From NCBI RefSeq assembly GCF_000374645.1, contig NZ_KB894807.1, forward strand, positions 62,001 through 126,000: a stretch of 64,000 bases of DNA, in the 5' to 3' direction. This document shows, piece by piece, positions 1-64,000 of the stretch. A program made the position numbers and the translations under genes. The notes beneath the pieces are model-generated. The model made no database searches. It saw only the letters and a program-made list of their open reading frames with translations, and was not told the DNA's origin. The stretch comes from Arhodomonas aquaeolei DSM 8974 (GTDB lineage Bacteria > Pseudomonadota > Gammaproteobacteria > Nitrococcales > Nitrococcaceae). Positions within the stretch are counted from its first letter, which is position 1. Each line of letters starts with the position of its first letter.

Positions 1-409
1 AATCCACCCAGTGGATCCGGCAGGGCACGTCGGCGAGCACCCGGACCAGCGCCTGACCCACGTGGCCCGCGCCGAACAGGCCGATGCGGAAGGCGGCCGG
101 CCAGACCGGCTCGAAGAGCAGCGACATGCGCCCGCCGCAGGCCTGGTCGATGGCGTCGTTGAGGGTGAAGGACTCCAGCGCCGGGCCGTCGATATTGCCC
201 GCACCGGCGGCGAGGATCTCGCGCGCACGCTCCTGCGCCAGGTGCTCGACGGTGCCGCCGCCGAGGGTGCCGCTGGCACCCTCGGCGGTGACCAGCATCT
301 TCGCCCCGGGCTCCCGGGGCGAGGAGCCCTCGATGGCGACGAGGGTCACCACGACGCAGGCCTCGTCGGCACGGTAGTGCCCGGCCAGGCGCTCGCTCCA
401 GTGGCTCAT
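1..409 (-). CDS. xdhC: XdhC, xanthine dehydrogenase accessory factor (partial, 3' end outside window)
   Basis: The first about 136 residues of an XdhC/CoxI-family protein. In the family this protein binds the molybdenum cofactor, helps its sulfuration and inserts it into xanthine dehydrogenase in the cytoplasm. Visible hallmarks are an N-terminal segment ending in EGSSPREPG, a GTLGGGTVE stretch and, near the window edge, the Rossmann-like GAGHVGQAL. The ATG overlaps the stop of xdhB by four bases (ATGA), so the two are translationally coupled as the last genes of an xdhABC operon. The C-terminal part lies beyond base 1, so the gene is incomplete only because of the window edge. Confidence 0.93.
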   Translation of the reverse strand, partial: MSHWSERLAGHYRADEACVVVTLVAIEGSSPREPGAKMLVTAEGASGTLGGGTVEHLAQERAREILAAGAGNIDGPALESFTLNDAIDQACGGRMSLLFEPVWPAAFRIGLFGAGHVGQALVRVLADVPCRIHWVD

Positions 410-2763
410 CCGGCGACCTCCGGCTGCGCCGCGGCAACCCCGGCGCCGACGGTCCCGCGCACCGCCTGCACGGCCATGAGCACCGCCTCCGGCGTCGCCG
501 GGGCGTGCAGCGGCGCGGCCACGCGATAGTCGGCCGCCGAGGCGACCGCGTCCTTCAGCGCGTGGAGTACGGAGATCGCCAGCATCAGCGGCGGCTCGCC
601 CACCGCCTTGGAACGGTAAAGGGCCTCCTCGACGTTCTCGCCCCGCTCGTAGATGCGGGCGCGGAAGTCGGCGGGCAGGTCACTGCACGCGGGGATCTTG
701 TAGGTGGACGGCGCGTGGGTCATCAGCCGGCCGTGTTCGTCCCACCACAGCTCCTCGGTGGTCAGCCAGCCCATGCCCTGGATGAAGCCGCCCTCGATCT
801 GGCCCATGTCGATAGCCGGGTTCAACGAGCGGCCCACGTCGTGGAGGATGTCCACCCGGGTGACGCGATACTCGCCGGTGAGCGTGTCCACCACCACCTC
901 GGAGCAGGCCGCGCCGTAGGCGAAGTAGTAGAACGGCCGGCCGGTGCCGTCCTCGTTGATCTGGAGCTTCGGCGTGGCGTAGAAGCCCGCCGCGGAGAGC
1001 TGCACGCGGCGGAAGTAGGCGAGGCGTACCACCTCCGCGAAGGACGCGAGCTCGCGGCCGCCGGCGTACACGGCGTTGTCGCGGAAGGTGATGGCGGCGT
1101 CCGTGGACACGTCGAAGTGGTCGCGGATGACCGGAAGCAGCCGGTCGACGATCTTCGTCGCCGCGTTGTAGGCGGCGGCGCCGTTGAGGTCCGAGCCGGA
1201 GGACGCCGCCGTGGGCGAGGTGTTCGGCACCTTGCCGGTATGGGTGGCGGTGATCCGCACCCGCTCGAGGTCGATGCCGAAGACCTCCGCCACCACCTGG
1301 GCCACCTTGATGTGCAGTCCCTGGCCCATCTCGGTGCCGCCGTGATTGAGCTGGACGCTGCCGTCCTGGTAGACAAGCACCAGCGCGCCCGCCTGGTTGA
1401 GGTGCTTGGCGGTGAAGGAGATGCCGAATTTCACCGGCGTCACCGCGATGCCCTTCTTCAGCCAGGGGCTCGCCGCGTTGTACGCACGCACCGCCTCGCG
1501 TCGGCGGGCATACTCGGAGCTCGTCTCCAGCTCGCCGAGCAGCTCGGGGAGGATGTTGTCCTCCACGGTCATGCCGTAGGGGGTGATGTTGCGCTCGTCC
1601 ACGCCGTAGAGGTTACGGCGGCGCACGGCCAGCGGATCCAGGCCGAGCTCGCGGGCGATCTCCTCGATCACGTGCTCCATGCCCACCATCCCCTGGGGCC
1701 CACCGAAGCCGCGGAAGGCGGTGTTGGAGACGGTGTTGGTGCGCAGCCGCCGGGAGGTGATCTCGACGTTCTCCAGGAAGTAGGCGTTGTCCGCGTGGTA
1801 CATCGCCCGATCGGAGACGGAGTGCGAGAGGTCCGGCGCGTAGCCGCAGCGCACTGCCTGCATGAAGGTGATGCCGCGGATGCGGCCGTCGTCGTCGAAG
1901 CCCACCCGGTAGTCGATGCGCAGATCGTGGCGCTTGCCGGTCATGGTCATGTCGTCGTCGCGGTCGAGGCGGTACTTCACCGGCCGCCCCGTGCGCTGCG
2001 CGAGCAGCGCGGCGATGACCGCGATCTGCGCCCCCTGGGTCTCCTTGCCGCCGAAGGCGCCGCCCATCCTCCGGGTCTCCACGGTGACCGCGTGATCCGG
2101 CAGGCCGAGGACCTTCGCGACCAGGTGCTGCACCTCCGAGGGGTGCTGGGTGGAGCTGTAGACGAGCATGTCGCCGTCCTCCTGGGGGACGGCCATCGCC
2201 ACCTGGCCCTCCAGGTAGAAATGCTCCTGGCCGCCCACGTAGGTCCGGCCCTCAAGATGGTGGGGCGCGGCCTCGATGGCGGCCTCCGGCTCACCACGGC
2301 GCCAGCGCTTGGGCGCCAGCAGGTCGGCGTCGGCATCCAGCGCGGCATCCACGTCCAGGATCGCGGGCAGGTCCTCGTAGTCCACCTCGGCGCGCATCGC
2401 CGCGCGCCGGGCGGCGTCGATGCTGCCCGCGGCGACGGCGAACAGCGGCTGCCCGTAAAAGAGTACCTCGCCGTCGGCAAACACCTGGTCGCCCGGGAAG
2501 ACCGGGCCGATGTCGTTGGTGGTGCCGAGCCCCTCCGGCGTGACCACGGCGGCGACGCCCCCGCCGTCGACCGCGGAGACGTCCAGCCGGTTGATGCGGG
2601 CATGGGCGCGCTCCGCGAGCCGGGCATAGGCGTGGAGCAGCTCCCGGGGCTCGGGCAGGTCGTCGACGTAGCGGGCGCTGCCGCTGACGTGCTTGTGGGC
2701 GCTGTCGTGGGGCCGGGCGACGTTCACGCCCGGGTTGCCCCGGCGGGTATCGGTCTCGCTCAT
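406..2763 (-). CDS. xdhB: Xanthine dehydrogenase, molybdopterin-binding large subunit
   Basis: A 785-residue molybdenum hydroxylase large subunit that, with XdhA, oxidises hypoxanthine and xanthine to urate. The N-terminal part is the a/b hammerhead domain (GSARYVDDLPEPREL near residue 27). The molybdopterin motif GGAFGGKE is at about 234-241. The KAVGEPPLML motif near residue 719 carries the catalytic glutamate at about 723. The ATG at 2763 was chosen because it overlaps the xdhA stop by four bases; the open frame continues upstream only as a shadow inside xdhA. Length fits bacterial two-subunit XdhB proteins (about 770-800 residues). Confidence 0.96.
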   Translation of the reverse strand: MSETDTRRGNPGVNVARPHDSAHKHVSGSARYVDDLPEPRELLHAYARLAERAHARINRLDVSAVDGGGVAAVVTPEGLGTTNDIGPVFPGDQVFADGEVLFYGQPLFAVAAGSIDAARRAAMRAEVDYEDLPAILDVDAALDADADLLAPKRWRRGEPEAAIEAAPHHLEGRTYVGGQEHFYLEGQVAMAVPQEDGDMLVYSSTQHPSEVQHLVAKVLGLPDHAVTVETRRMGGAFGGKETQGAQIAVIAALLAQRTGRPVKYRLDRDDDMTMTGKRHDLRIDYRVGFDDDGRIRGITFMQAVRCGYAPDLSHSVSDRAMYHADNAYFLENVEITSRRLRTNTVSNTAFRGFGGPQGMVGMEHVIEEIARELGLDPLAVRRRNLYGVDERNITPYGMTVEDNILPELLGELETSSEYARRREAVRAYNAASPWLKKGIAVTPVKFGISFTAKHLNQAGALVLVYQDGSVQLNHGGTEMGQGLHIKVAQVVAEVFGIDLERVRITATHTGKVPNTSPTAASSGSDLNGAAAYNAATKIVDRLLPVIRDHFDVSTDAAITFRDNAVYAGGRELASFAEVVRLAYFRRVQLSAAGFYATPKLQINEDGTGRPFYYFAYGAACSEVVVDTLTGEYRVTRVDILHDVGRSLNPAIDMGQIEGGFIQGMGWLTTEELWWDEHGRLMTHAPSTYKIPACSDLPADFRARIYERGENVEEALYRSKAVGEPPLMLAISVLHALKDAVASAADYRVAAPLHAPATPEAVLMAVQAVRGTVGAGVAAAQPEVAG

Positions 2764-4226
2764 GACGCGGCCTCCTCCGCGAGCACCCGCGTGCGGGCCT
2801 GCGGATCCGTCGTCTCGATGTAGAACTTGTGCAACAGCTGCGCGGCAACGAGCCGGCGGTACTCCCGGCTCGCGCGCATGTCCGTGATCGGGGTGAGCTC
2901 GGCGGCCAGCGCGGCCTCGCCGCGACGGACCCCGGCCTCGTCCCAGGCGGCGCCGGTGAGCTCGCGCTCGGTGCGCGGCGCCCGCCGCGGGGTGGCGGCG
3001 ACGCCGCCGAAGCCGGTACGGATCGCCACCACCCGGCCGTCCGACAGGCGCAGGCGGAAGGCGGCGCAGACCGCGGAGATGTCCTGGTCGAAGCGCTTGG
3101 AGATCTTGTAGCAGCGGAAGTGCTCGTCCCCGCCGAGGGCGGGGATCCAGACACGCTCGACGAACTCCCCGGGGCGGCGGTCCTGGCGGCCGTAGTCGAT
3201 GAAGTAATCCTCGATGGGCATCTCCCGCCGGCCGTCCGGGCCGTTCAGGGTCAGCCGCGCCCCCAGGGCGATGAGCACCGGCATGCTGTCGCCGATGGGC
3301 GAGCCGTTGGCGATGTTGCCGCCCAGGGTCCCGGAGTTGCGGATCTGCACCGAGGCGAAACGGCGCAGGAGCTCGCCGAAGTCCGGGAAGCGGCGCCCAA
3401 GCACGTCCAGCGCCTCGCCGTGGGTGACCGCCGCACCGATAGCCACGCCGTCCGCGTCCTCGTGGATGCCGTGGAGCTCCGCGACGTCGCCGACGTGGAC
3501 CACCGTGTCCAGGTCCATGTGGCGCTTGGTCACCCACAGCCCCACGTCGGTGCCGCCGGCGAGCAGGGTCGCGTCCGGGTGTTCACCGAGGACCCTGGCC
3601 AGGCCGTCGGCGGACACCGGTGCGAAGTAGCGCCGCCCCTGCCACGCCAGCGCCAGGGTGTCGGTGCGGCGCAGCGCCGTCAGCCGCTCCGCCGTCCCGG
3701 CGGCCCGTGCACGGACCGGGTCGTCCCAGGGATAGTCGTGCATGGCGAGCGCGGCGTCGACGATCGGCCGGTAGCCGGTGCAACGGCAGAGGTTGCCCGC
3801 CAGGGTATCGTTGATCCGCTGCCGGTCCGGACGCCCGCCCTCGAGGTAGAGCGCGAACAGCGACATCACGAAACCGGGGGTGCAGAACCCGCACTGGGAG
3901 CCGTGGTGGTCCACCATCGCACGCTGGACCGGGTGCATGGCGCCGTCCGCGCCAGCGAGGTGCTCCACGGTGAGTAGCTGGCGACCGTCGAGCACCGGCA
4001 CGAAGAGGATGCAGGCGTTGACCGCGCGATAGCGCATGCCACCCTCCCCGTCCGGCTCGCCGAGGACCACGGTGCAGGCGCCGCAGTCCCCCTCGGCACA
4101 GCCCTCCTTGGTGCCGGTGGCGTACTGGTCCTCGCGCAGCCACTGGAGCACGGTCCGGGTCGGGTCCACGTCGCGGAGCTCCCGCATCTCGTGGCCGAAC
4201 AGGAAACGCACCGAATCCGTCATCAT
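2760..4226 (-). CDS. xdhA: Xanthine dehydrogenase, FAD/2Fe-2S small subunit
   Basis: A 488-residue subunit carrying two [2Fe-2S] clusters and FAD. The plant-ferredoxin-like cluster uses Cys43, 48, 51 and 72 (CAEGDCGAC ... C). The second cluster uses Cys112, 115, 147 and 149 (CGFC ... CRC). The FAD domain begins near residue 200 and includes LAGGTDVGLWVTK. It passes electrons from the molybdenum site in XdhB to NAD+. It is the first gene of the leftward xdhABC operon, divergent from a GntR regulator. Two ATG codons in tandem start the protein; either could be used. Confidence 0.96.
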   Translation of the reverse strand: MMTDSVRFLFGHEMRELRDVDPTRTVLQWLREDQYATGTKEGCAEGDCGACTVVLGEPDGEGGMRYRAVNACILFVPVLDGRQLLTVEHLAGADGAMHPVQRAMVDHHGSQCGFCTPGFVMSLFALYLEGGRPDRQRINDTLAGNLCRCTGYRPIVDAALAMHDYPWDDPVRARAAGTAERLTALRRTDTLALAWQGRRYFAPVSADGLARVLGEHPDATLLAGGTDVGLWVTKRHMDLDTVVHVGDVAELHGIHEDADGVAIGAAVTHGEALDVLGRRFPDFGELLRRFASVQIRNSGTLGGNIANGSPIGDSMPVLIALGARLTLNGPDGRREMPIEDYFIDYGRQDRRPGEFVERVWIPALGGDEHFRCYKISKRFDQDISAVCAAFRLRLSDGRVVAIRTGFGGVAATPRRAPRTERELTGAAWDEAGVRRGEAALAAELTPITDMRASREYRRLVAAQLLHKFYIETTDPQARTRVLAEEAAS

Positions 4227-4287
4227 CTTCTCCCGCAGCCCGGCGGCCTGTCGAATCGCCGCCTGTACCCAAAGACTAGAAGCCTAT

Positions 4288-4295
4288 TGTCGACA
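4288..4295. promoter_or_regulatory. TGTCGACA palindrome, proximal to xdhA
   Basis: Perfect 8-base dyad in the xdhA/GntR divergent region, about 62 bases upstream of xdhA. Read toward xdhA, a possible -35 (TTGAAT, 4300-4295) abuts it. The same dyad recurs at 4407-4414. The GT-N-AC arrangement fits GntR/FadR-type operators, so it is a candidate site for the adjacent GntR protein. This is inference from position and symmetry. Confidence 0.5.
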
Positions 4296-4406
4296 TTCAA
4301 ATCCGCCGATCCGGCCCTGCATGTCGCCGGACGGGAACCACCGCCCCGCATTCCACCGGCATCATCCGGTCATGGGGGCTATTTGACGACAGTATTAGAC
4401 ATTAAT

Positions 4407-4414
4407 TGTCGACA
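4407..4414. promoter_or_regulatory. TGTCGACA palindrome, proximal to the GntR gene
   Basis: Second exact copy of the dyad at 4288-4295, with centres 119 bases apart. It is preceded by an AT-rich stretch (4381-4406) that may hold the regulator's promoter. Both copies share the flank ATTGTCGACA. Two copies in one 293-base gap suggest an operator pair for the divergent regulator. Confidence 0.5.
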
Positions 4415-4519
4415 CAACATGAAGGCAACTTTCCCGGGGACCGGTGCGTGACGTAATGCGGCAAACGGGTTACCTTACGGGGCCTTACCCAATGCCCCAG
4501 GCAACCGTCACGGCCGACC

Positions 4520-5236
4520 TTGAACGACATGGTGCAATCGCTGGCTCAGGGACGTAGCACGCACTCGGCGGCACGCGCCGAGGACCGGATCTACGACGCA
4601 ATCCGCCACGCCGTACTGGCCCAGCAGCTGCCGCCGGGCTCGCGTCTGCCGGAGCTGACACTGAGCGAGATCTTCGGGGTAAGCCGTTCGGTGGTCCGCC
4701 GGGCGCTGGTCCGGCTCGCGGGCGACCACATCATCCTGATGCGGCGCAACCAGATCGCGGTGGTCGCGAGACCGGGGCCGGAGGAGACCGCCCAGATATT
4801 CGAGGCGCGCCGCCACATCGAGAGCGAGGTGATCCGCCAGGTCGCCGGTCACCTCGGCGAGACGGCGCGCACGGAGATCGCCGGCCTGGTCGACGCCGAG
4901 CACACCGCCCACCGCGAGGGCGCCCACGAAGACCGCATCCACCTGTCCCTGCGCTTCCACGAGCGCCTCGCGGACTTCTGCCCCAATCAGGTGCTCGCCG
5001 GGATCCTGCGTGAGCTGATCCTGCGCACCTCCATCGCGGTCGCCCTGTACAAGGTCCCGGGGATCAGCGCCTGCTACCGCGAGGGCGACCACCGCGGCAT
5101 CACGGATGCGATCTTCGCCGGCGACAGCGAGCTCGCCGCCCGGCTCGCCCGCGAACACCTCGACCACCTTGAGCAACGCCTGACCCTCGCCGAGCGCGAC
5201 GGCCAGGTCGACCTCGCGAGCATCCTCCGGCGCTGA
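4520..5236 (+). CDS. GntR-family (FadR/FCD subfamily) transcriptional regulator
   Basis: A 238-residue regulator. The N-terminal winged helix-turn-helix (about residues 20-85) includes IYDAIRHAVLAQQLPPGSRLPE and LSEIFGVSRSVVRRAL. The C-terminal all-helical FCD ligand domain begins near EETAQIFEARRHIE and has the acidic/His residues (RFHERLADF, EGDHRGI) typical of metal or carboxylate binding in this subfamily. It is divergent from xdhABC and followed convergently by guaD, so it probably senses a purine-catabolism metabolite and controls xdh. The effector cannot be read from the sequence. Confidence 0.9.
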   Translation: MNDMVQSLAQGRSTHSAARAEDRIYDAIRHAVLAQQLPPGSRLPELTLSEIFGVSRSVVRRALVRLAGDHIILMRRNQIAVVARPGPEETAQIFEARRHIESEVIRQVAGHLGETARTEIAGLVDAEHTAHREGAHEDRIHLSLRFHERLADFCPNQVLAGILRELILRTSIAVALYKVPGISACYREGDHRGITDAIFAGDSELAARLAREHLDHLEQRLTLAERDGQVDLASILRR

Positions 5237-5249
5237 GCGGGCGCCGCGC

Positions 5250-6569
5250 TCAGGAGGCGGCGCGGGTATAGGCGGGCTGGCCCTGGAGCCAGGTCTCGGC
5301 GATGCAGTGCTCGTCACCCAGCGTGAACAGCGCGAACAGCCGCTCCGCGACGGTCTCCGCCGCGGCGGTGCGCCGTGCGATCATGGGCGTCGCGGCGGGG
5401 TCGAGCACCACCAGGTCCGCCTCGCACCCGGCACGGAAACTGCCAATGCGGTCCGCCACGGACAGCGCCTCCGCCCCCGCCAGGGTCGTAAGGTAAAGCA
5501 GCCGCGCCGGCGACAGCGCCGTCCCCCGGAGCTGGGCCACCTTATACGCCTCCGCGGCGGTGCGGAGCATGCTCATGCTGGTACCGCCGCCGACGTCCGT
5601 CGCCAGGCCCACCCGCACCCCCGCGCTGCGCGCCGCGGCGTAATCGAACAGGCCGCTGCCGAGGAACAGGTTCGAGGTCGGGCAGAAGCCCATGACCGCC
5701 CCGGTCTCCGCCATGCGCCGGCGGTCGTCGTCGTCCAGGTGGATACAGTGGGCGTAGAGTGCGCGCTCGCGCAGCATGCCGTAGCGGTCGTAGACGTCCA
5801 GGTAGCTCCGGCTCCAGGGGAAGAGCTCCGCCACCCAGGCGACCTCCTGGGCGTTCTCGGCCACGTGGGTGTGCACGTAGGTGTCCGGGTACGCCCGCGC
5901 GAGCTCGCCGACCCGCTCTAGCTGGGCGTCGCTGGAGGTGGGCGCGAAGCGCGGGGTGATGGCGTAACTCAGCCGGTCGACGCCGTGCCAGCGCTCGATC
6001 AGCGCGCGGGTGTCGCGGTAGCCCGTCTCCGGCGTGTCCCGGAGGTAGTCCGGGGCGTTGCGGTCCATCAGCACCTTGCCCGCCGCCAGGCGCATACCCC
6101 GCGCCCGCGCCGCCTCGAGGATGGCGTCCGCGGAAACGGCGTGCACCGTGCCCAGCACCAGTGCCGACGTGGTGCCATTGCGCAGCAGCTCGTCGACGAA
6201 GAACCGCGCCGTCTCGGCGGCGAGCCCGGCATCGTGGAAACGCCCCTCTGCGGGGAAGGTGTAGCGCTCCAGCCAGGTGAGGAGCTGCTCGCCGAAGCTC
6301 GCGATCACGTCGGTCTGGGCGTAATGGACGTGGCAGTCCACCATCCCGGGTATCACCAGCCGGCCGCGGTGGTCCGCCACCGGGGTGTCCGCGTCCAGCC
6401 CGGGGAGCACGGCGTCTGCGGGGCCGGTGCGCACGACCCGGCCGTCCTCGATGACGATCACGCCGTCCTCGAGGATCTCCAGCGCGTTCGGGTCGTCGCC
6501 CTCGCCCGGGTCGTGCAGGCAATGGACGATGCAGCCGCGGATCGCACGGCGCGCCTCGGATGGGCTCAT
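5250..6569 (-). CDS. guaD: Guanine deaminase
   Basis: Zinc-dependent amidohydrolase converting guanine to xanthine, the substrate of the neighbouring xanthine dehydrogenase. It contains HVHYAQTDVIASFGEQLL (metal ligands His80 and His82), a HTHVAEN motif, HCIHLDDDD and the C-terminal ATDVGGGTSMSM segment, all typical of GuaD. From the ATG at 6569 it has 439 residues, a usual length for the family. A GTG at 6575 sits better relative to the GGGGGA ribosome-binding sequence (seven bases), and an in-frame TTG lies at 6608. It converges with the GntR gene, 13 bases apart. Cytoplasmic. Confidence 0.95.
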   Translation of the reverse strand: MSPSEARRAIRGCIVHCLHDPGEGDDPNALEILEDGVIVIEDGRVVRTGPADAVLPGLDADTPVADHRGRLVIPGMVDCHVHYAQTDVIASFGEQLLTWLERYTFPAEGRFHDAGLAAETARFFVDELLRNGTTSALVLGTVHAVSADAILEAARARGMRLAAGKVLMDRNAPDYLRDTPETGYRDTRALIERWHGVDRLSYAITPRFAPTSSDAQLERVGELARAYPDTYVHTHVAENAQEVAWVAELFPWSRSYLDVYDRYGMLRERALYAHCIHLDDDDRRRMAETGAVMGFCPTSNLFLGSGLFDYAAARSAGVRVGLATDVGGGTSMSMLRTAAEAYKVAQLRGTALSPARLLYLTTLAGAEALSVADRIGSFRAGCEADLVVLDPAATPMIARRTAAAETVAERLFALFTLGDEHCIAETWLQGQPAYTRAAS

Positions 6570-6661
6570 TGTCACCGGCGCGTCCCCCTTTGGGCGAACT
6601 GAACACAATCAAAGAGGATAACTGTATTCACTTCGCCGGGGGAACCACCCGGCACCCGCCC

Positions 6662-7837
6662 TCAGGTGCCCAGCTCCCAGTCGTTGGCGGTGATCGCCCG
6701 CGCACCGCCGGCCTCGACCACCACTGTCTCGCTCATGCCGATGCCCCACTCGCCGGGACGGCGCAGGCAAATGGGCAGGTGGAAGACCATGCCCGGCTCG
6801 AACACCGTCCCGACCCCACGGGCAATGAAGCCCGTGCCCTCCACCCAGGACGGCGGGAACTGCACGCCGACGGTATAGCCGAACACACCGGAGAAGAACA
6901 CCGAGTCGGCGTGGGGCGCTAGCACCGCCTCCGCCGCCCGGGCGGCGGCGTCGAAGGTGTTGCCCGGGCGCATGGCCTCGCGCAGGCCCGCGACGAGATC
7001 GGCGCAGGCGCCATAGAGCCCGCGCATGGCCTGTGTGGGTTCGCCGCAGACCACGGTGCGCATCTGCGGCGCGGTATAGCGCCCGCGCACGGCGCCGTAC
7101 TCCAGGAACACCGGCTCGCCGTCGGCGATCCGGTGACCGTTATGGTTGCTGTGGATGATGCTCGAGCGCACGCCGGCGGCGACGATGGGCTGCATGCTCA
7201 TGAACTCGCTGCCCGCGGCGAGCATGGCGCGGGCGCCGGCGGCGGCGACCTCGGAGTCGGTCACACCGGGGGCGACAGTCTCCGCGGAGGCCGCCAGGCC
7301 CGCCTCGGTGATCCGTGCGCTCTCGGCGAGCACCGCCAGCTCGGCGTCGGACTTCACCCGCCGCACCGCCGCGACCAGCTCGCCGGTGGCGACCCACTCG
7401 GCCTCGTGGACGGCGCTCAGCGCGGCGAGCAGCCCGGGGCGCAGGCCCGGTGCCCACTCGTCGACGCCGACCCGGCGCGCTCCGGCCAGGGCTTCGGCGA
7501 GCTGCCGCGTGGCCTCGTGGGGGAACTCCCAGCGATAGCCCACGATCTCGTCGACGTGGGCCATGGTCACCGCCGGGCCGGTCTCGATGGAGGGCACCTG
7601 CAGCCACGTCCGCGAGGGCGTGACCACCAGCGCGATGGACACGGAGACCTCGAAGGTCGAGTAGCCGGTGAGATAGCACACCTCGGCGGCGTCGGTGACC
7701 AGCAGCGCCTCCAGGCCGTCGCGCTGCATGCCCGCGCGCACCGCCTCCAGGCGGCGCCGGTACTCCCCGGCATCGAACCGCGCCGGCAGCCGGCCGACGC
7801 GCTCGCTCAGGACCTCGCGATAACGTTGGTAGTCCAT
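6662..7837 (-). CDS. M24-family creatinase/ectoine-hydrolase-like protein without standard metal ligands
   Basis: A 391-residue pita-bread-fold protein: an N-terminal creatinase_N domain (about 25-155) and a C-terminal M24 domain (about 165-385). In metallo-aminopeptidases two Asp, one His and two Glu bind metals. Here the first Asp position is Glu246 (EYGAVRGRY), the second is Ala256 (TAPQMRTV), and the usual HG..HE..P region reads FGYTVGVQFPPSW, so the His is absent. This resembles creatinase and ectoine hydrolase (DoeA), which cleave C-N bonds without a metal. It lies upstream of guaD on the same strand, 92 bases away, so a role in purine or amidine breakdown is plausible. The substrate is unknown. 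Confidence 0.85.
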   Translation of the reverse strand: MDYQRYREVLSERVGRLPARFDAGEYRRRLEAVRAGMQRDGLEALLVTDAAEVCYLTGYSTFEVSVSIALVVTPSRTWLQVPSIETGPAVTMAHVDEIVGYRWEFPHEATRQLAEALAGARRVGVDEWAPGLRPGLLAALSAVHEAEWVATGELVAAVRRVKSDAELAVLAESARITEAGLAASAETVAPGVTDSEVAAAGARAMLAAGSEFMSMQPIVAAGVRSSIIHSNHNGHRIADGEPVFLEYGAVRGRYTAPQMRTVVCGEPTQAMRGLYGACADLVAGLREAMRPGNTFDAAARAAEAVLAPHADSVFFSGVFGYTVGVQFPPSWVEGTGFIARGVGTVFEPGMVFHLPICLRRPGEWGIGMSETVVVEAGGARAITANDWELGT

Positions 7838-7957
7838 CGGTGCTCGTGCCCTCCCCGGGCCGTGGTGACTGACGCCCGCCGCGCGGCGGGCGGTCCGCCG
7901 GACAGCATGGCAGGCGTCTCCACACCGTGCCAGGGAGTGACCGATCTTCTCACTGGT

Positions 7958-8716
7958 TCACTGCACCAGCGGGGAGTCCGCGGCGTCGAGGTCGACACCC
8001 TCGATGTCCGCCTCGGCGGCGAGCAGCCGCACGTACTGGCCGAAGGCGCGGCGGCGCACCCGCTCGGTGAGGTAGTCGGCGATGCGCGGGCGCACCGTCT
8101 CGTAGTCCGGCAGGTGGCCGGGCTCGTGGCTCTGCACGTCGACGACGTGCCAGCCGTAGCGCGTCTCCACGGGGCGCGCCGCCAGCCCCTCGGGCAGCCG
8201 CCACACGGCGCGCTCGAACTCCGGCACGGTCGCCCCCGGGGCGATCTCGCCGAGCTCACCGCCGTACTCCCGGGACGGGCAGTCGGAGTGGCGCCGGGCG
8301 AGATCGATGAACGGCGCACCGTCGCGGCACTCGGCGATCAGCGCCTCCGCCTGGTCGCGCTGGCTCACGCGCTTGTCGGGATCGTCGGGCAGCGCCGCCA
8401 GCAGGATGTGCCGGGCGTACACCCTCGGCGGTTCGCGGAAGCGCTCGCGGTTGTTCTCGTAGTAGGCCCGGCAGTCGTCGTCGCCGGCCTCCGGGATGGT
8501 GACCTCGCGTTCGATGAGGGCGTCGATCACGCCGTCGTCGGCCTCGGCCTCGGTGGCGAGGCCGGTCTCCACCGCCCGCTGACGCAGCAGCTCGCGCACG
8601 GCGAGCGCCACCGCCGCCTGGCGCTGGCGCTCGGCGATGTCCCCGCCCTCGTAGTTGGCGGACTCGATATTCACCGCCTCGTCGCTGATCTCGATTGCGT
8701 TGATCGTGATAGGCAT
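7958..8716 (-). CDS. Parvulin-type peptidyl-prolyl cis-trans isomerase of the nar cluster
   Basis: A 252-residue protein without a signal peptide. The C-terminal parvulin domain (about 125-225) contains ARHILLA, FIDLARRHSDCPS, GGELGEI and RYGWHVVDV; the N-terminal half is helical and SurA/NifM-like. A PpiC-type isomerase follows narI in Pseudomonas nar operons, where it is thought to help nitrate reductase assembly, so this is probably the equivalent. Here two unrelated genes separate it from narI. Confidence 0.87.
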   Translation of the reverse strand: MPITINAIEISDEAVNIESANYEGGDIAERQRQAAVALAVRELLRQRAVETGLATEAEADDGVIDALIEREVTIPEAGDDDCRAYYENNRERFREPPRVYARHILLAALPDDPDKRVSQRDQAEALIAECRDGAPFIDLARRHSDCPSREYGGELGEIAPGATVPEFERAVWRLPEGLAARPVETRYGWHVVDVQSHEPGHLPDYETVRPRIADYLTERVRRRAFGQYVRLLAAEADIEGVDLDAADSPLVQ

Positions 8717-8791
8717 CGTTGCCCTCTCGTGTCGCGCCGGGTCATGGCGACCCGGCTGATGGTGTCGGTCCGCGGCCGCCGGTCCGCGGTC

Positions 8792-9457
8792 TCAGCAGCC
8801 CCCGCCGCCGTCGCCACCACCGCCACCGGCCGTGCCGCCACCCGCGGAGCCGGAGGCGGTGGGCAGCCAGCCCATCATGTGGACGGCAATGGCAAGGGCG
8901 TCCAGCGGCACCGGCCGCTGGACGGTAAGGTCGAGCTCCAGCGCCGAGAACGGGTTGGGCACGGCCTCCGCAACGGCCAGCCCGTCGGCGAACAGCGTGC
9001 GGTCCAGCCCGCGCCGGCCAGCGCTGTGCCGGCGGCAGAGCACCTTGTAGCCGGTACCGTCCAGGCGGTAATGCGCGGTCCAGCTCCGGCGCTTCTGGAT
9101 ACCGCCGCTGTCCACCGTGGAATCCGTCTCCAGCTCGGCCACCACGCCCGCCCCGGCGCGCCAGGTGACGCGGCGCCGCGGCCTGCCGAAGAGGCGGCCC
9201 AGAACGTCGCCGGCGATCTCCCCGGCACCGCGGTCGCGGGGGTCATCCAGGCGGTAGCGCCGACCGGTGAAACGCAGCTCGGTGAAGCCGGAACGCAGCA
9301 GCCCCGGCTCGACCAGGCTCGCGAGGCGCTCGTCCACGTCCGCGATCACGAAGGTCTCGTCGGCCCCGCCGAAGGTGCCGGCGATCGACAACCTGGGGAA
9401 GTGGACGGTGAGCTCGCCCGCCACCGGGCGCTTGTGCACGGATTCCCCGGCCATCAC
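8792..9457 (-). CDS. Uncharacterised protein with Gly-rich, Cys-terminated tail
   Basis: A 221-residue protein with no family I recognise. Residues 1-195 look like a compact beta-rich globular domain with no signal peptide or membrane segment. The last 20 residues are almost all Gly with one Asp and end in a terminal Cys (GGGGGDGGGGC). The start overlaps the stop of the upstream lipoprotein gene by four bases, so the two are co-translated. It lies between narI and the parvulin gene. Such a flexible tail with a terminal thiol could be a modification, metal-binding or anchoring site; that is speculation. Confidence 0.75.
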   Translation of the reverse strand: MMAGESVHKRPVAGELTVHFPRLSIAGTFGGADETFVIADVDERLASLVEPGLLRSGFTELRFTGRRYRLDDPRDRGAGEIAGDVLGRLFGRPRRRVTWRAGAGVVAELETDSTVDSGGIQKRRSWTAHYRLDGTGYKVLCRRHSAGRRGLDRTLFADGLAVAEAVPNPFSALELDLTVQRPVPLDALAIAVHMMGWLPTASGSAGGGTAGGGGGDGGGGC

Positions 9458-10416
9458 TGCGCCTCCCCGACCGCACGGAGACGCCGTCCGTCACCGGTGT
9501 GAAGGATCAGCGCGCCGTCGTCGGCGATGCCGAAGCGGCGCACGTCGGCGAGCAGGCGCAGCAGACGCGGCGCGGCACCGTCACCGGCCGCCGCCAGCCC
9601 GCTCAGCCTCAGCGTGGCGGGCGTCAGCGTATAGGTGCCGGCGTAAGGCCGTCCCGCCGCCCGCCCGGTGACCCGCCCGTCCCGGCGAAAGCGCAGGGTG
9701 TCGGCGCCGGCGTCCGTGTGCCCTGCCGCCGGCATCCCGGTCACCCGCCAGCGGCGGCCGGTGAGCAGCGCCCGGGGATCGCCGCCACAACCGCGCAGCG
9801 TGCGGCCGTCCAGGCCCACCTCGACCCGGTGGGGATGGGGCATGCCGGTCATGTCGTCCGCGCACGGCCCCTCGCGCACGGTCACCGTGACCGCGTCGGC
9901 GCCGCCGCTGCCCGGCGCCCGGTAACGGCGCCCGCCGGCCACCGGCTCGGGCGCCGGCGCGGGACGGTCGACGCGCCGCTCGCCGTAGTCCGCCACCAGG
10001 ACCAGGCGGCTGTCCCTAAGCTCCAGGTGCCAACCCGGCTCGTTGCCCCGCGCCTCGTAGGGCCGGCTAAGCGCGGCGACGCACTCCGGCAGCGCCCGGC
10101 CGTCGAGCACGACCCGGGCGCGCCGGCCGTGGGACCAGACACTGACCGCGCCACCCCGGCCCGCGTACTTCGCCCCCGAGGCGGTACGCACCCGCTCGAG
10201 CCGGTAGCGCCGGCCACCGGCGTTCAGCCAGGCGGTGGCGCCGGTACCGACGAGGTCTACGGCGGTATCGCCGCAGCGATAACGGGTCACGGGCGCCTGC
10301 TCCGGCGGCCCCGCCGCGGCACCGCCCACGTCCGCGCCGTCACCCGCGGGCACGGCACAGCCGGTGAGCGGCGCAAGCACCGCGGTCACAGCGAGTCGGG
10401 TCAGTCGTGGCGTCAT
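9454..10416 (-). CDS. MliC/META-domain lipoprotein
   Basis: A 320-residue predicted lipoprotein: the signal peptide ends in the lipobox LTGC at about residues 17-20. Next is an MliC-like domain (YRCGDTAVDL to about residue 110, the fold of the C-type lysozyme inhibitor), then a segment starting YEARGNEPGWHLEL as in COG3650 proteins, then a META/HslJ-like domain in the last 110 residues (TGRRWRVTGM ... GTYTLTPATLRLSG). Proteins of this type sit in the outer membrane facing the periplasm and are linked to envelope stress. It is the first gene of a pair with the Gly-tailed protein and follows narI after a hairpin. Confidence 0.82.
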   Translation of the reverse strand: MTPRLTRLAVTAVLAPLTGCAVPAGDGADVGGAAAGPPEQAPVTRYRCGDTAVDLVGTGATAWLNAGGRRYRLERVRTASGAKYAGRGGAVSVWSHGRRARVVLDGRALPECVAALSRPYEARGNEPGWHLELRDSRLVLVADYGERRVDRPAPAPEPVAGGRRYRAPGSGGADAVTVTVREGPCADDMTGMPHPHRVEVGLDGRTLRGCGGDPRALLTGRRWRVTGMPAAGHTDAGADTLRFRRDGRVTGRAAGRPYAGTYTLTPATLRLSGLAAAGDGAAPRLLRLLADVRRFGIADDGALILHTGDGRRLRAVGEAQ

Positions 10417-10480
10417 CGGCCTTCTCCGGGTCGCTTACGGCTCGGCCGCAGCATGCCTGATCGACGGCGCCCGGCGCACG

Positions 10481-10504
10481 CCCCGCCACCCGCAGGCGGC
10501 GGGG
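10481..10504 (-). terminator. Hairpin downstream of narI
   Basis: Perfect 7-base GC arms CCCCGCC (10481-10487) and GGCGGGG (10498-10504) around a 10-base loop, starting 10 bases beyond the narI stop. There is no clear T-run. It may end or attenuate the nar transcript before the lipoprotein gene. Confidence 0.45.
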
Positions 10505-10514
10505 TGGCGGAGGC

Positions 10515-11201
10515 TCAGCCCTGGCGCTGACGCACCAGCTGGTAGCTGCGCCCGAGGTACCACACCGGCGCGCTCCAGATGTGGACGAGCCGGGTGAACG
10601 GGAAGACCAGGAAGGTCGTCAGCCCGAGGAACAGGTGCAGCTTGAACACCAGGCTCACGTCGGCGATGTACTCCGCCGCGCCGGGGCGGAAGGTCACGAT
10701 GTGCTGCGCCCAGTCGGCGAGCTCCAGCATCGTGCCACCGTCCAGGTGGGTCGCCGAGACCGGGATGGTGAGCATGCCCAGTACCAGCTGCACGTACAGC
10801 AGCAGGATGATGAAGGTATCCATGCGGCTCGAGTTGGCCCGCACGCGCTCGTTGGTCAGCCGGCGCTGGATCAGGATCCAGCCGCCGACCAGGGCGAGGG
10901 TGCCGAAGATGCCACCGGCGGTCATCGCCATCACCTGCTTGCTGCCGGGGGTGAGGCCGAACCACGGGTACATCCAGTGGGGCATCAGCAGCCCGACGAG
11001 GTGGCCGAAGAACAGCAGGATGATGCCCACGTGGAAGAGGATGTTACCGATACGGAACCGCCGGCTGGAGTCGAACAGCTGGCTGGAGTTGGTCTTCCAG
11101 GTGTACTGGCTCATATCGAAGCGCACGATGCTGCCGAGCAGGAAGACCGTGCCCGCGATATACGGGTAGTAGCCGAAAAGCAGGTTGTTCAGGAACGACA
11201 T
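10515..11201 (-). CDS. narI: Respiratory nitrate reductase, gamma (cytochrome b) subunit
   Basis: A 228-residue integral membrane protein with five hydrophobic segments that binds two b hemes and passes electrons from quinol to NarH. Recognisable features are the N-terminal NNLLFGYYPYIAGTVFLLGS, the GIILLFFGHLVGL helix and HLFLGLTTFLVFPFTRLVHIWSAP, with heme-ligand histidines in these helices. It is the last structural gene of narGHJI, 18 bases after narJ. Confidence 0.97.
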   Translation of the reverse strand: MSFLNNLLFGYYPYIAGTVFLLGSIVRFDMSQYTWKTNSSQLFDSSRRFRIGNILFHVGIILLFFGHLVGLLMPHWMYPWFGLTPGSKQVMAMTAGGIFGTLALVGGWILIQRRLTNERVRANSSRMDTFIILLLYVQLVLGMLTIPVSATHLDGGTMLELADWAQHIVTFRPGAAEYIADVSLVFKLHLFLGLTTFLVFPFTRLVHIWSAPVWYLGRSYQLVRQRQG

Positions 11202-11219
11202 GGTCGCCTCCTCGATTGT

Positions 11220-11909
11220 TCAGGCCGTGCCGCTGCGCGGCGCGCCCCACTGCACCGGTTGCGCCCCGCCCTTGCGCCCGGCGGCGGCACCGCAGCCGCC
11301 CTCCGGGCCAAAGGTCACCGGCGCCTCCATCCACACCGCGTCGAGCGCCTCCGGGGTGTCGTCCCGGGGCTCGGCGGCCACACGCTCGCGCACCGACTCG
11401 TCCGCCTCCACCGCGGCAAAGGCGAGCAGCGGCTCCAGGAGTACGGCGTAGGGGCTCTCCCGCTCGGCGAGCCGGGCGTGGAGGAGCTGGATCAGGTGCC
11501 CCACCTCCTCCAGCCACGCCAGGGCCTCGCCGTCCGGCAGCGACGCGCAGAACTCCAGGAACAGCGGCACGTAGTCCGGCAGCTCACTGACCGCGATCTC
11601 GAAGCCGGCGGCCCGGTAGGCGAGCTGGAGGTCCACCATGGCGGCCCCGCGGTCGCGGGACTCGCCGTGGACGTGCTCGAAGAGATACAGCGAGCGGGCC
11701 CGGCCGCGGTCGAAGGTCTCGACGTAGCGGGACTGCACGTCCAGCAGGTCGCTGTCGCGCAGCTCCGCCGCCAGCGCCCCGATCCGCCGGCGGGACTCGC
11801 CGGTGACCAGGGCCTCGGCGTCGAGGGCCTCCAGGATCTCGTCGACGTGCCGCTGCAGCGCCGCGTCGGGATAGTGCAGCAGTGCCGCGATTACCTTCAG
11901 TGTCTGCAT
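11220..11909 (-). CDS. narJ: Nitrate reductase molybdenum cofactor assembly chaperone
   Basis: A 229-residue TorD-family chaperone that binds apo-NarG and allows cofactor insertion and membrane attachment of NarGH. It begins MQTLKVIAALLHYPD and contains YVETFDRGRARSLYLFEHVHGESRDRG, the signature of NarJ. The ATG at 11909 follows a GGAGGG ribosome-binding site; an in-frame upstream extension lacks support because it overlaps narH. It is 10 bases after narH. Confidence 0.96.
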   Translation of the reverse strand: MQTLKVIAALLHYPDAALQRHVDEILEALDAEALVTGESRRRIGALAAELRDSDLLDVQSRYVETFDRGRARSLYLFEHVHGESRDRGAAMVDLQLAYRAAGFEIAVSELPDYVPLFLEFCASLPDGEALAWLEEVGHLIQLLHARLAERESPYAVLLEPLLAFAAVEADESVRERVAAEPRDDTPEALDAVWMEAPVTFGPEGGCGAAAGRKGGAQPVQWGAPRSGTA

Positions 11910-11919
11910 GGTGCCCTCC

Positions 11920-13488
11920 TCAGGAGACCTTGCGGGCCCGCGCCAGCAGGTCCTCGCGGTTGGGGAACGCCCGCTTGCGCGGGTTCTTGGCACCGAAGAG
12001 GTTCGGCCGGGTGACGCCCTGGGTGTGGCAGCCGTCGCCGAAGCTGAAGCCGCAGCCGCTGCGCTCGCCCCAGGGGTCGTCGGTGCTGAGCTCCCGGTGG
12101 TTGGTGGGGATCACGAAGCGGTCCTCGTAGTTGGCAATGGCCATGACCTGGTACATCTCCTCCATGGCCGCCTCGCTGAGGCCCACCTGCTCCAGCAGCT
12201 CCCGGTCGGTGACGCCGTCGACGGTCTGACGCCGGCGGTAGAGGCGCATGGCAAGCATGCGCCGGAGCGCCGAGGCCACCGGGCGCTCGTCGCCGGCGGT
12301 GAGCATGTTGGCGAGGTAGGTCAGCGGGATGCGCAGGCTCTCCACGTCCGGGATGAGGCCGTCAAGGCCGACGTGGCCGGCGTCCGCCGCGGCGCTGATC
12401 GGCGAGAGCGGCGGCACGTACCAGACCATCGGCAGCGTGCGGTACTCCGGGTGCAGCGGGAAGGCGACCTTCCACTCCATCGCCATGCGGTAGACCGGCG
12501 AGACCTTCGCCGCCTCCAGCCAGGAGTCGGGCACGCCGTCGCGGCGGGCCTGGGCGATGACCTCCGGGTCATTGGGGTCGAGGAACACCCGCAGCTGGGC
12601 CTCGTAGAGGTCCTGCTCGCTGGCCGTGGAGGCGGCCTCCTCGATGGCGTCGGCGTCGTAGAGCATCACCCCGAGGTAGCGGATGCGGCCCACGCAGGTC
12701 TCGGAGCAGACCGTGGGCTGGCCGGCCTCGATGCGCGGATAGCAGAAGGTGCACTTCTCCGACTTGCCGGACTGCCAGTTGTAATAGATCTTCTTGTACG
12801 GGCAGCCGGAGATGCACATGCGCCAGCCCCGGCACTTGTCCTGGTCGATCAGGACGATGCCGTCCTCCTCGCGCTTGTAGATCGCCCCCGACGGGCAGCT
12901 CGCCACGCACGTGGGATTGAGGCAGTGCTCGCAGAGACGGGGCAGATACATCATGAAGGTGTTCTCGAACTGCCCGTAGATCTCCTTCTGCACGTTCTGG
13001 AAGTTGTAGTCCTGGGAGCGCTTCTCGAACTCGCCGCCGAGGATCTCCTCCCAGTTCGGCCCCCACTCGATCTTGTCCATGGGCTTGCCGGTGATCGCCG
13101 AGTACGGCTTGGCCGTCGGCTGGGCCTTCGACTCCGGGGCGTTGTGCAGGCGCTGGTAGTCGAAGTTGAACGGCTCGTAGTAGTCGTCGATCTCCGGCAG
13201 GTCCGGGTTGGCGAAGACATTGGCAAGCACCCGCCACTTGCCGCCGATGCGCGGGCGGATGCCCGCGCGGTCACCGCGGCCCGTGCGCTGCCAGCCACCC
13301 CGCCAGCGGTCCTGGTTCTCCCAGTCCTTGGGATAACCGATGCCGGGCTTGGTCTCGACGTTGTTGAACCAGGCGTACTCCATACCCTCGCGCGAGGTCC
13401 ACACGTTCTTGCAGGTCACCGAGCACGTGTGGCAGCCGATGCACTTGTCGAGGTTGAGTACCTTGCCGATCTGTGCGCGCACCCTCAT
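11920..13488 (-). CDS. narH: Respiratory nitrate reductase, beta (iron-sulfur) subunit
   Basis: A 522-residue iron-sulfur subunit. The clusters are marked by CIGCHTCSVTCKNVW near residue 16, CEHCLNPTCVASCPSG, CRGWRMCISGCPYKK (the Trp in the first Cys group marks the [3Fe-4S] site) and CTFCYPRIEAGQPTVCSETC. Electrons pass through it from NarI hemes to NarG on the cytoplasmic face of the membrane. Its ATG overlaps the narG stop by four bases. Length matches the family (about 510-520). Confidence 0.98.
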   Translation of the reverse strand: MRVRAQIGKVLNLDKCIGCHTCSVTCKNVWTSREGMEYAWFNNVETKPGIGYPKDWENQDRWRGGWQRTGRGDRAGIRPRIGGKWRVLANVFANPDLPEIDDYYEPFNFDYQRLHNAPESKAQPTAKPYSAITGKPMDKIEWGPNWEEILGGEFEKRSQDYNFQNVQKEIYGQFENTFMMYLPRLCEHCLNPTCVASCPSGAIYKREEDGIVLIDQDKCRGWRMCISGCPYKKIYYNWQSGKSEKCTFCYPRIEAGQPTVCSETCVGRIRYLGVMLYDADAIEEAASTASEQDLYEAQLRVFLDPNDPEVIAQARRDGVPDSWLEAAKVSPVYRMAMEWKVAFPLHPEYRTLPMVWYVPPLSPISAAADAGHVGLDGLIPDVESLRIPLTYLANMLTAGDERPVASALRRMLAMRLYRRRQTVDGVTDRELLEQVGLSEAAMEEMYQVMAIANYEDRFVIPTNHRELSTDDPWGERSGCGFSFGDGCHTQGVTRPNLFGAKNPRKRAFPNREDLLARARKVS

Positions 13489-16400
13489 CGCGTGTACTCC
13501 TGTTCCAGAATGCTTTCGTCGTCGCCTTCCAGCCAGTCCACCTTGTCCATCCGCCGGACGATCACGAACTCGTCGCGGTTGGAGCCGACCGTGCCGTAGT
13601 AGTTGAAGCCCCAGCTCTGCTGGGCGTAGCCGCCGATCATGTGGGTGGGCTTGAGCACCGCCCGGGTCACGGAGTTGTGGATGCCGCCGCGGGCGCCGGT
13701 AATCTCCGATCCGGGGGTGTTCACGATGCGCTCCTGGGCGTGGTACATCATCGTCATCCCGTCCGGGACGCGCTGGGAGACCACCGCCCGCGCGACCAGC
13801 GCGCCGTTGGTGTTGAACACCTCGATCCAGTCGTTGTCCTCGATGCCGGCACGCTTGGCGTCACCCTCCGACATCCACACGATGGGCCCGCCGCGGGAGA
13901 GCGTGAGCATGAGCAGGTTGTCCGAATAGGTGCTGTGGATGCCCCACTTCTGGTGCGGGGTGATCCAGTTGAGCACCAGCTCGGGGTTGCCATTGCCCCG
14001 CTCGCCCAGCAGCGGCCGGACGGTGCGCGTGTTCACCGGCGGACGGTAGGTGGTGAAGCCCTCGCCGAAGGCCCGCATCCACGCGTGGTCCTGGTAGAGC
14101 TGCTGGCGGCCGGTGAGCGTGCGCCAGGGGATGAGCTGGTGGACGTTGGTCCAGCCGGCGTTGTAGCAGACCTCCTCGGACTCGATCCCCGACCAGGTGG
14201 GCGAGGAGATGATCTTGCGCGGCTGGGCGACGATGTCGCGGAAGCGGATCGACTCGTCCGCCTTGTGCGCTGCCAGGTGGCTGTGCTCACGTCCGGTGAA
14301 TCGCTCCAGCGCCCCCCAGGCCTTGACCGCAACGTGGCCGTTGGTCTCCGGGGCGAGGCTCATCACCGTCTCGGCGGCGTCGATGGCGGTGTACATCTTC
14401 GGCCGGCCCTTGTGGTGCTCGCCGTCGTGCCAGCGGCCGTTGAGGCGGCCGAGGAACTCGACCTCCGCCTCGGTGTTCCAGCTGATGCCCTTGCCGCCGT
14501 TGCCGAGCTGCTCCATGAGCGGGCCGAGGGCGGTGAAGCGCTCGTAGAGCGCCGGGTAATCGCGCTCGACCACGGTGATGTTGGGCATGGTCTGCCCGGG
14601 CACCGGGTCGCACTCGCCCTTGCGCCAGTCCTGAACGTCGTAGGGCTGGGCGAGCTCCGCGGGGGTGTCGTGGAGCAGCGGCACCGTGACCACGTCCTTC
14701 TCCACGCCGAGGTGGCCGTTCACCAGCTCGGAGAACCGCTTCGCCAGGTCGCGGTAGATGTCCCAGTCGCTGCGGGACTCCCACGCCGGGTTCACCGCCT
14801 CGGAGAGCGGGTGGATGAACGGGTGCATGTCCGAGGTGTTGAGGTCGTTCTTCTCGTACCACGTGGCCGTGGGCAGAACGACGTCGGAGTACAGGCAGGT
14901 GGTGGACATGCGGAAGTCCAGCGTCACCAGCAGGTCGAGCTTGCCCCGTGGCGCCTCGTCGTGCCAGGTGACCTCGGCGGGCTTCTCGCCGTCGTCGAGC
15001 TCGTGGAGGTCCTCGGCCTGGACACCGTCGCTGGTGCCGAGCAGGTGGCGCAGGAAGTACTCGTGGCCCTTGCCGCTGGAGCCCAGCAGGTTGGAGCGCC
15101 ACACGAACATGTTGCGCGGGTAGTTCGCCGGGTCGTCCGGGTCCTCGCAGGCCATGTGCAGGCGCCCGGAGCGCAGCTGCTCGACCACGTAGGCCTTGGG
15201 GTCCTCGCCCGCCTCGATGGCCTCGCGGGCCACCTCCAGGGGGTTACGCCCGAGCTGGGGCGCGGACGGCAGCCAGCCCATGCGCTCGGCACGGACGTTG
15301 TAGTCGATGAGGCTGCCCTGCCAGTCGTCGGCGTCGGCCAGCGGCGAGAGGATCTCGTCGACGCGCAGCCGCTCGTAGCGCCACTGGTCGGTGTGGGCGT
15401 AGAAGAACGAGGTGCCGTTCATCTGCCGCGGCGGCCGGGCCCAGTCGAGGGCGAAGGCCACCGGCAGCCAGCCGGTCTGCGGACGGAGCTTCTCCTGGCC
15501 CACGTAGTGGGCCCAGCCGCCCCCGCTCTGGCCGACGCAGCCGCACATCACCAGCATGTTGATGATGCCGCGGTAGTTCATGTCCATGTGGTACCAGTGG
15601 TTGAGCCCGGCACCGAGGATGACCATGGAACGGCCGTTGGTCTTGTGGGCGGTCTCCGCGAACTCCCGGGCGACCTGCACCACGTCGCGGCGGTCGACGC
15701 CGGTGATGTGCTCCTGCCACGCGGGGGTGTAGGGGAGATCGTCGTCGTAGCTCGAGGCCACGGCATCGTCGTCGAGGCCGCGGTCGAGGCCGTAGTGGGC
15801 CATCATCAGGTCGTAGACCGTGGCCACGCGGGCGGTCTCGCCGTTGGCCAGGGTCACGCGGCGCACCGGCACGCGGCGCTCGAGCACGTCCGGGTGCTCG
15901 GTGCTGTTGAAGTGCTCGTGGGCGATGCCGCCGAAGTACGGGAAGGCGACGGTGGCGACATCGTCGCGGCTGTCGAGCTGGCTCAGGCGCAGGGAGATCT
16001 CCCGGCCCTGGCCGTCGCGCTGCTCCAGGTTCCAGCCCCCGCTCTCGTCCCAGCGGAAGCCGACGGAGCCCTGGGGCACGACCACCTCGTCGCTGGCCTC
16101 GTCGAAGGCGACGGTCTTCCAGTCCGGCTTGCCGTCCTCGCCCAGGGCCTCGGCGAAGTCCGCCGCCCGCAGGAAGCGTCCCGGCACGGTGTGCCCGGCG
16201 TTGTCGTCGAGGCGCACCAGGAAGGGCATGTCCGTATAGCGCCGGCAGTAGTCGACGAAATAGTCGCTGGGATTGTCGAGGTGGTATTCGCGCAGGATCA
16301 CGTGGCCGAGGGCCATCGCCAGTGCGGCGTCGGTGCCCTGCTTCGGCGCTAGCCAGCGGTCGGCGAACTTGGTCGCCTCGGCGTAGTCCGGCGAGACGGT

Positions 16401-17237
16401 GACCATCTTGGTGCCGTTGTAGCGCGCCTCGGTCATGAAGTGGGCGTCCGGGGTGCGCGTCTGCGGCACGTTGGAGCCCCACATCATGATGAACTTCGAG
16501 TTGTACCAGTCCGCGGACTCGGGCACGTCGGTCTGCTCGCCCCAGGTCATCGGCGACGCCGGCGGCAGGTCGCAGTACCAGTCGTAGAACGACAGGCACA
16601 CGCCGCCGAGCAGCGAGAGGTAACGCGTGCCCGCGGCGTAGGAGAGCATGGACATGGCCGGGATCGGCGAGAACCCGGCGATGCGGTCCGGCCCGTAACG
16701 CTTGATGGTGTGGATGTTGGCCGCGGCGATGAGCTCGGTGACCTCGTCCCAGTCGGCACGCACCAGCCCGCCGAGCCCGCGCACGGACTGGTAATCGCGT
16801 ACGCGCTCGGGGTCCGAGGTCAGTGCCGCCCAGGCGTCCACCGGGTCATTGTGCTCGGCACGCGCCTCACGCCATGCCCGCAGCAGCCGGCCACGGATCA
16901 TGGGGTACTTCAGCCGGTTCGCCGAGTAGATGTACCAGGAATAACTCGCCCCGCGCGGACAGCCCCGGGGCTCGTGGTTGGGCAGGTCGGGACGGGTGCG
17001 CGGATAGTCGGTCTGCTGGGTCTCCCAGGTGACCAGGCCGTCCTTGACGTAGATCTTCCAGGAGCAGGCGCCGGTGCAGTTCACCCCGTGGGTGGAGCGC
17101 ACGATCTTGTCGTGCTGCCAGCGCTGGCGGTAGGCCTTCTCCCACGAGCGGTCCTCGTAGGTGGTCTGGCCGTGGCCGTCCGCAAACTGGTCCTGGACCT
17201 TGCGGAAGAACATCAGGCGGTCGAGAAAGTGACTCAT
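13485..17237 (-). CDS. narG: Respiratory nitrate reductase, alpha (catalytic) subunit
   Basis: A 1250-residue Mo-bisMGD enzyme reducing nitrate to nitrite in the cytoplasm. The FS0 cluster ligands are His50, Cys54, Cys58 and Cys93 (HGVNCTGAC ... RGCPRGASYS). The molybdenum-ligand Asp is near 223 (YDWYCDLPPASP), matching Asp222 of E. coli NarG. Length equals that of E. coli NarG (1247). There is no Tat signal, so it is a cytoplasm-facing Nar rather than a Nap enzyme. It starts 85 bases after the narK2 stop, in the same operon. Confidence 0.99.
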   Translation of the reverse strand: MSHFLDRLMFFRKVQDQFADGHGQTTYEDRSWEKAYRQRWQHDKIVRSTHGVNCTGACSWKIYVKDGLVTWETQQTDYPRTRPDLPNHEPRGCPRGASYSWYIYSANRLKYPMIRGRLLRAWREARAEHNDPVDAWAALTSDPERVRDYQSVRGLGGLVRADWDEVTELIAAANIHTIKRYGPDRIAGFSPIPAMSMLSYAAGTRYLSLLGGVCLSFYDWYCDLPPASPMTWGEQTDVPESADWYNSKFIMMWGSNVPQTRTPDAHFMTEARYNGTKMVTVSPDYAEATKFADRWLAPKQGTDAALAMALGHVILREYHLDNPSDYFVDYCRRYTDMPFLVRLDDNAGHTVPGRFLRAADFAEALGEDGKPDWKTVAFDEASDEVVVPQGSVGFRWDESGGWNLEQRDGQGREISLRLSQLDSRDDVATVAFPYFGGIAHEHFNSTEHPDVLERRVPVRRVTLANGETARVATVYDLMMAHYGLDRGLDDDAVASSYDDDLPYTPAWQEHITGVDRRDVVQVAREFAETAHKTNGRSMVILGAGLNHWYHMDMNYRGIINMLVMCGCVGQSGGGWAHYVGQEKLRPQTGWLPVAFALDWARPPRQMNGTSFFYAHTDQWRYERLRVDEILSPLADADDWQGSLIDYNVRAERMGWLPSAPQLGRNPLEVAREAIEAGEDPKAYVVEQLRSGRLHMACEDPDDPANYPRNMFVWRSNLLGSSGKGHEYFLRHLLGTSDGVQAEDLHELDDGEKPAEVTWHDEAPRGKLDLLVTLDFRMSTTCLYSDVVLPTATWYEKNDLNTSDMHPFIHPLSEAVNPAWESRSDWDIYRDLAKRFSELVNGHLGVEKDVVTVPLLHDTPAELAQPYDVQDWRKGECDPVPGQTMPNITVVERDYPALYERFTALGPLMEQLGNGGKGISWNTEAEVEFLGRLNGRWHDGEHHKGRPKMYTAIDAAETVMSLAPETNGHVAVKAWGALERFTGREHSHLAAHKADESIRFRDIVAQPRKIISSPTWSGIESEEVCYNAGWTNVHQLIPWRTLTGRQQLYQDHAWMRAFGEGFTTYRPPVNTRTVRPLLGERGNGNPELVLNWITPHQKWGIHSTYSDNLLMLTLSRGGPIVWMSEGDAKRAGIEDNDWIEVFNTNGALVARAVVSQRVPDGMTMMYHAQERIVNTPGSEITGARGGIHNSVTRAVLKPTHMIGGYAQQSWGFNYYGTVGSNRDEFVIVRRMDKVDWLEGDDESILEQEYTR

Positions 17238-17322
17238 GGTCGGGCCTCGTTCAAGCGTTGTCTGTCGTCATCGGGGCCGGCCGGGACCCGCTCTGGGGGC
17301 GGGCCTCCGGCAGGGACCGTGC

Positions 17323-18732
17323 TCAGCAGGGGATCTCCGCGTTGTGACGCTCGTAGAACCACCACGTCACGACGACGCAGGTGACGTAGTACGCGACAAA
17401 GGCGTACAGGGCGGCGGTCGGACCGCCGGTCAGGGCGATGGACGTGCCGTACGCCTTGGGGATGAAGAAGGCACCGTAGGCCGCCAGCGCCGAGCTGAAG
17501 CCCAGCGTCGCCGCCGACTCCTTGTTGGCGTCCTTCACGGCCTGGGCCCGTGCGGCCTCGTCCTTGCCCTCGCTCCAGCGCCCGTGCTGGGTGTGGAAGA
17601 TGATCGGGATCATCCGGAAGGTGGAGCCGTTGCCCACGCCGGTGGTCACGAACAGCACCATGAAGGCCAGGAAGAAGCCCCAGAAGTTGCCCGCGGTGCC
17701 CATCACCGGCAGGAAGTAGACCACCCCGAAGACCGCGGCGATCATCACCACGAAGTTCCACAGCGTGACCCGTGCACCGCCGATCTTGTCGGCCATCCAG
17801 CCACCCACGGGGCGGATGAGCGCACCCACCATCGGCCCGAGGAAGGCGTACTGCAGCGGGTCGACGTCGGGGAACTGGGTCTTGATGAGCATGGGGAAGC
17901 CGGCGGAGTAGCCGATGAAGCTGCCGAAGGTGGCGATGTAGAGCCAGCTCATCAGCCACTGGTGCTTGCGCCGGAAGATCACGGCCTGGTCACGGAACGA
18001 GGCCCGCGCCGAGGCCACGTCGTTCATCCCGAACCACGCGATCACGGTGAACAGCACGATGAACGGCACCCACACCAGCCCGGCGTTCTGCAGCCACAGC
18101 CGGCCGCCGTCCGCGAGGGTCTGGTAGGAACCGAACATGAACGACAGCGAGCCGGTGGTGATCACCGCCGGCACCACGAACTGCATCACCGACACGCCCA
18201 GGTTGCCGAGACCGGCGTTGAGGCCGAGGGCGGTGCCCTGCTGGCTCTTGGGGTAGAAAAAGCTGATGTTCGCCATGCTGGAGGCGAAGTTGCCGCCGCC
18301 GAAACCGCACAGCAGCGCAATCGCGGCAAACTCCCAGAAGGTGGTGCCCGGGTCCTGCACGGCCACGCCCATCCACAGCGCCGGCAACGCCAGCGAGGCC
18401 GTGGAGATCGCCGTCCAGCGGCGGCCGCCGAAGATCGGCACCATGAAGCTGTAGAAGATGCGCAGGGTCGCGCCGGACAGCCCCGGCAGCGCCGTGAGCC
18501 AGAACAGCTCATTGGTGGTCAGGGTGAAGCCGATGTTGTTCAGCCGCGTCGCCACCGCGCTCCAGACCATCCACACGCAGAAGGCCAGCAGCAGGCAGGG
18601 GATGGAGATCCAGAGGTTACGTGTGGCGACGGCCTTGCCCTCGCGCTCCCAGAACTCGGCGTCCTCGGGGCGCCAGTCGGTGAGCACCCGGCCCTGGTGC
18701 CCGCCCTTGTTTGCCGTGTTATTGATGGCCAT
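17323..18732 (-). CDS. narK2: Nitrate/nitrite transporter NarK2
   Basis: A 469-residue major facilitator with about 12 membrane segments. It carries the nitrate-signature-like GFGGGNFASSMANISFFYPKS and a second one, TTGVGNGSTFRMIPIIF. It belongs with the NarK2-type nitrate/nitrite antiporters, the partner of a NarK1-type protein in tandem operons. The ATG at 18732 has GGGAG at a nine-base distance; an upstream in-frame start would overlap the intergenic region without a ribosome-binding site. It lies between narK1 and narG. Confidence 0.93.
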   Translation of the reverse strand: MAINNTANKGGHQGRVLTDWRPEDAEFWEREGKAVATRNLWISIPCLLLAFCVWMVWSAVATRLNNIGFTLTTNELFWLTALPGLSGATLRIFYSFMVPIFGGRRWTAISTASLALPALWMGVAVQDPGTTFWEFAAIALLCGFGGGNFASSMANISFFYPKSQQGTALGLNAGLGNLGVSVMQFVVPAVITTGSLSFMFGSYQTLADGGRLWLQNAGLVWVPFIVLFTVIAWFGMNDVASARASFRDQAVIFRRKHQWLMSWLYIATFGSFIGYSAGFPMLIKTQFPDVDPLQYAFLGPMVGALIRPVGGWMADKIGGARVTLWNFVVMIAAVFGVVYFLPVMGTAGNFWGFFLAFMVLFVTTGVGNGSTFRMIPIIFHTQHGRWSEGKDEAARAQAVKDANKESAATLGFSSALAAYGAFFIPKAYGTSIALTGGPTAALYAFVAYYVTCVVVTWWFYERHNAEIPC

Positions 18733-18797
18733 GGTCGATAACTCCCGATGGTTGCTTGCAGCGGCCGGGGCGCTCACCCCGGCCGCCGTGTTTTCTT

Positions 18798-20180
18798 TCA
18801 GGCGCGGGCCCCGGCACCCGAGCCGCCGTGCTCGGGGGTGGAGGCCGACGCGGACTGACCGTGTCCGGCCTCACCCTGCTCCTGGATCTCCGGGAGGTAG
18901 CGGTAGCGCTCCTCGGAGAGCTCGGGAATGCGCCGGCGCTCCATGCGGCGGATCGCCACGTGCATCCAGATGAGCATCACCGCGACCAGCACGAACAGCA
19001 CCATGTAGGAGCTGGTCCACACGCCGGTGAGGTCGAGCACGATCCCGAAGAGGATGGGCAGGAAGAAGCCGCCAAGACCGCCGATCATCCCCACCAGACC
19101 GCCGACGGAGCCGACGTGGTCGGGATAGTAGACCGGGATGTGCTTGTAGACCGCGGCCTTGCCCAGGGACATGAAGAAGCCGAGCAGCACGGTGATCGTC
19201 ACCACACCCCACAGCGGCATGGCCAGGCTGAACGCGATCGGGCCGTTCTTGCCCTCGACCACGTAGCGGGTCTCCGGGTAGGCGAGCAGGAACAGGCATA
19301 CCAGCGAGGCGATGAAGGTGAGGTACATCACCGTGCGCGCCCCCAGGCGGTCGGAGAGATAGCCGCCGAGGGCACGGAAGACGCTGGCGGGCAGCGAGTA
19401 CAGCGCGGCGAGCGTGCCGGCGACGCCGATGCTGAGCCCGTAGGCGCCGACGTAGTAACGCGGCAGATAGGAGGCCAGGGCGACGAAGCCGCCGAAGACG
19501 AAGAAGTAGTACAGCGCGAAGCGCCACACCTGCACGTAACGCAGGGGCTCGAGCTGGGTGAGCGCGGAGGTACCCCGGGCACCGGCCTTCCGCCGGGCCA
19601 CGGTCATCGGGTCCTCCTTGGTGAGCACCCAGAACACGACCGCCATGATCGCCAGGATCACCGCGTAGACCTCCGCGGTGCGCTCCCAGCCGAGGGCGAC
19701 CAGCAGGAACGGGGCACCGAAGTTGGTCACCGCCGCACCCACGTTACCCGCGCCGAAGATCCCCAGTGCCGTGCCCTGGCGCTCCTTCTCGAACCAGTAG
19801 GAGGTGTAGGCGATACCCACGATGAACGAGCCGCCGGCCAGGCCCACACCGAGGGCGGCGATCAGGAACATCCAGTAGGTGTGCACGTAGGAGAGCAGGA
19901 ACACGCACACCGCGGTAACGAGCATGAGGATGCTGAACACCCGCCGGCCGCCGTACTGCTCGGTCCAGATACCGAGAAAGATCCGGCTGATGGAGCCGGT
20001 GAGCACCGGCGTCGCGATCAGGATACCGAACTCGGTCTCGTTGAGCCCGAGCTCCTGCTTGATCTTCACCCCGAGGACCGAAAAAATCGTCCACACCGCG
20101 AAGCACACGGTGAACGCGACGGTGCTCAGCGTCAGCGCCCGATACTGATCGGGCCTCGTTACGCCTTCCAGGTTCTTCAT
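18798..20180 (-). CDS. narK1: Nitrate transporter NarK1
   Basis: A 460-residue major facilitator with about 12 membrane segments. It contains GLAGGSFIVGIAYTSYWFEKE and the second signature GSVGGLVGMIGGLGGFFLPI, as in NarK1-type proton-coupled nitrate importers. It is the first gene of the leftward nar operon and starts 70 bases from the FNR box at 20250-20263. The polar, Ala/Ser-rich C-terminal 20 residues look unstructured. Confidence 0.93.
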   Translation of the reverse strand: MKNLEGVTRPDQYRALTLSTVAFTVCFAVWTIFSVLGVKIKQELGLNETEFGILIATPVLTGSISRIFLGIWTEQYGGRRVFSILMLVTAVCVFLLSYVHTYWMFLIAALGVGLAGGSFIVGIAYTSYWFEKERQGTALGIFGAGNVGAAVTNFGAPFLLVALGWERTAEVYAVILAIMAVVFWVLTKEDPMTVARRKAGARGTSALTQLEPLRYVQVWRFALYYFFVFGGFVALASYLPRYYVGAYGLSIGVAGTLAALYSLPASVFRALGGYLSDRLGARTVMYLTFIASLVCLFLLAYPETRYVVEGKNGPIAFSLAMPLWGVVTITVLLGFFMSLGKAAVYKHIPVYYPDHVGSVGGLVGMIGGLGGFFLPILFGIVLDLTGVWTSSYMVLFVLVAVMLIWMHVAIRRMERRRIPELSEERYRYLPEIQEQGEAGHGQSASASTPEHGGSGAGARA

Positions 20181-20249
20181 GGCAGCCTCCCTGACACGAG
20201 GGGAATGATTGACTGGGTGTCAGCGTGGGCTCGTGAAGGCGGGCGCCCC

Positions 20250-20263
20250 TTGATCCAGGTCAA
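20250..20263. promoter_or_regulatory. FNR/Anr box in the narK1-narX gap
   Basis: TTGATCCAGGTCAA matches the FNR/Anr consensus TTGAT-N4-ATCAA at 9 of 10 positions. The centre is 76 bases from the narK1 start, a distance that allows anaerobic activation of the nar operon. It could also affect the divergent sensor gene. I could not assign a convincing -10 for either direction. Confidence 0.75.
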
Positions 20264-20350
20264 TCATGAATCTCGAATATTCCCGGAAAATCAGTTACAT
20301 ATATATTGCTGGGTATCCCGGAATAGCATGCCAAGTCACTGTTACTTCAG

Positions 20351-22261
20351 GTGAAAAACCCTCTGGAATACCACTTTATGGGTAGAACGGATGAAGGGAG
20401 CGGTTCATTGGAGGTAGAGACGGACGGCTCGTGGCCCCTCGGGTCACTCTCCCGCCGCTCGCTGCTGGTGCGCGTGGGACTGGCGATGACGGCCATATCG
20501 ACGCTGGCGATCGTGAGCATGCTCACCTCTATCATCATCGCGGAGACGGCCAAGGGTGACGCCGCGGCGATCAACATCGCGGGCACCCTGCGCATGCAGA
20601 CCTACCGCCTGGCTGACGCCCTCCGCGCCGACGCCCCGGACGAACGCCTGCGCGAGTACGTCCGCGAGTTCCGCGAGACGCTGGAGGCGCCGGCGCTCAC
20701 CGGTGTGATCCCGGACGAATCCACACACCCGCTGACCGAGACCTATCACCGCGTGCACCGGCGCTGGGACGACGAGCTCGCCCCGGAGGTGACCGGCGAC
20801 GCCGCAGGCCGCCAGCGCTACCTGGCCCAGGCCCGGGGCTACGTGGGCCGCCTGGACAGCATGGTGCGGCTGCTCCAGCAGGAGGCGGAGAAGAAGATCC
20901 AGCTCCTGCGCCTGGCCCAGGGCCTGAGCCTGTTCGTCACCATCGCGCTGGTGTTCTTCAGCATGTACCGCATCCTCACCGACGTCGTACCGCCGCTGCG
21001 CGAGCTCGTCCGCGTGGTCGAGGCGGCGCGCCGGGGCGACCTCGGCGCGCGCACCAGCTATCGGGGCGACGACGAGATCGGCCTGATATCGCGCACGTTC
21101 AACCGTATGGCCGCCAACCTGCAGGCCATGTACGGCAACCTCGAGGAGCGCGTGCGCTACAAGACGGCACGCCTGGAGGAGAGCAACCGCGCGCTGCAGG
21201 TGCTCTACGACACCGCCCGGCGGCTGAGCCAGCACGCCGACCGGGACGCGGACTACGCCGATGTCCTCGCCCGCCTGGAAACCGCCCTCGGCGTGGGGCC
21301 ACTGGCGCTGTGTCTCACCGGCGGGGGCGGCTCTCGCCGTATCGTCGCCGCCGACGGATCCGGGGCCGTCGATGCCCCGCCCTGCCCCGCGGCGGACGCA
21401 CTACCGGCGCCGGGCGGCGCCTGCCTGGTGGGGGACGGCGTGCTCGCCGTGCCGCTGGCGGAGGGCGATGACCACCACGGCGCCCTGCTGGTGCGCCCCC
21501 CGGGCGGCAATGCCCTGCCCGACTGGCAGCTGCGCCTGTGCGAGACGGTGGCCGGCCACATCGCCACCGCCCTGGGTCGCCAGCGCCGCGAGGCCGACCG
21601 GCGCCGGCTCGCACTGATGGACGAACGGGCGGTGATCGCCCGGGAGCTCCACGACTCCCTCGCCCAGGCACTGTCGTACCTCAAGATCCAGACCGCCCGG
21701 CTGGAGGCCCAGCTCCGCGGCGACCCGGTGGACCGCCCGGCGGCGGCGGCGATCCTCGCCGAGATCCGCGAGGGCCTCAGCAGTGCCTACCAGCAGCTGC
21801 GCCAGCTGCTGAGCACCTTCCGCCTGCGCCTCGGCGAGGGCGGCCTGGAACAGGCCCTGACCGCCGCGGTCGACGAATTCGCCGACCGCGGCGGCATCGG
21901 CATCACCCTGGATCACCGGGTCTCCGACGGCATGCTCACCCCCAACGAGGAGCTGCACACCGTGCAGATCGTGCGTGAGGCCCTCGCCAACGTCGTCCAG
22001 CACGCCAACGCCCGCCACGCCCGCGTGCGGCTCTGCCCGGAGGGCGACCGGATCGTGGTCACCGTGACCGACGACGGTACCGGTATGCCCCCGGAGCCAC
22101 ACCGGAGGAACCACTATGGCACCACCATCATGCAGGAGCGCGCCCGCGGGCTCGGCGGGGAGATCACCTTCGGAAACGCCCCCGAAGGCGGTACCGTGGT
22201 ACGGCTTGCCTTTCAGCCCGCCCTGCGCCGCGGTGGGCCCGGACCGGGAGTGAACGAATGA
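20351..22261 (+). CDS. narX: NarX-like nitrate/nitrite sensor histidine kinase
   Basis: A protein of up to 636 residues: transmembrane segment 1 (about 41-63), a periplasmic domain beginning with the NarX P-box (AINIAGTLRMQTYRLADA, about 73-90), transmembrane segment 2 near 195-215, HAMP, a GAF-like region, and a HisKA_3 domain with phosphoacceptor His434 (ELHDSLAQ) followed by an HATPase_c domain (DDGTGMP). It senses nitrate/nitrite and phosphorylates NarL. The start is uncertain: the GTG at 20351 and ATG at 20378 lack good ribosome-binding sites, while a TTG at 20408 follows AAGGGAG at seven bases. It overlaps narL by four bases. Confidence 0.93.
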   Translation: MKNPLEYHFMGRTDEGSGSLEVETDGSWPLGSLSRRSLLVRVGLAMTAISTLAIVSMLTSIIIAETAKGDAAAINIAGTLRMQTYRLADALRADAPDERLREYVREFRETLEAPALTGVIPDESTHPLTETYHRVHRRWDDELAPEVTGDAAGRQRYLAQARGYVGRLDSMVRLLQQEAEKKIQLLRLAQGLSLFVTIALVFFSMYRILTDVVPPLRELVRVVEAARRGDLGARTSYRGDDEIGLISRTFNRMAANLQAMYGNLEERVRYKTARLEESNRALQVLYDTARRLSQHADRDADYADVLARLETALGVGPLALCLTGGGGSRRIVAADGSGAVDAPPCPAADALPAPGGACLVGDGVLAVPLAEGDDHHGALLVRPPGGNALPDWQLRLCETVAGHIATALGRQRREADRRRLALMDERAVIARELHDSLAQALSYLKIQTARLEAQLRGDPVDRPAAAAILAEIREGLSSAYQQLRQLLSTFRLRLGEGGLEQALTAAVDEFADRGGIGITLDHRVSDGMLTPNEELHTVQIVREALANVVQHANARHARVRLCPEGDRIVVTVTDDGTGMPPEPHRRNHYGTTIMQERARGLGGEITFGNAPEGGTVVRLAFQPALRRGGPGPGVNE

Positions 22262-22905
22262 ACGACGAGCTCACGCGGGTACTCATCGTCGACGACCATC
22301 CGCTGTTCCGCCGGGGCGTGCGCCAGCTCCTGGAGATGGACCCCAGCCTGAAGTGCGTGGGCGAGGCGGCGGACGGCGAGACCGCCGTGCGTCTGGCCTG
22401 CGAGCACGAGCCGGACCTGGTCCTGCTGGACCTGCAGATGGAGGGCATGGACGGCCTCGCCACCCTGCGCGCGCTGCGTGAGCACGACCGCCATGCACGG
22501 GTGATCATGCTCACCGTCTCCGACAGCGAGGACGACGTCATGGCCGCCCTGCGCGACGGCGCGGACGGCTACCTGCTCAAGGATATGGAGCCGGAGGACA
22601 TGCTCGAGCGCATCCGCGAGGCGGCCACCGGCAAGCTCGTGCTCAGCGACCGGCTCACCCGGCTGCTGGCCACCGCCATCACCGGCGGCCGCGACCACGA
22701 CAGCGCGCGGCTCGCCGAGCTCACCTCCCGCGAGCGCGAGGTCCTCGGCGGCATCGCCCAGGGGCTCAGCAACAAGCTCATCGCCCGGCGGCTGGATGTC
22801 AGCGAGGGCACCGTGAAGGTCCACGTGAAGAACCTGCTGCGCAAGCTCGGGCTGAAATCCCGGGTCCAGGCCGCGGTATGGGCGGTGAATCAGGGGCTGC
22901 GCTAG
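22258..22905 (+). CDS. narL: NarL-family nitrate response regulator
   Basis: A 215-residue response regulator. The receiver domain has Asp12/Asp13 and the phosphorylation site Asp58 (LVLLDLQM). The C-terminal LuxR-type helix-turn-helix spans about 150-212 (LTSREREVLGGIAQGLSNKLIA ... VKVHVKNLLRKLGL). Translation is coupled to the narX-like kinase by an ATGA overlap. It probably activates the divergent nar operon together with the FNR-type regulator. Confidence 0.95.
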   Translation: MNDELTRVLIVDDHPLFRRGVRQLLEMDPSLKCVGEAADGETAVRLACEHEPDLVLLDLQMEGMDGLATLRALREHDRHARVIMLTVSDSEDDVMAALRDGADGYLLKDMEPEDMLERIREAATGKLVLSDRLTRLLATAITGGRDHDSARLAELTSREREVLGGIAQGLSNKLIARRLDVSEGTVKVHVKNLLRKLGLKSRVQAAVWAVNQGLR

Positions 22906-22974
22906 ACGGCCGGCGTGGGAGGCGGCGGGGACGTCGGGACGACCCGGGAGCGGGCCGCCCCGGCTCGGGGACGG

Positions 22975-23397
22975 TCAGTGGACGGTGGCCTGGCGCTCGC
23001 GGGTCTCCTTGAGCACCCCTACCACGTCCTGCTCCCAGCTTTTCGCCAGGGGGGACTGCGCGACGATGGCGGAGACCTCGTCGTCACTGACCGGTGAGCC
23101 GCCCTCGTCCTCCACGCTGACACGCATGCGCTGTTCGTCACGCAGCTCGTAGGCACGCTCGCCGCTCTCGGAGTCACCCACGCGCAGGGTGACCTCGTCG
23201 CTGTCCACCACGGCGCGCCAGTTGACCTGCGCCATCCAGCCCTGGGCGTTGGAATAGATGGATACGCCCGCAAGCTCATGGCGCTCGTCACGCTGGTCGC
23301 CGTCGAGGACATGGACACTGCTGGTCATGTGCTCGAACGGGGCGTCCTCCAGCATGCGCTTTAGCTGCTGCTTGGGGATCGAGTGGTCGCGATTCAT
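22975..23397 (-). CDS. Hypothetical protein, 140 residues
   Basis: I do not recognise the family. From the ATG at 23397 the protein is 140 residues, hydrophilic and acidic, with no signal peptide or membrane segment. A central stretch with YSNAQGWMAQVNWRAVVDSDEV suggests a small beta-sheet domain. It converges with narL and is separated from the CsgG-like gene by a strong hairpin, so it is probably transcribed alone. Codon use matches its neighbours. Confidence 0.75.
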   Translation of the reverse strand: MNRDHSIPKQQLKRMLEDAPFEHMTSSVHVLDGDQRDERHELAGVSIYSNAQGWMAQVNWRAVVDSDEVTLRVGDSESGERAYELRDEQRMRVSVEDEGGSPVSDDEVSAIVAQSPLAKSWEQDVVGVLKETRERQATVH

Positions 23398-23467
23398 CAG
23401 CGTCACCTGGGGTTGAGCGCATCGGGTTTGTTCAATGATATGCGTTCGCCACCCCCCTAACACAAGC

Positions 23468-23499
23468 CCGCCGGTGCGATCCGGGGACCGCACCGGCGG
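23468..23499 (-). terminator. Strong hairpin downstream of the CsgG-like gene
   Basis: Perfect 11-base inverted repeat, CCGCCGGTGCG (23468-23478) and CGCACCGGCGG (23489-23499), with a 10-base loop. On the minus strand it is followed by GGGCTTGTGTT, a weak T-rich tail. It lies 36 bases beyond the stop of the CsgG-like gene, a good position for its terminator. Confidence 0.65.
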
Positions 23500-23535
23500 A
23501 GGGAGAATCACCGGCTTGCTGCCGGCGAGCGGCGG

Positions 23536-24492
23536 CTACTGCCGCGTGACGTAGTCGGAGTGCACCCAGCCGTTGCGGCCCGTGTTCTGTACCTGCACCT
23601 GCCACCAGGCACCGTTGCGCTCGCCGGTCGGCACCACCGGCGTGCCCTCGGCGAGGGTGGTGATCACCGGGGCCGAACCGTTCGGTCCGGAGCGCAGGTT
23701 CAGCGCCGAGGCCGTGACGTAGACGCCCTTGTCCTGGCGCTGCGAGGAGGGCTGGATCGCCCGCATCTGGCTGACCAGGTTGTTATGGGCGTCGACGAAG
23801 GCGGCGATCACGATCTTGCCGATCTCCGTGTCCTGGTAGGAGCCGCCACCGCCGGCCACGCCGCCGGCCCAGCCGAAGCCACCGAAGCTCACGTCCGTCT
23901 TCTTGGCGGTACCGGTGGCCGCAGCCTCCTGCACGCCCGTGCGGATGTTGGTGAGCAGCAGCGTGGTCTGCGCCTCCAGATTCTCGGTCTTGATGCCGCC
24001 GGCGATGGCCCCCGCCACCCCCGGCAGCAACGCGCCAAGGCCCCCGAAGCCGCCACCGGAGTTCGGATCCTTGAAGGCCACGTTGGGCGTGAGGATGAAG
24101 TCCGCCGCCGCCATCTGGCCCTTGCCCATGTTGCTGCTGGACTGCAGCTCGCCGCTCTGCGCGAGCCGGCGCTCCTCGCGCAGCGCCTGCGAGGCCTGGC
24201 CGCGCTCCACGACCCTAAAGCAGCCACTCTGGGCCATCATCACCCGGATCAGCGGCAGCGGGCTCTGGAGCCCGGCGTCACGCAACCCGTTGTAGTTGCC
24301 TTCGTAGAGCGCGGCGGTGCCGATGGGTCGACTGCAGCGAACAAGCTCCTTGGAGGCGTTCTGCGCCCCCGCTGCGCCGCCCGAGCCCGTAACCGACGAC
24401 GAGGCGCCGCCGAGCACCGGATTGGTGTTGCAGCCCGCCAGTGCCACCGCCATGGCGACCGCCCCGGTCGCCGCCCAGAGTTGCTTACGCAT
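23536..24492 (-). CDS. CsgG-like lipoprotein with C-terminal SH3 domain
   Basis: A 318-residue lipoprotein with a signal peptide ending in the lipobox LAGC (about residue 21). The middle (about 50-245) is a CsgG/HfaB-type domain, with GCFRVVERGQASQALREERR and AADFILTPNVAF characteristic of the family that forms outer-membrane secretion pores. After a Gly-rich linker the last 65 residues are a bacterial SH3 domain (VTASALNLRSGPNGSAPV ... WWQVQV ... GWVHSDYV). The ATG at 24492 follows GGAGAGGGG. No curli-type genes are adjacent, so the substrate or partner is unknown. Confidence 0.85.
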   Translation of the reverse strand: MRKQLWAATGAVAMAVALAGCNTNPVLGGASSSVTGSGGAAGAQNASKELVRCSRPIGTAALYEGNYNGLRDAGLQSPLPLIRVMMAQSGCFRVVERGQASQALREERRLAQSGELQSSSNMGKGQMAAADFILTPNVAFKDPNSGGGFGGLGALLPGVAGAIAGGIKTENLEAQTTLLLTNIRTGVQEAAATGTAKKTDVSFGGFGWAGGVAGGGGSYQDTEIGKIVIAAFVDAHNNLVSQMRAIQPSSQRQDKGVYVTASALNLRSGPNGSAPVITTLAEGTPVVPTGERNGAWWQVQVQNTGRNGWVHSDYVTRQ

Positions 24493-24758
24493 TGCCCCTC
24501 TCCTTAAGTAATCATCCAACAGCCGGAAAGCCCGTCCCGCCGGTGTACCGGCGGCACCTATGCCGGGGGAGAACCACCCCGATTTCTTCATTTCGTAGCG
24601 CAAGGCTACACCGCACGGCTCGCCCCTTGCCAGACACGCCCGTGCCGCGGCGTGCCGGCCCGCGCCCGCGGGGCTATGCCCGGCGGCGCGGGTGCAGTAT
24701 GCTTCGCAAAAATCGAACGTCGCCGGTAGAGCACGCGCGCGGATAGGCCCGAGAACCG

Positions 24759-25223
24759 ATGTCCAACACTCCCAACCAGAAACGCCGCCGCGCCGAGCGC
24801 GCGCGCGACTTCCTTGAAGTGCTGATCGACCGCCACCCCGGTGCCCTGAGCCGCGAGCGCGACCACGTCCGCCCGCTCGCCATTGGCATCCAGGAGGCGC
24901 TGCGGGCCGATCTCGACACCGACGACGAGCTTGCCGAGACGCCCAACTGGCTGCTCAAGCAGGCCCTGGCGCGCTACACCCACTCGCCCGCCTACCTCGA
25001 GGCGATCATCGCCGGCCATCGCCGCATCGGCCTCGACGGTGGCGACGCCGGTGCCGTCACCGAGGAGGCCGTGGCGCACGCGCGCGCCCGGCGCGACGAG
25101 CAGAAGGCCCGTGCCGCCGAGCGCCGCCGGCAGACACGCAAGTCCCGCAAGCGGGAGAACGGGCAGCACAACGTGCAGGAGCGCAAGCTCCAGCGCCTCG
25201 CCGACAAGTTCAACAGCCGGTGA
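24759..25223 (+). CDS. proQ: ProQ/FinO-family RNA chaperone
   Basis: A 154-residue protein. Residues 5-110 form a FinO/ProQ domain (FLEVLIDRHPGAL, RPLAIGIQEAL, NWLLKQALARYTHSPAYLEAI) that binds structured small RNAs and mRNA 3' ends. The rest is a basic, Arg/Lys-rich tail. It lacks the C-terminal Tudor-like domain of E. coli ProQ, so it is nearer the minimal ProQ form of other gammaproteobacteria. It stands alone, divergent from the CsgG-like gene. Confidence 0.88.
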   Translation: MSNTPNQKRRRAERARDFLEVLIDRHPGALSRERDHVRPLAIGIQEALRADLDTDDELAETPNWLLKQALARYTHSPAYLEAIIAGHRRIGLDGGDAGAVTEEAVAHARARRDEQKARAAERRRQTRKSRKRENGQHNVQERKLQRLADKFNSR

Positions 25224-25354
25224 GCGCCGCTTGAAACGCGGCTCAGGCGCCCCGATAACCCGGGACAACCGGACAGCCGGCCCCCGCCGGCGCGCGTCCG
25301 CGCCAGTGATCCCATGCGTGACCACCACCTCCAGGGAGACCCCACGAACCTGCC

Positions 25355-25576
25355 ATGACCGCGACCAGTAACTCCCCCCGCGCCGCCCGGCCGCAGATCG
25401 ATCTCGACGGGCTGAGTATCGAAGAGCTCCAAGCGCTGCAACAGCGGGTCGACGCCGAGCTCGACGCCCGCTCTTTCGAAGAAAACCTCCGCCGCGAGCT
25501 CGATTCGCACATGCGCCGTCAGCAACGCACCGCTCCCTCCGGCGGCACGCCGCGCGACGGATCGCGCCGGGCGTGA
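25355..25576 (+). CDS. Small coiled-coil protein, 73 residues
   Basis: I do not recognise a family with certainty. Residues 15-55 (LDGLSIEELQALQQRVDAEL and following) form an amphipathic, probably coiled-coil helix, loosely like the oligomerisation helix of H-NS-type proteins; both ends are Pro/Ser/Arg-rich and unstructured. It starts 131 bases after proQ on the same strand, and the ribosome-binding site is weak and distant. Confidence that it is expressed is moderate. Confidence 0.55.
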   Translation: MTATSNSPRAARPQIDLDGLSIEELQALQQRVDAELDARSFEENLRRELDSHMRRQQRTAPSGGTPRDGSRRA

Positions 25577-25638
25577 CCGGCACAGGCCCCGCCGGAGGGT
25601 GTTCCGGGCCGTTCAACAATCTGTTAATGCATAAACAC

Positions 25639-25653
25639 ATAAAGATTTATACT
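25639..25653 (+). promoter_or_regulatory. AT-rich promoter region of cysJ with an ATAAA-N2-TTTAT dyad
   Basis: Within a GC-rich neighbourhood, 25615-25670 is strongly AT-rich. It contains the dyad ATAAAGATTTAT (25639-25650) overlapping a -10-like TATACT (25648-25653); no good -35 is present at 16-18 bases. A weak -35 next to a dyad fits an activator-dependent promoter, for example one under a CysB-type LysR regulator. The regulator is inferred, not shown. Confidence 0.5.
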
Positions 25654-25676
25654 TTTTCGATCTAAACAGCACCGGT

Positions 25677-25729
25677 CTATGCTGTCCGCCAGCTCGCCAA
25701 GAGGGATCCAGCGGAGGACGACAGCATGG
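25677..25729 (+). promoter_or_regulatory. Possible mRNA hairpin covering the cysJ start codon
   Basis: CTATGCTGTC (25677-25686) can pair with GACAGCATGG (25720-25729) with one G-T wobble and a loop of 33 bases that holds the GGAGG ribosome-binding site. The right arm includes the ATG of cysJ at 25726. If it forms in mRNA it would limit translation initiation. No known riboswitch fold was recognised. Confidence 0.3.
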
Positions 25730-27543
25730 CGCAAGGCCCCTTACTCGAGACTAACAGCCCGCTCAGCGCCGAGCAGGCCGAGCAGCTCAACGCGCTTATC
25801 GCCTCCCTGCGCGATGACCAGATGACCTGGCTGAGCGGCTACCTGGCAGGCCTGTCCGCGGCCAGCCCCGCCGCCAATGCCGAGTCCGGCGCGCGCACCG
25901 CACCCGCGGGCGAGGCGCTGCCGGAGATCACCGTCCTCTATGGCAGCCAGACCGGCAACGCCGAGGGCATCGCCGAGCTCGCGGTCGAGCGCGCGGAGGC
26001 CCGCGGCTTCGCCGCCCGCCTCGCCGACATGGCGGACTTCGGCAAGAAGGACCTCAAGGCGGCCGCCAACCTCATGGTCGTCGTGAGCACCCACGGCGAA
26101 GGCGACCCGCCGGACACCGCCGAGGCCGTCCACGAGCTGGTCAACGGCCGCAAGGCACCGAAACTCGACGACGCCCGCTTCGCCGTGCTCGCCCTCGGCG
26201 ACTCCAGCTACGAGAACTTCTGCCAGACCGGCCGGGACTTCGACACCCGCCTCGAGGCGCTCGGCGCCGAGCGCGTGCTCGAGCGCGTCGACTGCGACGT
26301 CGACTACGACGACGATGCTTCCGCCTGGGTCGACGCCGCCCTGGACCGCTTCGCCGAGCTCACCGGCGCAAGCGCGCCGGCGGCGAGCAACGTCATCCCC
26401 ATGGCTGAGGCCCGCGGCGGCGGCACCGCGGCATGGAGCAAGAAGAACCCGTTTCCCGCGGAGATCCTGGACAGCGTCGTTCTCAACGGCCGCGGCTCGG
26501 ACAAGGAGACCCGCCACATAGAGCTCTCGCTGGAAGGCTCCGGGCTGACCTTCGAGCCCGGCGACGCCATCGGCGTGGTGCCCCTGAACGATCCGCGGGT
26601 GGTGGACGAGCTGCTCGCCGCCACCGGCCTGGACGGCGATGCCGCCCTGGAGGGCGGCGAGACGCTGCGGGAGACCCTGCAGCGCGACTACGAGATCACC
26701 ACCCTCACCCGCCCGTTCCTGGAACGCTGGGCGGAGATCGCCGGCGCTGACGGGCTCCGGCGCCTGCTGGGCGAGGACGCCCGCGACGAGCTGCGCGAGT
26801 GGATGGACGGGCGCCAGATCATCGACGTGGTCGAGGCCTTCCCCGCCGAGGGCGTGACCGCCGAGGCCTTCGTGGCGGCACTCCGGCGTCTGCCGCCGCG
26901 GCTGTATTCCATAGCCTCCAGCCAGCAGGCCGACGAGGACGAGGTGCACCTCACCGTCGCCGTGGTCCGCTACGAGACCCACGGCCGCGAGCGCGAGGGC
27001 GTGGCCTCCACCTATCTGGCCGACCGCCTGGAGCCGGGCCAGACCGTGGGTGTCTACGTCGACCGCAACAAGAACTTCAAGCTGCCCGCCGACCCCTCGG
27101 CGGCGACGATCATGATCGGTCCGGGTACCGGCGTCGCACCGTTCCGCGCCTTCCTCGCCGAGCGTGAGGAGACCGGTGCGGACGGCCGCAACTGGCTGTT
27201 CTTCGGTGACCGGCACTTCCAGACCGACTTCCTCTACCAGGCGGACTTCCTCGCCTGGCGGGACAAGGGCGTGCTCGATCGCATCGACGTCGCCTTCTCC
27301 CGGGACCAGGCCGAGAAGGTCTACGTCCAGGACCGACTGCGCGAGAACGGCGCCGAGATCTACGCCTGGCTGCAGCAGGGCGCCCACGTCTATGTCTGCG
27401 GCGACGCCGACCGGATGGCCGGCGACGTTCACGCCGCGCTGACGGAGATCGTCCGCGAGCACGGCGGGCTCGACGAGCAGGGCGCCGCGGACTACCTTCG
27501 CGCCCTGCAGAAGGACAAGCGTTACCAGCGGGACGTCTACTAG
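25726..27543 (+). CDS. cysJ: NADPH-sulfite reductase flavoprotein, alpha subunit
   Basis: A 605-residue diflavin reductase. The FMN flavodoxin domain is at about 66-205 (TVLYGSQTGNAEG, STHGEGDPPD, LALGDSSYENFC). The FAD-binding region has LYSIASSQ near residue 390. The NADPH domain includes GPGTGVAPFRAF, and the chain ends in an aromatic residue (RDVY). It passes electrons from NADPH to CysI for six-electron reduction of sulfite to sulfide. GGAGG lies eight bases before the ATG. Length matches E. coli CysJ (599). Confidence 0.97.
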   Translation: MAQGPLLETNSPLSAEQAEQLNALIASLRDDQMTWLSGYLAGLSAASPAANAESGARTAPAGEALPEITVLYGSQTGNAEGIAELAVERAEARGFAARLADMADFGKKDLKAAANLMVVVSTHGEGDPPDTAEAVHELVNGRKAPKLDDARFAVLALGDSSYENFCQTGRDFDTRLEALGAERVLERVDCDVDYDDDASAWVDAALDRFAELTGASAPAASNVIPMAEARGGGTAAWSKKNPFPAEILDSVVLNGRGSDKETRHIELSLEGSGLTFEPGDAIGVVPLNDPRVVDELLAATGLDGDAALEGGETLRETLQRDYEITTLTRPFLERWAEIAGADGLRRLLGEDARDELREWMDGRQIIDVVEAFPAEGVTAEAFVAALRRLPPRLYSIASSQQADEDEVHLTVAVVRYETHGREREGVASTYLADRLEPGQTVGVYVDRNKNFKLPADPSAATIMIGPGTGVAPFRAFLAEREETGADGRNWLFFGDRHFQTDFLYQADFLAWRDKGVLDRIDVAFSRDQAEKVYVQDRLRENGAEIYAWLQQGAHVYVCGDADRMAGDVHAALTEIVREHGGLDEQGAADYLRALQKDKRYQRDVY

Positions 27544-27545
27544 GA

Positions 27546-27572
27546 CCGTTCCGGATCGCGACGCCGGAACGG
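27546..27572 (+). terminator. Hairpin just after the cysJ stop
   Basis: Perfect 9-base arms CCGTTCCGG (27546-27554) and CCGGAACGG (27564-27572) with a 9-base loop, starting three bases after the cysJ stop. There is no T-run. Since cysI follows 154 bases later on the same strand, this may be a partial terminator or an mRNA-stabilising element within the operon. Confidence 0.45.
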
Positions 27573-27726
27573 CTCGGCCCGGCGGACACACGAGCCGGCA
27601 CCCGCCGCGGCGATGCGGCCCCGGCGTCGGCCGGAACGGCGTCATCACACTGCGGCCGCGCCGTCCCCGTCCCCCGGAAAGGGCGTGCCGGCACGGCATC
27701 ACGGCAACAGCCAACGGGCCCTGACC

Positions 27727-29457
27727 ATGAACGACATCAGCCGACCGCTCGAAGAGCTCAGCCACAACGAGACGCTGAAGGCCGACAGCGACTACCTGCG
27801 CGGCAACCTGACCGCCGAGCTCGCCGACCCGGTGACCGGCGGCGTGACCGAGGACAGCCTGCAGCTGACCAAGTTCCACGGCATGTACCTGCAGGACGAC
27901 CGCGCCCTGCGCAGCGAGCGCCGCCGCCAGAAGCTCGAGCCGCTGTACTCGTTCATGGTCCGCGTGCGCCTGCCCGGCGGGGTGGTCACCCCGGCGCAGT
28001 GGCTGAAGATGGACGAGCTCGCACGGACCTACGCCAACGGCACCCTGCGGCTGACGACGCGCCAGACGTTCCAGTTCCACGGCGTGCTCAAGCGCGACAT
28101 CAAGCAGCACATCCAGGGCATCGACGCCGCCGCGCTGGACTGCATCGCCGCCTGCGGCGACGTCAACCGCAACGTCATCGCCACCGCCAACCCCCGGCGC
28201 TCGGCAGTGCACCGGCGCACTTTCGAGCTCGCCCACGAGATCAGCGCCCACCTGCTGCCGCGCACCCGCGCCTACCACGAGATATTCCTGGGCGAGGAGC
28301 GCGTCGCCGGCGGTCCGGAGGAGCAGGAACCGCTCTACGGGTCGCAGTACCTGCCCCGCAAGTTCAAGATCGCCCTGGCGGTGCCGCCGGAGAACGACGT
28401 GGACGTCTTCGCCCACGATATCGGCTTCATCGCCATCGTCGACGACGACGGTACGCTCGCCGGCTACAACGTCACCATCGGCGGCGGCATGGGCATGACC
28501 CACGGCGAGACCGCGACCTTCCCGTGCGTGGGCGGGGTCATCGGCTTCTGCACCCCTGATCAGGTGGTCGAGGTCGCCGAGAAGATCATGCTCGTGCAGC
28601 GCGACCACGGCGACCGCGCCAACCGCAAGCACGCCCGGCTGAAGTACACCGTCGACGACCACGGCGCCGACTGGTTCCGCGGCGAGGTGGAGAAACGCCT
28701 CGGCTACGAGCTGGAAGCGGCCCGGGCATACCGCTTCGGCGACAACACCGACCGCCTCGGCTGGTACCAGGGCGACGACGGCGACTGGCACTACGGGCTG
28801 TTCGTGCAGAACGGCCGGGTCGCCGACTTCGACGACGAGCGCCGGATCATGAGCGGCCTGCGTGCCATTGCCGGGGTCCACGAGGGCGACATCGCCATCA
28901 CCACCAACCAGAACGTGGTGATTGCCGGCGTGGCCGAGGGCCAGCGCGAGCGCATCCAGTCGCTGATCGACGAGTACGGCCTGGAGCGCCACGCCTCCGC
29001 TCTGCGCGCCGCCTCCATGGCCTGCGTGGCCTTCCCCACCTGTGGACTGGCCATGGCGGAGAGCGAGCGCTATCTGCCGACCTTCGTCGACAAGCTCGAG
29101 GCGCTGATGCGCGACGCCGGCCTCGACCCGGAGGCGGACCCGATCGTCACCCGCATGACCGGCTGCCCCAACGGCTGTGCCCGGCCCTACATCGCGGAGA
29201 TCGGCTTCGTGGGCAAGGCGCTCGGCAAGTACAACCTCTACCTCGGCGGCAACCGCACCGGCTCGAGGCTCGCCAAGCTCTACCGCGAGAACATCGACGA
29301 GGCCACGATCCTCGAGACCCTGGGCGGGCTGCTCGGCGATTACGCCCGACAGCGCGGGGACGGCGAGTGCTTTGGCGACTTCGTGGTGCGCACCGGCGTG
29401 GTCCCCGAGGTCACCGCGGGACGCCACTTCCACGATCCGCTGCCTGCCGTAGAATAG
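27727..29457 (+). CDS. cysI: NADPH-sulfite reductase hemoprotein, beta subunit
   Basis: A 576-residue siroheme and [4Fe-4S] enzyme. The cluster cysteines are Cys433, 439, 480 and 484 (CVAFPTC and CPNGC), nearly identical in spacing to E. coli CysI. The siroheme-binding Arg-rich segment [15 protein letters not shown] lies near residue 105. The ATG at 27727 gives the normal N-terminus; the frame extends upstream but without family similarity. It follows cysJ by 183 bases. Confidence 0.97.
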
Positions 29458-29476
29458 CCCCCTCGGGGCACGGACG

Positions 29477-29504
29477 CCCCGCCGCCCGCGTCCGGGGGGC
29501 GGGG
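29477..29504 (+). terminator. GC-rich hairpin after cysI
   Basis: Eleven-base arms (29477-29487 and 29494-29504, CCCCGCCGCCC / GGGGGGCGGGG) with one mismatch and a six-base loop, about 20 bases after cysI. It lacks a T-run. It may separate cysJI from the transporter gene. Confidence 0.4.
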
Positions 29505-29580
29505 CCCGCCACCCGCGCGTCGCCGGCGCGGGCGGTGCGCGTGCCGGAACGCCGGCATCCATCACACCGGGAGGAACGCG

Positions 29581-31371
29581 TTGACCTGGGAAGCCTGGCT
29601 CACGATCGCCGTCGTGCTCGCCGTGATCATCGGCCTCGCGCGTAACGCCGCCTCCCCCACCACCCTGCTGTTCGGCGCCCTCGGCGTGCTCATGACCGCC
29701 ACCGCACTTACCGGCAGCGACCAGCTGCTCGCCCCCGCCGAGGCCGTGGCCGGCTTCGGCAACCCGGGTCTGGTGACCGTGGGGCTGCTGTTCGTGGTGG
29801 TCGCCGGGCTGGTGCGCACCGGTGCGCTTGCGATCATCAGCGAGCCCATCGTGGGCCGGCCGCGGCGGCTGCTCAGCGCCCAGCTGCGGCTGCTGCCACC
29901 GGTCTCCGGGCTGTCGGCGTTCCTCAACAACACCCCGGTGGTCGCGATGTTCCTGCCGGTGGTGAGCGACCTCGCCAAGCGCACCCGCCTGCCCGCCTCG
30001 CGGCTGTTCCTGCCGCTGTCCTACGCCTCGATCTTCGGCGGCATGTGCACCCTGATCGGGACCAGCACCAACCTGGTGGTCGCCGGACTGATCCAGGGCG
30101 AGCCGGCGGTGGCCCCGGTGGCGCTGTTCGATCTCGCCTGGGTGGGTGTGCCCGTGGCCCTGCTGGGGCTGGCCTACATCCTCGTCGCGAGCCCACGGCT
30201 GCTGCCGGACAACCGCGCCGCACTGGACATCGACGCGGACCCCCGGCGCTATACCGCGGAGGTGGTGGTCGACCCCGACGGCCCCCTGGTGGGACGCAGC
30301 ATCGAGCAGGCGGGCCTGCGCCACCTGCCCGGCCTGTTCCTCGCGGAGATCGAGCGCGACGGCCAGGTCCTGCCCGCCGTCGCCCCCAGCGAACGGCTCC
30401 AGGCCGGCGACCGGCTGGTCTTCGCCGGAGTGGTGGAATCGGTGGTGGACCTCCAGCGCATGCGCGGCCTCCAGCCCGCCACCGACCAGGTGCACAAACT
30501 GCAGGGCCGGCGCGACCAACGCTGCATGGTCGAGGCGGTGGTCTCCAACGAGTGTCCGCTGGTGGGCAGCAGCATCCGCGCCGGGCGCTTCCGCAGCGAG
30601 TACAACGCCGCCGTGGTGGCGGTCGCCCGCGGCGGCCGGCGCCTGTCCGGCAAGATCGGCGACATCGTGCTGCAGGCCGGCGACACGCTGCTGCTGGAGA
30701 CCCACCCGAGCTTCCTCCAGCGCCAGCGCAACGGCCGCGACTTCTTCCTGGTCAGCCAGGTGGAGGATTCCGCTCCCCGCCGCCACGACAAGGCCTGGAT
30801 CGCGCTCGGGCTGCTCACCGCCATGGTCGCCGCGGCCGCCAGCGGCGTGCTCACGATGCTCAACGCCGCCCTGCTCGCCGCCGGCGGCATGGTCCTCACC
30901 GGCTGCACCAGCAGCGCCGAGGCCCGGCGGCACGTGGACTGGTCCGTCCTGCTGGTGATCGGGGCGGCACTGGGCGTGGGCCAGGCGATGGCCAACAGCG
31001 GCGCCGCCACCACCCTCGCCGACGCGCTGGTGAGCGCGGCCGGGGGACGGCCCTGGCTGGTGCTGCTCGCGGTGTTCGCGGTCACCTCGCTGTTCACGGA
31101 GATGATCACCAACAACGCCGCCGCGGTGCTGGTCTTCCCGGTGGCGCTGTCGGCGGCGCAGGGCCTGGGGGTGAACCCCACACCGTTCATGATCTGCCTG
31201 ATGATCGCCGCCTCGGCGAGCTTCTCCTCGCCACTGGGCTACCAGACCAACCTGATGGTCTTCGGCCCCGGCGGCTACCGCTTCGCGGACTACCTCCGCT
31301 TCGGCCTGCCGCTCAACCTCCTCACCATGGCGGTGGCGGTGACGATCGCACCGCTGGTCTGGCCGTTCTAG
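29581..31371 (+). CDS. DASS/SLC13-type anion transporter with two RCK_C (TrkA_C) domains
   Basis: A 596-residue membrane protein. Residues 1-195 and 420-596 are hydrophobic, with about 10-12 helices, the family motif SGLSAFLNNTPVVAMFLPV and the second half-repeat SLFTEMITNNAAAVLVFPV. Between them lie two cytoplasmic RCK_C domains (about 215-300 and 310-390). Such proteins carry sulfate or other dianions; next to cysJI, sulfate uptake is the likely role. The TTG start at 29581 has a GGGAGG ribosome-binding site six bases upstream. Substrate is inferred from context. Confidence 0.85.
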   Translation: MTWEAWLTIAVVLAVIIGLARNAASPTTLLFGALGVLMTATALTGSDQLLAPAEAVAGFGNPGLVTVGLLFVVVAGLVRTGALAIISEPIVGRPRRLLSAQLRLLPPVSGLSAFLNNTPVVAMFLPVVSDLAKRTRLPASRLFLPLSYASIFGGMCTLIGTSTNLVVAGLIQGEPAVAPVALFDLAWVGVPVALLGLAYILVASPRLLPDNRAALDIDADPRRYTAEVVVDPDGPLVGRSIEQAGLRHLPGLFLAEIERDGQVLPAVAPSERLQAGDRLVFAGVVESVVDLQRMRGLQPATDQVHKLQGRRDQRCMVEAVVSNECPLVGSSIRAGRFRSEYNAAVVAVARGGRRLSGKIGDIVLQAGDTLLLETHPSFLQRQRNGRDFFLVSQVEDSAPRRHDKAWIALGLLTAMVAAAASGVLTMLNAALLAAGGMVLTGCTSSAEARRHVDWSVLLVIGAALGVGQAMANSGAATTLADALVSAAGGRPWLVLLAVFAVTSLFTEMITNNAAAVLVFPVALSAAQGLGVNPTPFMICLMIAASASFSSPLGYQTNLMVFGPGGYRFADYLRFGLPLNLLTMAVAVTIAPLVWPF

Positions 31372-31398
31372 CGGCCGCGGAGCGGGCGCCCGCGGCCG
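31372..31398. terminator. Bidirectional hairpin between the DASS transporter and hinT
   Basis: Perfect 9-base arms CGGCCGCGG (31372-31380) and CCGCGGCCG (31390-31398) with a 9-base loop, directly after the transporter stop and 14 bases beyond the hinT stop. Its place between convergent genes suits a shared terminator. Confidence 0.55.
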
Positions 31399-31411
31399 AC
31401 GCGATCCCGGG

Positions 31412-31756
31412 TCAGCCCACCACCATCGGCCCCATGGGACGACCGCCCATGAGATGGACGTGCAGGTGATAGACTTCCTGGCCACCGTGCTCACGGCAGT
31501 TGACCAGCAGCCGGTAACCGGACTCCGCGATCCCCTCGCGGCGGGCGAGATCGCGCGCCACCACCACCATGTGCCCGATCAGCGCCTCGTCCTCGTCGGC
31601 GATGTCGTCCACCGTCTCGATGACCTTGTTCGGCACGATGAGGATGTGTGTCGGCGCCTTGGGCGCGATGTCACGGAAGGCGGTGACCCGATCGTCCTGG
31701 TAGACGATGTCCGCGTCCATCTCGCCGTCGACGATCTGCTTGAAGATATTCGCCAT
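31412..31756 (-). CDS. hinT: HIT-family nucleotide hydrolase (HinT-type)
   Basis: A 114-residue histidine-triad protein. The catalytic triad HLHVH is at residues 97-101, preceded by GGQEVYHL as in HinT/PKCI proteins. The family hydrolyses adenosine phosphoramidates and aminoacyl-adenylates. AGGAG precedes the ATG at a good distance. It is the last gene of the leftward group that starts with the TadA-GNAT fusion. Confidence 0.94.
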
Positions 31757-31818
31757 GGATCGACTCCTGTCGTTTGCCGGGCCGCCATTCTACATCGCCC
31801 CCGGCCCGGCGTAGGTGC

Positions 31819-32142
31819 TCAGGCGGCGCGCGGGGCGAACATGATGATTGCCATCCCGGTCAGTGCCACCGCGGAACCGAGCAGATCCCACGCGGTCGGC
31901 CGAATCCCGTCCACAGCCCATAGCCAGACCACGGCGGTGGCGACGTAGACCCCGCCGTAGGCCGCGTAGACCCGCCCTGCCGCGGTGGGGTGGAGAGAAA
32001 GCAGCCAGACGAACAGCGCGAGGCTCGCGGCCGCCGGCAGCAGGAGCCACGGGCTGCGTCCCTCGTTGAGCCAGAGATACGGCAGGTAACAGCCGGCGAT
32101 CTCCGCCAGCGCCGTCACCACGAAAAGCGCCAGGGTATTCAC
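31819..32142 (-). CDS. ynfA: YnfA/UPF0060-family membrane protein
   Basis: A 107-residue protein with four predicted membrane helices. It has the family signatures [25 protein letters not shown]-like [21 protein letters not shown] and [22 protein letters not shown]. Related to small multidrug resistance proteins, its transport role is not established. It starts with GTG, 10 bases after metR, and is probably co-transcribed with it. Confidence 0.93.
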
Positions 32143-32152
32143 CTCGGCGGCC

Positions 32153-33094
32153 TCACTCCGGCAGCGACACCGGGCGGATGCCGCGCAGGGTCTCGCCGGT
32201 GAGCCGGCGCGCGGCGGCGATGAAGCCGCTCAGGTACGGCAGCGTGGCCTCCTCCTCGCGCACCGCGGCATAGAGCGTGCTCCACAGCCCGCCGGGCCCG
32301 AGCCGGCAGACCTGGATCTGGCCCCGGGCGAGGTGCTCCTCCAGCGCCCAGCTCGGCATCGCGGTCACGCCGCGGCGGCTCGCCACGAGCTGGACGATCA
32401 TCACCGAGAGCTCGGAGGTACGCACCGCCGCGGGCGCCACACCGGCCGGGTCCAGGAAACGGCTGAACACGTCCAGCCGCGACCGGCACACCGGGTAGGT
32501 GATCAGGGTCTGGTCCGCCAGGTCCTCGGGCTCGATGTGGTCCTGGGCGGCGAGCGTGGAGCCCGCGGGCACGGCCAGCTGGACCTCGTGGCGGAACAGC
32601 GGCGAGTAGTGAATGCCGGTGAGCGCCGGGTCCGGGTCGGAGGTGATAACCATGTCGATATCGCCGCGCACCAACGCCGGCAGCGGGTGGAAATTGAACC
32701 CCATGGACAGGTCCATCTCCACCTCCGGCCAGCGCTCGCGGTAGCGTTCCATCGTGGGCAGCAGCCACTGATAGCAGCTGTGGCACTCGATCGCGAGGTG
32801 AAGCCGCCCGCCCTGGCCCGCGGCCAGGTTGTTGAGCCGCTGCTCGACGGTCTCCACCTCCGGGAGCACGCGGTCGGCGAGCTCCAGCAGCATCTGCCCT
32901 GCCGGGGCGAGGCGCAGCGGCCGCGAGCGGCGGAAGAACAGCTCCGCGCCGACGCGGGACTCAAGCCCCTTGATCTGGTGAGAGAGCGCGCTCTGGGTGA
33001 GATTCAGCCGCTCCGCCGCGGCGACCAGGCTGCCCGTCTCGCAGATCGTCTTCAGGCTGCGCAGATGCCGCAGCTCCAGCCAACCGCCCATCAT
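32153..33094 (-). CDS. metR: LysR-family regulator MetR
   Basis: A 313-residue LysR-type regulator. The N-terminal helix-turn-helix is at about 8-65 ([37 protein letters not shown], split here only for description). The effector domain contains [13 protein letters not shown] and [22 protein letters not shown], typical of homocysteine-responsive MetR. It probably controls methionine synthesis genes elsewhere. GGAGG lies one base from the first ATG and four from the second (33091), so the second may be used. It starts seven bases after the ybaK-like gene. Confidence 0.92.
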
Positions 33095-33101
33095 TCCTCC
33101 G

Positions 33102-33572
33102 CTATCGCGTCACGCGGGCTCGTGTCCCGCCGGTGAGTTCGGGCAGCGCCGAGGGCGCCACGGGGAAGACCGCGAACGGCGAGCCCGCCGCGGCCCAGAC
33201 ACGCTCGAAGCGCCACAGCGCGTCGTCCAGCCAGCAGCGCAGCCTTTCCGGATGGCCTACCGGGGGGACACCGCCGATGGCGAAGCCGGTATGCTCGCGC
33301 ACGAACGCGGCATCCGCGCGGCCGATGCCCTCGCCGGCGAGCTCGGCCAGCAGCACCTCGTCCACGCGCCGGTCGCCGCTGGCGATGACCAGCAGCGCAT
33401 CACCGCTGTCGACACCGCGGAAAACCAGGCTCTTCGCGATCTGGCCGACGTCCACGCCCAGCGCCGCGGCGGCCTCGGCCGCGGTGCGGGTGGACTCGTC
33501 CACCGACTCGATGGTGACCTCGCGGCCACGCTCGGCGAGCGCCCGCGCCACCCGTTCAGGTCCCTTCGCCAT
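33102..33572 (-). CDS. YbaK/EbsC-family aminoacyl-tRNA deacylase
   Basis: A 156-residue protein of the YbaK/ProX editing family, which hydrolyses mischarged tRNA in trans. It contains AALGVDVGQIAKSLVFRG with the substrate Lys, LVIASGDRRVDE and the GFAIGGVPPVGH motif. GGAGG precedes the ATG by six bases. The start lies 17 bases inside the end of the TadA-GNAT gene, implying coupling. Whether it edits Cys-tRNA-Pro, Ala-tRNA-Pro or another substrate cannot be told. Confidence 0.92.
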   Translation of the reverse strand: MAKGPERVARALAERGREVTIESVDESTRTAAEAAAALGVDVGQIAKSLVFRGVDSGDALLVIASGDRRVDEVLLAELAGEGIGRADAAFVREHTGFAIGGVPPVGHPERLRCWLDDALWRFERVWAAAGSPFAVFPVAPSALPELTGGTRARVTR

Positions 33573-34551
33573 TCTCGTCCTCCGTGTCCAGCGGCAGGGT
33601 CAGTATGCGCTGCGGCCCCGCCGGTCCGCCGTGATAGAGCGCCCCCGTGTCGCGGAAACCGAAACGCCGGTACGCCGCCTCGGCCTTGTCGTTGCGCAGG
33701 TTCACCGTCAGGCTCAGCCACCGATAGCGCCGGGCCGCGATCGCGACGATCCCGCGCAGCGCCCGGGTCGCCACACCCCGCCCCTGATGACGGCGGTCGA
33801 TGCGCAGCCCCTCCAGCCAGGCCTCGTCGCCGCGCCGTCCGGGATAGTCCACACCCTGTACCGGCGGCACCAACGCCATCAGCCCCACCGGCCGGCCGCC
33901 GGCCTCGATGCCGTACAGCGCCTCGGCATAACCCTCGCGGAAGTGGCGCCGCATCAGCGTCGGCGCGTCGCTCACGAATGCCCCCTGGCCCTCGCCCACC
34001 GCGACGCCCTCGTAGCCGTGGGCATTCTCCGGGGTCAGCCGGACCAGCCGCACCGCCGGCCGCGAGGCGGCGCGCCGGGCACGGAAGAAGCGCTGCAGCC
34101 GCTCGCCGCAGGCATCGGCCATCACCCCGCCGTCGACCTGCAGGCGATGATTGTGACTGGCGTGCCCGTGCAGCGCCAGCGCACCGCCGCAGGCGCCGGT
34201 CTTCGGGTCCGCGGCGCCGAAGACCACGCGGCGCACCCGCGCGTGGACCAGCGCCCCCACGCACATGGGGCAGGGCTCCAGGGTCACGTAGAGCGTGGCG
34301 TCGGGCAGGCGGTAGGCGGCACGCCGACGGGCGGCGTCGCGCACCGCCACGATCTCCGCGTGGGCCGTGGGGTCGTGGTCGGCGATGGGCCGGTTCCAGC
34401 CCTCGCCGATCACGCTCCCGTCGCCGGCGACCACCACCGCCCCCACGGGCACCTCGCCCGCCTCGGCGGCACGCTCGGCAAGGGCCAGGGCGCGGGCCAT
34501 GAAGCCCTCGTCCGCCGCGGCGCCGGCCTCGGATGACGCGTCGTCGTTCAC
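33556..34551 (-). CDS. Fusion of a TadA-like deaminase and a GNAT acetyltransferase
   Basis: A 331-residue two-domain protein. Residues 15-160 are a zinc nucleoside/tRNA-adenosine deaminase domain with His64-Ala-Glu66 (HAE) and Cys94/Cys97 (PCPMC), and read like a full TadA (GEVPVGAVVV, TLEPCPMCVGAL, FGAADPKTGACG), which makes inosine at tRNA wobble position 34. Residues 168-325 are a GNAT domain with the acetyl-CoA loop HQGRGVA at 255-261 and NDKAEAAYRRFGFRDTG. The start is GTG and has no clear ribosome-binding site. It is first in a five-gene leftward group. I am sure of both domains; the target of the acetyltransferase is unknown. Confidence 0.9.
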   Translation of the reverse strand: MNDDASSEAGAAADEGFMARALALAERAAEAGEVPVGAVVVAGDGSVIGEGWNRPIADHDPTAHAEIVAVRDAARRRAAYRLPDATLYVTLEPCPMCVGALVHARVRRVVFGAADPKTGACGGALALHGHASHNHRLQVDGGVMADACGERLQRFFRARRAASRPAVRLVRLTPENAHGYEGVAVGEGQGAFVSDAPTLMRRHFREGYAEALYGIEAGGRPVGLMALVPPVQGVDYPGRRGDEAWLEGLRIDRRHQGRGVATRALRGIVAIAARRYRWLSLTVNLRNDKAEAAYRRFGFRDTGALYHGGPAGPQRILTLPLDTEDENGEGT

Positions 34552-34899
34552 GGCACCGCGGGGACGGCCCGGCCGCCGACGGACATCACACCCCGCCCGG
34601 TCGTCAGCTGGTCACCCAACCCGGCATGGTCAAGGGGTTTCACGGTGATCGACCCGGGATTCATAACGTCGCTTTGCCATCAACGGCACACATCTTCTGC
34701 TGGCGTGGGAGAGGGAGCGCTTCGCGGGGAGACGACTCTGCTCGACACCGTCATCAATCGGCCTCAAGGATACAGGAAGCCGGCGGGCGTTGTCCGCCGC
34801 CCCGCCCCCGTCGCGCCCGGTAGCAATCCCGTTCAATACACCGGCCGCGCGGCGTTCCAGCCTGGCCGGCACGAGATCAAGACACCGAGGACATCCCCC
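34552..34899. other. 348-base gap between TadA-GNAT and the LysE exporter
   Basis: Divergent promoter region. It has lower GC at 34640-34780 than its surroundings, and an open frame that lacks coding character. A short GGCGG/CCGCC hairpin lies near 34781-34800. I recognise no RNA gene or riboswitch consensus in it. Confidence 0.4.
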
Positions 34900-35490
34900 A
34901 TGACCGTGACCCTGTCGCTGTCCATGGCCGCCTTCGCACTGGCGGCCTCCCTTTCCCCCGGCCCGGTGAACCTGGTGGCGCTGAGCGCCGGGACACGGCA
35001 TGGATTCCGGGCTAGCCTGCGCCATGTCACCGGCGCGACGGTCGGCTTCACCCTGCTGCTGGTGCTGATCGGTCTGGGCCTTCACCGGCTGATGGTCCGC
35101 TGGCCGGGCATCATCGAGGGGGTACGCTGGGCCGGCGTGGCCTTCCTGCTCTACCTGGCCTGTCGCCTTGCGGCGGACGACGGCCGTCTGGAGAGGACCG
35201 ACCCCGCGGCGGCGCCGTCATGGCTGGTGGGCGCGACCATGCAGTGGCTCAACCCCAAGGCGTGGCTGGCCTCGATGGCTGGCATGGGGGCCTATGCGGC
35301 GGGCGGTGACCTCGGCCTGGTGGCGTGGTTCGCAACCCTGTTCTTCGTGATCTGCTACCTGTCGATCGGCTGCTGGGCCTATGCCGGTGCCCACCTGAGG
35401 CGGTTCCTGGACCGTCCGGCGAGGGTGCGCCTGTTCAATCGCGGCATGGCGGTGCTGCTGGCGGCGAGTGCGCTCTATCTGCTGCTGTGA
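34900..35490 (+). CDS. LysE/RhtB-family amino-acid exporter
   Basis: A 196-residue membrane protein with five or six helices. The N-terminal SLSPGPVNLVALSAGTRHG is the LysE/RhtB signature, and WLNPKAWLASMAGMGAYA marks the second conserved block. It probably exports an amino acid or a related metabolite. The ATG at 34900 gives the standard N-terminus; no strong ribosome-binding site is visible. The 3' end overlaps the convergent AraC gene by 16 bases. LysE-type exporters are commonly paired with a regulator like this. Confidence 0.88.
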   Translation: MTVTLSLSMAAFALAASLSPGPVNLVALSAGTRHGFRASLRHVTGATVGFTLLLVLIGLGLHRLMVRWPGIIEGVRWAGVAFLLYLACRLAADDGRLERTDPAAAPSWLVGATMQWLNPKAWLASMAGMGAYAAGGDLGLVAWFATLFFVICYLSIGCWAYAGAHLRRFLDRPARVRLFNRGMAVLLAASALYLLL

Positions 35491-36308
35491 CCCGCGGCAT
35501 ACTGCCCCGGCGTGGCCGCCTGCAGACGCTTGAAGGTGCGCTGGAAGTGTGCCTGATCGGCAAAGCCGCAGTCCGCGGCGACCTCGGCGATGGGACGGCC
35601 ACGGCGCAGCTGGCGACGAGCGAACCGAACGCGCCGGTCGGTGAGGAAGGCATGGGGCGTCAGCCCGAAGTGGGCCTTGAAGCATCGCACCAGGTGGGAG
35701 CGGGACAGGCCGGCGGCACGGCAGATGTCGTCCAGCCCGATGGCCTCCGTACAGTGGGTGTCGATGTAGTCCGCCGCGCGACGCAGACCGAGGGGGTCGC
35801 TACCGGATGGTGACATCCTCGGTGTCAGGCAGCGCTGCATCTCGACGACCAGCGCGGTGGCCTCGGTCTCCATGGCCAGGCGACCGGCGTCCGGATCGAA
35901 GAGGGTGTCGCAGAGGGTCGTCAGGCGCCGATACAGGGCCGGGTGGCGACTCGAGCGGGCAGTGTATAGCTGGACGTCGAGATGGCCGGGCGCACCGAGT
36001 TCCCGCTGCAGTGCGCCGAGCCAGGCGGTGTCCAGGTAGAGCATGTCGTACGACCAGGGGCGCTCGTCGATGGGATTGCAGGCATGCACCGCTTCGGGAT
36101 TCATGACCACCACGGTACCGGGGGCGACCGTTTCGGCATGGCCCTGGTTCCAGTACGTGCTGTTGCCGCCGGTAACCGCGCCGATGGAGAAGCTCTCGTG
36201 GCTGTGCCTGGCGTAGCAGACACGCCGGCCGTCCGTGACCCGACGGGCCTCGAGGAAGGGCAGCGCCGGATCACGCCAGAAGCGCGGATGGTCGTGACGA
36301 AGGCTCAT
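35475..36308 (-). CDS. AraC-family transcriptional regulator
   Basis: A 277-residue regulator: an N-terminal cupin-like sensing domain (ARHSHESFSIGAVTGG, VVVMNPEAVHACNP) and a C-terminal double helix-turn-helix (IGLDDICRAAGLSRSHLVRCF ... PIAEVAADCGFADQAHFQRTFK). The ATG at 36308 follows GGGAGG at five bases. It converges with and overlaps the LysE exporter gene, which it probably controls. The effector is unknown. Confidence 0.92.
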   Translation of the reverse strand: MSLRHDHPRFWRDPALPFLEARRVTDGRRVCYARHSHESFSIGAVTGGNSTYWNQGHAETVAPGTVVVMNPEAVHACNPIDERPWSYDMLYLDTAWLGALQRELGAPGHLDVQLYTARSSRHPALYRRLTTLCDTLFDPDAGRLAMETEATALVVEMQRCLTPRMSPSGSDPLGLRRAADYIDTHCTEAIGLDDICRAAGLSRSHLVRCFKAHFGLTPHAFLTDRRVRFARRQLRRGRPIAEVAADCGFADQAHFQRTFKRLQAATPGQYAAGHSSR

Positions 36309-36497
36309 GGGGCCCTCCCGGATCGATGGACTACAGCCTATGCGGTATCGCCGGGAATGGCGAGCCCACACCGTGGACCAGGCGGCCGACAATTCCGATC
36401 TGGAGTCTATCGAGAAACATCAGGTGTAGGGCTTTCTGCCCTGCTGATACCATACCGCTCTTGAAGATGATCCCGGAACTGCTGGCAAGGAGCCGAG

Positions 36498-37367
36498 TTG
36501 GACACTGACAATCGCCCCTTGAGCGCACTGGAGCGATACCACGCCCGTTCGATTCATCTGCGCCTGATCCTCTTCAAGTGGCTTGCCCTGTTCTTCGGGG
36601 TTGTCCTTACGCTTCTCGGTCTCATGCTGCCTGTGGCATTTGCTTTCGACAGGCAGAGCGTTCCCCTTCCACTGCTCCTCCTCCTCGTCCTGCTGGACCT
36701 CGTTATCATAGCGCTGGGCCTTTTCATTACCGCCCATGGGCTGTGGCGGGATACAAAGCTGAGGGAAACAGCGACCCAGCTGCATGGCAAGCTGACCGAG
36801 AAGAAGCATACGGTGGTCAACCCCAATACCGGCAGCCGCACCACCCATCGCCTGTACTTTATCGACGATATTCAGATCTCCTGGCCGTCGGGATCCGAGA
36901 CTGTCTACCTCCCGCTGGTCGGCCGTGACATCGAACTGACGGTCGCAATGATCGATGTGAAAAGCCGGAACAGGCTCAAGGCGTTACGCCAGCGCGTGGG
37001 TATCGACAAGCTCGCCGGGCCCGGGAAACACCCTTCGGGGATCGCGGTCGTACTCAACTACCGGCAGGCAGTCAATATCCACGGGGTGCTCGATAAATAT
37101 GGACGCAATTACCTGCTTGGCTATCAGCTCAGGTGGGCCATCGGGGCCGGCCTTTTCGTGGCACTGACCTTTTTCCTCCTGATGCAGCCCTACACGTTAA
37201 CCTTTCTCAGCCAGACCAATTTTCTCCTGATGCTTCTGGTGCTCATCGGTTACGCGATAGGAGGGGCCCTAGCCATGGGCCTCGTCATTGAAGGTTACCA
37301 GAAGCTGCGCAAGCGGCTTGATCCCGACTATGACGATACGCCCCACGAGGAGCGGCTGAAGGGATAA
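36498..37367 (+). CDS. Unknown membrane protein, low-GC gene
   Basis: A 289-residue protein I do not recognise. It has four predicted helices in two pairs: about 25-50 and 57-80, then about 210-232 and 240-265. Between them lies a cytoplasmic or periplasmic domain of about 125 residues (HRLYFIDDIQISWPSGSETV, LNYRQAVNIHGVL). The C-terminus is charged. The TTG start has a perfect AAGGAG five bases upstream. GC and codon use are plainly lower than in neighbouring genes, with T/A-ending codons frequent, suggesting recent acquisition. It stands alone between the AraC gene and guaA. Confidence 0.8.
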   Translation: MDTDNRPLSALERYHARSIHLRLILFKWLALFFGVVLTLLGLMLPVAFAFDRQSVPLPLLLLLVLLDLVIIALGLFITAHGLWRDTKLRETATQLHGKLTEKKHTVVNPNTGSRTTHRLYFIDDIQISWPSGSETVYLPLVGRDIELTVAMIDVKSRNRLKALRQRVGIDKLAGPGKHPSGIAVVLNYRQAVNIHGVLDKYGRNYLLGYQLRWAIGAGLFVALTFFLLMQPYTLTFLSQTNFLLMLLVLIGYAIGGALAMGLVIEGYQKLRKRLDPDYDDTPHEERLKG

Positions 37368-37602
37368 CTGGTGACTCCGATCCACGGAAACACCGCTTCA
37401 TTCCGTTCCGGCGGCATCGGACCGCGGTCACGGATGCCCCCGCCTGGCCTGCAACCCATTGCTCGTGCGTACGCCCCCCGGCAGTCCTTCGAACGCTCCA
37501 GCGGGACCGTTCCCGATGCGATCTCCCCTGTTTGAAACATCGCCGATTCCCGGAACGACACACCCTCGCCCGGCGGATCTTCAAGCCGCTCCCGACGTGT
37601 AA

Positions 37603-39180
37603 TCACTCCCACTCGATGGTCGCCGGCGGCTTGCCGGAGATGTCGTAGACCACGCGGGAGATGCCCTCGATCTCGTTGATGATGCGCCGGGAGACGTGAT
37701 CCAGGAACTCGTAGGGCAGGTGCGCCCAGCGCGCGGTCATGAAGTCCACGGTCTCCACCGCGCGCAGCGCGACCACGTACTCGTAGCGGCGGCCGTCGCC
37801 GGTCACGCCCACGGACTTCACCGGCAGGAACACGGCGAATGCCTGGCTGACCTGCTCATAGTAGCCACCGGCGCGCAGCTCCTCGATAAAGATGGCGTCC
37901 GCCTGGCGCAGGGGATCGGTGTATTCCTTGCGCACCTCGCCGAGGATGCGCACGCCGAGCCCCGGCCCGGGGAAGGGGTGACGGTGGATCATCTCCGCCG
38001 GGAGGCCAAGCTCCAGGCCGATGCGCCGGACCTCGTCCTTGAACAGCTCGCGCAGCGGCTCCAGGAGCTTGAGGTTCATCTTCTCCGGCAGCCCGCCCAC
38101 GTTGTGGTGGGACTTGATCACGTGGGCCTTGCCGGTGGCGGCACCGGCGGACTCGATGACGTCCGGATAGATGGTGCCCTGGGCGAGCCACTGGACGTTC
38201 TCGAGCCGGCCCGCCTCCTCGTCGAAGACGTCGATGAAGGTGTTGCCGATGATCCGGCGCTTGTCCTCCGGGTCCTCGACGCCGGCGAGGCGGTCGAGGA
38301 AGCGGTTCTCGGCGTCCACGTGGATCACGCGCACGCCCATGTGCCGGGCGAAGGTGGCCATGACCTGCTCGCCCTCGTCGAGGCGCAGCAGGCCGTTGTC
38401 CACGAACACGCAGGTGAGCTGGTCACCGATGGCCTTGTGCAGCAGCGCGGCGACCACCGAGGAGTCGACGCCCCCGGAGAGCCCGAGCAGGACGTTCTCG
38501 TCGCCCACCCGCTCACGGATGCGGGCGACGTTGTCCTCGATGATGTTGCCCGCGGTCCAGTCACCGGCGCAGCCGCAGATCTCGTGGACGAAACGCGAGA
38601 GGATGCGCTGGCCCTGGGCGGTGTGGGTGACCTCGGGATGGAACTGCACGCCGTAGTAGCCGCGCTCGTCGTCGCCCATGCCCGCGATGGGGGCGCTGTC
38701 GGTGCTGGCGATGACCTTGAAGCCCTCCGGCAGCGCGCTGACGCGGTCGCCATGGCTCATCCACACGTCCAGCAGGCCGTAGCCCTCCGGGCTGGCATGG
38801 TCCTCGATGTCGCTCAGCAGCCGGGAGTGGCCGCGGGCGCGGACCCGGGCGTAGCCGAACTCCTTGTGCGAGGACGGCTCCACGGCGCCGCCGAGCTGGG
38901 CGGCCATGGCCTGCATGCCGTAGCAGATGCCGAGCACCGGTACCCCGAGCTCGAAGACCGCCGCGGGGATCCGCGGGGTGTCGGCGAAATGCACGGACTC
39001 CGGGCCGCCGGAGAGTATCACGCCGCTCGCCCCGAAGCCGCTGACCGTCTCCTCGGTGCAGTCGCAGGGGTGGATCTCGCAGTATACGCCCGCCTCACGC
39101 ACCCGCCGGGCGATGAGCTGGGTGTACTGGGAGCCGAAGTCGAGTACGAGGACGCGGTGGGCGTGGATATCCTGGGTCAT
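37603..39180 (-). CDS. guaA: GMP synthase (glutamine-hydrolysing)
   Basis: A 525-residue enzyme converting XMP to GMP, the same length as E. coli GuaA. The N-terminal class I glutamine amidotransferase domain has [19 protein letters not shown] and the nucleophile Cys in [15 protein letters not shown], with [11 protein letters not shown]. The ATP-pyrophosphatase domain has [17 protein letters not shown], and the chain ends in the dimerisation domain PPATIEWE. The ATG at 39180 gives the normal N-terminus. It is separated from guaB, although the two often form an operon. Confidence 0.98.
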
Positions 39181-39277
39181 GGGCTGTTCCGGAATCTCGG
39201 GAATGGGGGTAGACTTCGCGCGCGAATTCGAATTGCGAAGGATACCGTATAGAGGCGTCACGCACGATACGACAGCC

Positions 39278-40081
39278 ATGAATCTGATCACCTTCAACGC
39301 CTACCGCGCCCTGGGCCTGCCTGGCGTGCGTTACCTCCGCCCCGAGTCCTTCCCCGCCTGCCGCAGCGAGCTCCTCGACGCCGACTGGCTCCTCTTCCCC
39401 GAGTACTGGCAGGTCAACGCCCTCGTCTACGCGATGCAGCGGCGGATCTTCCCGAGTCCGGCGAGCTATCACCTCGGCCACGACAAGATCGAGATGACCC
39501 GTGCCCTGCAGGCGGCCTTCCCGGCCCACGTGCCCGAGACCCTCATCCTCCCGGCGAACGCCCTCGCCGTGGAGCAGGCACTCGACGTGCTCGGGCTGCC
39601 GCTGGTGGCGAAGGTCCCGCGCAGCTCCATGGGCCGGGGCGTGGCGCTGATCGACAGCGCCGCGGCGCTGCGTGCGTGGGCAGCGGAGCACGACGTGCTC
39701 TACGTGCAGGAGGTCCTGCCGGCGCAGCGCGACCTGCGCGTGGTCTACGTCGGCGACCGGGTGGTGACGGCCTACTGGCGCGAGGGCGCCGAGGGCGCGT
39801 TCCACAACAACGTCGCCCGCGGCGGGCGGCTGGTGTTCGACGACGTCCCCGACGCGGCGGTGGCGCTGGTCGGGCGCATGGCACGGCACCTGGGCATCGA
39901 TCACGCGGGCTTCGACCTGCTCACCGTGGGCGGCCACTTCTACGTGCTGGAGTTCAACGTATTCTTCGGCAACGAGGGGCTCAACGCGGCGGGCGTCCCG
40001 CTCGCACGCCATATCCTCGACTATCTCCGCGACGGCAACCGCACGCCGCCGGGGGACACGCCCCTGCGGCTCGCCGGCTGA
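39278..40081 (+). CDS. ATP-grasp (RimK-like) ligase
   Basis: A 267-residue ATP-grasp protein. It has a pre-ATP-grasp N-terminal part (about 1-85) and the ATP-binding parts [40 protein letters not shown] and the metal-binding [15 protein letters not shown]. These resemble RimK/LysX-type ligases that form an amide bond between a carboxylate and an amine. The substrate is not evident. It lies divergent from guaA and converges with an MFS gene, so it may act with that transporter, but this is inference. Confidence 0.85.
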
Positions 40082-40090
40082 CGCCCGGGT

Positions 40091-41312
40091 TCAGGCCGCC
40101 GGGCGCAGCAGCAGCCGCGCGGCGATCAGCCCCAGCAGCGGACCGATCACCAGCGGCGTGAGCAGGTAGCGTGCCGGCAGCACGAACTGCAGCCAGTCCA
40201 GCAGGCCGAGGGTGACGATGCTGATGGCGAAGCCGACCGAGTTCACCAGCGTCAGCGCCGAGCCCACGAGCTCGCGGGGTGCATTGGCGGCGTTCAGCGT
40301 CGAGAACTGGGGCGAATCGCCGGCGACGGCAATCCCCCAGACCAGCAGGATCCCGACGAAGGCCGTCGGTCCGGCCTGGAAGATCAGCGGCGAGAGTGCG
40401 CAGCACACCCCCGAGACGAGGAGCTGCACCCAGGCAACCCGGCCGCTGCCCCACCGCCGCGCCATCAGGCCGCCGCCGGCGCAGCCCAGCGCCCCCATGG
40501 CGATCACGCCGAAGGCCAGCAGCGGGATCGCCCGGGGATCGCTGCCGTGGGCGGCGAACCACACCGGCGCGAACGCCCAGAACGCGTAGAGCTCCCACAT
40601 GTGGCCGAAATAGCCGAACGCCGAGGCACGGAAGGCCGGGGAGCGGAAGGCGAGGAACACACCGCCGAAGCGCACCGGCCCGCTGCGGGCGAGGTGCGGC
40701 CCCTCTGGGGCCAGGGCCATCACCGCGCCGGCCACCACCCCGGCCAGCGAGGTCGCGGCGATCACCAGCGGCCACAGGGCGCCCGGCAGGACGCTGCGCA
40801 GCAGGTGGCCGGAGGCGGTGCCGAGCACCAGTGCCCCCACCAGGAAGCCCAGCGCCCGGCCCAGCCCCTCCCGGTACCAGCCGGCGGCGATCTTCATCCC
40901 CACCGGATAGATCCCGGCGAGGCACACCCCGACGACGAACCGGGCCACCACGACGGCGACGGCCTGGTCCGCGAGGGGGATCACCGCGGCGTTGGCAGAG
41001 GCACCGGCCAGCGCCGCGACCAGGAAAACCCGGCCGGGGTGGAAACGGTCCGCCACCGCCAGCAGCGCGTTGACGAGGGTGCCGGCGATGAAGCCGAGCT
41101 GCACCGCGGCGGTGACCCAGCCCACACCGCCGGGGACGTCCCAGTGCGCCTGCAGTGCCGGCATCACCGCGTTGGGCGCGAACCACATGGACGTGGCCAG
41201 CAGCTGGGCGGCCACGATGGCGGGCAGGAACCAGCGGGGGCGCCCGGCGGCGTCCGTGCCCCCGCTGTGGTGCCCCCGCTGTGTCCGGCGATCCACGCGC
41301 GTTCGCCCGGGT

Positions 41313-41323
<11 letters not shown>
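40091..41323 (-). CDS. MFS transporter
   Basis: A 410-residue major facilitator with about 12 helices ([53 protein letters not shown]). The charged N-terminal 28 residues are unlike the rest and probably not membrane-bound. It starts with GTG inside the 3' end of guaB (11-base overlap), so it is translated with guaB. The substrate is unknown; a nucleobase or a product of the nearby ATP-grasp enzyme are possibilities only. Confidence 0.88.
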
Positions 41324-42782
<1,459 letters not shown>

Positions 42783-42828
42783 ACGGCGGGCACCTGCTCG
42801 TCATGGCGGGATTGATGAATAACCGGCC

Positions 42829-42857
42829 ATTATAGTCCGCGCGCGAGTCACGGTAAA
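42829..42857 (-). promoter_or_regulatory. guaB promoter
   Basis: Reading leftward, TTTACC (42857-42852), 17-base spacer, and a perfect TATAAT (42834-42829). Transcription would start near 42822 and give a leader of about 40 bases before guaB. It is the best housekeeping promoter seen in this window. Confidence 0.75.
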
Positions 42858-43000
42858 CGCGCGCGGCCCGCGCGGAGAGACGCCCGCCGGCCCCACCGCG
42901 ACGACGGTGCACACGGCATCGCCCGTTCCCGGCCCTGGTAGTATCATCCGCGGACGGCGGGCGCCTCACCGCCCCATTCACGAGCCGCCGATACGGGACC

Positions 43001-44191
43001 ATGAACGAGTCAGACACCGACACCGCCGCAACGCAAGACAACCGACGCGACGCCGAGACGCGGGAGGCCCACCGGGTCACACTGCTCGGCGCGGGCATCG
43101 ACACGGCCATCGGTGTTGCCAAGGTCGTCGCCGGCGCGCTGGTGGGCTCCGCTGCACTGATCGCCGACGGTATTCACTCGTTCTCGGACGTGCTCACCGA
43201 TGCGTTCGTGATCGCCGCCACCCACTTCGGCCGGCGCGGGCCGGACAGCAATCACCCCTACGGCCACGGCCGTATCGAGACCCTCGCGACACTGTGGCTC
43301 GGCAGCGTGCTGATCTTCGTCGCCGGCGGCATCGCGTGGGCGAGCATCTCCCGCCTGGTCCACGGCACACCGGTGCACGCCCCCGGCGCCTGGGCGATCG
43401 GGGTCGCGGTGATCGGCCTCGTCTCCAAGGAGTGGATCTACCGCTACACCCTCGCTGTCGCCCGCCGGATCGGCTCGCGGCTGCTCGAGGCCAACGCCTG
43501 GCACTCACGCTCTGACGCCCTCTCCACCGTCGTCGTGCTCCTCGGCCTGATCGGGGCGCAGTTCGGGATCGGCTGGCTTGACGCCGTCGCCGCCACGGTG
43601 GTGGGCATCATGGTCGGACAGATCGGTGGCCAGCTGCTGTGGGAATCCAGCCAGGAGCTGGTGGACACGGCACTGCCGGAGGCCGAGCAGGAGACCATGC
43701 GCGAGGTCGCGGAGGCCGTCGAGGGCGTGCGCGGCGTCCACGAGCTGCGCACCCGCACCCTCGGCAGCGAGGTCGTCGCGGACCTGCACATCGTCGTGCC
43801 CGCAAGGGTCACCGTCTCCGAGGGCCACGAGATCGGCAACGAAGTTGCCCGGCGCCTGCGCGAGTCATTCCCGCGGCTCACCGACGTCACCTTCCACATC
43901 GATCCCCAGGATGACGAGGCCAAGCCGGAGCACGGCCTGCGCCCTGGCCTGCCCCTGCGGCGGGACGTGGAGGGCGAGCTGGAGGCGGTCTGGTCCGGTT
44001 TACCCGCCTGGCGGGACCGCGTGGCGCTGGACCTGCACTACCTCGACAACGAGATCAACATCTCGCTGTACGTCGACGACCTCCCGGACGGCCAGGACCT
44101 GCACCAGGCAGCCGCCGTGCTGCGCGAAGCCGCCCGGGGACTCGAATGGATCGGCGACCTGCGCGTCTGGAAGGGCCCCGGCCGGGGCTGA
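43001..44191 (+). CDS. Cation diffusion facilitator metal transporter with extended C-terminus
   Basis: A 396-residue CDF protein: six helices (about 25-225) with metal-site motifs ADGIHSFSD in helix 2 and HSRSD in helix 5, plus a metallochaperone-like cytoplasmic domain (about 230-310, VRGVHELRTRTLGSEVVADLHIVV). A further 75-residue segment of similar beta/alpha character (LDLHYLDNEINISLYVDDL) follows, longer than usual CDFs (about 300 residues). It exports divalent metals such as zinc, iron or manganese; the metal cannot be assigned. It starts divergent from guaB and has a weak ribosome-binding site. Confidence 0.92.
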   Translation: MNESDTDTAATQDNRRDAETREAHRVTLLGAGIDTAIGVAKVVAGALVGSAALIADGIHSFSDVLTDAFVIAATHFGRRGPDSNHPYGHGRIETLATLWLGSVLIFVAGGIAWASISRLVHGTPVHAPGAWAIGVAVIGLVSKEWIYRYTLAVARRIGSRLLEANAWHSRSDALSTVVVLLGLIGAQFGIGWLDAVAATVVGIMVGQIGGQLLWESSQELVDTALPEAEQETMREVAEAVEGVRGVHELRTRTLGSEVVADLHIVVPARVTVSEGHEIGNEVARRLRESFPRLTDVTFHIDPQDDEAKPEHGLRPGLPLRRDVEGELEAVWSGLPAWRDRVALDLHYLDNEINISLYVDDLPDGQDLHQAAAVLREAARGLEWIGDLRVWKGPGRG

Positions 44192-44202
44192 GGGGAGGGA
44201 TC

Positions 44203-44667
44203 ATGGCCCGCCGCCTGCTGATCGTCGCCCACGCCCCCTCCCCCAACACCCGGACGCTGCTGGAGGCCGCCGAACGCGGCGCGCGCAGCCCCGAGGTATC
44301 CGGGGTGGAGGTCGAGGTGTCCGCGCCGCTGGAGACGGGCCCGGAGTCCGTTCTCGCCTGCGATGCCATCCTGCTCGGCACCACCGAGAACCTCGGCAGC
44401 ATGAGCGGCGCGCTCAAGGACTTCTTCGACCGCTGCTACTACCCGGTGCTGGAGCGCCAGCAGGGCCTGCCCTGCGCGCTGTACATCCGCGCCGGCCGGG
44501 ACGGCACCGGCACCCGGCGCCAGGCCGAGACCATCATCACCGGCCTGCGCTGGCGCTGGGTGCAGCCGCCGTTGATCCTGCAGGGCACGTGGGACCCGGC
44601 CTTCGCCGATCAGGTCGACGAGCTGGCGGAGGGCCTCGCCGCAGGGCTGGAGACCGGCATCATCTGA
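44203..44667 (+). CDS. Flavodoxin-fold NAD(P)H oxidoreductase
   Basis: A 154-residue protein with a flavodoxin fold: MARRLLIVAHAPSPNTRTLL binds the FMN phosphate, followed by LLGTTENLGSMSGALKDFFDRCY, typical of NAD(P)H-dependent FMN reductases. It is preceded by GGGAGGG, 11 bases after the CDF gene, so the two are likely an operon. The reaction is not known. Confidence 0.85.
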   Translation: MARRLLIVAHAPSPNTRTLLEAAERGARSPEVSGVEVEVSAPLETGPESVLACDAILLGTTENLGSMSGALKDFFDRCYYPVLERQQGLPCALYIRAGRDGTGTRRQAETIITGLRWRWVQPPLILQGTWDPAFADQVDELAEGLAAGLETGII

Positions 44668-44768
44668 ACGCAGCCTTGACGGCGGCCGCCGGACGGTCCG
44701 GCGGTTGCGCTGTGCAGCATCATCCGTGCTTGCCCGGGCACACCCCGACCTTGGTATTCTTCCCGCCC

Positions 44769-46172
44769 ATGGTCGACAACGCGCCGCCGCCACAGGACGT
44801 CTACACCGTCTCCCGGCTCAACCGCGAGGTGAAGCTGCTGCTGGAGAGCGGCTTCCCCCTGCTCTGGGTCGAGGGCGAGGTCTCCAACCTGGCGCGTCCA
44901 CGCTCCGGCCACATCTACTTCAGCCTCAAGGACGGCGAGGCGCAGGTGCGCTGCGCCATGTTCCGCAACCGCAACCTCCACCTGCGCTTCCGCCCGGCGG
45001 ACGGGACGCGCGTGATCGCACGCGTTCGCGTGAGCCTCTATCCCGCCCGCGGCGAGTTCCAGCTCATCGTCGAGCACATGGAGCCGGCCGGCGACGGCGC
45101 ACTGCGGCAGGCCTTCGAGCAGCTCAAGGCGCGGCTCGACCGCGAGGGGCTGTTCGCCGCCGAACGCAAGCGCGCCCTGCCGTCGCGGATCCGGCGCCTG
45201 GGGGTGGTCACCTCGCCGACCGGCGCGGCGATCCGCGACGTGCTCCACGTGCTCCGGCGGCGCTTCCCCGGCATGCATGTCATCGTCTACCCGGTACCGG
45301 TCCAGGGCGAGGGCGCGGCAGAGGCCATCGCCGCACGGCTGGCCCAGGCGGGCCGCCGCGGCGAGGTCGACACGGTCCTGCTCACCCGGGGCGGCGGCTC
45401 GCTGGAGGACCTCTGGGCGTTCAACGAGGAGGTCCTCGCCCGCGCGATCGCCGCCTGCCCGCTGCCGGTGGTCTCCGCCGTGGGCCACGAGGTGGACGTC
45501 ACCATCTCCGACCTGGTCGCCGACCAGCGCGCACCGACCCCCTCCGCCGCTGCCGAGCTCCTCTCGCCGGACGCGGCAACGCTGCGCCAGGCGGTCGTCG
45601 AGCGGCGCCGCCGCCTCATCGCCGCCATGCGCGATGTGCTCCACCGGCGGCGCACGACACTCACCGGGGTGGACCACCGGCTGCGCCTGCAGCATCCCGG
45701 CCGGCGCCTGCAGGAGCGCGCCCAACGGCTCGACGAGCTGGAGCAGCGCCTCGCCGGCGCACAGCGGCGGGCCATCGCCACGCGGCGGCAGCACCTGGCC
45801 GGCCTGGCCCGCCGGCTCGCGCCCCACGATCCGCGCCGGCGGATCCCGGAGCGGCGCGAGCGCGTGGACGAGCTCACCCGGCGGCTGGGCAACGGTGTCC
45901 GGCGCACACTGGCCGCCAAACGCACCGGCCTGACACACCAGATGCACGCCCTCCAGGCCGTCAGCCCCCTGGCAACCCTGGAGCGCGGCTACGCCATTGT
46001 CGCCGATGCCGGAAATGGCGTGCCGCTTCGTGACGCCACCGAGGCGGGCGACGGCACCCGGGTGCTGGCCCGGCTCTCCCGCGGCGAGCTCCTCTGCCGG
46101 GTGGAGTCGCACCGGCCGGCCGGCGGGGAGACGCTGCTGCCCGCACCGGACAATCCGGACTCCACGGCGTGA
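44769..46172 (+). CDS. xseA: Exodeoxyribonuclease VII large subunit
   Basis: A 467-residue subunit. The N-terminal OB-fold (about 10-105) has VSRLNREVKLLLESGFPLLWVEGEVSNL and RSGHIYFSLKDGEAQVRCAMF. The catalytic region (LGVVTSPTGAAIRDVLHVLRRRFP, DTVLLTRGGGSLEDLWAFN, VSAVGHEVDVTISDLVAD) and a long Arg/Gln-rich coiled coil follow. With XseB it degrades single-stranded DNA. There is no Shine-Dalgarno sequence before the ATG, and a TATTCT eight bases upstream could give a leaderless transcript; this is weak. Confidence 0.97.
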   Translation: MVDNAPPPQDVYTVSRLNREVKLLLESGFPLLWVEGEVSNLARPRSGHIYFSLKDGEAQVRCAMFRNRNLHLRFRPADGTRVIARVRVSLYPARGEFQLIVEHMEPAGDGALRQAFEQLKARLDREGLFAAERKRALPSRIRRLGVVTSPTGAAIRDVLHVLRRRFPGMHVIVYPVPVQGEGAAEAIAARLAQAGRRGEVDTVLLTRGGGSLEDLWAFNEEVLARAIAACPLPVVSAVGHEVDVTISDLVADQRAPTPSAAAELLSPDAATLRQAVVERRRRLIAAMRDVLHRRRTTLTGVDHRLRLQHPGRRLQERAQRLDELEQRLAGAQRRAIATRRQHLAGLARRLAPHDPRRRIPERRERVDELTRRLGNGVRRTLAAKRTGLTHQMHALQAVSPLATLERGYAIVADAGNGVPLRDATEAGDGTRVLARLSRGELLCRVESHRPAGGETLLPAPDNPDSTA

Positions 46173-46195
46173 ACGCGCCGGAGGACCCGACAATC

Positions 46196-46227
46196 GCCGT
46201 GGGAGGCACCAGCCGTCACCCCACGGC
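46196..46227 (+). terminator. Hairpin after xseA
   Basis: Perfect 8-base arms GCCGTGGG (46196-46203) and CCCACGGC (46220-46227), loop 16 bases, 23 bases after the xseA stop and upstream of putA. No T-run follows. Confidence 0.45.
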
Positions 46228-46321
46228 ATAGCGATGCCAAAACGTCTAGGATGGTGCGATCGGCCCGGACTGCCGGACCGCAGCACCGATATGAGCCGTA
46301 TCAACCCTTAACGAGGCGCCC

Positions 46322-49300
46322 ATGCACTTCGAGAAACCCTCTGTTGTCGACCACCCGCTGTACCAGCCCGTCATCTCCGCCTATCGCTGTGACGAGACGG
46401 CGCACGTGCGCAAGCTGCTGGACGCCGCGGATCTGCCCGCCGAGTCCAAGGAGCGCATCGCCGAACGCGCCCGGGGCCTGGTCCAGGAGGTCCGGCGCAA
46501 CAGCCGCGACAGCGGTATCGACGCGTTCATGCACGAATACGAGCTCTCCAGCCAGGAGGGGGTCGTGCTCATGTGCCTGGCCGAGGCGATGCTGCGGGTG
46601 CCGGACGCGGAGACGGTCGACAAGCTCATCGAGGACAAGATCGGCGGCTCCAACTGGGAATCGCACCTCGGCGCGAGCACCTCGTGGTTCGTCAACGCCT
46701 CGACCTGGGGCCTGATGCTCACCGGCCGCGTGCTCAAGAGCCAGGACAACCCGGAGCGCAACTTCCGCACCATCATGCACCGGATGGTCCGGCGCAGCGG
46801 CGAGCCCGTGATCCGCCAGGCGGTGCGCCAGGCCATGCGCATCATGGGCCGGCAGTTCGTGATGGGCCGCACCATCAACGAAGCGCTCAAGCGCGCCCGC
46901 CCCCTGGAGAAGGAGGGCTACCGCTACTCCTACGACATGCTCGGCGAGGCCGCCCGCACCGAGGCGGACGCCCTGCGCTACTTCGAGGACTACCGCCAGG
47001 CCATCGAGGCGATCGGCGCCGTCGCCGGCGACCGCGGTCCGTACGACTCCCCCGGGGTGTCGGTGAAGCTCTCCGCGCTGCACGCGCGCTACGAGCTCAG
47101 CCACCGCCGCCGCGTCATGGAGGAGCTGGTGCCACGGCTGCGCGACCTCTGCCGGCTGGCCGCCCACCACGACATCAACCTCACCATCGACGCCGAAGAG
47201 GCCGCGCGCCTGGACCTGTCCATGGAGATCATCGAGATGGTCTCCTCGGACCCGGAGCTGGGCGACTGGCAGGGCCTCGGCCTCGCCGTGCAGGCCTACC
47301 AGAAGCGCGCCTTCCCGCTGCTGGACTGGCTCGCCGACCTGGCACGGCGCCACGGCCGGCGCTTCATGGTGCGGCTGGTCAAGGGCGCATACTGGGACAC
47401 CGAGATCAAGATCGCCCAGGAGCAGGGCCTCGACGGCTACCCGGTGTTCACCCGCAAGGCGAACACCGACGTCGCCTACCTGGCCTGCGCGCGCAAGATG
47501 CTCGCCGACCGCGAGGCGTTCTACCCGCAGTTCGCCACCCACAACGCCCACACCCTCGCCTACGTGCTGGAGGTGGCCGGCGATAACCGCGACTTCGAGT
47601 TCCAGCGCCTGCACGGCATGGGCGAGGCGCTCTACGACCAGATCGTCGGCGAGGACAACCTAGACCTGCCCTGCCGCATCTACGCCCCGGTGGGCAGCCA
47701 CGAGGACCTGCTCGCCTACCTGGTGCGCCGGCTGCTGGAGAACGGCGCGAACAGCTCCTTCGTCAACCGCATCGTCGACGAGAAGACCCCGGTGGACGAG
47801 ATCATCGCCGACCCCATCGCCCAGGTCCGTCGTCACCATACGATCCCGCACCCGCGGATCCCCCTGCCCGCGGACATCTACGGGCCGGAGCGGCGCAACT
47901 CCATGGGCGTGGACATCAGCGACATCACCCACCTGAACTGGCTGCACGAGGGCATGCAGCGCGCCGACGCGATGGACTGGCAGGGTGGCCCGATCATCGG
48001 CGGCAGCACCCGGCTCGGCGAGGGCGAGGCGGTACGCGCCCCGGCGGACCGCACCCGCGTGGTCGGCCAGATCACCTGGGCCACGCCCCAGGACGTGGAG
48101 GACGCCATCGCCCGCGCCCAGCGCGCCTTCGACGACTGGGACCGCACCCCGGCGAGCGAGCGCGCCGCCTGCATCGAGCGCTACGCGGACCTCCTCGAGG
48201 CCGAGATGCCCACGCTGATCGCCCTGTGCGCCCGTGAGGCGGGCAAGCACATCCCCGACGGCATCGCCGAGGTGCGCGAGGCGGTGGACTTCTGCCGCTA
48301 CTACGCGGCTCAGGCCCGGCGGGAGTTCGACGGTCCCATGCCCCTGCCCGGCCCCACCGGCGAGCGCAACACCATCGAGCTGCGCGGCCGCGGCGTGTTC
48401 GTGTGCATCAGCCCGTGGAACTTCCCGCTGGCGATCTTCACCGGCCAGGTGACCGCCGCCCTGGCGGCCGGCAACGCGGTGATCGCCAAGCCCGCGGAGC
48501 AGACCAGCCTGATCGGCCACTACGCCGTCAGCCTGCTCCACCGCGCCGGCATCCCCGGCGACGTGCTCCAGCTGCTGCCCGGCGACGGCCCCACCGTGGG
48601 CGCGCCGCTGGTGGCGGATCCGCGCATCTCCGGCGTGGCCTTCACCGGCTCCGTGCCCACCGCCCGGGGTATCAACCAGACCCTGGCCCAGCGCGACGGG
48701 CCGATCCTGCCGCTGATCGCCGAGACCGGTGGCCAGAACGCGATGATCGTGGACTCCTCGGCGCTGCCGGAGCAGGTCGTCGCGGACGTGCTCAAATCGA
48801 GCTTCCAGAGCGCCGGCCAGCGCTGCTCCGCGCTGCGGGTGCTCTACGTGCAGGAGGACATCGCCGACAAGCTGCTGGTGATGCTGCGCGGCGCCATGGC
48901 GGAGCTCAGCATCGGCGACCCATGGTCGCTCGCCACCGATGTCACCCCGGTGATCGACGAGGACGCCCGGCGGATGCTGAGCGAGCACGCGGAGCGCATG
49001 GAGAAGGAGGCGACCCTGCTGCACCGCTGCGAGCTCCCCGTCAACGGCGGCAGCGGCACATTCTTCCCCGCCCAGGCCTACCAGCTCGAGAGCATCGAGC
49101 AGCTCGGCGAGGAGAAGTTCGGCCCGATCCTGCACGTGGTCCGCTTCCGCGCCCGGGACATCGACCGCGTCGTCGACGAGGTCAACGCCATGGGCTACGG
49201 GCTCACCTTCGGCATCCACAGCCGCATCGACACCACGGTGAACCGCGTGGTCTCGCGGATGAAGGTGGGCAACGCCTACGTGAACCGCAACATGATCGGC

Positions 49301-49522
49301 GCGGTGGTCGGCGTGCACCCGTTCGGCGGCGAGGGGCTCTCCGGCACCGGCCCGAAGGCCGGCGGCCCGCGCTACCTCTACCGCTTCGCCACTGAGCGGG
49401 CGCTATCCATCGACACCACCGCCGCCGGCGGCAACGCCTCGCTGATGTCGCTGGAGGACGAGGGCACCGGGGAATCCGGCGAGAACCTGCTGCTGCCCGA
49501 ACCGCAGCGCTTCAACGAGTAA
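46322..49522 (+). CDS. putA: Bifunctional proline dehydrogenase / P5C dehydrogenase
   Basis: A 1066-residue PutA oxidising proline to glutamate at the membrane surface. The FAD-linked proline dehydrogenase barrel (about 60-500) has DAEEAARLDLSMEII, RLVKGAYWDTEIK and RRLLENGANSSFVNRI. The aldehyde dehydrogenase part (about 535-1040) has catalytic Glu801 (IAETGG) and Cys835 (GQRCSA). It lacks the N-terminal ribbon-helix-helix DNA-binding domain, so unlike E. coli PutA it cannot repress its own operon. GAGG precedes the ATG. It is followed by a small peptide gene and putP. Confidence 0.97.
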   Translation: MHFEKPSVVDHPLYQPVISAYRCDETAHVRKLLDAADLPAESKERIAERARGLVQEVRRNSRDSGIDAFMHEYELSSQEGVVLMCLAEAMLRVPDAETVDKLIEDKIGGSNWESHLGASTSWFVNASTWGLMLTGRVLKSQDNPERNFRTIMHRMVRRSGEPVIRQAVRQAMRIMGRQFVMGRTINEALKRARPLEKEGYRYSYDMLGEAARTEADALRYFEDYRQAIEAIGAVAGDRGPYDSPGVSVKLSALHARYELSHRRRVMEELVPRLRDLCRLAAHHDINLTIDAEEAARLDLSMEIIEMVSSDPELGDWQGLGLAVQAYQKRAFPLLDWLADLARRHGRRFMVRLVKGAYWDTEIKIAQEQGLDGYPVFTRKANTDVAYLACARKMLADREAFYPQFATHNAHTLAYVLEVAGDNRDFEFQRLHGMGEALYDQIVGEDNLDLPCRIYAPVGSHEDLLAYLVRRLLENGANSSFVNRIVDEKTPVDEIIADPIAQVRRHHTIPHPRIPLPADIYGPERRNSMGVDISDITHLNWLHEGMQRADAMDWQGGPIIGGSTRLGEGEAVRAPADRTRVVGQITWATPQDVEDAIARAQRAFDDWDRTPASERAACIERYADLLEAEMPTLIALCAREAGKHIPDGIAEVREAVDFCRYYAAQARREFDGPMPLPGPTGERNTIELRGRGVFVCISPWNFPLAIFTGQVTAALAAGNAVIAKPAEQTSLIGHYAVSLLHRAGIPGDVLQLLPGDGPTVGAPLVADPRISGVAFTGSVPTARGINQTLAQRDGPILPLIAETGGQNAMIVDSSALPEQVVADVLKSSFQSAGQRCSALRVLYVQEDIADKLLVMLRGAMAELSIGDPWSLATDVTPVIDEDARRMLSEHAERMEKEATLLHRCELPVNGGSGTFFPAQAYQLESIEQLGEEKFGPILHVVRFRARDIDRVVDEVNAMGYGLTFGIHSRIDTTVNRVVSRMKVGNAYVNRNMIGAVVGVHPFGGEGLSGTGPKAGGPRYLYRFATERALSIDTTAAGGNASLMSLEDEGTGESGENLLLPEPQRFNE

Positions 49523-49565
49523 CCACCCACACGAGAGACGCGACAACGAGCAAAAGGGGATCCCC

Positions 49566-49670
49566 ATGGAAGACGCACTGACCACGGCCACCTGGTTCTG
49601 GCTGCTCGTGCCCATGCCGCTGTGCGTGGCGCTGTCCGTCATCACCTGGCTCGGTGCACGCCGGGGCTAG
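49566..49670 (+). CDS. 34-residue membrane peptide upstream of putP
   Basis: ATG at 49566 with AAGGGG at a good distance; the frame ends at 49668-49670. The peptide is one hydrophobic helix (about residues 8-29, TWFWLLVPMPLCVALSVITW) between an acidic start and a basic end (GARRG). It lies 43 bases after putA and 13 bases before the putP ATG. Short one-helix peptides of this kind occur before sodium:solute symporter genes and are annotated as symporter accessory proteins, so it may stabilise or regulate PutP. No homology search was possible. Confidence 0.75.
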   Translation: MEDALTTATWFWLLVPMPLCVALSVITWLGARRG

Positions 49671-49683
49671 AGGAGGCGAGGCG

Positions 49684-51156
49684 ATGGAAGTCACGATGAA
49701 TCTCCCGACGGTGACCACGTTCGTGGTCTACCTGGTGGCGATGATGGCCATCGGCATCGCCGCCTACCGCCTGACCAGCAACATGTCCGACTACGTCCTC
49801 GGCGGACGCAGCCTCAACGCCGGCGTGGCGGCCCTGTCCGCCGGCGCCTCGGACATGAGCGGCTGGCTGCTGCTCGGCCTGCCCGGTGCGATGTACGCCT
49901 CGGGCATGAACCAGATCTGGATCGCCATCGGCCTGACCATCGGCGCCTACCTGAACTGGCAGTTCGTTGCCCGGCGGCTGCGCGTCTATACGGAGGTCGC
50001 GGACGACGCCATCACCGTGCCCGACTACCTGGAGCGGCGCTTCGACGACACCAGCAAGATCCTGCGGGTGATCTCGGCGGCGGTCATCCTGCTGTTCTTC
50101 GCCTTCTACACCTCCTCCGGGCTGGTGGCCGGGGCGAAGCTGTTCGAGGCGAGCTTCGGGCTGTCCTACACCGCTTCGCTGTGGATCGGCGGCCTGGTGA
50201 TCATCTCCTACACCTTCCTCGGGGGTTTCCTGGCCGTCTCGTGGACCGACTTCATCCAGGGCATCCTGATGTTCCTGGCCCTGGTCATCGTGCCCCTGGT
50301 CGGCATCCAGGCGATGGGCGGCTGGGGTGCCACCGTCTCCCAGGTCGGCAGCATGGACCCCAGCTACAATGACGCCCTCAGCGGCATGACCCTGTTCAGC
50401 ATCGTCTCGCTCATGGCCTGGGGGCTCGGCTACTTCGGCCAGCCGCACATCATCGTGCGGTTCATGGCGATCCGCAGCCATCACGACGTGCCCACCGCGC
50501 GGCTGATCGGCATCGCCTGGATGGTGCTCGGACTGTTCGGCGCCATCTTCACGGGCTACGTGGGCTACGCCTATTTCGCCGACAACCCGCTCCAGGACAG
50601 TGAGAAGGTGTTCATCCTGCTCTCCACCACGCTCGCCAACCCGTGGATCGCCGGCGTTCTGCTCGCCGCCATCCTCGCGGCGGTGATGTCCACCATCGAC
50701 TCCCAGCTGCTGGTCTCCTCCAGCGCCCTCGCGGAGGACATCTACAAGCCGTTCGTCCGGCCCAACGCCACGCAGAACGAGCTCGTCTGGGTGGGACGCC
50801 TCGCGGTGGCGGGCATCGCGCTGATCGCTCTGATCATCGCCGGCAACCCGGACAGCAAGGTGCTGGGGCTCGTCTCCTACGCCTGGGGCGGCTTCGGCGC
50901 GGCCTTCGGCCCGGTGATCATCGGCTCGCTGTTCTGGCGGCGGATGACGCGCAACGGCGCCCTGGCGGGCATCATTGTGGGTGCCGTGACCGTGGTGGTC
51001 TGGAAACAGCTCTCCGGCGGCATCTTCGAGATGTACGAGATCCTGCCGGGCTTCGTGCTCTGCGCGGTGGCCATCGTAGTCGCGAGCCTCCTCGGCCAGC
51101 CCACCGGTCACATGACCGAGACCTTCGACAAGGCCGCAGCCGAGTGGCAGGGCTGA
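49684..51156 (+). CDS. putP: Sodium/proline symporter
   Basis: A 490-residue sodium:solute symporter with about 13 helices. Family marks are YRLTSNMSDYVLGGRSLNAG, ALSAGASDMSGWLLLGLPGA and ILAAVMSTIDSQLLVSSSAL. The PutP-type Na+ and proline site residues are in these helices. The ATG at 49684 follows AGGAGG. It imports proline for PutA (also useful as an osmolyte in a halophile). A strong inverted repeat follows the stop. Confidence 0.96.
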   Translation: MEVTMNLPTVTTFVVYLVAMMAIGIAAYRLTSNMSDYVLGGRSLNAGVAALSAGASDMSGWLLLGLPGAMYASGMNQIWIAIGLTIGAYLNWQFVARRLRVYTEVADDAITVPDYLERRFDDTSKILRVISAAVILLFFAFYTSSGLVAGAKLFEASFGLSYTASLWIGGLVIISYTFLGGFLAVSWTDFIQGILMFLALVIVPLVGIQAMGGWGATVSQVGSMDPSYNDALSGMTLFSIVSLMAWGLGYFGQPHIIVRFMAIRSHHDVPTARLIGIAWMVLGLFGAIFTGYVGYAYFADNPLQDSEKVFILLSTTLANPWIAGVLLAAILAAVMSTIDSQLLVSSSALAEDIYKPFVRPNATQNELVWVGRLAVAGIALIALIIAGNPDSKVLGLVSYAWGGFGAAFGPVIIGSLFWRRMTRNGALAGIIVGAVTVVVWKQLSGGIFEMYEILPGFVLCAVAIVVASLLGQPTGHMTETFDKAAAEWQG

Positions 51157-51171
51157 CCCGCACCGCCATGC

Positions 51172-51211
51172 GGTGAACGGCGGATGGGGGCACCCCCATC
51201 TGCCGTTCACC
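51172..51211 (+). terminator. Long hairpin after putP
   Basis: Near-perfect 19-base inverted repeat (51172-51190 and 51193-51211) with one G-T wobble; arms begin GGTGAACGGC and end GCCGTTCACC. It starts 15 bases after the putP stop and probably ends the putA-putP transcript. There is no T-run. Confidence 0.65.
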
Positions 51212-51403
51212 CCCTACCGACGGGCACCGGGCGGGCATCCACCGACCGCTGCGCCCCCTCCCGACCCTGGTATGCATACGAACGGCTTCCCGCTATGCTG
51301 TGCGGACCCGGGCCGCCCCGGCCATGTCCCTGCGGAGGCCACTGCCGGCACGGGGCCAAACGATGCAACCAGGCCAGACCCACGCTCACGACAGGGAGAT
51401 TTC

Positions 51404-51844
51404 ATGGGCCTCGAGTTCGCCGCCTGGCACCTGTGGCTGATCGCCGCCCTCGCCGCCCTGCTGCTCGAGCTCCTCGCCGGCGGTGAGCTGTTCTTCCTGG
51501 CGCTGGCTGCCGGCCTCGCGGTCGGGGGCCTGGTCGCCGGATTCACCGGCTTTTCCCTGACCGTCCAGATTATTACCGCCGCGGTGGTCGACATGGCGCT
51601 AACGCCGCTGGTCATCCGGCGCGTCCGCCGCCGGCGCGAGCGTGTCCGGTACGCCGTCGCCGGCGAAGGCGGCGAGGCCGGCCGGATCTGCACCGTGATC
51701 GTCCGAAACGGCCGCGCGGTGATCCACCTGCGTCATGACGCCCTGCCCGTGCGCTTCGAGGACGGCAGCATCCCACCGGCGGACAGCCGTGTCCGCGTGC
51801 TGCGCATCGAGGGCATCACCGCCATCGTGGCGCCGGCGGACTGA
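51404..51844 (+). CDS. NfeD-family membrane protein
   Basis: A 146-residue short NfeD (NfeD1b) protein. Two or three hydrophobic segments (about 5-75: LWLIAALAALLLELLAGGELFFLALAAG and the following helix) precede a C-terminal OB-fold (RICTVIVRNGRAVIHLRHDALPVRF). AGGGAG precedes the ATG. It lies 46 bases upstream of the SPFH gene; NfeD proteins are the usual partners of stomatin/flotillin-type proteins in membrane microdomains. Confidence 0.9.
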   Translation: MGLEFAAWHLWLIAALAALLLELLAGGELFFLALAAGLAVGGLVAGFTGFSLTVQIITAAVVDMALTPLVIRRVRRRRERVRYAVAGEGGEAGRICTVIVRNGRAVIHLRHDALPVRFEDGSIPPADSRVRVLRIEGITAIVAPAD

Positions 51845-51890
51845 CGCCGACGCCACACCGCCCCCCGCAGAGACGAGGAGACTCACAACC

Positions 51891-52874
51891 ATGGGCCTGA
51901 CCATCGCGGGCATCCTGGCCGCCGTCGCCATCGCCGTCATCATCAAGGGCATCATGCTCGTTCAGCAGAGCGAGGCCGTGGTGATGGAACGGCTGGGTTC
52001 CTACAGCAAGACGCTGACTCCGGGTATCAACTGGGTCATCCCCTTCATCGACCGCCCGCGGGCGATCACCGTGCGCCGCTATCGCGAGAAAGGCGGGGAG
52101 ATGACCGCCTTCGTCGAGCGGGTCACACGCATCGACCGCCGCGAGACGGTGCTGGATTTTCCCGGCCAGAACGTGGTCACCCGGGACAACGTGACCGTCA
52201 CCGTCAACGGCGCACTGTACTTCCAGATCCTGGACCCGAAGATGGCCGTCTACGAGGTGGAGAACTTCATCCAGGCGGTGGAGGTGCTCGCCAAGACGTC
52301 CCTGCGCTCGGAGATCGGCAAGATGGAGCTGGACAAGCTCTTCGAGAGCCGGGACGAGGTTAACAACGCGCTGCAGACCACCATGGACGAGGTCGGCGAC
52401 AAGTGGGGCGTGAAGGTCAACCGCGTGGAGATCCAGGATATCGCGATGCCCACGGAGGTCGAGGAGGCGATGCGACTCCAGATGGCCGCCGAGCGCAAGC
52501 GCCGCGCCACGGTCACCGAGGCCAACGGCCAGAAGGAAGCGGAGATCGCCCGCGCCGAGGGCGAGAAGCGCGCCGCCGTGCTCACCGCCGAGGGCGACCG
52601 GGAGGCGGCCATTCTGCGCGCAGAGGGCGAGAGCAAGGCGATCACCCGGCTGACCGAGGCCACCGGCGACGCCGCCGGCATGGACACCATCATCGGCTAC
52701 CTGCTGGGGCTGGAGTACCTCAAGAAGCTCCCGGATATCGCCAAGGAGGGCGACCGCGTGCTCGTCCCCTACGAGTCTTCGGCCCTGCTCGGCGCCCTCA
52801 GCAGCTTCCGCGAGCTCGGCGGCAACGCCGAGGCGGCCCGCTCGTTCCTCGCCATGGGCGAGGGCTCGCGCTAG
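51891..52874 (+). CDS. SPFH/Band 7 (paraslipin) protein, QmcA-like
   Basis: A 327-residue protein: an N-terminal membrane helix (about 4-26), an SPFH domain (about 27-185, QQSEAVVMERLGSYSKTLTPGINWVIPFID), then a coiled coil rich in Glu, Ala and Arg (RKRRATVTEANGQKEAEIARAEGEK, about 195-270) and a short conserved tail. Such proteins form oligomeric rings on the inner membrane and modulate proteases or protein stability. It pairs with the upstream NfeD gene. Confidence 0.92.
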   Translation: MGLTIAGILAAVAIAVIIKGIMLVQQSEAVVMERLGSYSKTLTPGINWVIPFIDRPRAITVRRYREKGGEMTAFVERVTRIDRRETVLDFPGQNVVTRDNVTVTVNGALYFQILDPKMAVYEVENFIQAVEVLAKTSLRSEIGKMELDKLFESRDEVNNALQTTMDEVGDKWGVKVNRVEIQDIAMPTEVEEAMRLQMAAERKRRATVTEANGQKEAEIARAEGEKRAAVLTAEGDREAAILRAEGESKAITRLTEATGDAAGMDTIIGYLLGLEYLKKLPDIAKEGDRVLVPYESSALLGALSSFRELGGNAEAARSFLAMGEGSR

Positions 52875-52881
52875 CACCAGT

Positions 52882-52912
52882 GGCGGGCGGGGCCGGCAAC
52901 GGCCCCACCGCC
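52882..52912. terminator. Hairpin between the SPFH gene and azurin
   Basis: Interrupted arms GGCGG-GC-GGGGCC and GGCCCC-A-CCGCC with a six-base loop, between convergent genes; it may serve both. No T-run on either side. Confidence 0.45.
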
Positions 52913-52919
52913 GGCGCCG

Positions 52920-53372
52920 TCACTCCACGACGACGAGCTCGCCCTTCATCTGCGAGGCATGACCGGGGAAGGTGCAGTAGAAGCTGTAATCCCCGCCCTT
53001 CTCCAGCTTCGAGGGGTCGAAGGTCGTCGAGGTCTGCTCGCCACCGCCGATAAGGTCCGTCGCGGCGATCACGCGCTCGTCGCCGGGCTTCACGTAGCCG
53101 TTGTCCACGCCGGCGGTATTGCCCGCGTTCACCACGTCCCACATGTCGTTGGTCTCGCTGAGGACCCAGTCGTGGCCCATGGCCTGGAGCGAGAGGTCGC
53201 CCACGTGCTTGAGCACGACCTTGAACGTCTCGCAGGACTGGCTGACCTCGATGTGCTCGGTGCTGAACTGCATGGCGTCGTTCGCTTCCACCGTGGCGGT
53301 GCAGTTGGCAGCGAAGCTCGCCGGCGCGGCGGAGAACAGCACCAGGGCGACGAGAAGACAGGAATAACGCAT
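52920..53372 (-). CDS. azu: Azurin 1, periplasmic blue copper protein
   Basis: A 150-residue precursor with a signal peptide of about 21 residues (cleaved after ASFAA-like SFA). The mature protein is a full azurin: NCTATVEANDAMQF at the start, the His ligand in MGHDWVLS, and FYCTFPGHASQM providing the Cys, second His and axial Met copper ligands. Azurin carries electrons in the periplasm, for example to cytochrome cd1 nitrite reductase. The ATG at 53372 follows GGAGG. A perfect FNR/Anr box is upstream. It is the second of two tandem azurin genes. Confidence 0.96.
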   Translation of the reverse strand: MRYSCLLVALVLFSAAPASFAANCTATVEANDAMQFSTEHIEVSQSCETFKVVLKHVGDLSLQAMGHDWVLSETNDMWDVVNAGNTAGVDNGYVKPGDERVIAATDLIGGGEQTSTTFDPSKLEKGGDYSFYCTFPGHASQMKGELVVVE

Positions 53373-53457
53373 GGGAACCTCCTGAAGTGGGAGAGAGGAA
53401 TGGCAATGGCCGAATCCGTGGCGATCCCCATGCTGCAACTTAGAACCATTCCACGTA

Positions 53458-53471
53458 TTGATGGATATCAA
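53458..53471 (-). promoter_or_regulatory. Perfect FNR/Anr box upstream of azurin 1
   Basis: TTGATGGATATCAA matches TTGAT-N4-ATCAA exactly. The centre is about 92 bases from the azurin 1 start, leaving room for an activated promoter with a start near 53423. Pseudomonas azurin is Anr-activated, so oxygen-limited induction is likely here. Confidence 0.8.
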
Positions 53472-53617
53472 TCGCCACGTCGGGTCCGCCCTGGCCCCCG
53501 GCCCCGGGCAGGTGGTCGAGGCCACGGCACCCGAACAGCCACCGGTCCGCGCGAAGGGCGCCCCCGCGGACATCGCCGGGAGGAACCCGGCACCCCGGCG
53601 GGCCTCCGGGGTCGGGA

Positions 53618-53638
53618 GGGGCGCCGGCGGCGCGCCCC
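53618..53638 (-). terminator. Hairpin after azurin 2
   Basis: Perfect GGGGCGC / GCGCCCC arms with a seven-base loop, 29 bases beyond the azurin 2 stop. It may separate azurin 2 transcription from azurin 1. Confidence 0.4.
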
Positions 53639-53666
53639 GGGCACCGCCGCCGGCCTGGGGAGCGGG

Positions 53667-54119
53667 TCAGTCCGTGACCACGAGCTTGCCGGTCATCACC
53701 GACGCGTGGCCGGGGAAGGTGCAGTAGAAGCTGTAATCCCCGCCCTCCTCCAGCTCGGAGGGATCGAAGGTCACCGTCGTCTGCTCGCCACCGCCGATGA
53801 GGTCCGTGGCGGCGATGACCCGCTCGTCGTCGGGCTTCACGTAACCCTTGTCGATGCCCGCGGCAATGCCGTCGTTGACCACGCCCTGCTTGTCCGCCGT
53901 GGTACTGAGGACCCAGTCGTGACCCATCGCCGCGCGGGGCAACTGGCCGACGTGCTCGAGGGTCACGGTGAACGTCTCGCAGGACTGACTGACCTCGATG
54001 CGGTCGGTGTCGTACTGCATGGCGTCGTTGGCCTCGACGGTGACCTCGCACTGCGCCGCGAAGGCCGCCGGCGCCGCCAGCAGCAGTATCAGGGCTAAGA
54101 GGGCTCGAGGGTGGTGCAT
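53667..54119 (-). CDS. Azurin 2, periplasmic blue copper protein
   Basis: A 150-residue azurin precursor clearly paralogous to azurin 1 over its whole length, with the same signal-peptide pattern, MGHDWVLS and FYCTFPGHASVM copper-site motifs. Loop residues differ (TTADKQGVVNDGIAAG versus ETNDMWDVVNAGNTAG). The ATG at 54119 gives a standard signal peptide. No FNR box is visible in its upstream AT-rich region (54160-54230), so the two copies may be regulated differently. Confidence 0.95.
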   Translation of the reverse strand: MHHPRALLALILLLAAPAAFAAQCEVTVEANDAMQYDTDRIEVSQSCETFTVTLEHVGQLPRAAMGHDWVLSTTADKQGVVNDGIAAGIDKGYVKPDDERVIAATDLIGGGEQTTVTFDPSELEEGGDYSFYCTFPGHASVMTGKLVVTD

Positions 54120-54260
54120 GGGTCGACCTCCTGGAAGGCTGTTGCTGAGAGATCGCCCCACCATACCCTCTAAAACGCGAACGCGAAATATTCTTATTAA
54201 CAAAAACGTGTCTGCGTATGTCTCGGCGGACCCGGTCCCCGGGATAGGCACGCGGACGGG

Positions 54261-54977
54261 CTATCCCCCGAAGGGATCGGGGTCCCGCAGCGCCGATGCC
54301 AGCGGCCCGACCGGCAGCGGCTGCCCCCAGACGTCGGTGTGCACGAGCTCGTCCAGCGGCAACCGCGAGCGCCAGCCGCGGCTCTCCAGCTCCGGCCGGG
54401 TCAGGAACTCGCTCACGTAGCCCACGCAGAGATAGGCCAGCGGATAGACCGCTTCGGGCAGCCCCAGCGTTCCGGCCAGCTCCCCCTGATCAAGGATGCT
54501 CACCCAGCCGACGCCAATGCCTTCCGCCCTGGCGGCAAGCCAGAGGTTCTGCACGGCCAGGCAGGCGCTGAACAGATCCGTCTCCAGGATCGTGTTGCGC
54601 CCGAGCACGTTGGTCCCGCCGCGAGATCGGTCGCAGGTCACGCAGAGGTTGAGCGGGCTCTCCAGGATGCCCTCGAGCTTGAGGCTGCGGTAGAGCCCGG
54701 CACGTTCACCGCCGTACTGCGCGGCAGCCCGCTCGTTCTCCCGCTCGAAGATCCCGCGCACGGCCTGCCGTACCGCCGTGCTCTCGATGACGATGAAGTC
54801 CCAGGGCTGCATGAAGCCCACCGACGGCGCATGGTGCGCCGCCTGCAGCAGACGCGCCAGCACCTCCGGCGGGACCGGATCGGGCAGGAACTGCGAGCGC
54901 ACGTCCCGGCGCTCGCGAATGGCCCGGTAGAGGCCGTTGCGGTCGGTATCGGGGAATCGGTTGTCCGGCTGTGTCAT
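54261..54977 (-). CDS. bluB: 5,6-dimethylbenzimidazole synthase BluB
   Basis: A 238-residue nitroreductase-fold enzyme that cannibalises its FMN with oxygen to make the lower ligand of vitamin B12. It has RAIRERRDVRSQFLPDPV, APSVGFMQPWDFIVI and AVQNLWLAARAEGIGVGWVSIL, all characteristic of BluB rather than general nitroreductases. The ATG at 54977 has GGAG at a good distance; an upstream in-frame extension lacks support. No other cobalamin gene and no cobalamin riboswitch are seen nearby. Confidence 0.93.
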   Translation of the reverse strand: MTQPDNRFPDTDRNGLYRAIRERRDVRSQFLPDPVPPEVLARLLQAAHHAPSVGFMQPWDFIVIESTAVRQAVRGIFERENERAAAQYGGERAGLYRSLKLEGILESPLNLCVTCDRSRGGTNVLGRNTILETDLFSACLAVQNLWLAARAEGIGVGWVSILDQGELAGTLGLPEAVYPLAYLCVGYVSEFLTRPELESRGWRSRLPLDELVHTDVWGQPLPVGPLASALRDPDPFGG

Positions 54978-55115
54978 GTCACTCCAGGTCGTCGGCGCCG
55001 GCTGGCGATGAGCGACCCATCCTTGCACGAAAGGCCGGCGCGACCTACCTCGACGCACCACGGAGACCAGGCCCGACGCGACGCGGGTCCGGTCTCCGTG
55101 ATCGCCGCATCCGGA

Positions 55116-55895
55116 TCACCGGTGCTTGAAGTCCGGCTTGCGCTTCTCCACGAACGCGGCCATGCCTTCCTTCTGATCCTCCGTGGCGAAGGTCGCCTGG
55201 AAGAGGCGGCGCTCCTGGCGCAGACCGTCGCGAAGCGGGGTCTCGAAGGCCTGGTTGACGGACTCCTTCACCAGCATGGTCGACGGCAGGGAGTGGCCGG
55301 CGATCTTCGCCGCGGTGCGCACGGCATCCTCGAGGAGCTGCTCGGCCGGGACGATGCGGGCCACCAGGCCGGCGCGCTCGGCCTCCTCGGCGTCCATGTT
55401 GCGGCCGGTCAGGCACATCTCCATGGCCTTGGCCTTGCCCACGGCGCGGGTCAGGCGCTGGGTGCCGCCGGCGCCGGGCATCGCGCCGATCTTTATCTCC
55501 GGCTGACCGAACTGGGCGTTGTCCGCTGCGATGATGAAGTCGCAGGCCATCGCCAGCTCGCAGCCGCCACCCAGTGCATAGCCGGCGACGGCGGCGATCA
55601 GCGGCTTGCGGAAGCGATCCGGCGCACTCCAGCCGTCGGTGCCGGGGAAGTCCCGGCGGAAGAGGTCGACGAAGTCGGAGCTCGCCATGTCCTTGATGTC
55701 CGCGCCGGCGGCGAAGGCCTTCTCGCTGCCGGTGAGGACCACCGCGCCGATGGCGTCGTCCGCGTCGAAGGCGGCGAGCGCCTGCCCGACCTCGTGCATG
55801 AGGGCATCGGAGAGGGCGTTCATGGCCTTGGGCCGGTCGAGGGTGACGATGCCGACGCGGCCGCGGGTCTCGGTGGTGATGTACTGGTAGCTCAT
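55116..55895 (-). CDS. Enoyl-CoA hydratase/isomerase (paaF-like)
   Basis: A 259-residue crotonase. It has the oxyanion-hole segments [16 protein letters not shown] and [16 protein letters not shown], and the catalytic glutamates in [21 protein letters not shown]. It is close to the rightward PaaF of this window and ends FKHR, similar to FKGR. It is the last gene of the leftward paaN-paaY group. Its role may be a second dehydroadipyl-CoA hydratase or a fatty-acid hydratase. Confidence 0.9.
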
Positions 55896-55992
55896 GGGGC
55901 TGTCTTCGCCTCCTGTATTCAGGCTCTGGTGATCCGGGGTACGGGCGCGGTCTGCGCCGGCGGCGCCCCGGAGGGCGTGCCCGCGGTGACGT

Positions 55993-56601
55993 TCAGGACC
56001 CGCGCCGGCGCCGCTGGTACAGCGGCTCGACGTCGCCGACGTCCATGCGCGGACGGTCCGGCTCCATCTCCGCCTGCGGCGTGACCTCCACCATACTGCC
56101 CGCCGAGCGCAGGGTCAGGTTCTGGTAGGTCCGGGTGCCCTCGCGCTTCCACTCGACCTCGTCGTCGGTGAGCTCACGCAGGACCCTGGCGGGGACCCCG
56201 ACGACCAGGCTGCGCGCCGGCAGCTCCACGTCGGCGCGCACGAACGCGGAGGCCGCGACGATGGTGGACTCGCCCACCACGGCGTTGTCCATGACCACGG
56301 CGTTCATCCCGACCATGGCGTTCTCGCGCACGCGACAGCCGTGGAGCACCGCACCGTGGCCGATATGCCCGTCCGGCTCGACGACGGTGTCGGTACCGGG
56401 GAAGCCGTGCATCACGCAGGTGTCCTGGAGGTTGCTGCCCTCCTCCAGGATCAGGCGGCCGAAGTCGCCACGCAGCGAGGCACACGGGCCGACGTAGACA
56501 CCGGGACCGACGATGACGTCGCCGATGAGCACGGCGGAGGGATGGACGTAGGCGTCCGGGTGGACGACGGGGCGGATCCCGTCGATGGCGTAACAGGGCA
56601 T
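55993..56601 (-). CDS. paaY: PaaY, phenylacetate-pathway thioesterase
   Basis: A 202-residue left-handed beta-helix protein of the gamma carbonic anhydrase type with hexapeptide repeats ([44 protein letters not shown]) and zinc-site histidines ([17 protein letters not shown]). PaaY proteins hydrolyse dead-end CoA intermediates of the pathway. The ATG at 56601 has GGAGG at a good distance. It lies between paaN and the paaF-like gene. Confidence 0.93.
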
Positions 56602-56783
56602 GGGCTCTCCTCCTGGATCACTCGCCGCGGGGCACGCATCAGCCGGGGCGGGAGGATGGCCTGCCGGTCCCGGAGACGCCGTGACTGCCTCCCGGCAGGC
56701 GTGTCGGCGCCCCTCCCCGGCCACCGAAACGCCGCCACCGGTAAGCCACCCCGCCCCCGGTCGGGCGGTGCGGCGACGTTAGC

Positions 56784-58451
56784 TTACGCCGCGTGCCGCC
56801 GCGTCTCCACCACGCGGAAGCGGTTGGCCACGAACGCGCTGTCGCACAGGCAGGCATTCGCCGCCGGGTTGGCGCCGGTGGCGTGGTAGTCGCTGAAGGC
56901 CGCGGTCTGGTTGACGTAGACACCGCCGGTGAGGTTCACGGACAGCGACACGCCGGCGTCCAGCGCCGCCGCCTCCATGCGCTCCAGCACGACCTCGTCG
57001 CTGGCATACACGCCCCAGGTGATCGCCCCCTTGGACTTCGCGAGGCGGCGCGCCCGGTCGATGCTGTCATCGGTGCCGTCGGTCGCGATGACCATGGCGA
57101 TCGGCCCGAAGAGCTCGCGGCCGTAGGTGTCCTCGTCGGCGCTGTCCACCTTGAGGATCAGCGGCGTGCGTACCCGCGCATTCTCGAACTCGGGGTGCTC
57201 GCGGGCCTCGGAGGCGAGCACCACCTCGCCGAGGCTGGTGGACTCCTCGATGCGGTCCGCCGTCACCGGTGCCTGGATGGCGCCGAGCACCGCGGTGGCC
57301 CGGTCGTTGTCCGAGAGGAACTTGCGCACGCCCTCCGCGATGGCGCTAGCCACCTCGTCGAAGGACAGGTGCCCCTGGTCGGTCTCGATACCGTCCCGCG
57401 GCACAAAGATGTCCTGCGGCGTGGTGCACATCTGCCCGGAGTACAACGACAGCGAGAACGCGAGGTTCTGCACCATGCCCTTGAGGTTGTCCGTGGAGTC
57501 GATGACGATCGAGTTCACGCCGGCCTTCTCGGTGTAGACCTGCGCGTGGTGGCAGTTGCGCTCCAGCCACTCGCCGAACTCGGAGCTGCCGGTGAAGTCG
57601 ATCACGCCGATCTCCTCGCGCAGCGCCAGCTCCTTGGTCACCGGCGCCTCGCGGGTATCCACCACCATGGAGACGATCCACGGGTCGAAGCCCGCCTCGC
57701 GCAACACCTGCTGGCAGACCTCAACGGTGATCGCAAGCGGCAGCACCGTGTGCGGGTGCGGCTTGACGATCACCGGGTTGCCGGTGGCGAGGCTCGCGAA
57801 CAGGCCCGGGTAACCGTTCCAGGTCGGGAATGTGGACACGCCGATCATCAGCGCGAGCCCGCGCGGGATGACGCGGAAGTGCTTGTCCATCTCCAGCGGG
57901 TCACGCTTGCCCTGGGGCTTGACCCAGCGCGCGTCGCTGGCAGTGCGGGTCTGGGCCTCGAGCGCGTACGCCACCGCCTCCAGACCGCGGTCCTGGGCGT
58001 GGGTGCCGCCGGCCTGGAAGGCCATCATGAAGGCCTGCCCGGTGGTATGCATCACCGCGTGGCCCATCTCGAAGCTGCGCCGGTTCAGACGCTCCAGGAT
58101 CTCCGCGCACACGCCCGCACGCTGCTCCGGGCCGGCGTCGCGCCAGGCCTTGAGCGAGGACTGCATGGCGGGGATCAGGGTGTCAATGTCGACCCGGGGA
58201 TAGCGGATACCGAGGTCGAAGCCGTAGGGGGAGTGCTCCTCGCCGATCTCGCCCTCGATCCCCGGCATCTCCAGCTCGAACGGCCGGTTCAGCCGCGCCT
58301 TGAACGCCGCCTCGCCCTCGGACGCGGCGTTCTCGCCGTAGATCTTGCCGCTCGGCATCTCCGGGTACGGGCTCCAGAACTCCCGCGTGCGCGTGACCTC
58401 GATCGCCTTGTCCAGCGTCTGCTGGTGCTTCGCGTAGAAATCCTGTGCCAT
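56784..58451 (-). CDS. paaN: Phenylacetic acid degradation aldehyde dehydrogenase PaaN
   Basis: A 555-residue ALDH-type protein of the PaaN group without the C-terminal MaoC-like hydratase found in E. coli PaaZ. It includes TSTFPTWNGYPGLF-like GVSTFPTWNGYPGLFASLATGNP, SLYSGQMCTTPQDIFVP with the catalytic Cys, and VNLTGGVYVNQTAAFSDY. It probably oxidises the aldehyde formed after oxepin-CoA ring opening; the hydrolase must be encoded elsewhere. It starts the leftward paa group from the shared promoter gap. Confidence 0.92.
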   Translation of the reverse strand: MAQDFYAKHQQTLDKAIEVTRTREFWSPYPEMPSGKIYGENAASEGEAAFKARLNRPFELEMPGIEGEIGEEHSPYGFDLGIRYPRVDIDTLIPAMQSSLKAWRDAGPEQRAGVCAEILERLNRRSFEMGHAVMHTTGQAFMMAFQAGGTHAQDRGLEAVAYALEAQTRTASDARWVKPQGKRDPLEMDKHFRVIPRGLALMIGVSTFPTWNGYPGLFASLATGNPVIVKPHPHTVLPLAITVEVCQQVLREAGFDPWIVSMVVDTREAPVTKELALREEIGVIDFTGSSEFGEWLERNCHHAQVYTEKAGVNSIVIDSTDNLKGMVQNLAFSLSLYSGQMCTTPQDIFVPRDGIETDQGHLSFDEVASAIAEGVRKFLSDNDRATAVLGAIQAPVTADRIEESTSLGEVVLASEAREHPEFENARVRTPLILKVDSADEDTYGRELFGPIAMVIATDGTDDSIDRARRLAKSKGAITWGVYASDEVVLERMEAAALDAGVSLSVNLTGGVYVNQTAAFSDYHATGANPAANACLCDSAFVANRFRVVETRRHAA

Positions 58452-58825
58452 CTCGCCTCCTGGGGTGCCGCCCGCCGATGATTCACCAACGGGCCTGGTC
58501 CATACTTCTCGTCGGCGCCGCGTGCCGGCTACGGCGCGGGGACGGGCGCGGACGATGCCTTAAGGTCGCCCGTATTTTGATACGTATTTGACCTCTGTCA
58601 ATGAAATTCTTGTATCCTATTAAACCGTTGCTGTATTGTTCGGCGACCTGAACCGGCGCCCGGAAACCGCCGCAAGGCGCCTCATGGCGGGGATGCCGGC
58701 GGGAGCGAGGCACCCCGGAATGGGGCCGCGGGACGCGATACCGAATGCCGGCCGGAACCGATCCCGGCCGTGTTCCTCCGACCCGCCACGGCGCCGACAA
58801 CCCGTTTGCAGGAGGAGGGGCAGAC
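58452..58825. other. 374-base divergent paa promoter region
   Basis: Gap between paaN (leftward) and paaF (rightward). An AT-rich core at 58571-58640 contains a perfect dyad at 58588-58601 and -35-like hexamers in both directions (TTGACC rightward, TTGACA leftward). The remaining 58641-58800 is GC-rich with no gene I can support. Confidence 0.55.
58588..58601. promoter_or_regulatory. TTGAC-N4-GTCAA dyad in the paa promoter region
   Basis: TTGACCTCTGTCAA, perfect five-base arms. Each arm forms a -35 hexamer (TTGACC rightward at 58588-58593, TTGACA leftward at 58601-58596), so a protein bound here could control both operons. It differs from the FNR box at one base per arm. The binding protein is unknown; no regulator gene is adjacent. 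Confidence 0.5.
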
Positions 58826-59605
58826 ATGGCCGACTTCGAGGACATCGTCGTGGAACACGCGGCGGATCATGTCCTGCAGATCACCCTGAACCGACCCAAG
58901 GCGCGCAACGCCCTGCGCACCAACCTTCTCCGTGAGATCGCCGAGACGCTGGACGCCGCCGCGAGCGACGACGCCCTCCGCGCGGTGGTGCTCACCGGCG
59001 GCGAGAAGGTCTTCGCCGCGGGCGCTGACATCGGCGAGCTTGCCGCTCTGGACCTCAAGGGCGTCGTCGAGGACGCTCGCCCCGGCTACTGGCAGCGCAT
59101 TGCCGAATTCCCCAAGCCGATCATCGCGGCGGTCAACGGCTACGCGCTGGGTGGCGGCTGCGAGCTCGCCATGCACGCGGACATCATTATAGCCGCCGAC
59201 GACGCCCAGTTCGGCCAGCCCGAGATCAACCTCGGCATCCTCCCCGGCGCCGGCGGCACCCAGCGCCTGATCCGCGCGGTGGGCAAGCCGCTGGCGATGA
59301 AGATGGTACTCGCCGGCGAGTGGATCGACGCGCGCACCGCACTGACCAGCGGGCTGGTCGCCGAGCTCACCCCGCGTGAGGCCACCATCGAGCGCGCCCA
59401 GGCACTGGCCGCGACCATTGCCGCCAAACCGCCCATGGCGGTGCGCCAGGCGAAGGACGTGCTGCTCAAGGCCTTCGACACCGGCCTCGGCGCCGGCCTG
59501 CGCCTTGAGCGCCAGGCCTTCACCATCCTCGCCGCCACCGAAGATCGCCAGGAAGGTCTTAGCGCCTTCATGGAAAAGCGTAAGCCCGAGTTCAAGGGAC
59601 GGTAG
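58826..59605 (+). CDS. paaF: 2,3-dehydroadipyl-CoA hydratase PaaF
   Basis: A 259-residue crotonase first in the rightward paa operon. It has KVFAAGADIGELAALD and [16 protein letters not shown] oxyanion segments and the catalytic region [20 protein letters not shown]. It hydrates 2,3-dehydroadipyl-CoA in the lower phenylacetate pathway. A strong GGAGGAGGGG site precedes the ATG by five bases. paaG starts seven bases after its stop. Confidence 0.9.
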   Translation: MADFEDIVVEHAADHVLQITLNRPKARNALRTNLLREIAETLDAAASDDALRAVVLTGGEKVFAAGADIGELAALDLKGVVEDARPGYWQRIAEFPKPIIAAVNGYALGGGCELAMHADIIIAADDAQFGQPEINLGILPGAGGTQRLIRAVGKPLAMKMVLAGEWIDARTALTSGLVAELTPREATIERAQALAATIAAKPPMAVRQAKDVLLKAFDTGLGAGLRLERQAFTILAATEDRQEGLSAFMEKRKPEFKGR

Positions 59606-59611
59606 ACCGCC

Positions 59612-60403
59612 ATGAGCTACGAAACCATTGAGTACGCCGTCGAGGCCGGGGTCGCCACGCTGACCCTCAACCGGCCCAAGGCGCTGAACAGCTTCAATGC
59701 ACAGATGCACGAAGAGGTCCGCGCGGCAATCAAGTCCGCCGAGCGTGACGAGAACGTGCGTTGCCTGCTGATCACCGGCAACGGTCGCGGCTTCTGCGCC
59801 GGCCAGGACCTCTCCGACCGCAACGTCGCCCCGCGCGGCGATGCCCCGGACCTCGGCGAGTCCATCGAGAAGAACTACAACCCGCTGATCCGCAAGCTCC
59901 GCGCCCTGGAGATGCCGGTGATCTGCGCGGTCAATGGCGTCGCCGCCGGCGCCGGCGCGAACGTCGCGCTCGCCTGCGACATCGTCCTCGCCGCGCGCTC
60001 GGCCAGCTTTATCCAGGCGTTCTGCCGGATCGGCCTGCTGCCGGACTCCGGCGGCACCTGGCACCTGCCCCGGCTGGTGGGCCACGCCCGCGCCATGGGC
60101 CTGGCGATGCTGGGCGACAAGCTCTCCGCCGAACAGGCGGAGGCATGGGGCATGATCTGGCGGGTGGTCGACGACGAGCAGCTCGCCGCGGAGGCGGACG
60201 CCCTCGCCCGCCACCTCGCCGGCCAGCCCACCAAGGGCCTGTCGCTGATCAAGCGCGCGATCAACGCCTCCTGGCACAACGACCTGGACCAGCAGCTCGA
60301 CCTCGAGCGCGACCTCCAGCGCGCCGCCGGGCGCACCGACGACTACCGCGAGGGCGTGGCCGCCTTCATGGACAAGCGCGACCCGCAGTTCCAGGGGAAA
60401 TGA
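59612..60403 (+). CDS. paaG: Ring-1,2-epoxyphenylacetyl-CoA isomerase PaaG
   Basis: A 263-residue crotonase-fold isomerase that converts the ring epoxide to oxepin-CoA. It has GFCAGQDLSDRNVAP and the PaaG-type GVAAGAGANVALACDIVLA, and SFIQAFCRIGLLPDSGGTW with the catalytic Asp rather than the hydratase Glu pair. It is longer at the loop after the first motif than PaaF. It overlaps paaH by four bases. Confidence 0.94.
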   Translation: MSYETIEYAVEAGVATLTLNRPKALNSFNAQMHEEVRAAIKSAERDENVRCLLITGNGRGFCAGQDLSDRNVAPRGDAPDLGESIEKNYNPLIRKLRALEMPVICAVNGVAAGAGANVALACDIVLAARSASFIQAFCRIGLLPDSGGTWHLPRLVGHARAMGLAMLGDKLSAEQAEAWGMIWRVVDDEQLAAEADALARHLAGQPTKGLSLIKRAINASWHNDLDQQLDLERDLQRAAGRTDDYREGVAAFMDKRDPQFQGK

Positions 60404-61926
60404 GCATGAGCGCACTGAGTACCGAGACCACCATCGGCATCATCGGCGCCGGCACCATGGGTGCGGGCATCGCCCAGGTGGCCGCCACCGCCGGCCACCC
60501 CGTGCTGCTGTTCGACGCCGTCGAGGGCGCCGCCGCGAAGGGCATCGAGCGCACCCGCTCGGGCATGCAACGGCTCGTCGAGCGCGGGCGGATGAGCGCC
60601 GAGCAGGTGGACACCATCTGCGCGCGGATCACGCCGGTGGATACCACTGCCGGGCTCGCGCCGGCGGGCCTGGTGATCGAGGCCATCGTCGAGGACATCA
60701 ACGTCAAGCAGCGGGTGTTCGGCGAGATCGAGGACATCTGCGGCGAGGACGTCATCCTCGCCACCAACACCTCCTCGATCTCGGTCACCGCCATCGGCGC
60801 CGGGCTGACGCGCCCCGAGCGCCTGGTGGGCATGCACTTCTTCAACCCGGCGCCGATCCTCAAGCTCGTCGAGGTCGTCAGCGGCATCGCCACCGAGCGT
60901 GCGGTGGCGGCGACGGTGCACGCCACCGCCGCCGCCTGGGGCAAGCACCCCGTGCACGCGCGCTCCACCCCCGGGTTCATCGTCAACCGCGTCGCGCGGC
61001 CCTTCTACGGCGAGGCGCTGCGGGTGCTCGAGGAAGGCGGCGCGGATGTCGCCACCATCGACGCCGCGCTCAAGGGCTCGGGCGGCTTCCGGATGGGGCC
61101 GTTCGAGCTCATGGACCTGATCGGACAGGACGTGAACTTCGCGGTCACCAACTCGGTGTTCAACGGCTACTACCAGGATCCGCGTTTCCTGCCGTCGCTG
61201 CTGCAGCGCGAGTACGTCGAGGGCGGGCTGCTCGGGCGCAAGGCCGGGCGCGGCTTCTACGACTACCGCGAGGGCGCGGACAACCCGGCCCCGGCCGCCG
61301 CGCCGGCCGCCCCGCGCCCGGAGCGCGTGGTCGTCGAGGGCGACCTGGGTGTGGCCGAGCCGCTGGTCGAGGCGATCGAGGCGGCGGGCATCGCCGTCGA
61401 GCGCCGGGACGGCGAGGACGGCTACCTCCACGTCGGCCCCACCGCCCTCGCCCTCACCGATGGCCGCCTCGCCACGGAGCGGGCGTTCGAGGAGGACCTC
61501 GACGAGCTGGTGGTCTTCGACCTGGCGCTGGACTTCGCCAACGCCGCCCGTGCGGTGATCGCCGCCGCGGACCAGACCCCGGCCGCCGGTGTCGAACGCG
61601 CCGCGGGACTGTTCCAGGCCCTCGATCGGGAGGTCTCGGTGATCGACGACGTGCCGGGGCTCATCGTGATGCGCACCGTGTGCATGCTCGCCAACGAGGG
61701 CGCGGACGCGGTGAACCAGGGCGTGTGCGACGCCGCGGGCTGCGACACTGCCATGCAGGGGGGCGTGAACTACCCGCGCGGGCCGCTGGCCTGGGCACAG
61801 GCCATCGGTCTGCCCGAGGTCTGCCAGGTACTGGACAGCCTCGCGGTAGTCTACGGCCTGGATCGCTACCGTGTCTCGCCGCTGCTGTGGCGAAAGGTCT
61901 ATGCAGGAGCCGGATTCCATGAGTGA
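60400..61926 (+). CDS. paaH: 3-hydroxyadipyl-CoA dehydrogenase PaaH
   Basis: A 508-residue NAD-dependent dehydrogenase. The N-terminal Rossmann domain has IGIIGAGTMGAGIAQVAATAG, the central 3HCDH domain has MHFFNPAPILKLVEV and TPGFIVNRVARPFYGEAL, and a second C-terminal 3HCDH-like repeat (about 400-500) completes the PaaH type. It overlaps paaG by four bases and paaI by eight. A second ATG at 60406 is possible. Confidence 0.94.
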   Translation: MSMSALSTETTIGIIGAGTMGAGIAQVAATAGHPVLLFDAVEGAAAKGIERTRSGMQRLVERGRMSAEQVDTICARITPVDTTAGLAPAGLVIEAIVEDINVKQRVFGEIEDICGEDVILATNTSSISVTAIGAGLTRPERLVGMHFFNPAPILKLVEVVSGIATERAVAATVHATAAAWGKHPVHARSTPGFIVNRVARPFYGEALRVLEEGGADVATIDAALKGSGGFRMGPFELMDLIGQDVNFAVTNSVFNGYYQDPRFLPSLLQREYVEGGLLGRKAGRGFYDYREGADNPAPAAAPAAPRPERVVVEGDLGVAEPLVEAIEAAGIAVERRDGEDGYLHVGPTALALTDGRLATERAFEEDLDELVVFDLALDFANAARAVIAAADQTPAAGVERAAGLFQALDREVSVIDDVPGLIVMRTVCMLANEGADAVNQGVCDAAGCDTAMQGGVNYPRGPLAWAQAIGLPEVCQVLDSLAVVYGLDRYRVSPLLWRKVYAGAGFHE

Positions 61927-62382
61927 TGAAGCGACCATCGAGACCGTCTCGGCGCAGGAGATGGCCGAACGCTGCGCCCGGGCGATGTGGGACGACGACA
62001 CCGCCTCGCGCGGCCTGGGGATGACGCTGGAGGCCGTTGCCCCCGGCTACTCCCGCCTGTCCATGACCGTGCGCGACGACATGGCCAACGGCCACGACAA
62101 CTGCCATGGCGGGTTCATCTTCACGCTGGCGGACTCGGCGTTCGCCTTCGCGTGCAATTACAACAACCTCGTCACCGTAGCCCAGGGCGCGTCCATCGAC
62201 TACCTGGCGCCGGCAACGCGCGGCGACCGGCTCACCGCCATCGGCGAGGAGCGCAGCCGGGGCGGGCGCACGGGTGTCTATGACGTACGGGTGGAGAACC
62301 AGGACGGCCGCGTAGTCGCGCTGTTCCGCGGCAAGTCGTATCAGACGAGGGGCCGGATCGTGCCCGGGTTGGAGGTGAAGGA

Positions 62383-62386
<4 letters not shown>
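61919..62386 (+). CDS. paaI: Phenylacetate-pathway thioesterase PaaI
   Basis: A 155-residue hotdog-fold thioesterase. It contains HDNCHGGFIFTLADSAFAFACN, the PaaI signature with the catalytic Asp, and ASIDYLAPATRGDRLTA. It removes CoA from ring-hydroxylated phenylacetyl-CoA and other by-products. Translation is coupled: the start lies inside paaH, and the stop overlaps paaJ. Confidence 0.94.
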
Positions 62387-63591
<1,205 letters not shown>

Positions 63592-63680
63592 GGCCCGCAC
63601 CGGCCGCCGGGGAACGGCGGCCGGGCAACGCGACCAAGAATACCGGCAAGCATCCCTACCCCGGGGAAGGAGAGTCCCAG

Positions 63681-64000
63681 ATGAAGAGCCCCAACGTCCC
63701 GCTGCGAACGCTGCTCGAGCCCGTCGAGACCTGCACCCTCGACGAGCTGCGCCACGTCCAGCTCGAGCGCCTGCGCTGGTCGCTCAACCACGCCTACAAG
63801 AACGTCCCGTTCTACCGCGAGAGCTTCGACCGGGCCGGGGTGCATCCCAATGAGCTCAACAGCCTCGCCGACCTCGCGAAATTCCCCTTCACCTACAAGA
63901 ACGACCTGCGGGACAACTACCCCTACGGCATGTTCGCCGTGCCCATGAGCGACGTGGTCCGCATCCACGCCTCCAGCGGCACGACCGGCCGTCCCACCGT
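63681..64000 (+). CDS. paaK: Phenylacetate-CoA ligase PaaK (partial, 3' end outside window)
   Basis: The first about 106 residues of an ANL-family AMP-forming ligase that activates phenylacetate to phenylacetyl-CoA. It shows the PaaK-type start ETCTLDELRHVQLERLRWSL, KNVPFYRESFDRAGV, FPFTYKNDLRDNYPYGMF and the phosphate-binding SSGTTGRPT at the edge. A GGGAAGGAG site precedes the ATG. The remaining three quarters lie beyond base 64000. Confidence 0.95.
   Translation, partial: MKSPNVPLRTLLEPVETCTLDELRHVQLERLRWSLNHAYKNVPFYRESFDRAGVHPNELNSLADLAKFPFTYKNDLRDNYPYGMFAVPMSDVVRIHASSGTTGRPT

Follow-up and report, generated by a model that had tools for sequence, protein, structure and literature searches.

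An apparently rare fusion of the tRNA adenosine deaminase TadA to a GNAT acetyltransferase domain in Arhodomonas aquaeolei

In the genome of Arhodomonas aquaeolei DSM 8974, one open reading frame encodes a TadA-type deaminase followed by a GNAT acetyltransferase, which raises the questions of whether the two enzymes are truly joined, how they came to be joined and what the second one does there. The frame was examined within a window of 64,000 nt (the whole stretch of DNA that was analysed), and the features of the locus are collected in Table 1. In a mechanical frame list the fusion is a single 331-residue frame at window positions 33556-34551 on the minus strand with a predicted GTG start, and the coordinates given in an earlier note on this DNA are correct. 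The frame from stop to stop has 351 codons and no internal stop; no Shine-Dalgarno-like stretch was found by eye before the GTG. That it holds a full TadA and a complete GNAT domain, as the earlier note had proposed, is borne out by the motifs (HAE at residues 64-66, PCPMC at 93-97 and HQGRGVA at 255-261, all found where they had been placed) and by family matches: MafB19-deam at residues 15-160 (E 1.3e-35), dCMP_cyt_deam_1 (E 1.1e-30) and Acetyltransf_1 at residues 198-299 (E 8.9e-14; 52.2 bits against a cut-off of 20.7) in Pfam, and the TadA equivalog in NCBIfam (197.7 bits against a cut-off of 150). Codon usage, taken from five genes of the window, preferred the fusion frame to both shifted frames in 12 of 12 sliding stretches of 50 codons, the junction included, and third-position G+C, 0.93 for TadA and 0.88 for the GNAT part, falls in the range of eight neighbouring genes (0.73-0.95). 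The fusion of the two proteins is real, and apparently it is rare.

Table 1. Features of the fusion locus, in window coordinates
Feature	Position	Strand	Evidence
YbaK/TTHA1699-like aminoacyl-tRNA editing domain protein	33102..33572	-	PF04073, E 1.2e-25
Fusion stop codon	33556..33558	-	
GNAT N-acetyltransferase domain, about residues 166-331, Y[HL]GGxAGPQ family	33559..34056	-	
GGAGG, likely ribosome-binding site of the YbaK-like gene, within the last codons of the fusion	33579..33583	-	by eye
Junction, residues 161-166 (AASRPA), from FFRARR of TadA to the first GNAT strand	34054..34071	-	
TadA domain, about residues 1-165, predicted tRNA-A34 deaminase, complete, with the zinc/catalytic motifs and FFRARR in its C-terminal helix	34057..34551	-	

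The TadA half was compared with an alignment of 40 TadA rows, in which H64-A65-E66, P93, C94 and C97 are invariant, as are F155, F156 and R160 of the FFRARR stretch at the TadA C-terminus. None of the 48 positions conserved at ≥95% is altered in this half, and of the 64 conserved at 90% one is. The fusion as modelled by AlphaFold2 (mean pLDDT 82.4, pTM 0.76) has the C-terminal helix of TadA at residues 145-163; 13 of the 15 ten-residue blocks between residues 11 and 160 average a pLDDT of at least 95, and the best match of this half in the PDB is E. coli TadA (rmsd 1.0, TM 0.92 by target). A search of the genome with the MafB19-deam family, bearing on the earlier note's proposal that a second stand-alone tadA be looked for, led to three places: the fusion, a small deaminase with 75 bits, half the TadA cut-off of 150, and RibD, with 375.5 bits against 156.35 and a RibD_C domain. 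No second TadA was found in this search, and the fusion is the sole TadA found in the genome. On contig C16 the small deaminase overlaps a RES-domain protein whose gene comes after that of an Xre/MbcA/ParS-type antitoxin; the arrangement (L002:1372-2847) is that of a RES-Xre-like pair to which a deaminase has been added. For the fusion, a defence deaminase was considered and rejected, PADLOC yielding a weak match to the deaminase motif alone (33.9 bits). The classical TadA substrate is tRNA-Arg with anticodon ACG, and a tRNA-Arg(ACG) gene was located in the genome by similarity search (locus L172). The TadA half is predicted to be the tRNA adenosine-34 deaminase of this genome, converting A34 to I34 in tRNA-Arg-ACG. 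The earlier note had called TadA essential, which is too strong as a general rule: the tadA gene of Bacillus subtilis is reported to be dispensable (PMC10454642).

The GNAT half is most closely related to an orphan family of GNATs whose C-terminal signature is Y[HL]GG[PAS][AV]GPQ. A scan of named genomes for this family found 162 stretches with the pattern and 138 relatives. The loci of the best 80 were kept; these come mostly from Vibrio, Photobacterium and their kin, and also from halomonads, Lysobacter, Luteibacter, Marinomonas, roseobacters and others. According to the fusion model, about three residues separate the C-terminal helix of TadA (to residue 163) from the first GNAT strand (from residue 167). 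GNAT homology begins six residues past FFRARR, within one residue of the start of many stand-alone members: the column of A166 holds Met in 19 of 40 aligned relatives, and that of V167 holds V, I or L in 35 of the 40. On the other side, 61 other TadA genes (77 loci, 16 of them duplicates) end 0-30 residues past FFRxRR. The two homologies therefore meet end to start, which fits the loss of a stop between neighbouring genes and suggests, as the most likely origin, a stop-loss fusion of tadA with an adjacent, horizontally acquired orphan GNAT gene. V167, encoded by GTG, was considered as the old start codon and rejected on the composition of its column and the position of the Met one residue earlier; an annotated GTG start at this column occurs in a Salinivibrio record only, and no Shine-Dalgarno-like stretch for an internal start was found by eye before V167.

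The distribution of the fusion was assessed from both halves. TadA was found in 0 of the 80 GNAT-family loci (best 80 of 138 relatives, up to 5 kb on either side). A GNAT profile of 41 rows, the window among them, matched 32 of 398 genomes of the phylum at E 1e-15, own genome included; the open frame at the match has 351 codons in the window and 148-284 codons in the remaining 31, too short for a TadA-GNAT fusion. The GNAT half matched 2 of 23 genomes of its own family (own included, the other at just E 6e-4) and 5 of 369 genomes of the class at 1e-6 (own included). Such patchy occurrence fits an acquisition of the GNAT gene from outside. The whole protein matched 47 of 54 genomes of the order (E 1e-30) and 334 of 369 of the class (E 1e-25), own included in both, and among the matches listed all except that of the window stop at or before query residue 217; at a laxer cut-off weak separate GNAT matches were obtained in 5 of 59 relatives (E 2e-5 to 8e-4, frames of 157-202 codons). 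Among plasmids, 0 of 53 matching records reach 80% coverage of the whole protein. No second TadA-GNAT fusion was found among the 61 TadA genes, the 80 GNAT loci and the genomes of the order, class and phylum (with no congener among them), so that the fusion is known from one genome alone; had TadA been joined to a dissimilar GNAT, these searches would show it only among the 61 genes followed to their ends. A literature search at the level of titles and the beginnings of abstracts found no report of a TadA-GNAT fusion.

Whether the GNAT half is still an enzyme was judged from its conserved residues. Against 87 relatives it retains QGxG, LTVNxxN, Y294 and GGxAGPQ, and it keeps 31 of the 42 columns conserved at ≥70%, departing at 11; the family rows were gathered by their C-terminal signature, which biases the conservation of the signature upward. 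The GNAT acetyl-CoA loop motif is Q/R-x-x-G-x-G/A, and the loop H255-QGRGV-A261 retains the Q and both Gs that its relatives conserve. Modelled alone, the GNAT half reached a pLDDT of 92.3, with acetyltransferases as its top PDB matches. A dead remnant lacking the CoA loop, which the earlier note had named as one of two findings that would overturn its reading, is ruled out by the retained QGxG, together with the kept signature and the confident fold model. In the model of the whole fusion, built on an alignment of TadA rows only, the GNAT ten-residue blocks average a pLDDT of 36-85, which makes the relative arrangement of the two domains unreliable.

The GNAT half is at the same time the most divergent of 38 aligned rows, with a mean identity of 0.303 (others 0.325-0.437). 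It keeps 19 of 22 positions conserved at ≥95% and changes three (D229P, G245W and R247E), the largest number in any row; of the positions conserved at 90%, 3 of 25 are changed, as many as in one other row. In the models the three changes sit just after the strand of residues 220-228 and within the strand of residues 243-251, on the presumed acceptor side, judging from GNATs in general. The pairing of P229 with D rests on an adjacent one-residue gap; G245W and R247E lie in a stretch free of gaps up to D252. The GNAT half may thus be altered rather than dead, or possibly weakened, either losing its activity or doing something new.

The explanation that we consider probable is an ordinary working TadA joined by stop loss, through a very short linker, to an independent N-acetyltransferase. 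The GNAT domain would probably still bind acetyl-CoA and probably acetylates a small molecule or a protein, independently of deamination, and the three near-invariant positions changed on the presumed acceptor side suggest an altered specificity. A minor but appreciable chance is left for a GNAT half that is a drifting passenger, folded, with catalysis lost or weak, of no benefit and harmless to TadA. Its divergence, with three near-invariant residues replaced, and the occurrence of the fusion in one genome alone would be expected of a passenger, but the frame is intact with native codon usage, the CoA loop and the C-terminal GGxAGPQ are retained, and the GNAT model is confident.

A further explanation makes the acetyltransferase tRNA-directed, as the earlier note had proposed on the strength of the next gene, with a moonlighting link between inosine-34 formation and acetylation as its alternative. 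TadA would hold the GNAT domain at the anticodon, where it would acetylate tRNA or aminoacyl-tRNA together with the YbaK-like protein. The YbaK-like gene overlaps the fusion by 17 bases, and GGAGG lies in the end of the fusion six bases (by eye) before the ATG of that gene, so that co-translation is likely. The next gene is YbaK-like in its PF04073 domain, and the solved structure that it matches best is TTHA1699; the more specific identity of a YbaK Cys-tRNA(Pro) deacylase did not hold, the protein scoring 46.5 bits, under the NCBIfam equivalog cut-off of 153.25.

A conserved tadA-ybaK pairing was looked for and rejected: the YbaK-like gene was found in 0 of 20 other tadA regions (E 1e-8; four of the regions cover just 3.5-5 kb), in 0 of the 80 GNAT-family loci (best 80 of 138) and in 2 of 59 genomes, own included. 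Likewise, the LysR, AraC, LysE, YnfA/UPF0060 and HIT proteins of the window had no match in the 20 tadA regions at E 1e-8. In relatives guaA was found within about 5 kb of tadA, often adjoining it, in 15 of 16 larger tadA regions and was not detected in the stretch covered by the sixteenth; in the window, LysE-type, AraC-type and unassigned frames (34552-37602) stand between guaA and tadA. The pairing of the YbaK-like gene with the fusion looks local, and a role as its partner is not supported.

The GNAT family itself occurs in varied surroundings across the 80 loci, the largest groups holding 4 of 160 mechanically called neighbour frames and 83 of the 160 remaining ungrouped. The toxin of a toxin-antitoxin pair was rejected for this family, its members being without a widely common neighbour. 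In two Photobacterium loci (L090:3864-5252 and L094:4047-5435) a PhzC/PhzF-type enzyme carries a C-terminal GNAT of the Y[HL]GGxAGPQ family, so that the family joins unrelated enzymes. On a plasmid of Neorhizobium galegae (L043:1622-3237) a GNAT frame of the same family shares bases with a PLP-dependent, cysteine synthase-like gene, and stops occur before the GNAT end when the frame is read through. In three roseobacter loci (L077, L083 and L085) the GNAT, with its start estimated, apparently abuts the end of a common upstream gene, a layout that could give rise to a fusion.

This diversity of partners argues against a common tRNA role of the family. GNATs that acetylate tRNA are of the TmcA and TacT/AtaT kinds, families expected to be represented in Pfam and NCBIfam, and a tRNA-acetylating toxin of Salmonella is presumably a GNAT as well. 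No tRNA-acetylating family appeared among the Pfam and NCBIfam matches of the fusion at E 0.001. A linker of about three residues in the model, the suggested co-translation with the YbaK-like gene, and the changed acceptor-side residues, which a new substrate would suit, are on the side of a tRNA-directed GNAT, as is the precedent of the Salmonella toxin, which is reported to act through acetylation of tRNA (PMC4942678). Against these stand the rarity of the YbaK-like gene beside tadA or the GNAT family and the unrelated genes that related GNATs adjoin or are fused to. The proposal found no positive support in the varied GNAT surroundings, the PhzF fusions and the unconserved YbaK-like gene, and we give it a small chance, kept alive by the shortness of the linker and the altered acceptor side.

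A bolder version, in which a GNAT domain re-specialised through its acceptor face and its tethering to the TadA helix acetylates a translation target (the edited tRNA, its aminoacyl group or a bound protein) and the fusion is a wobble-editing enzyme of two activities co-translated with a trans-editing deacylase, is very improbable. Least probable of all is a sequencing or assembly artefact concealing two overlapping or adjacent genes: there is one assembly only and the junction spans few codons, so that a single wrong base could conceal a stop, but the common frame of both halves and the codon bias across the junction make an indel unlikely, and the genome is rated 100% complete and 0% contaminated.

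The fusion is a natural experiment in which a second enzyme has been loaded onto a central enzyme of tRNA modification. Provided that the protein is produced as the frame predicts, TadA can bear a further domain of some 165 residues on its C-terminal helix, which would be of some use to builders of TadA-based editors. Were the GNAT half to act on tRNA, it would provide a new kind of coupled wobble modification, which is at present a guess.

Compared with known systems, the fusion is like TadA of E. coli (1z3a) and the S. aureus TadA-RNA complex (2b3j) in its whole domain, its zinc/catalytic motifs and its FFRxRR helix, but it bears a GNAT tail of about 165 residues where the 61 other TadA genes stop within 0-30 residues of FFRxRR. 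With the mostly stand-alone Y[HL]GG[PAS][AV]GPQ GNATs it shares full-length homology, the CoA loop, LTVNxxN, the signature and about the same N-terminal register; it differs from them in its attachment to TadA, seen in 0 of 80 loci otherwise, and in D229P, G245W and R247E. The Photobacterium PhzF-GNAT proteins have the same GNAT family as their C-terminal half, with a PhzC/PhzF-type protein as the N-terminal partner there and a deaminase here. SpeG and the ribosomal S18-alanine acetyltransferase share the GNAT fold with the C-terminal half at 19-21% identity in the fold search, which implies no family membership, and its best sequence match to a SpeG-type chain is at E 6.2e-4.
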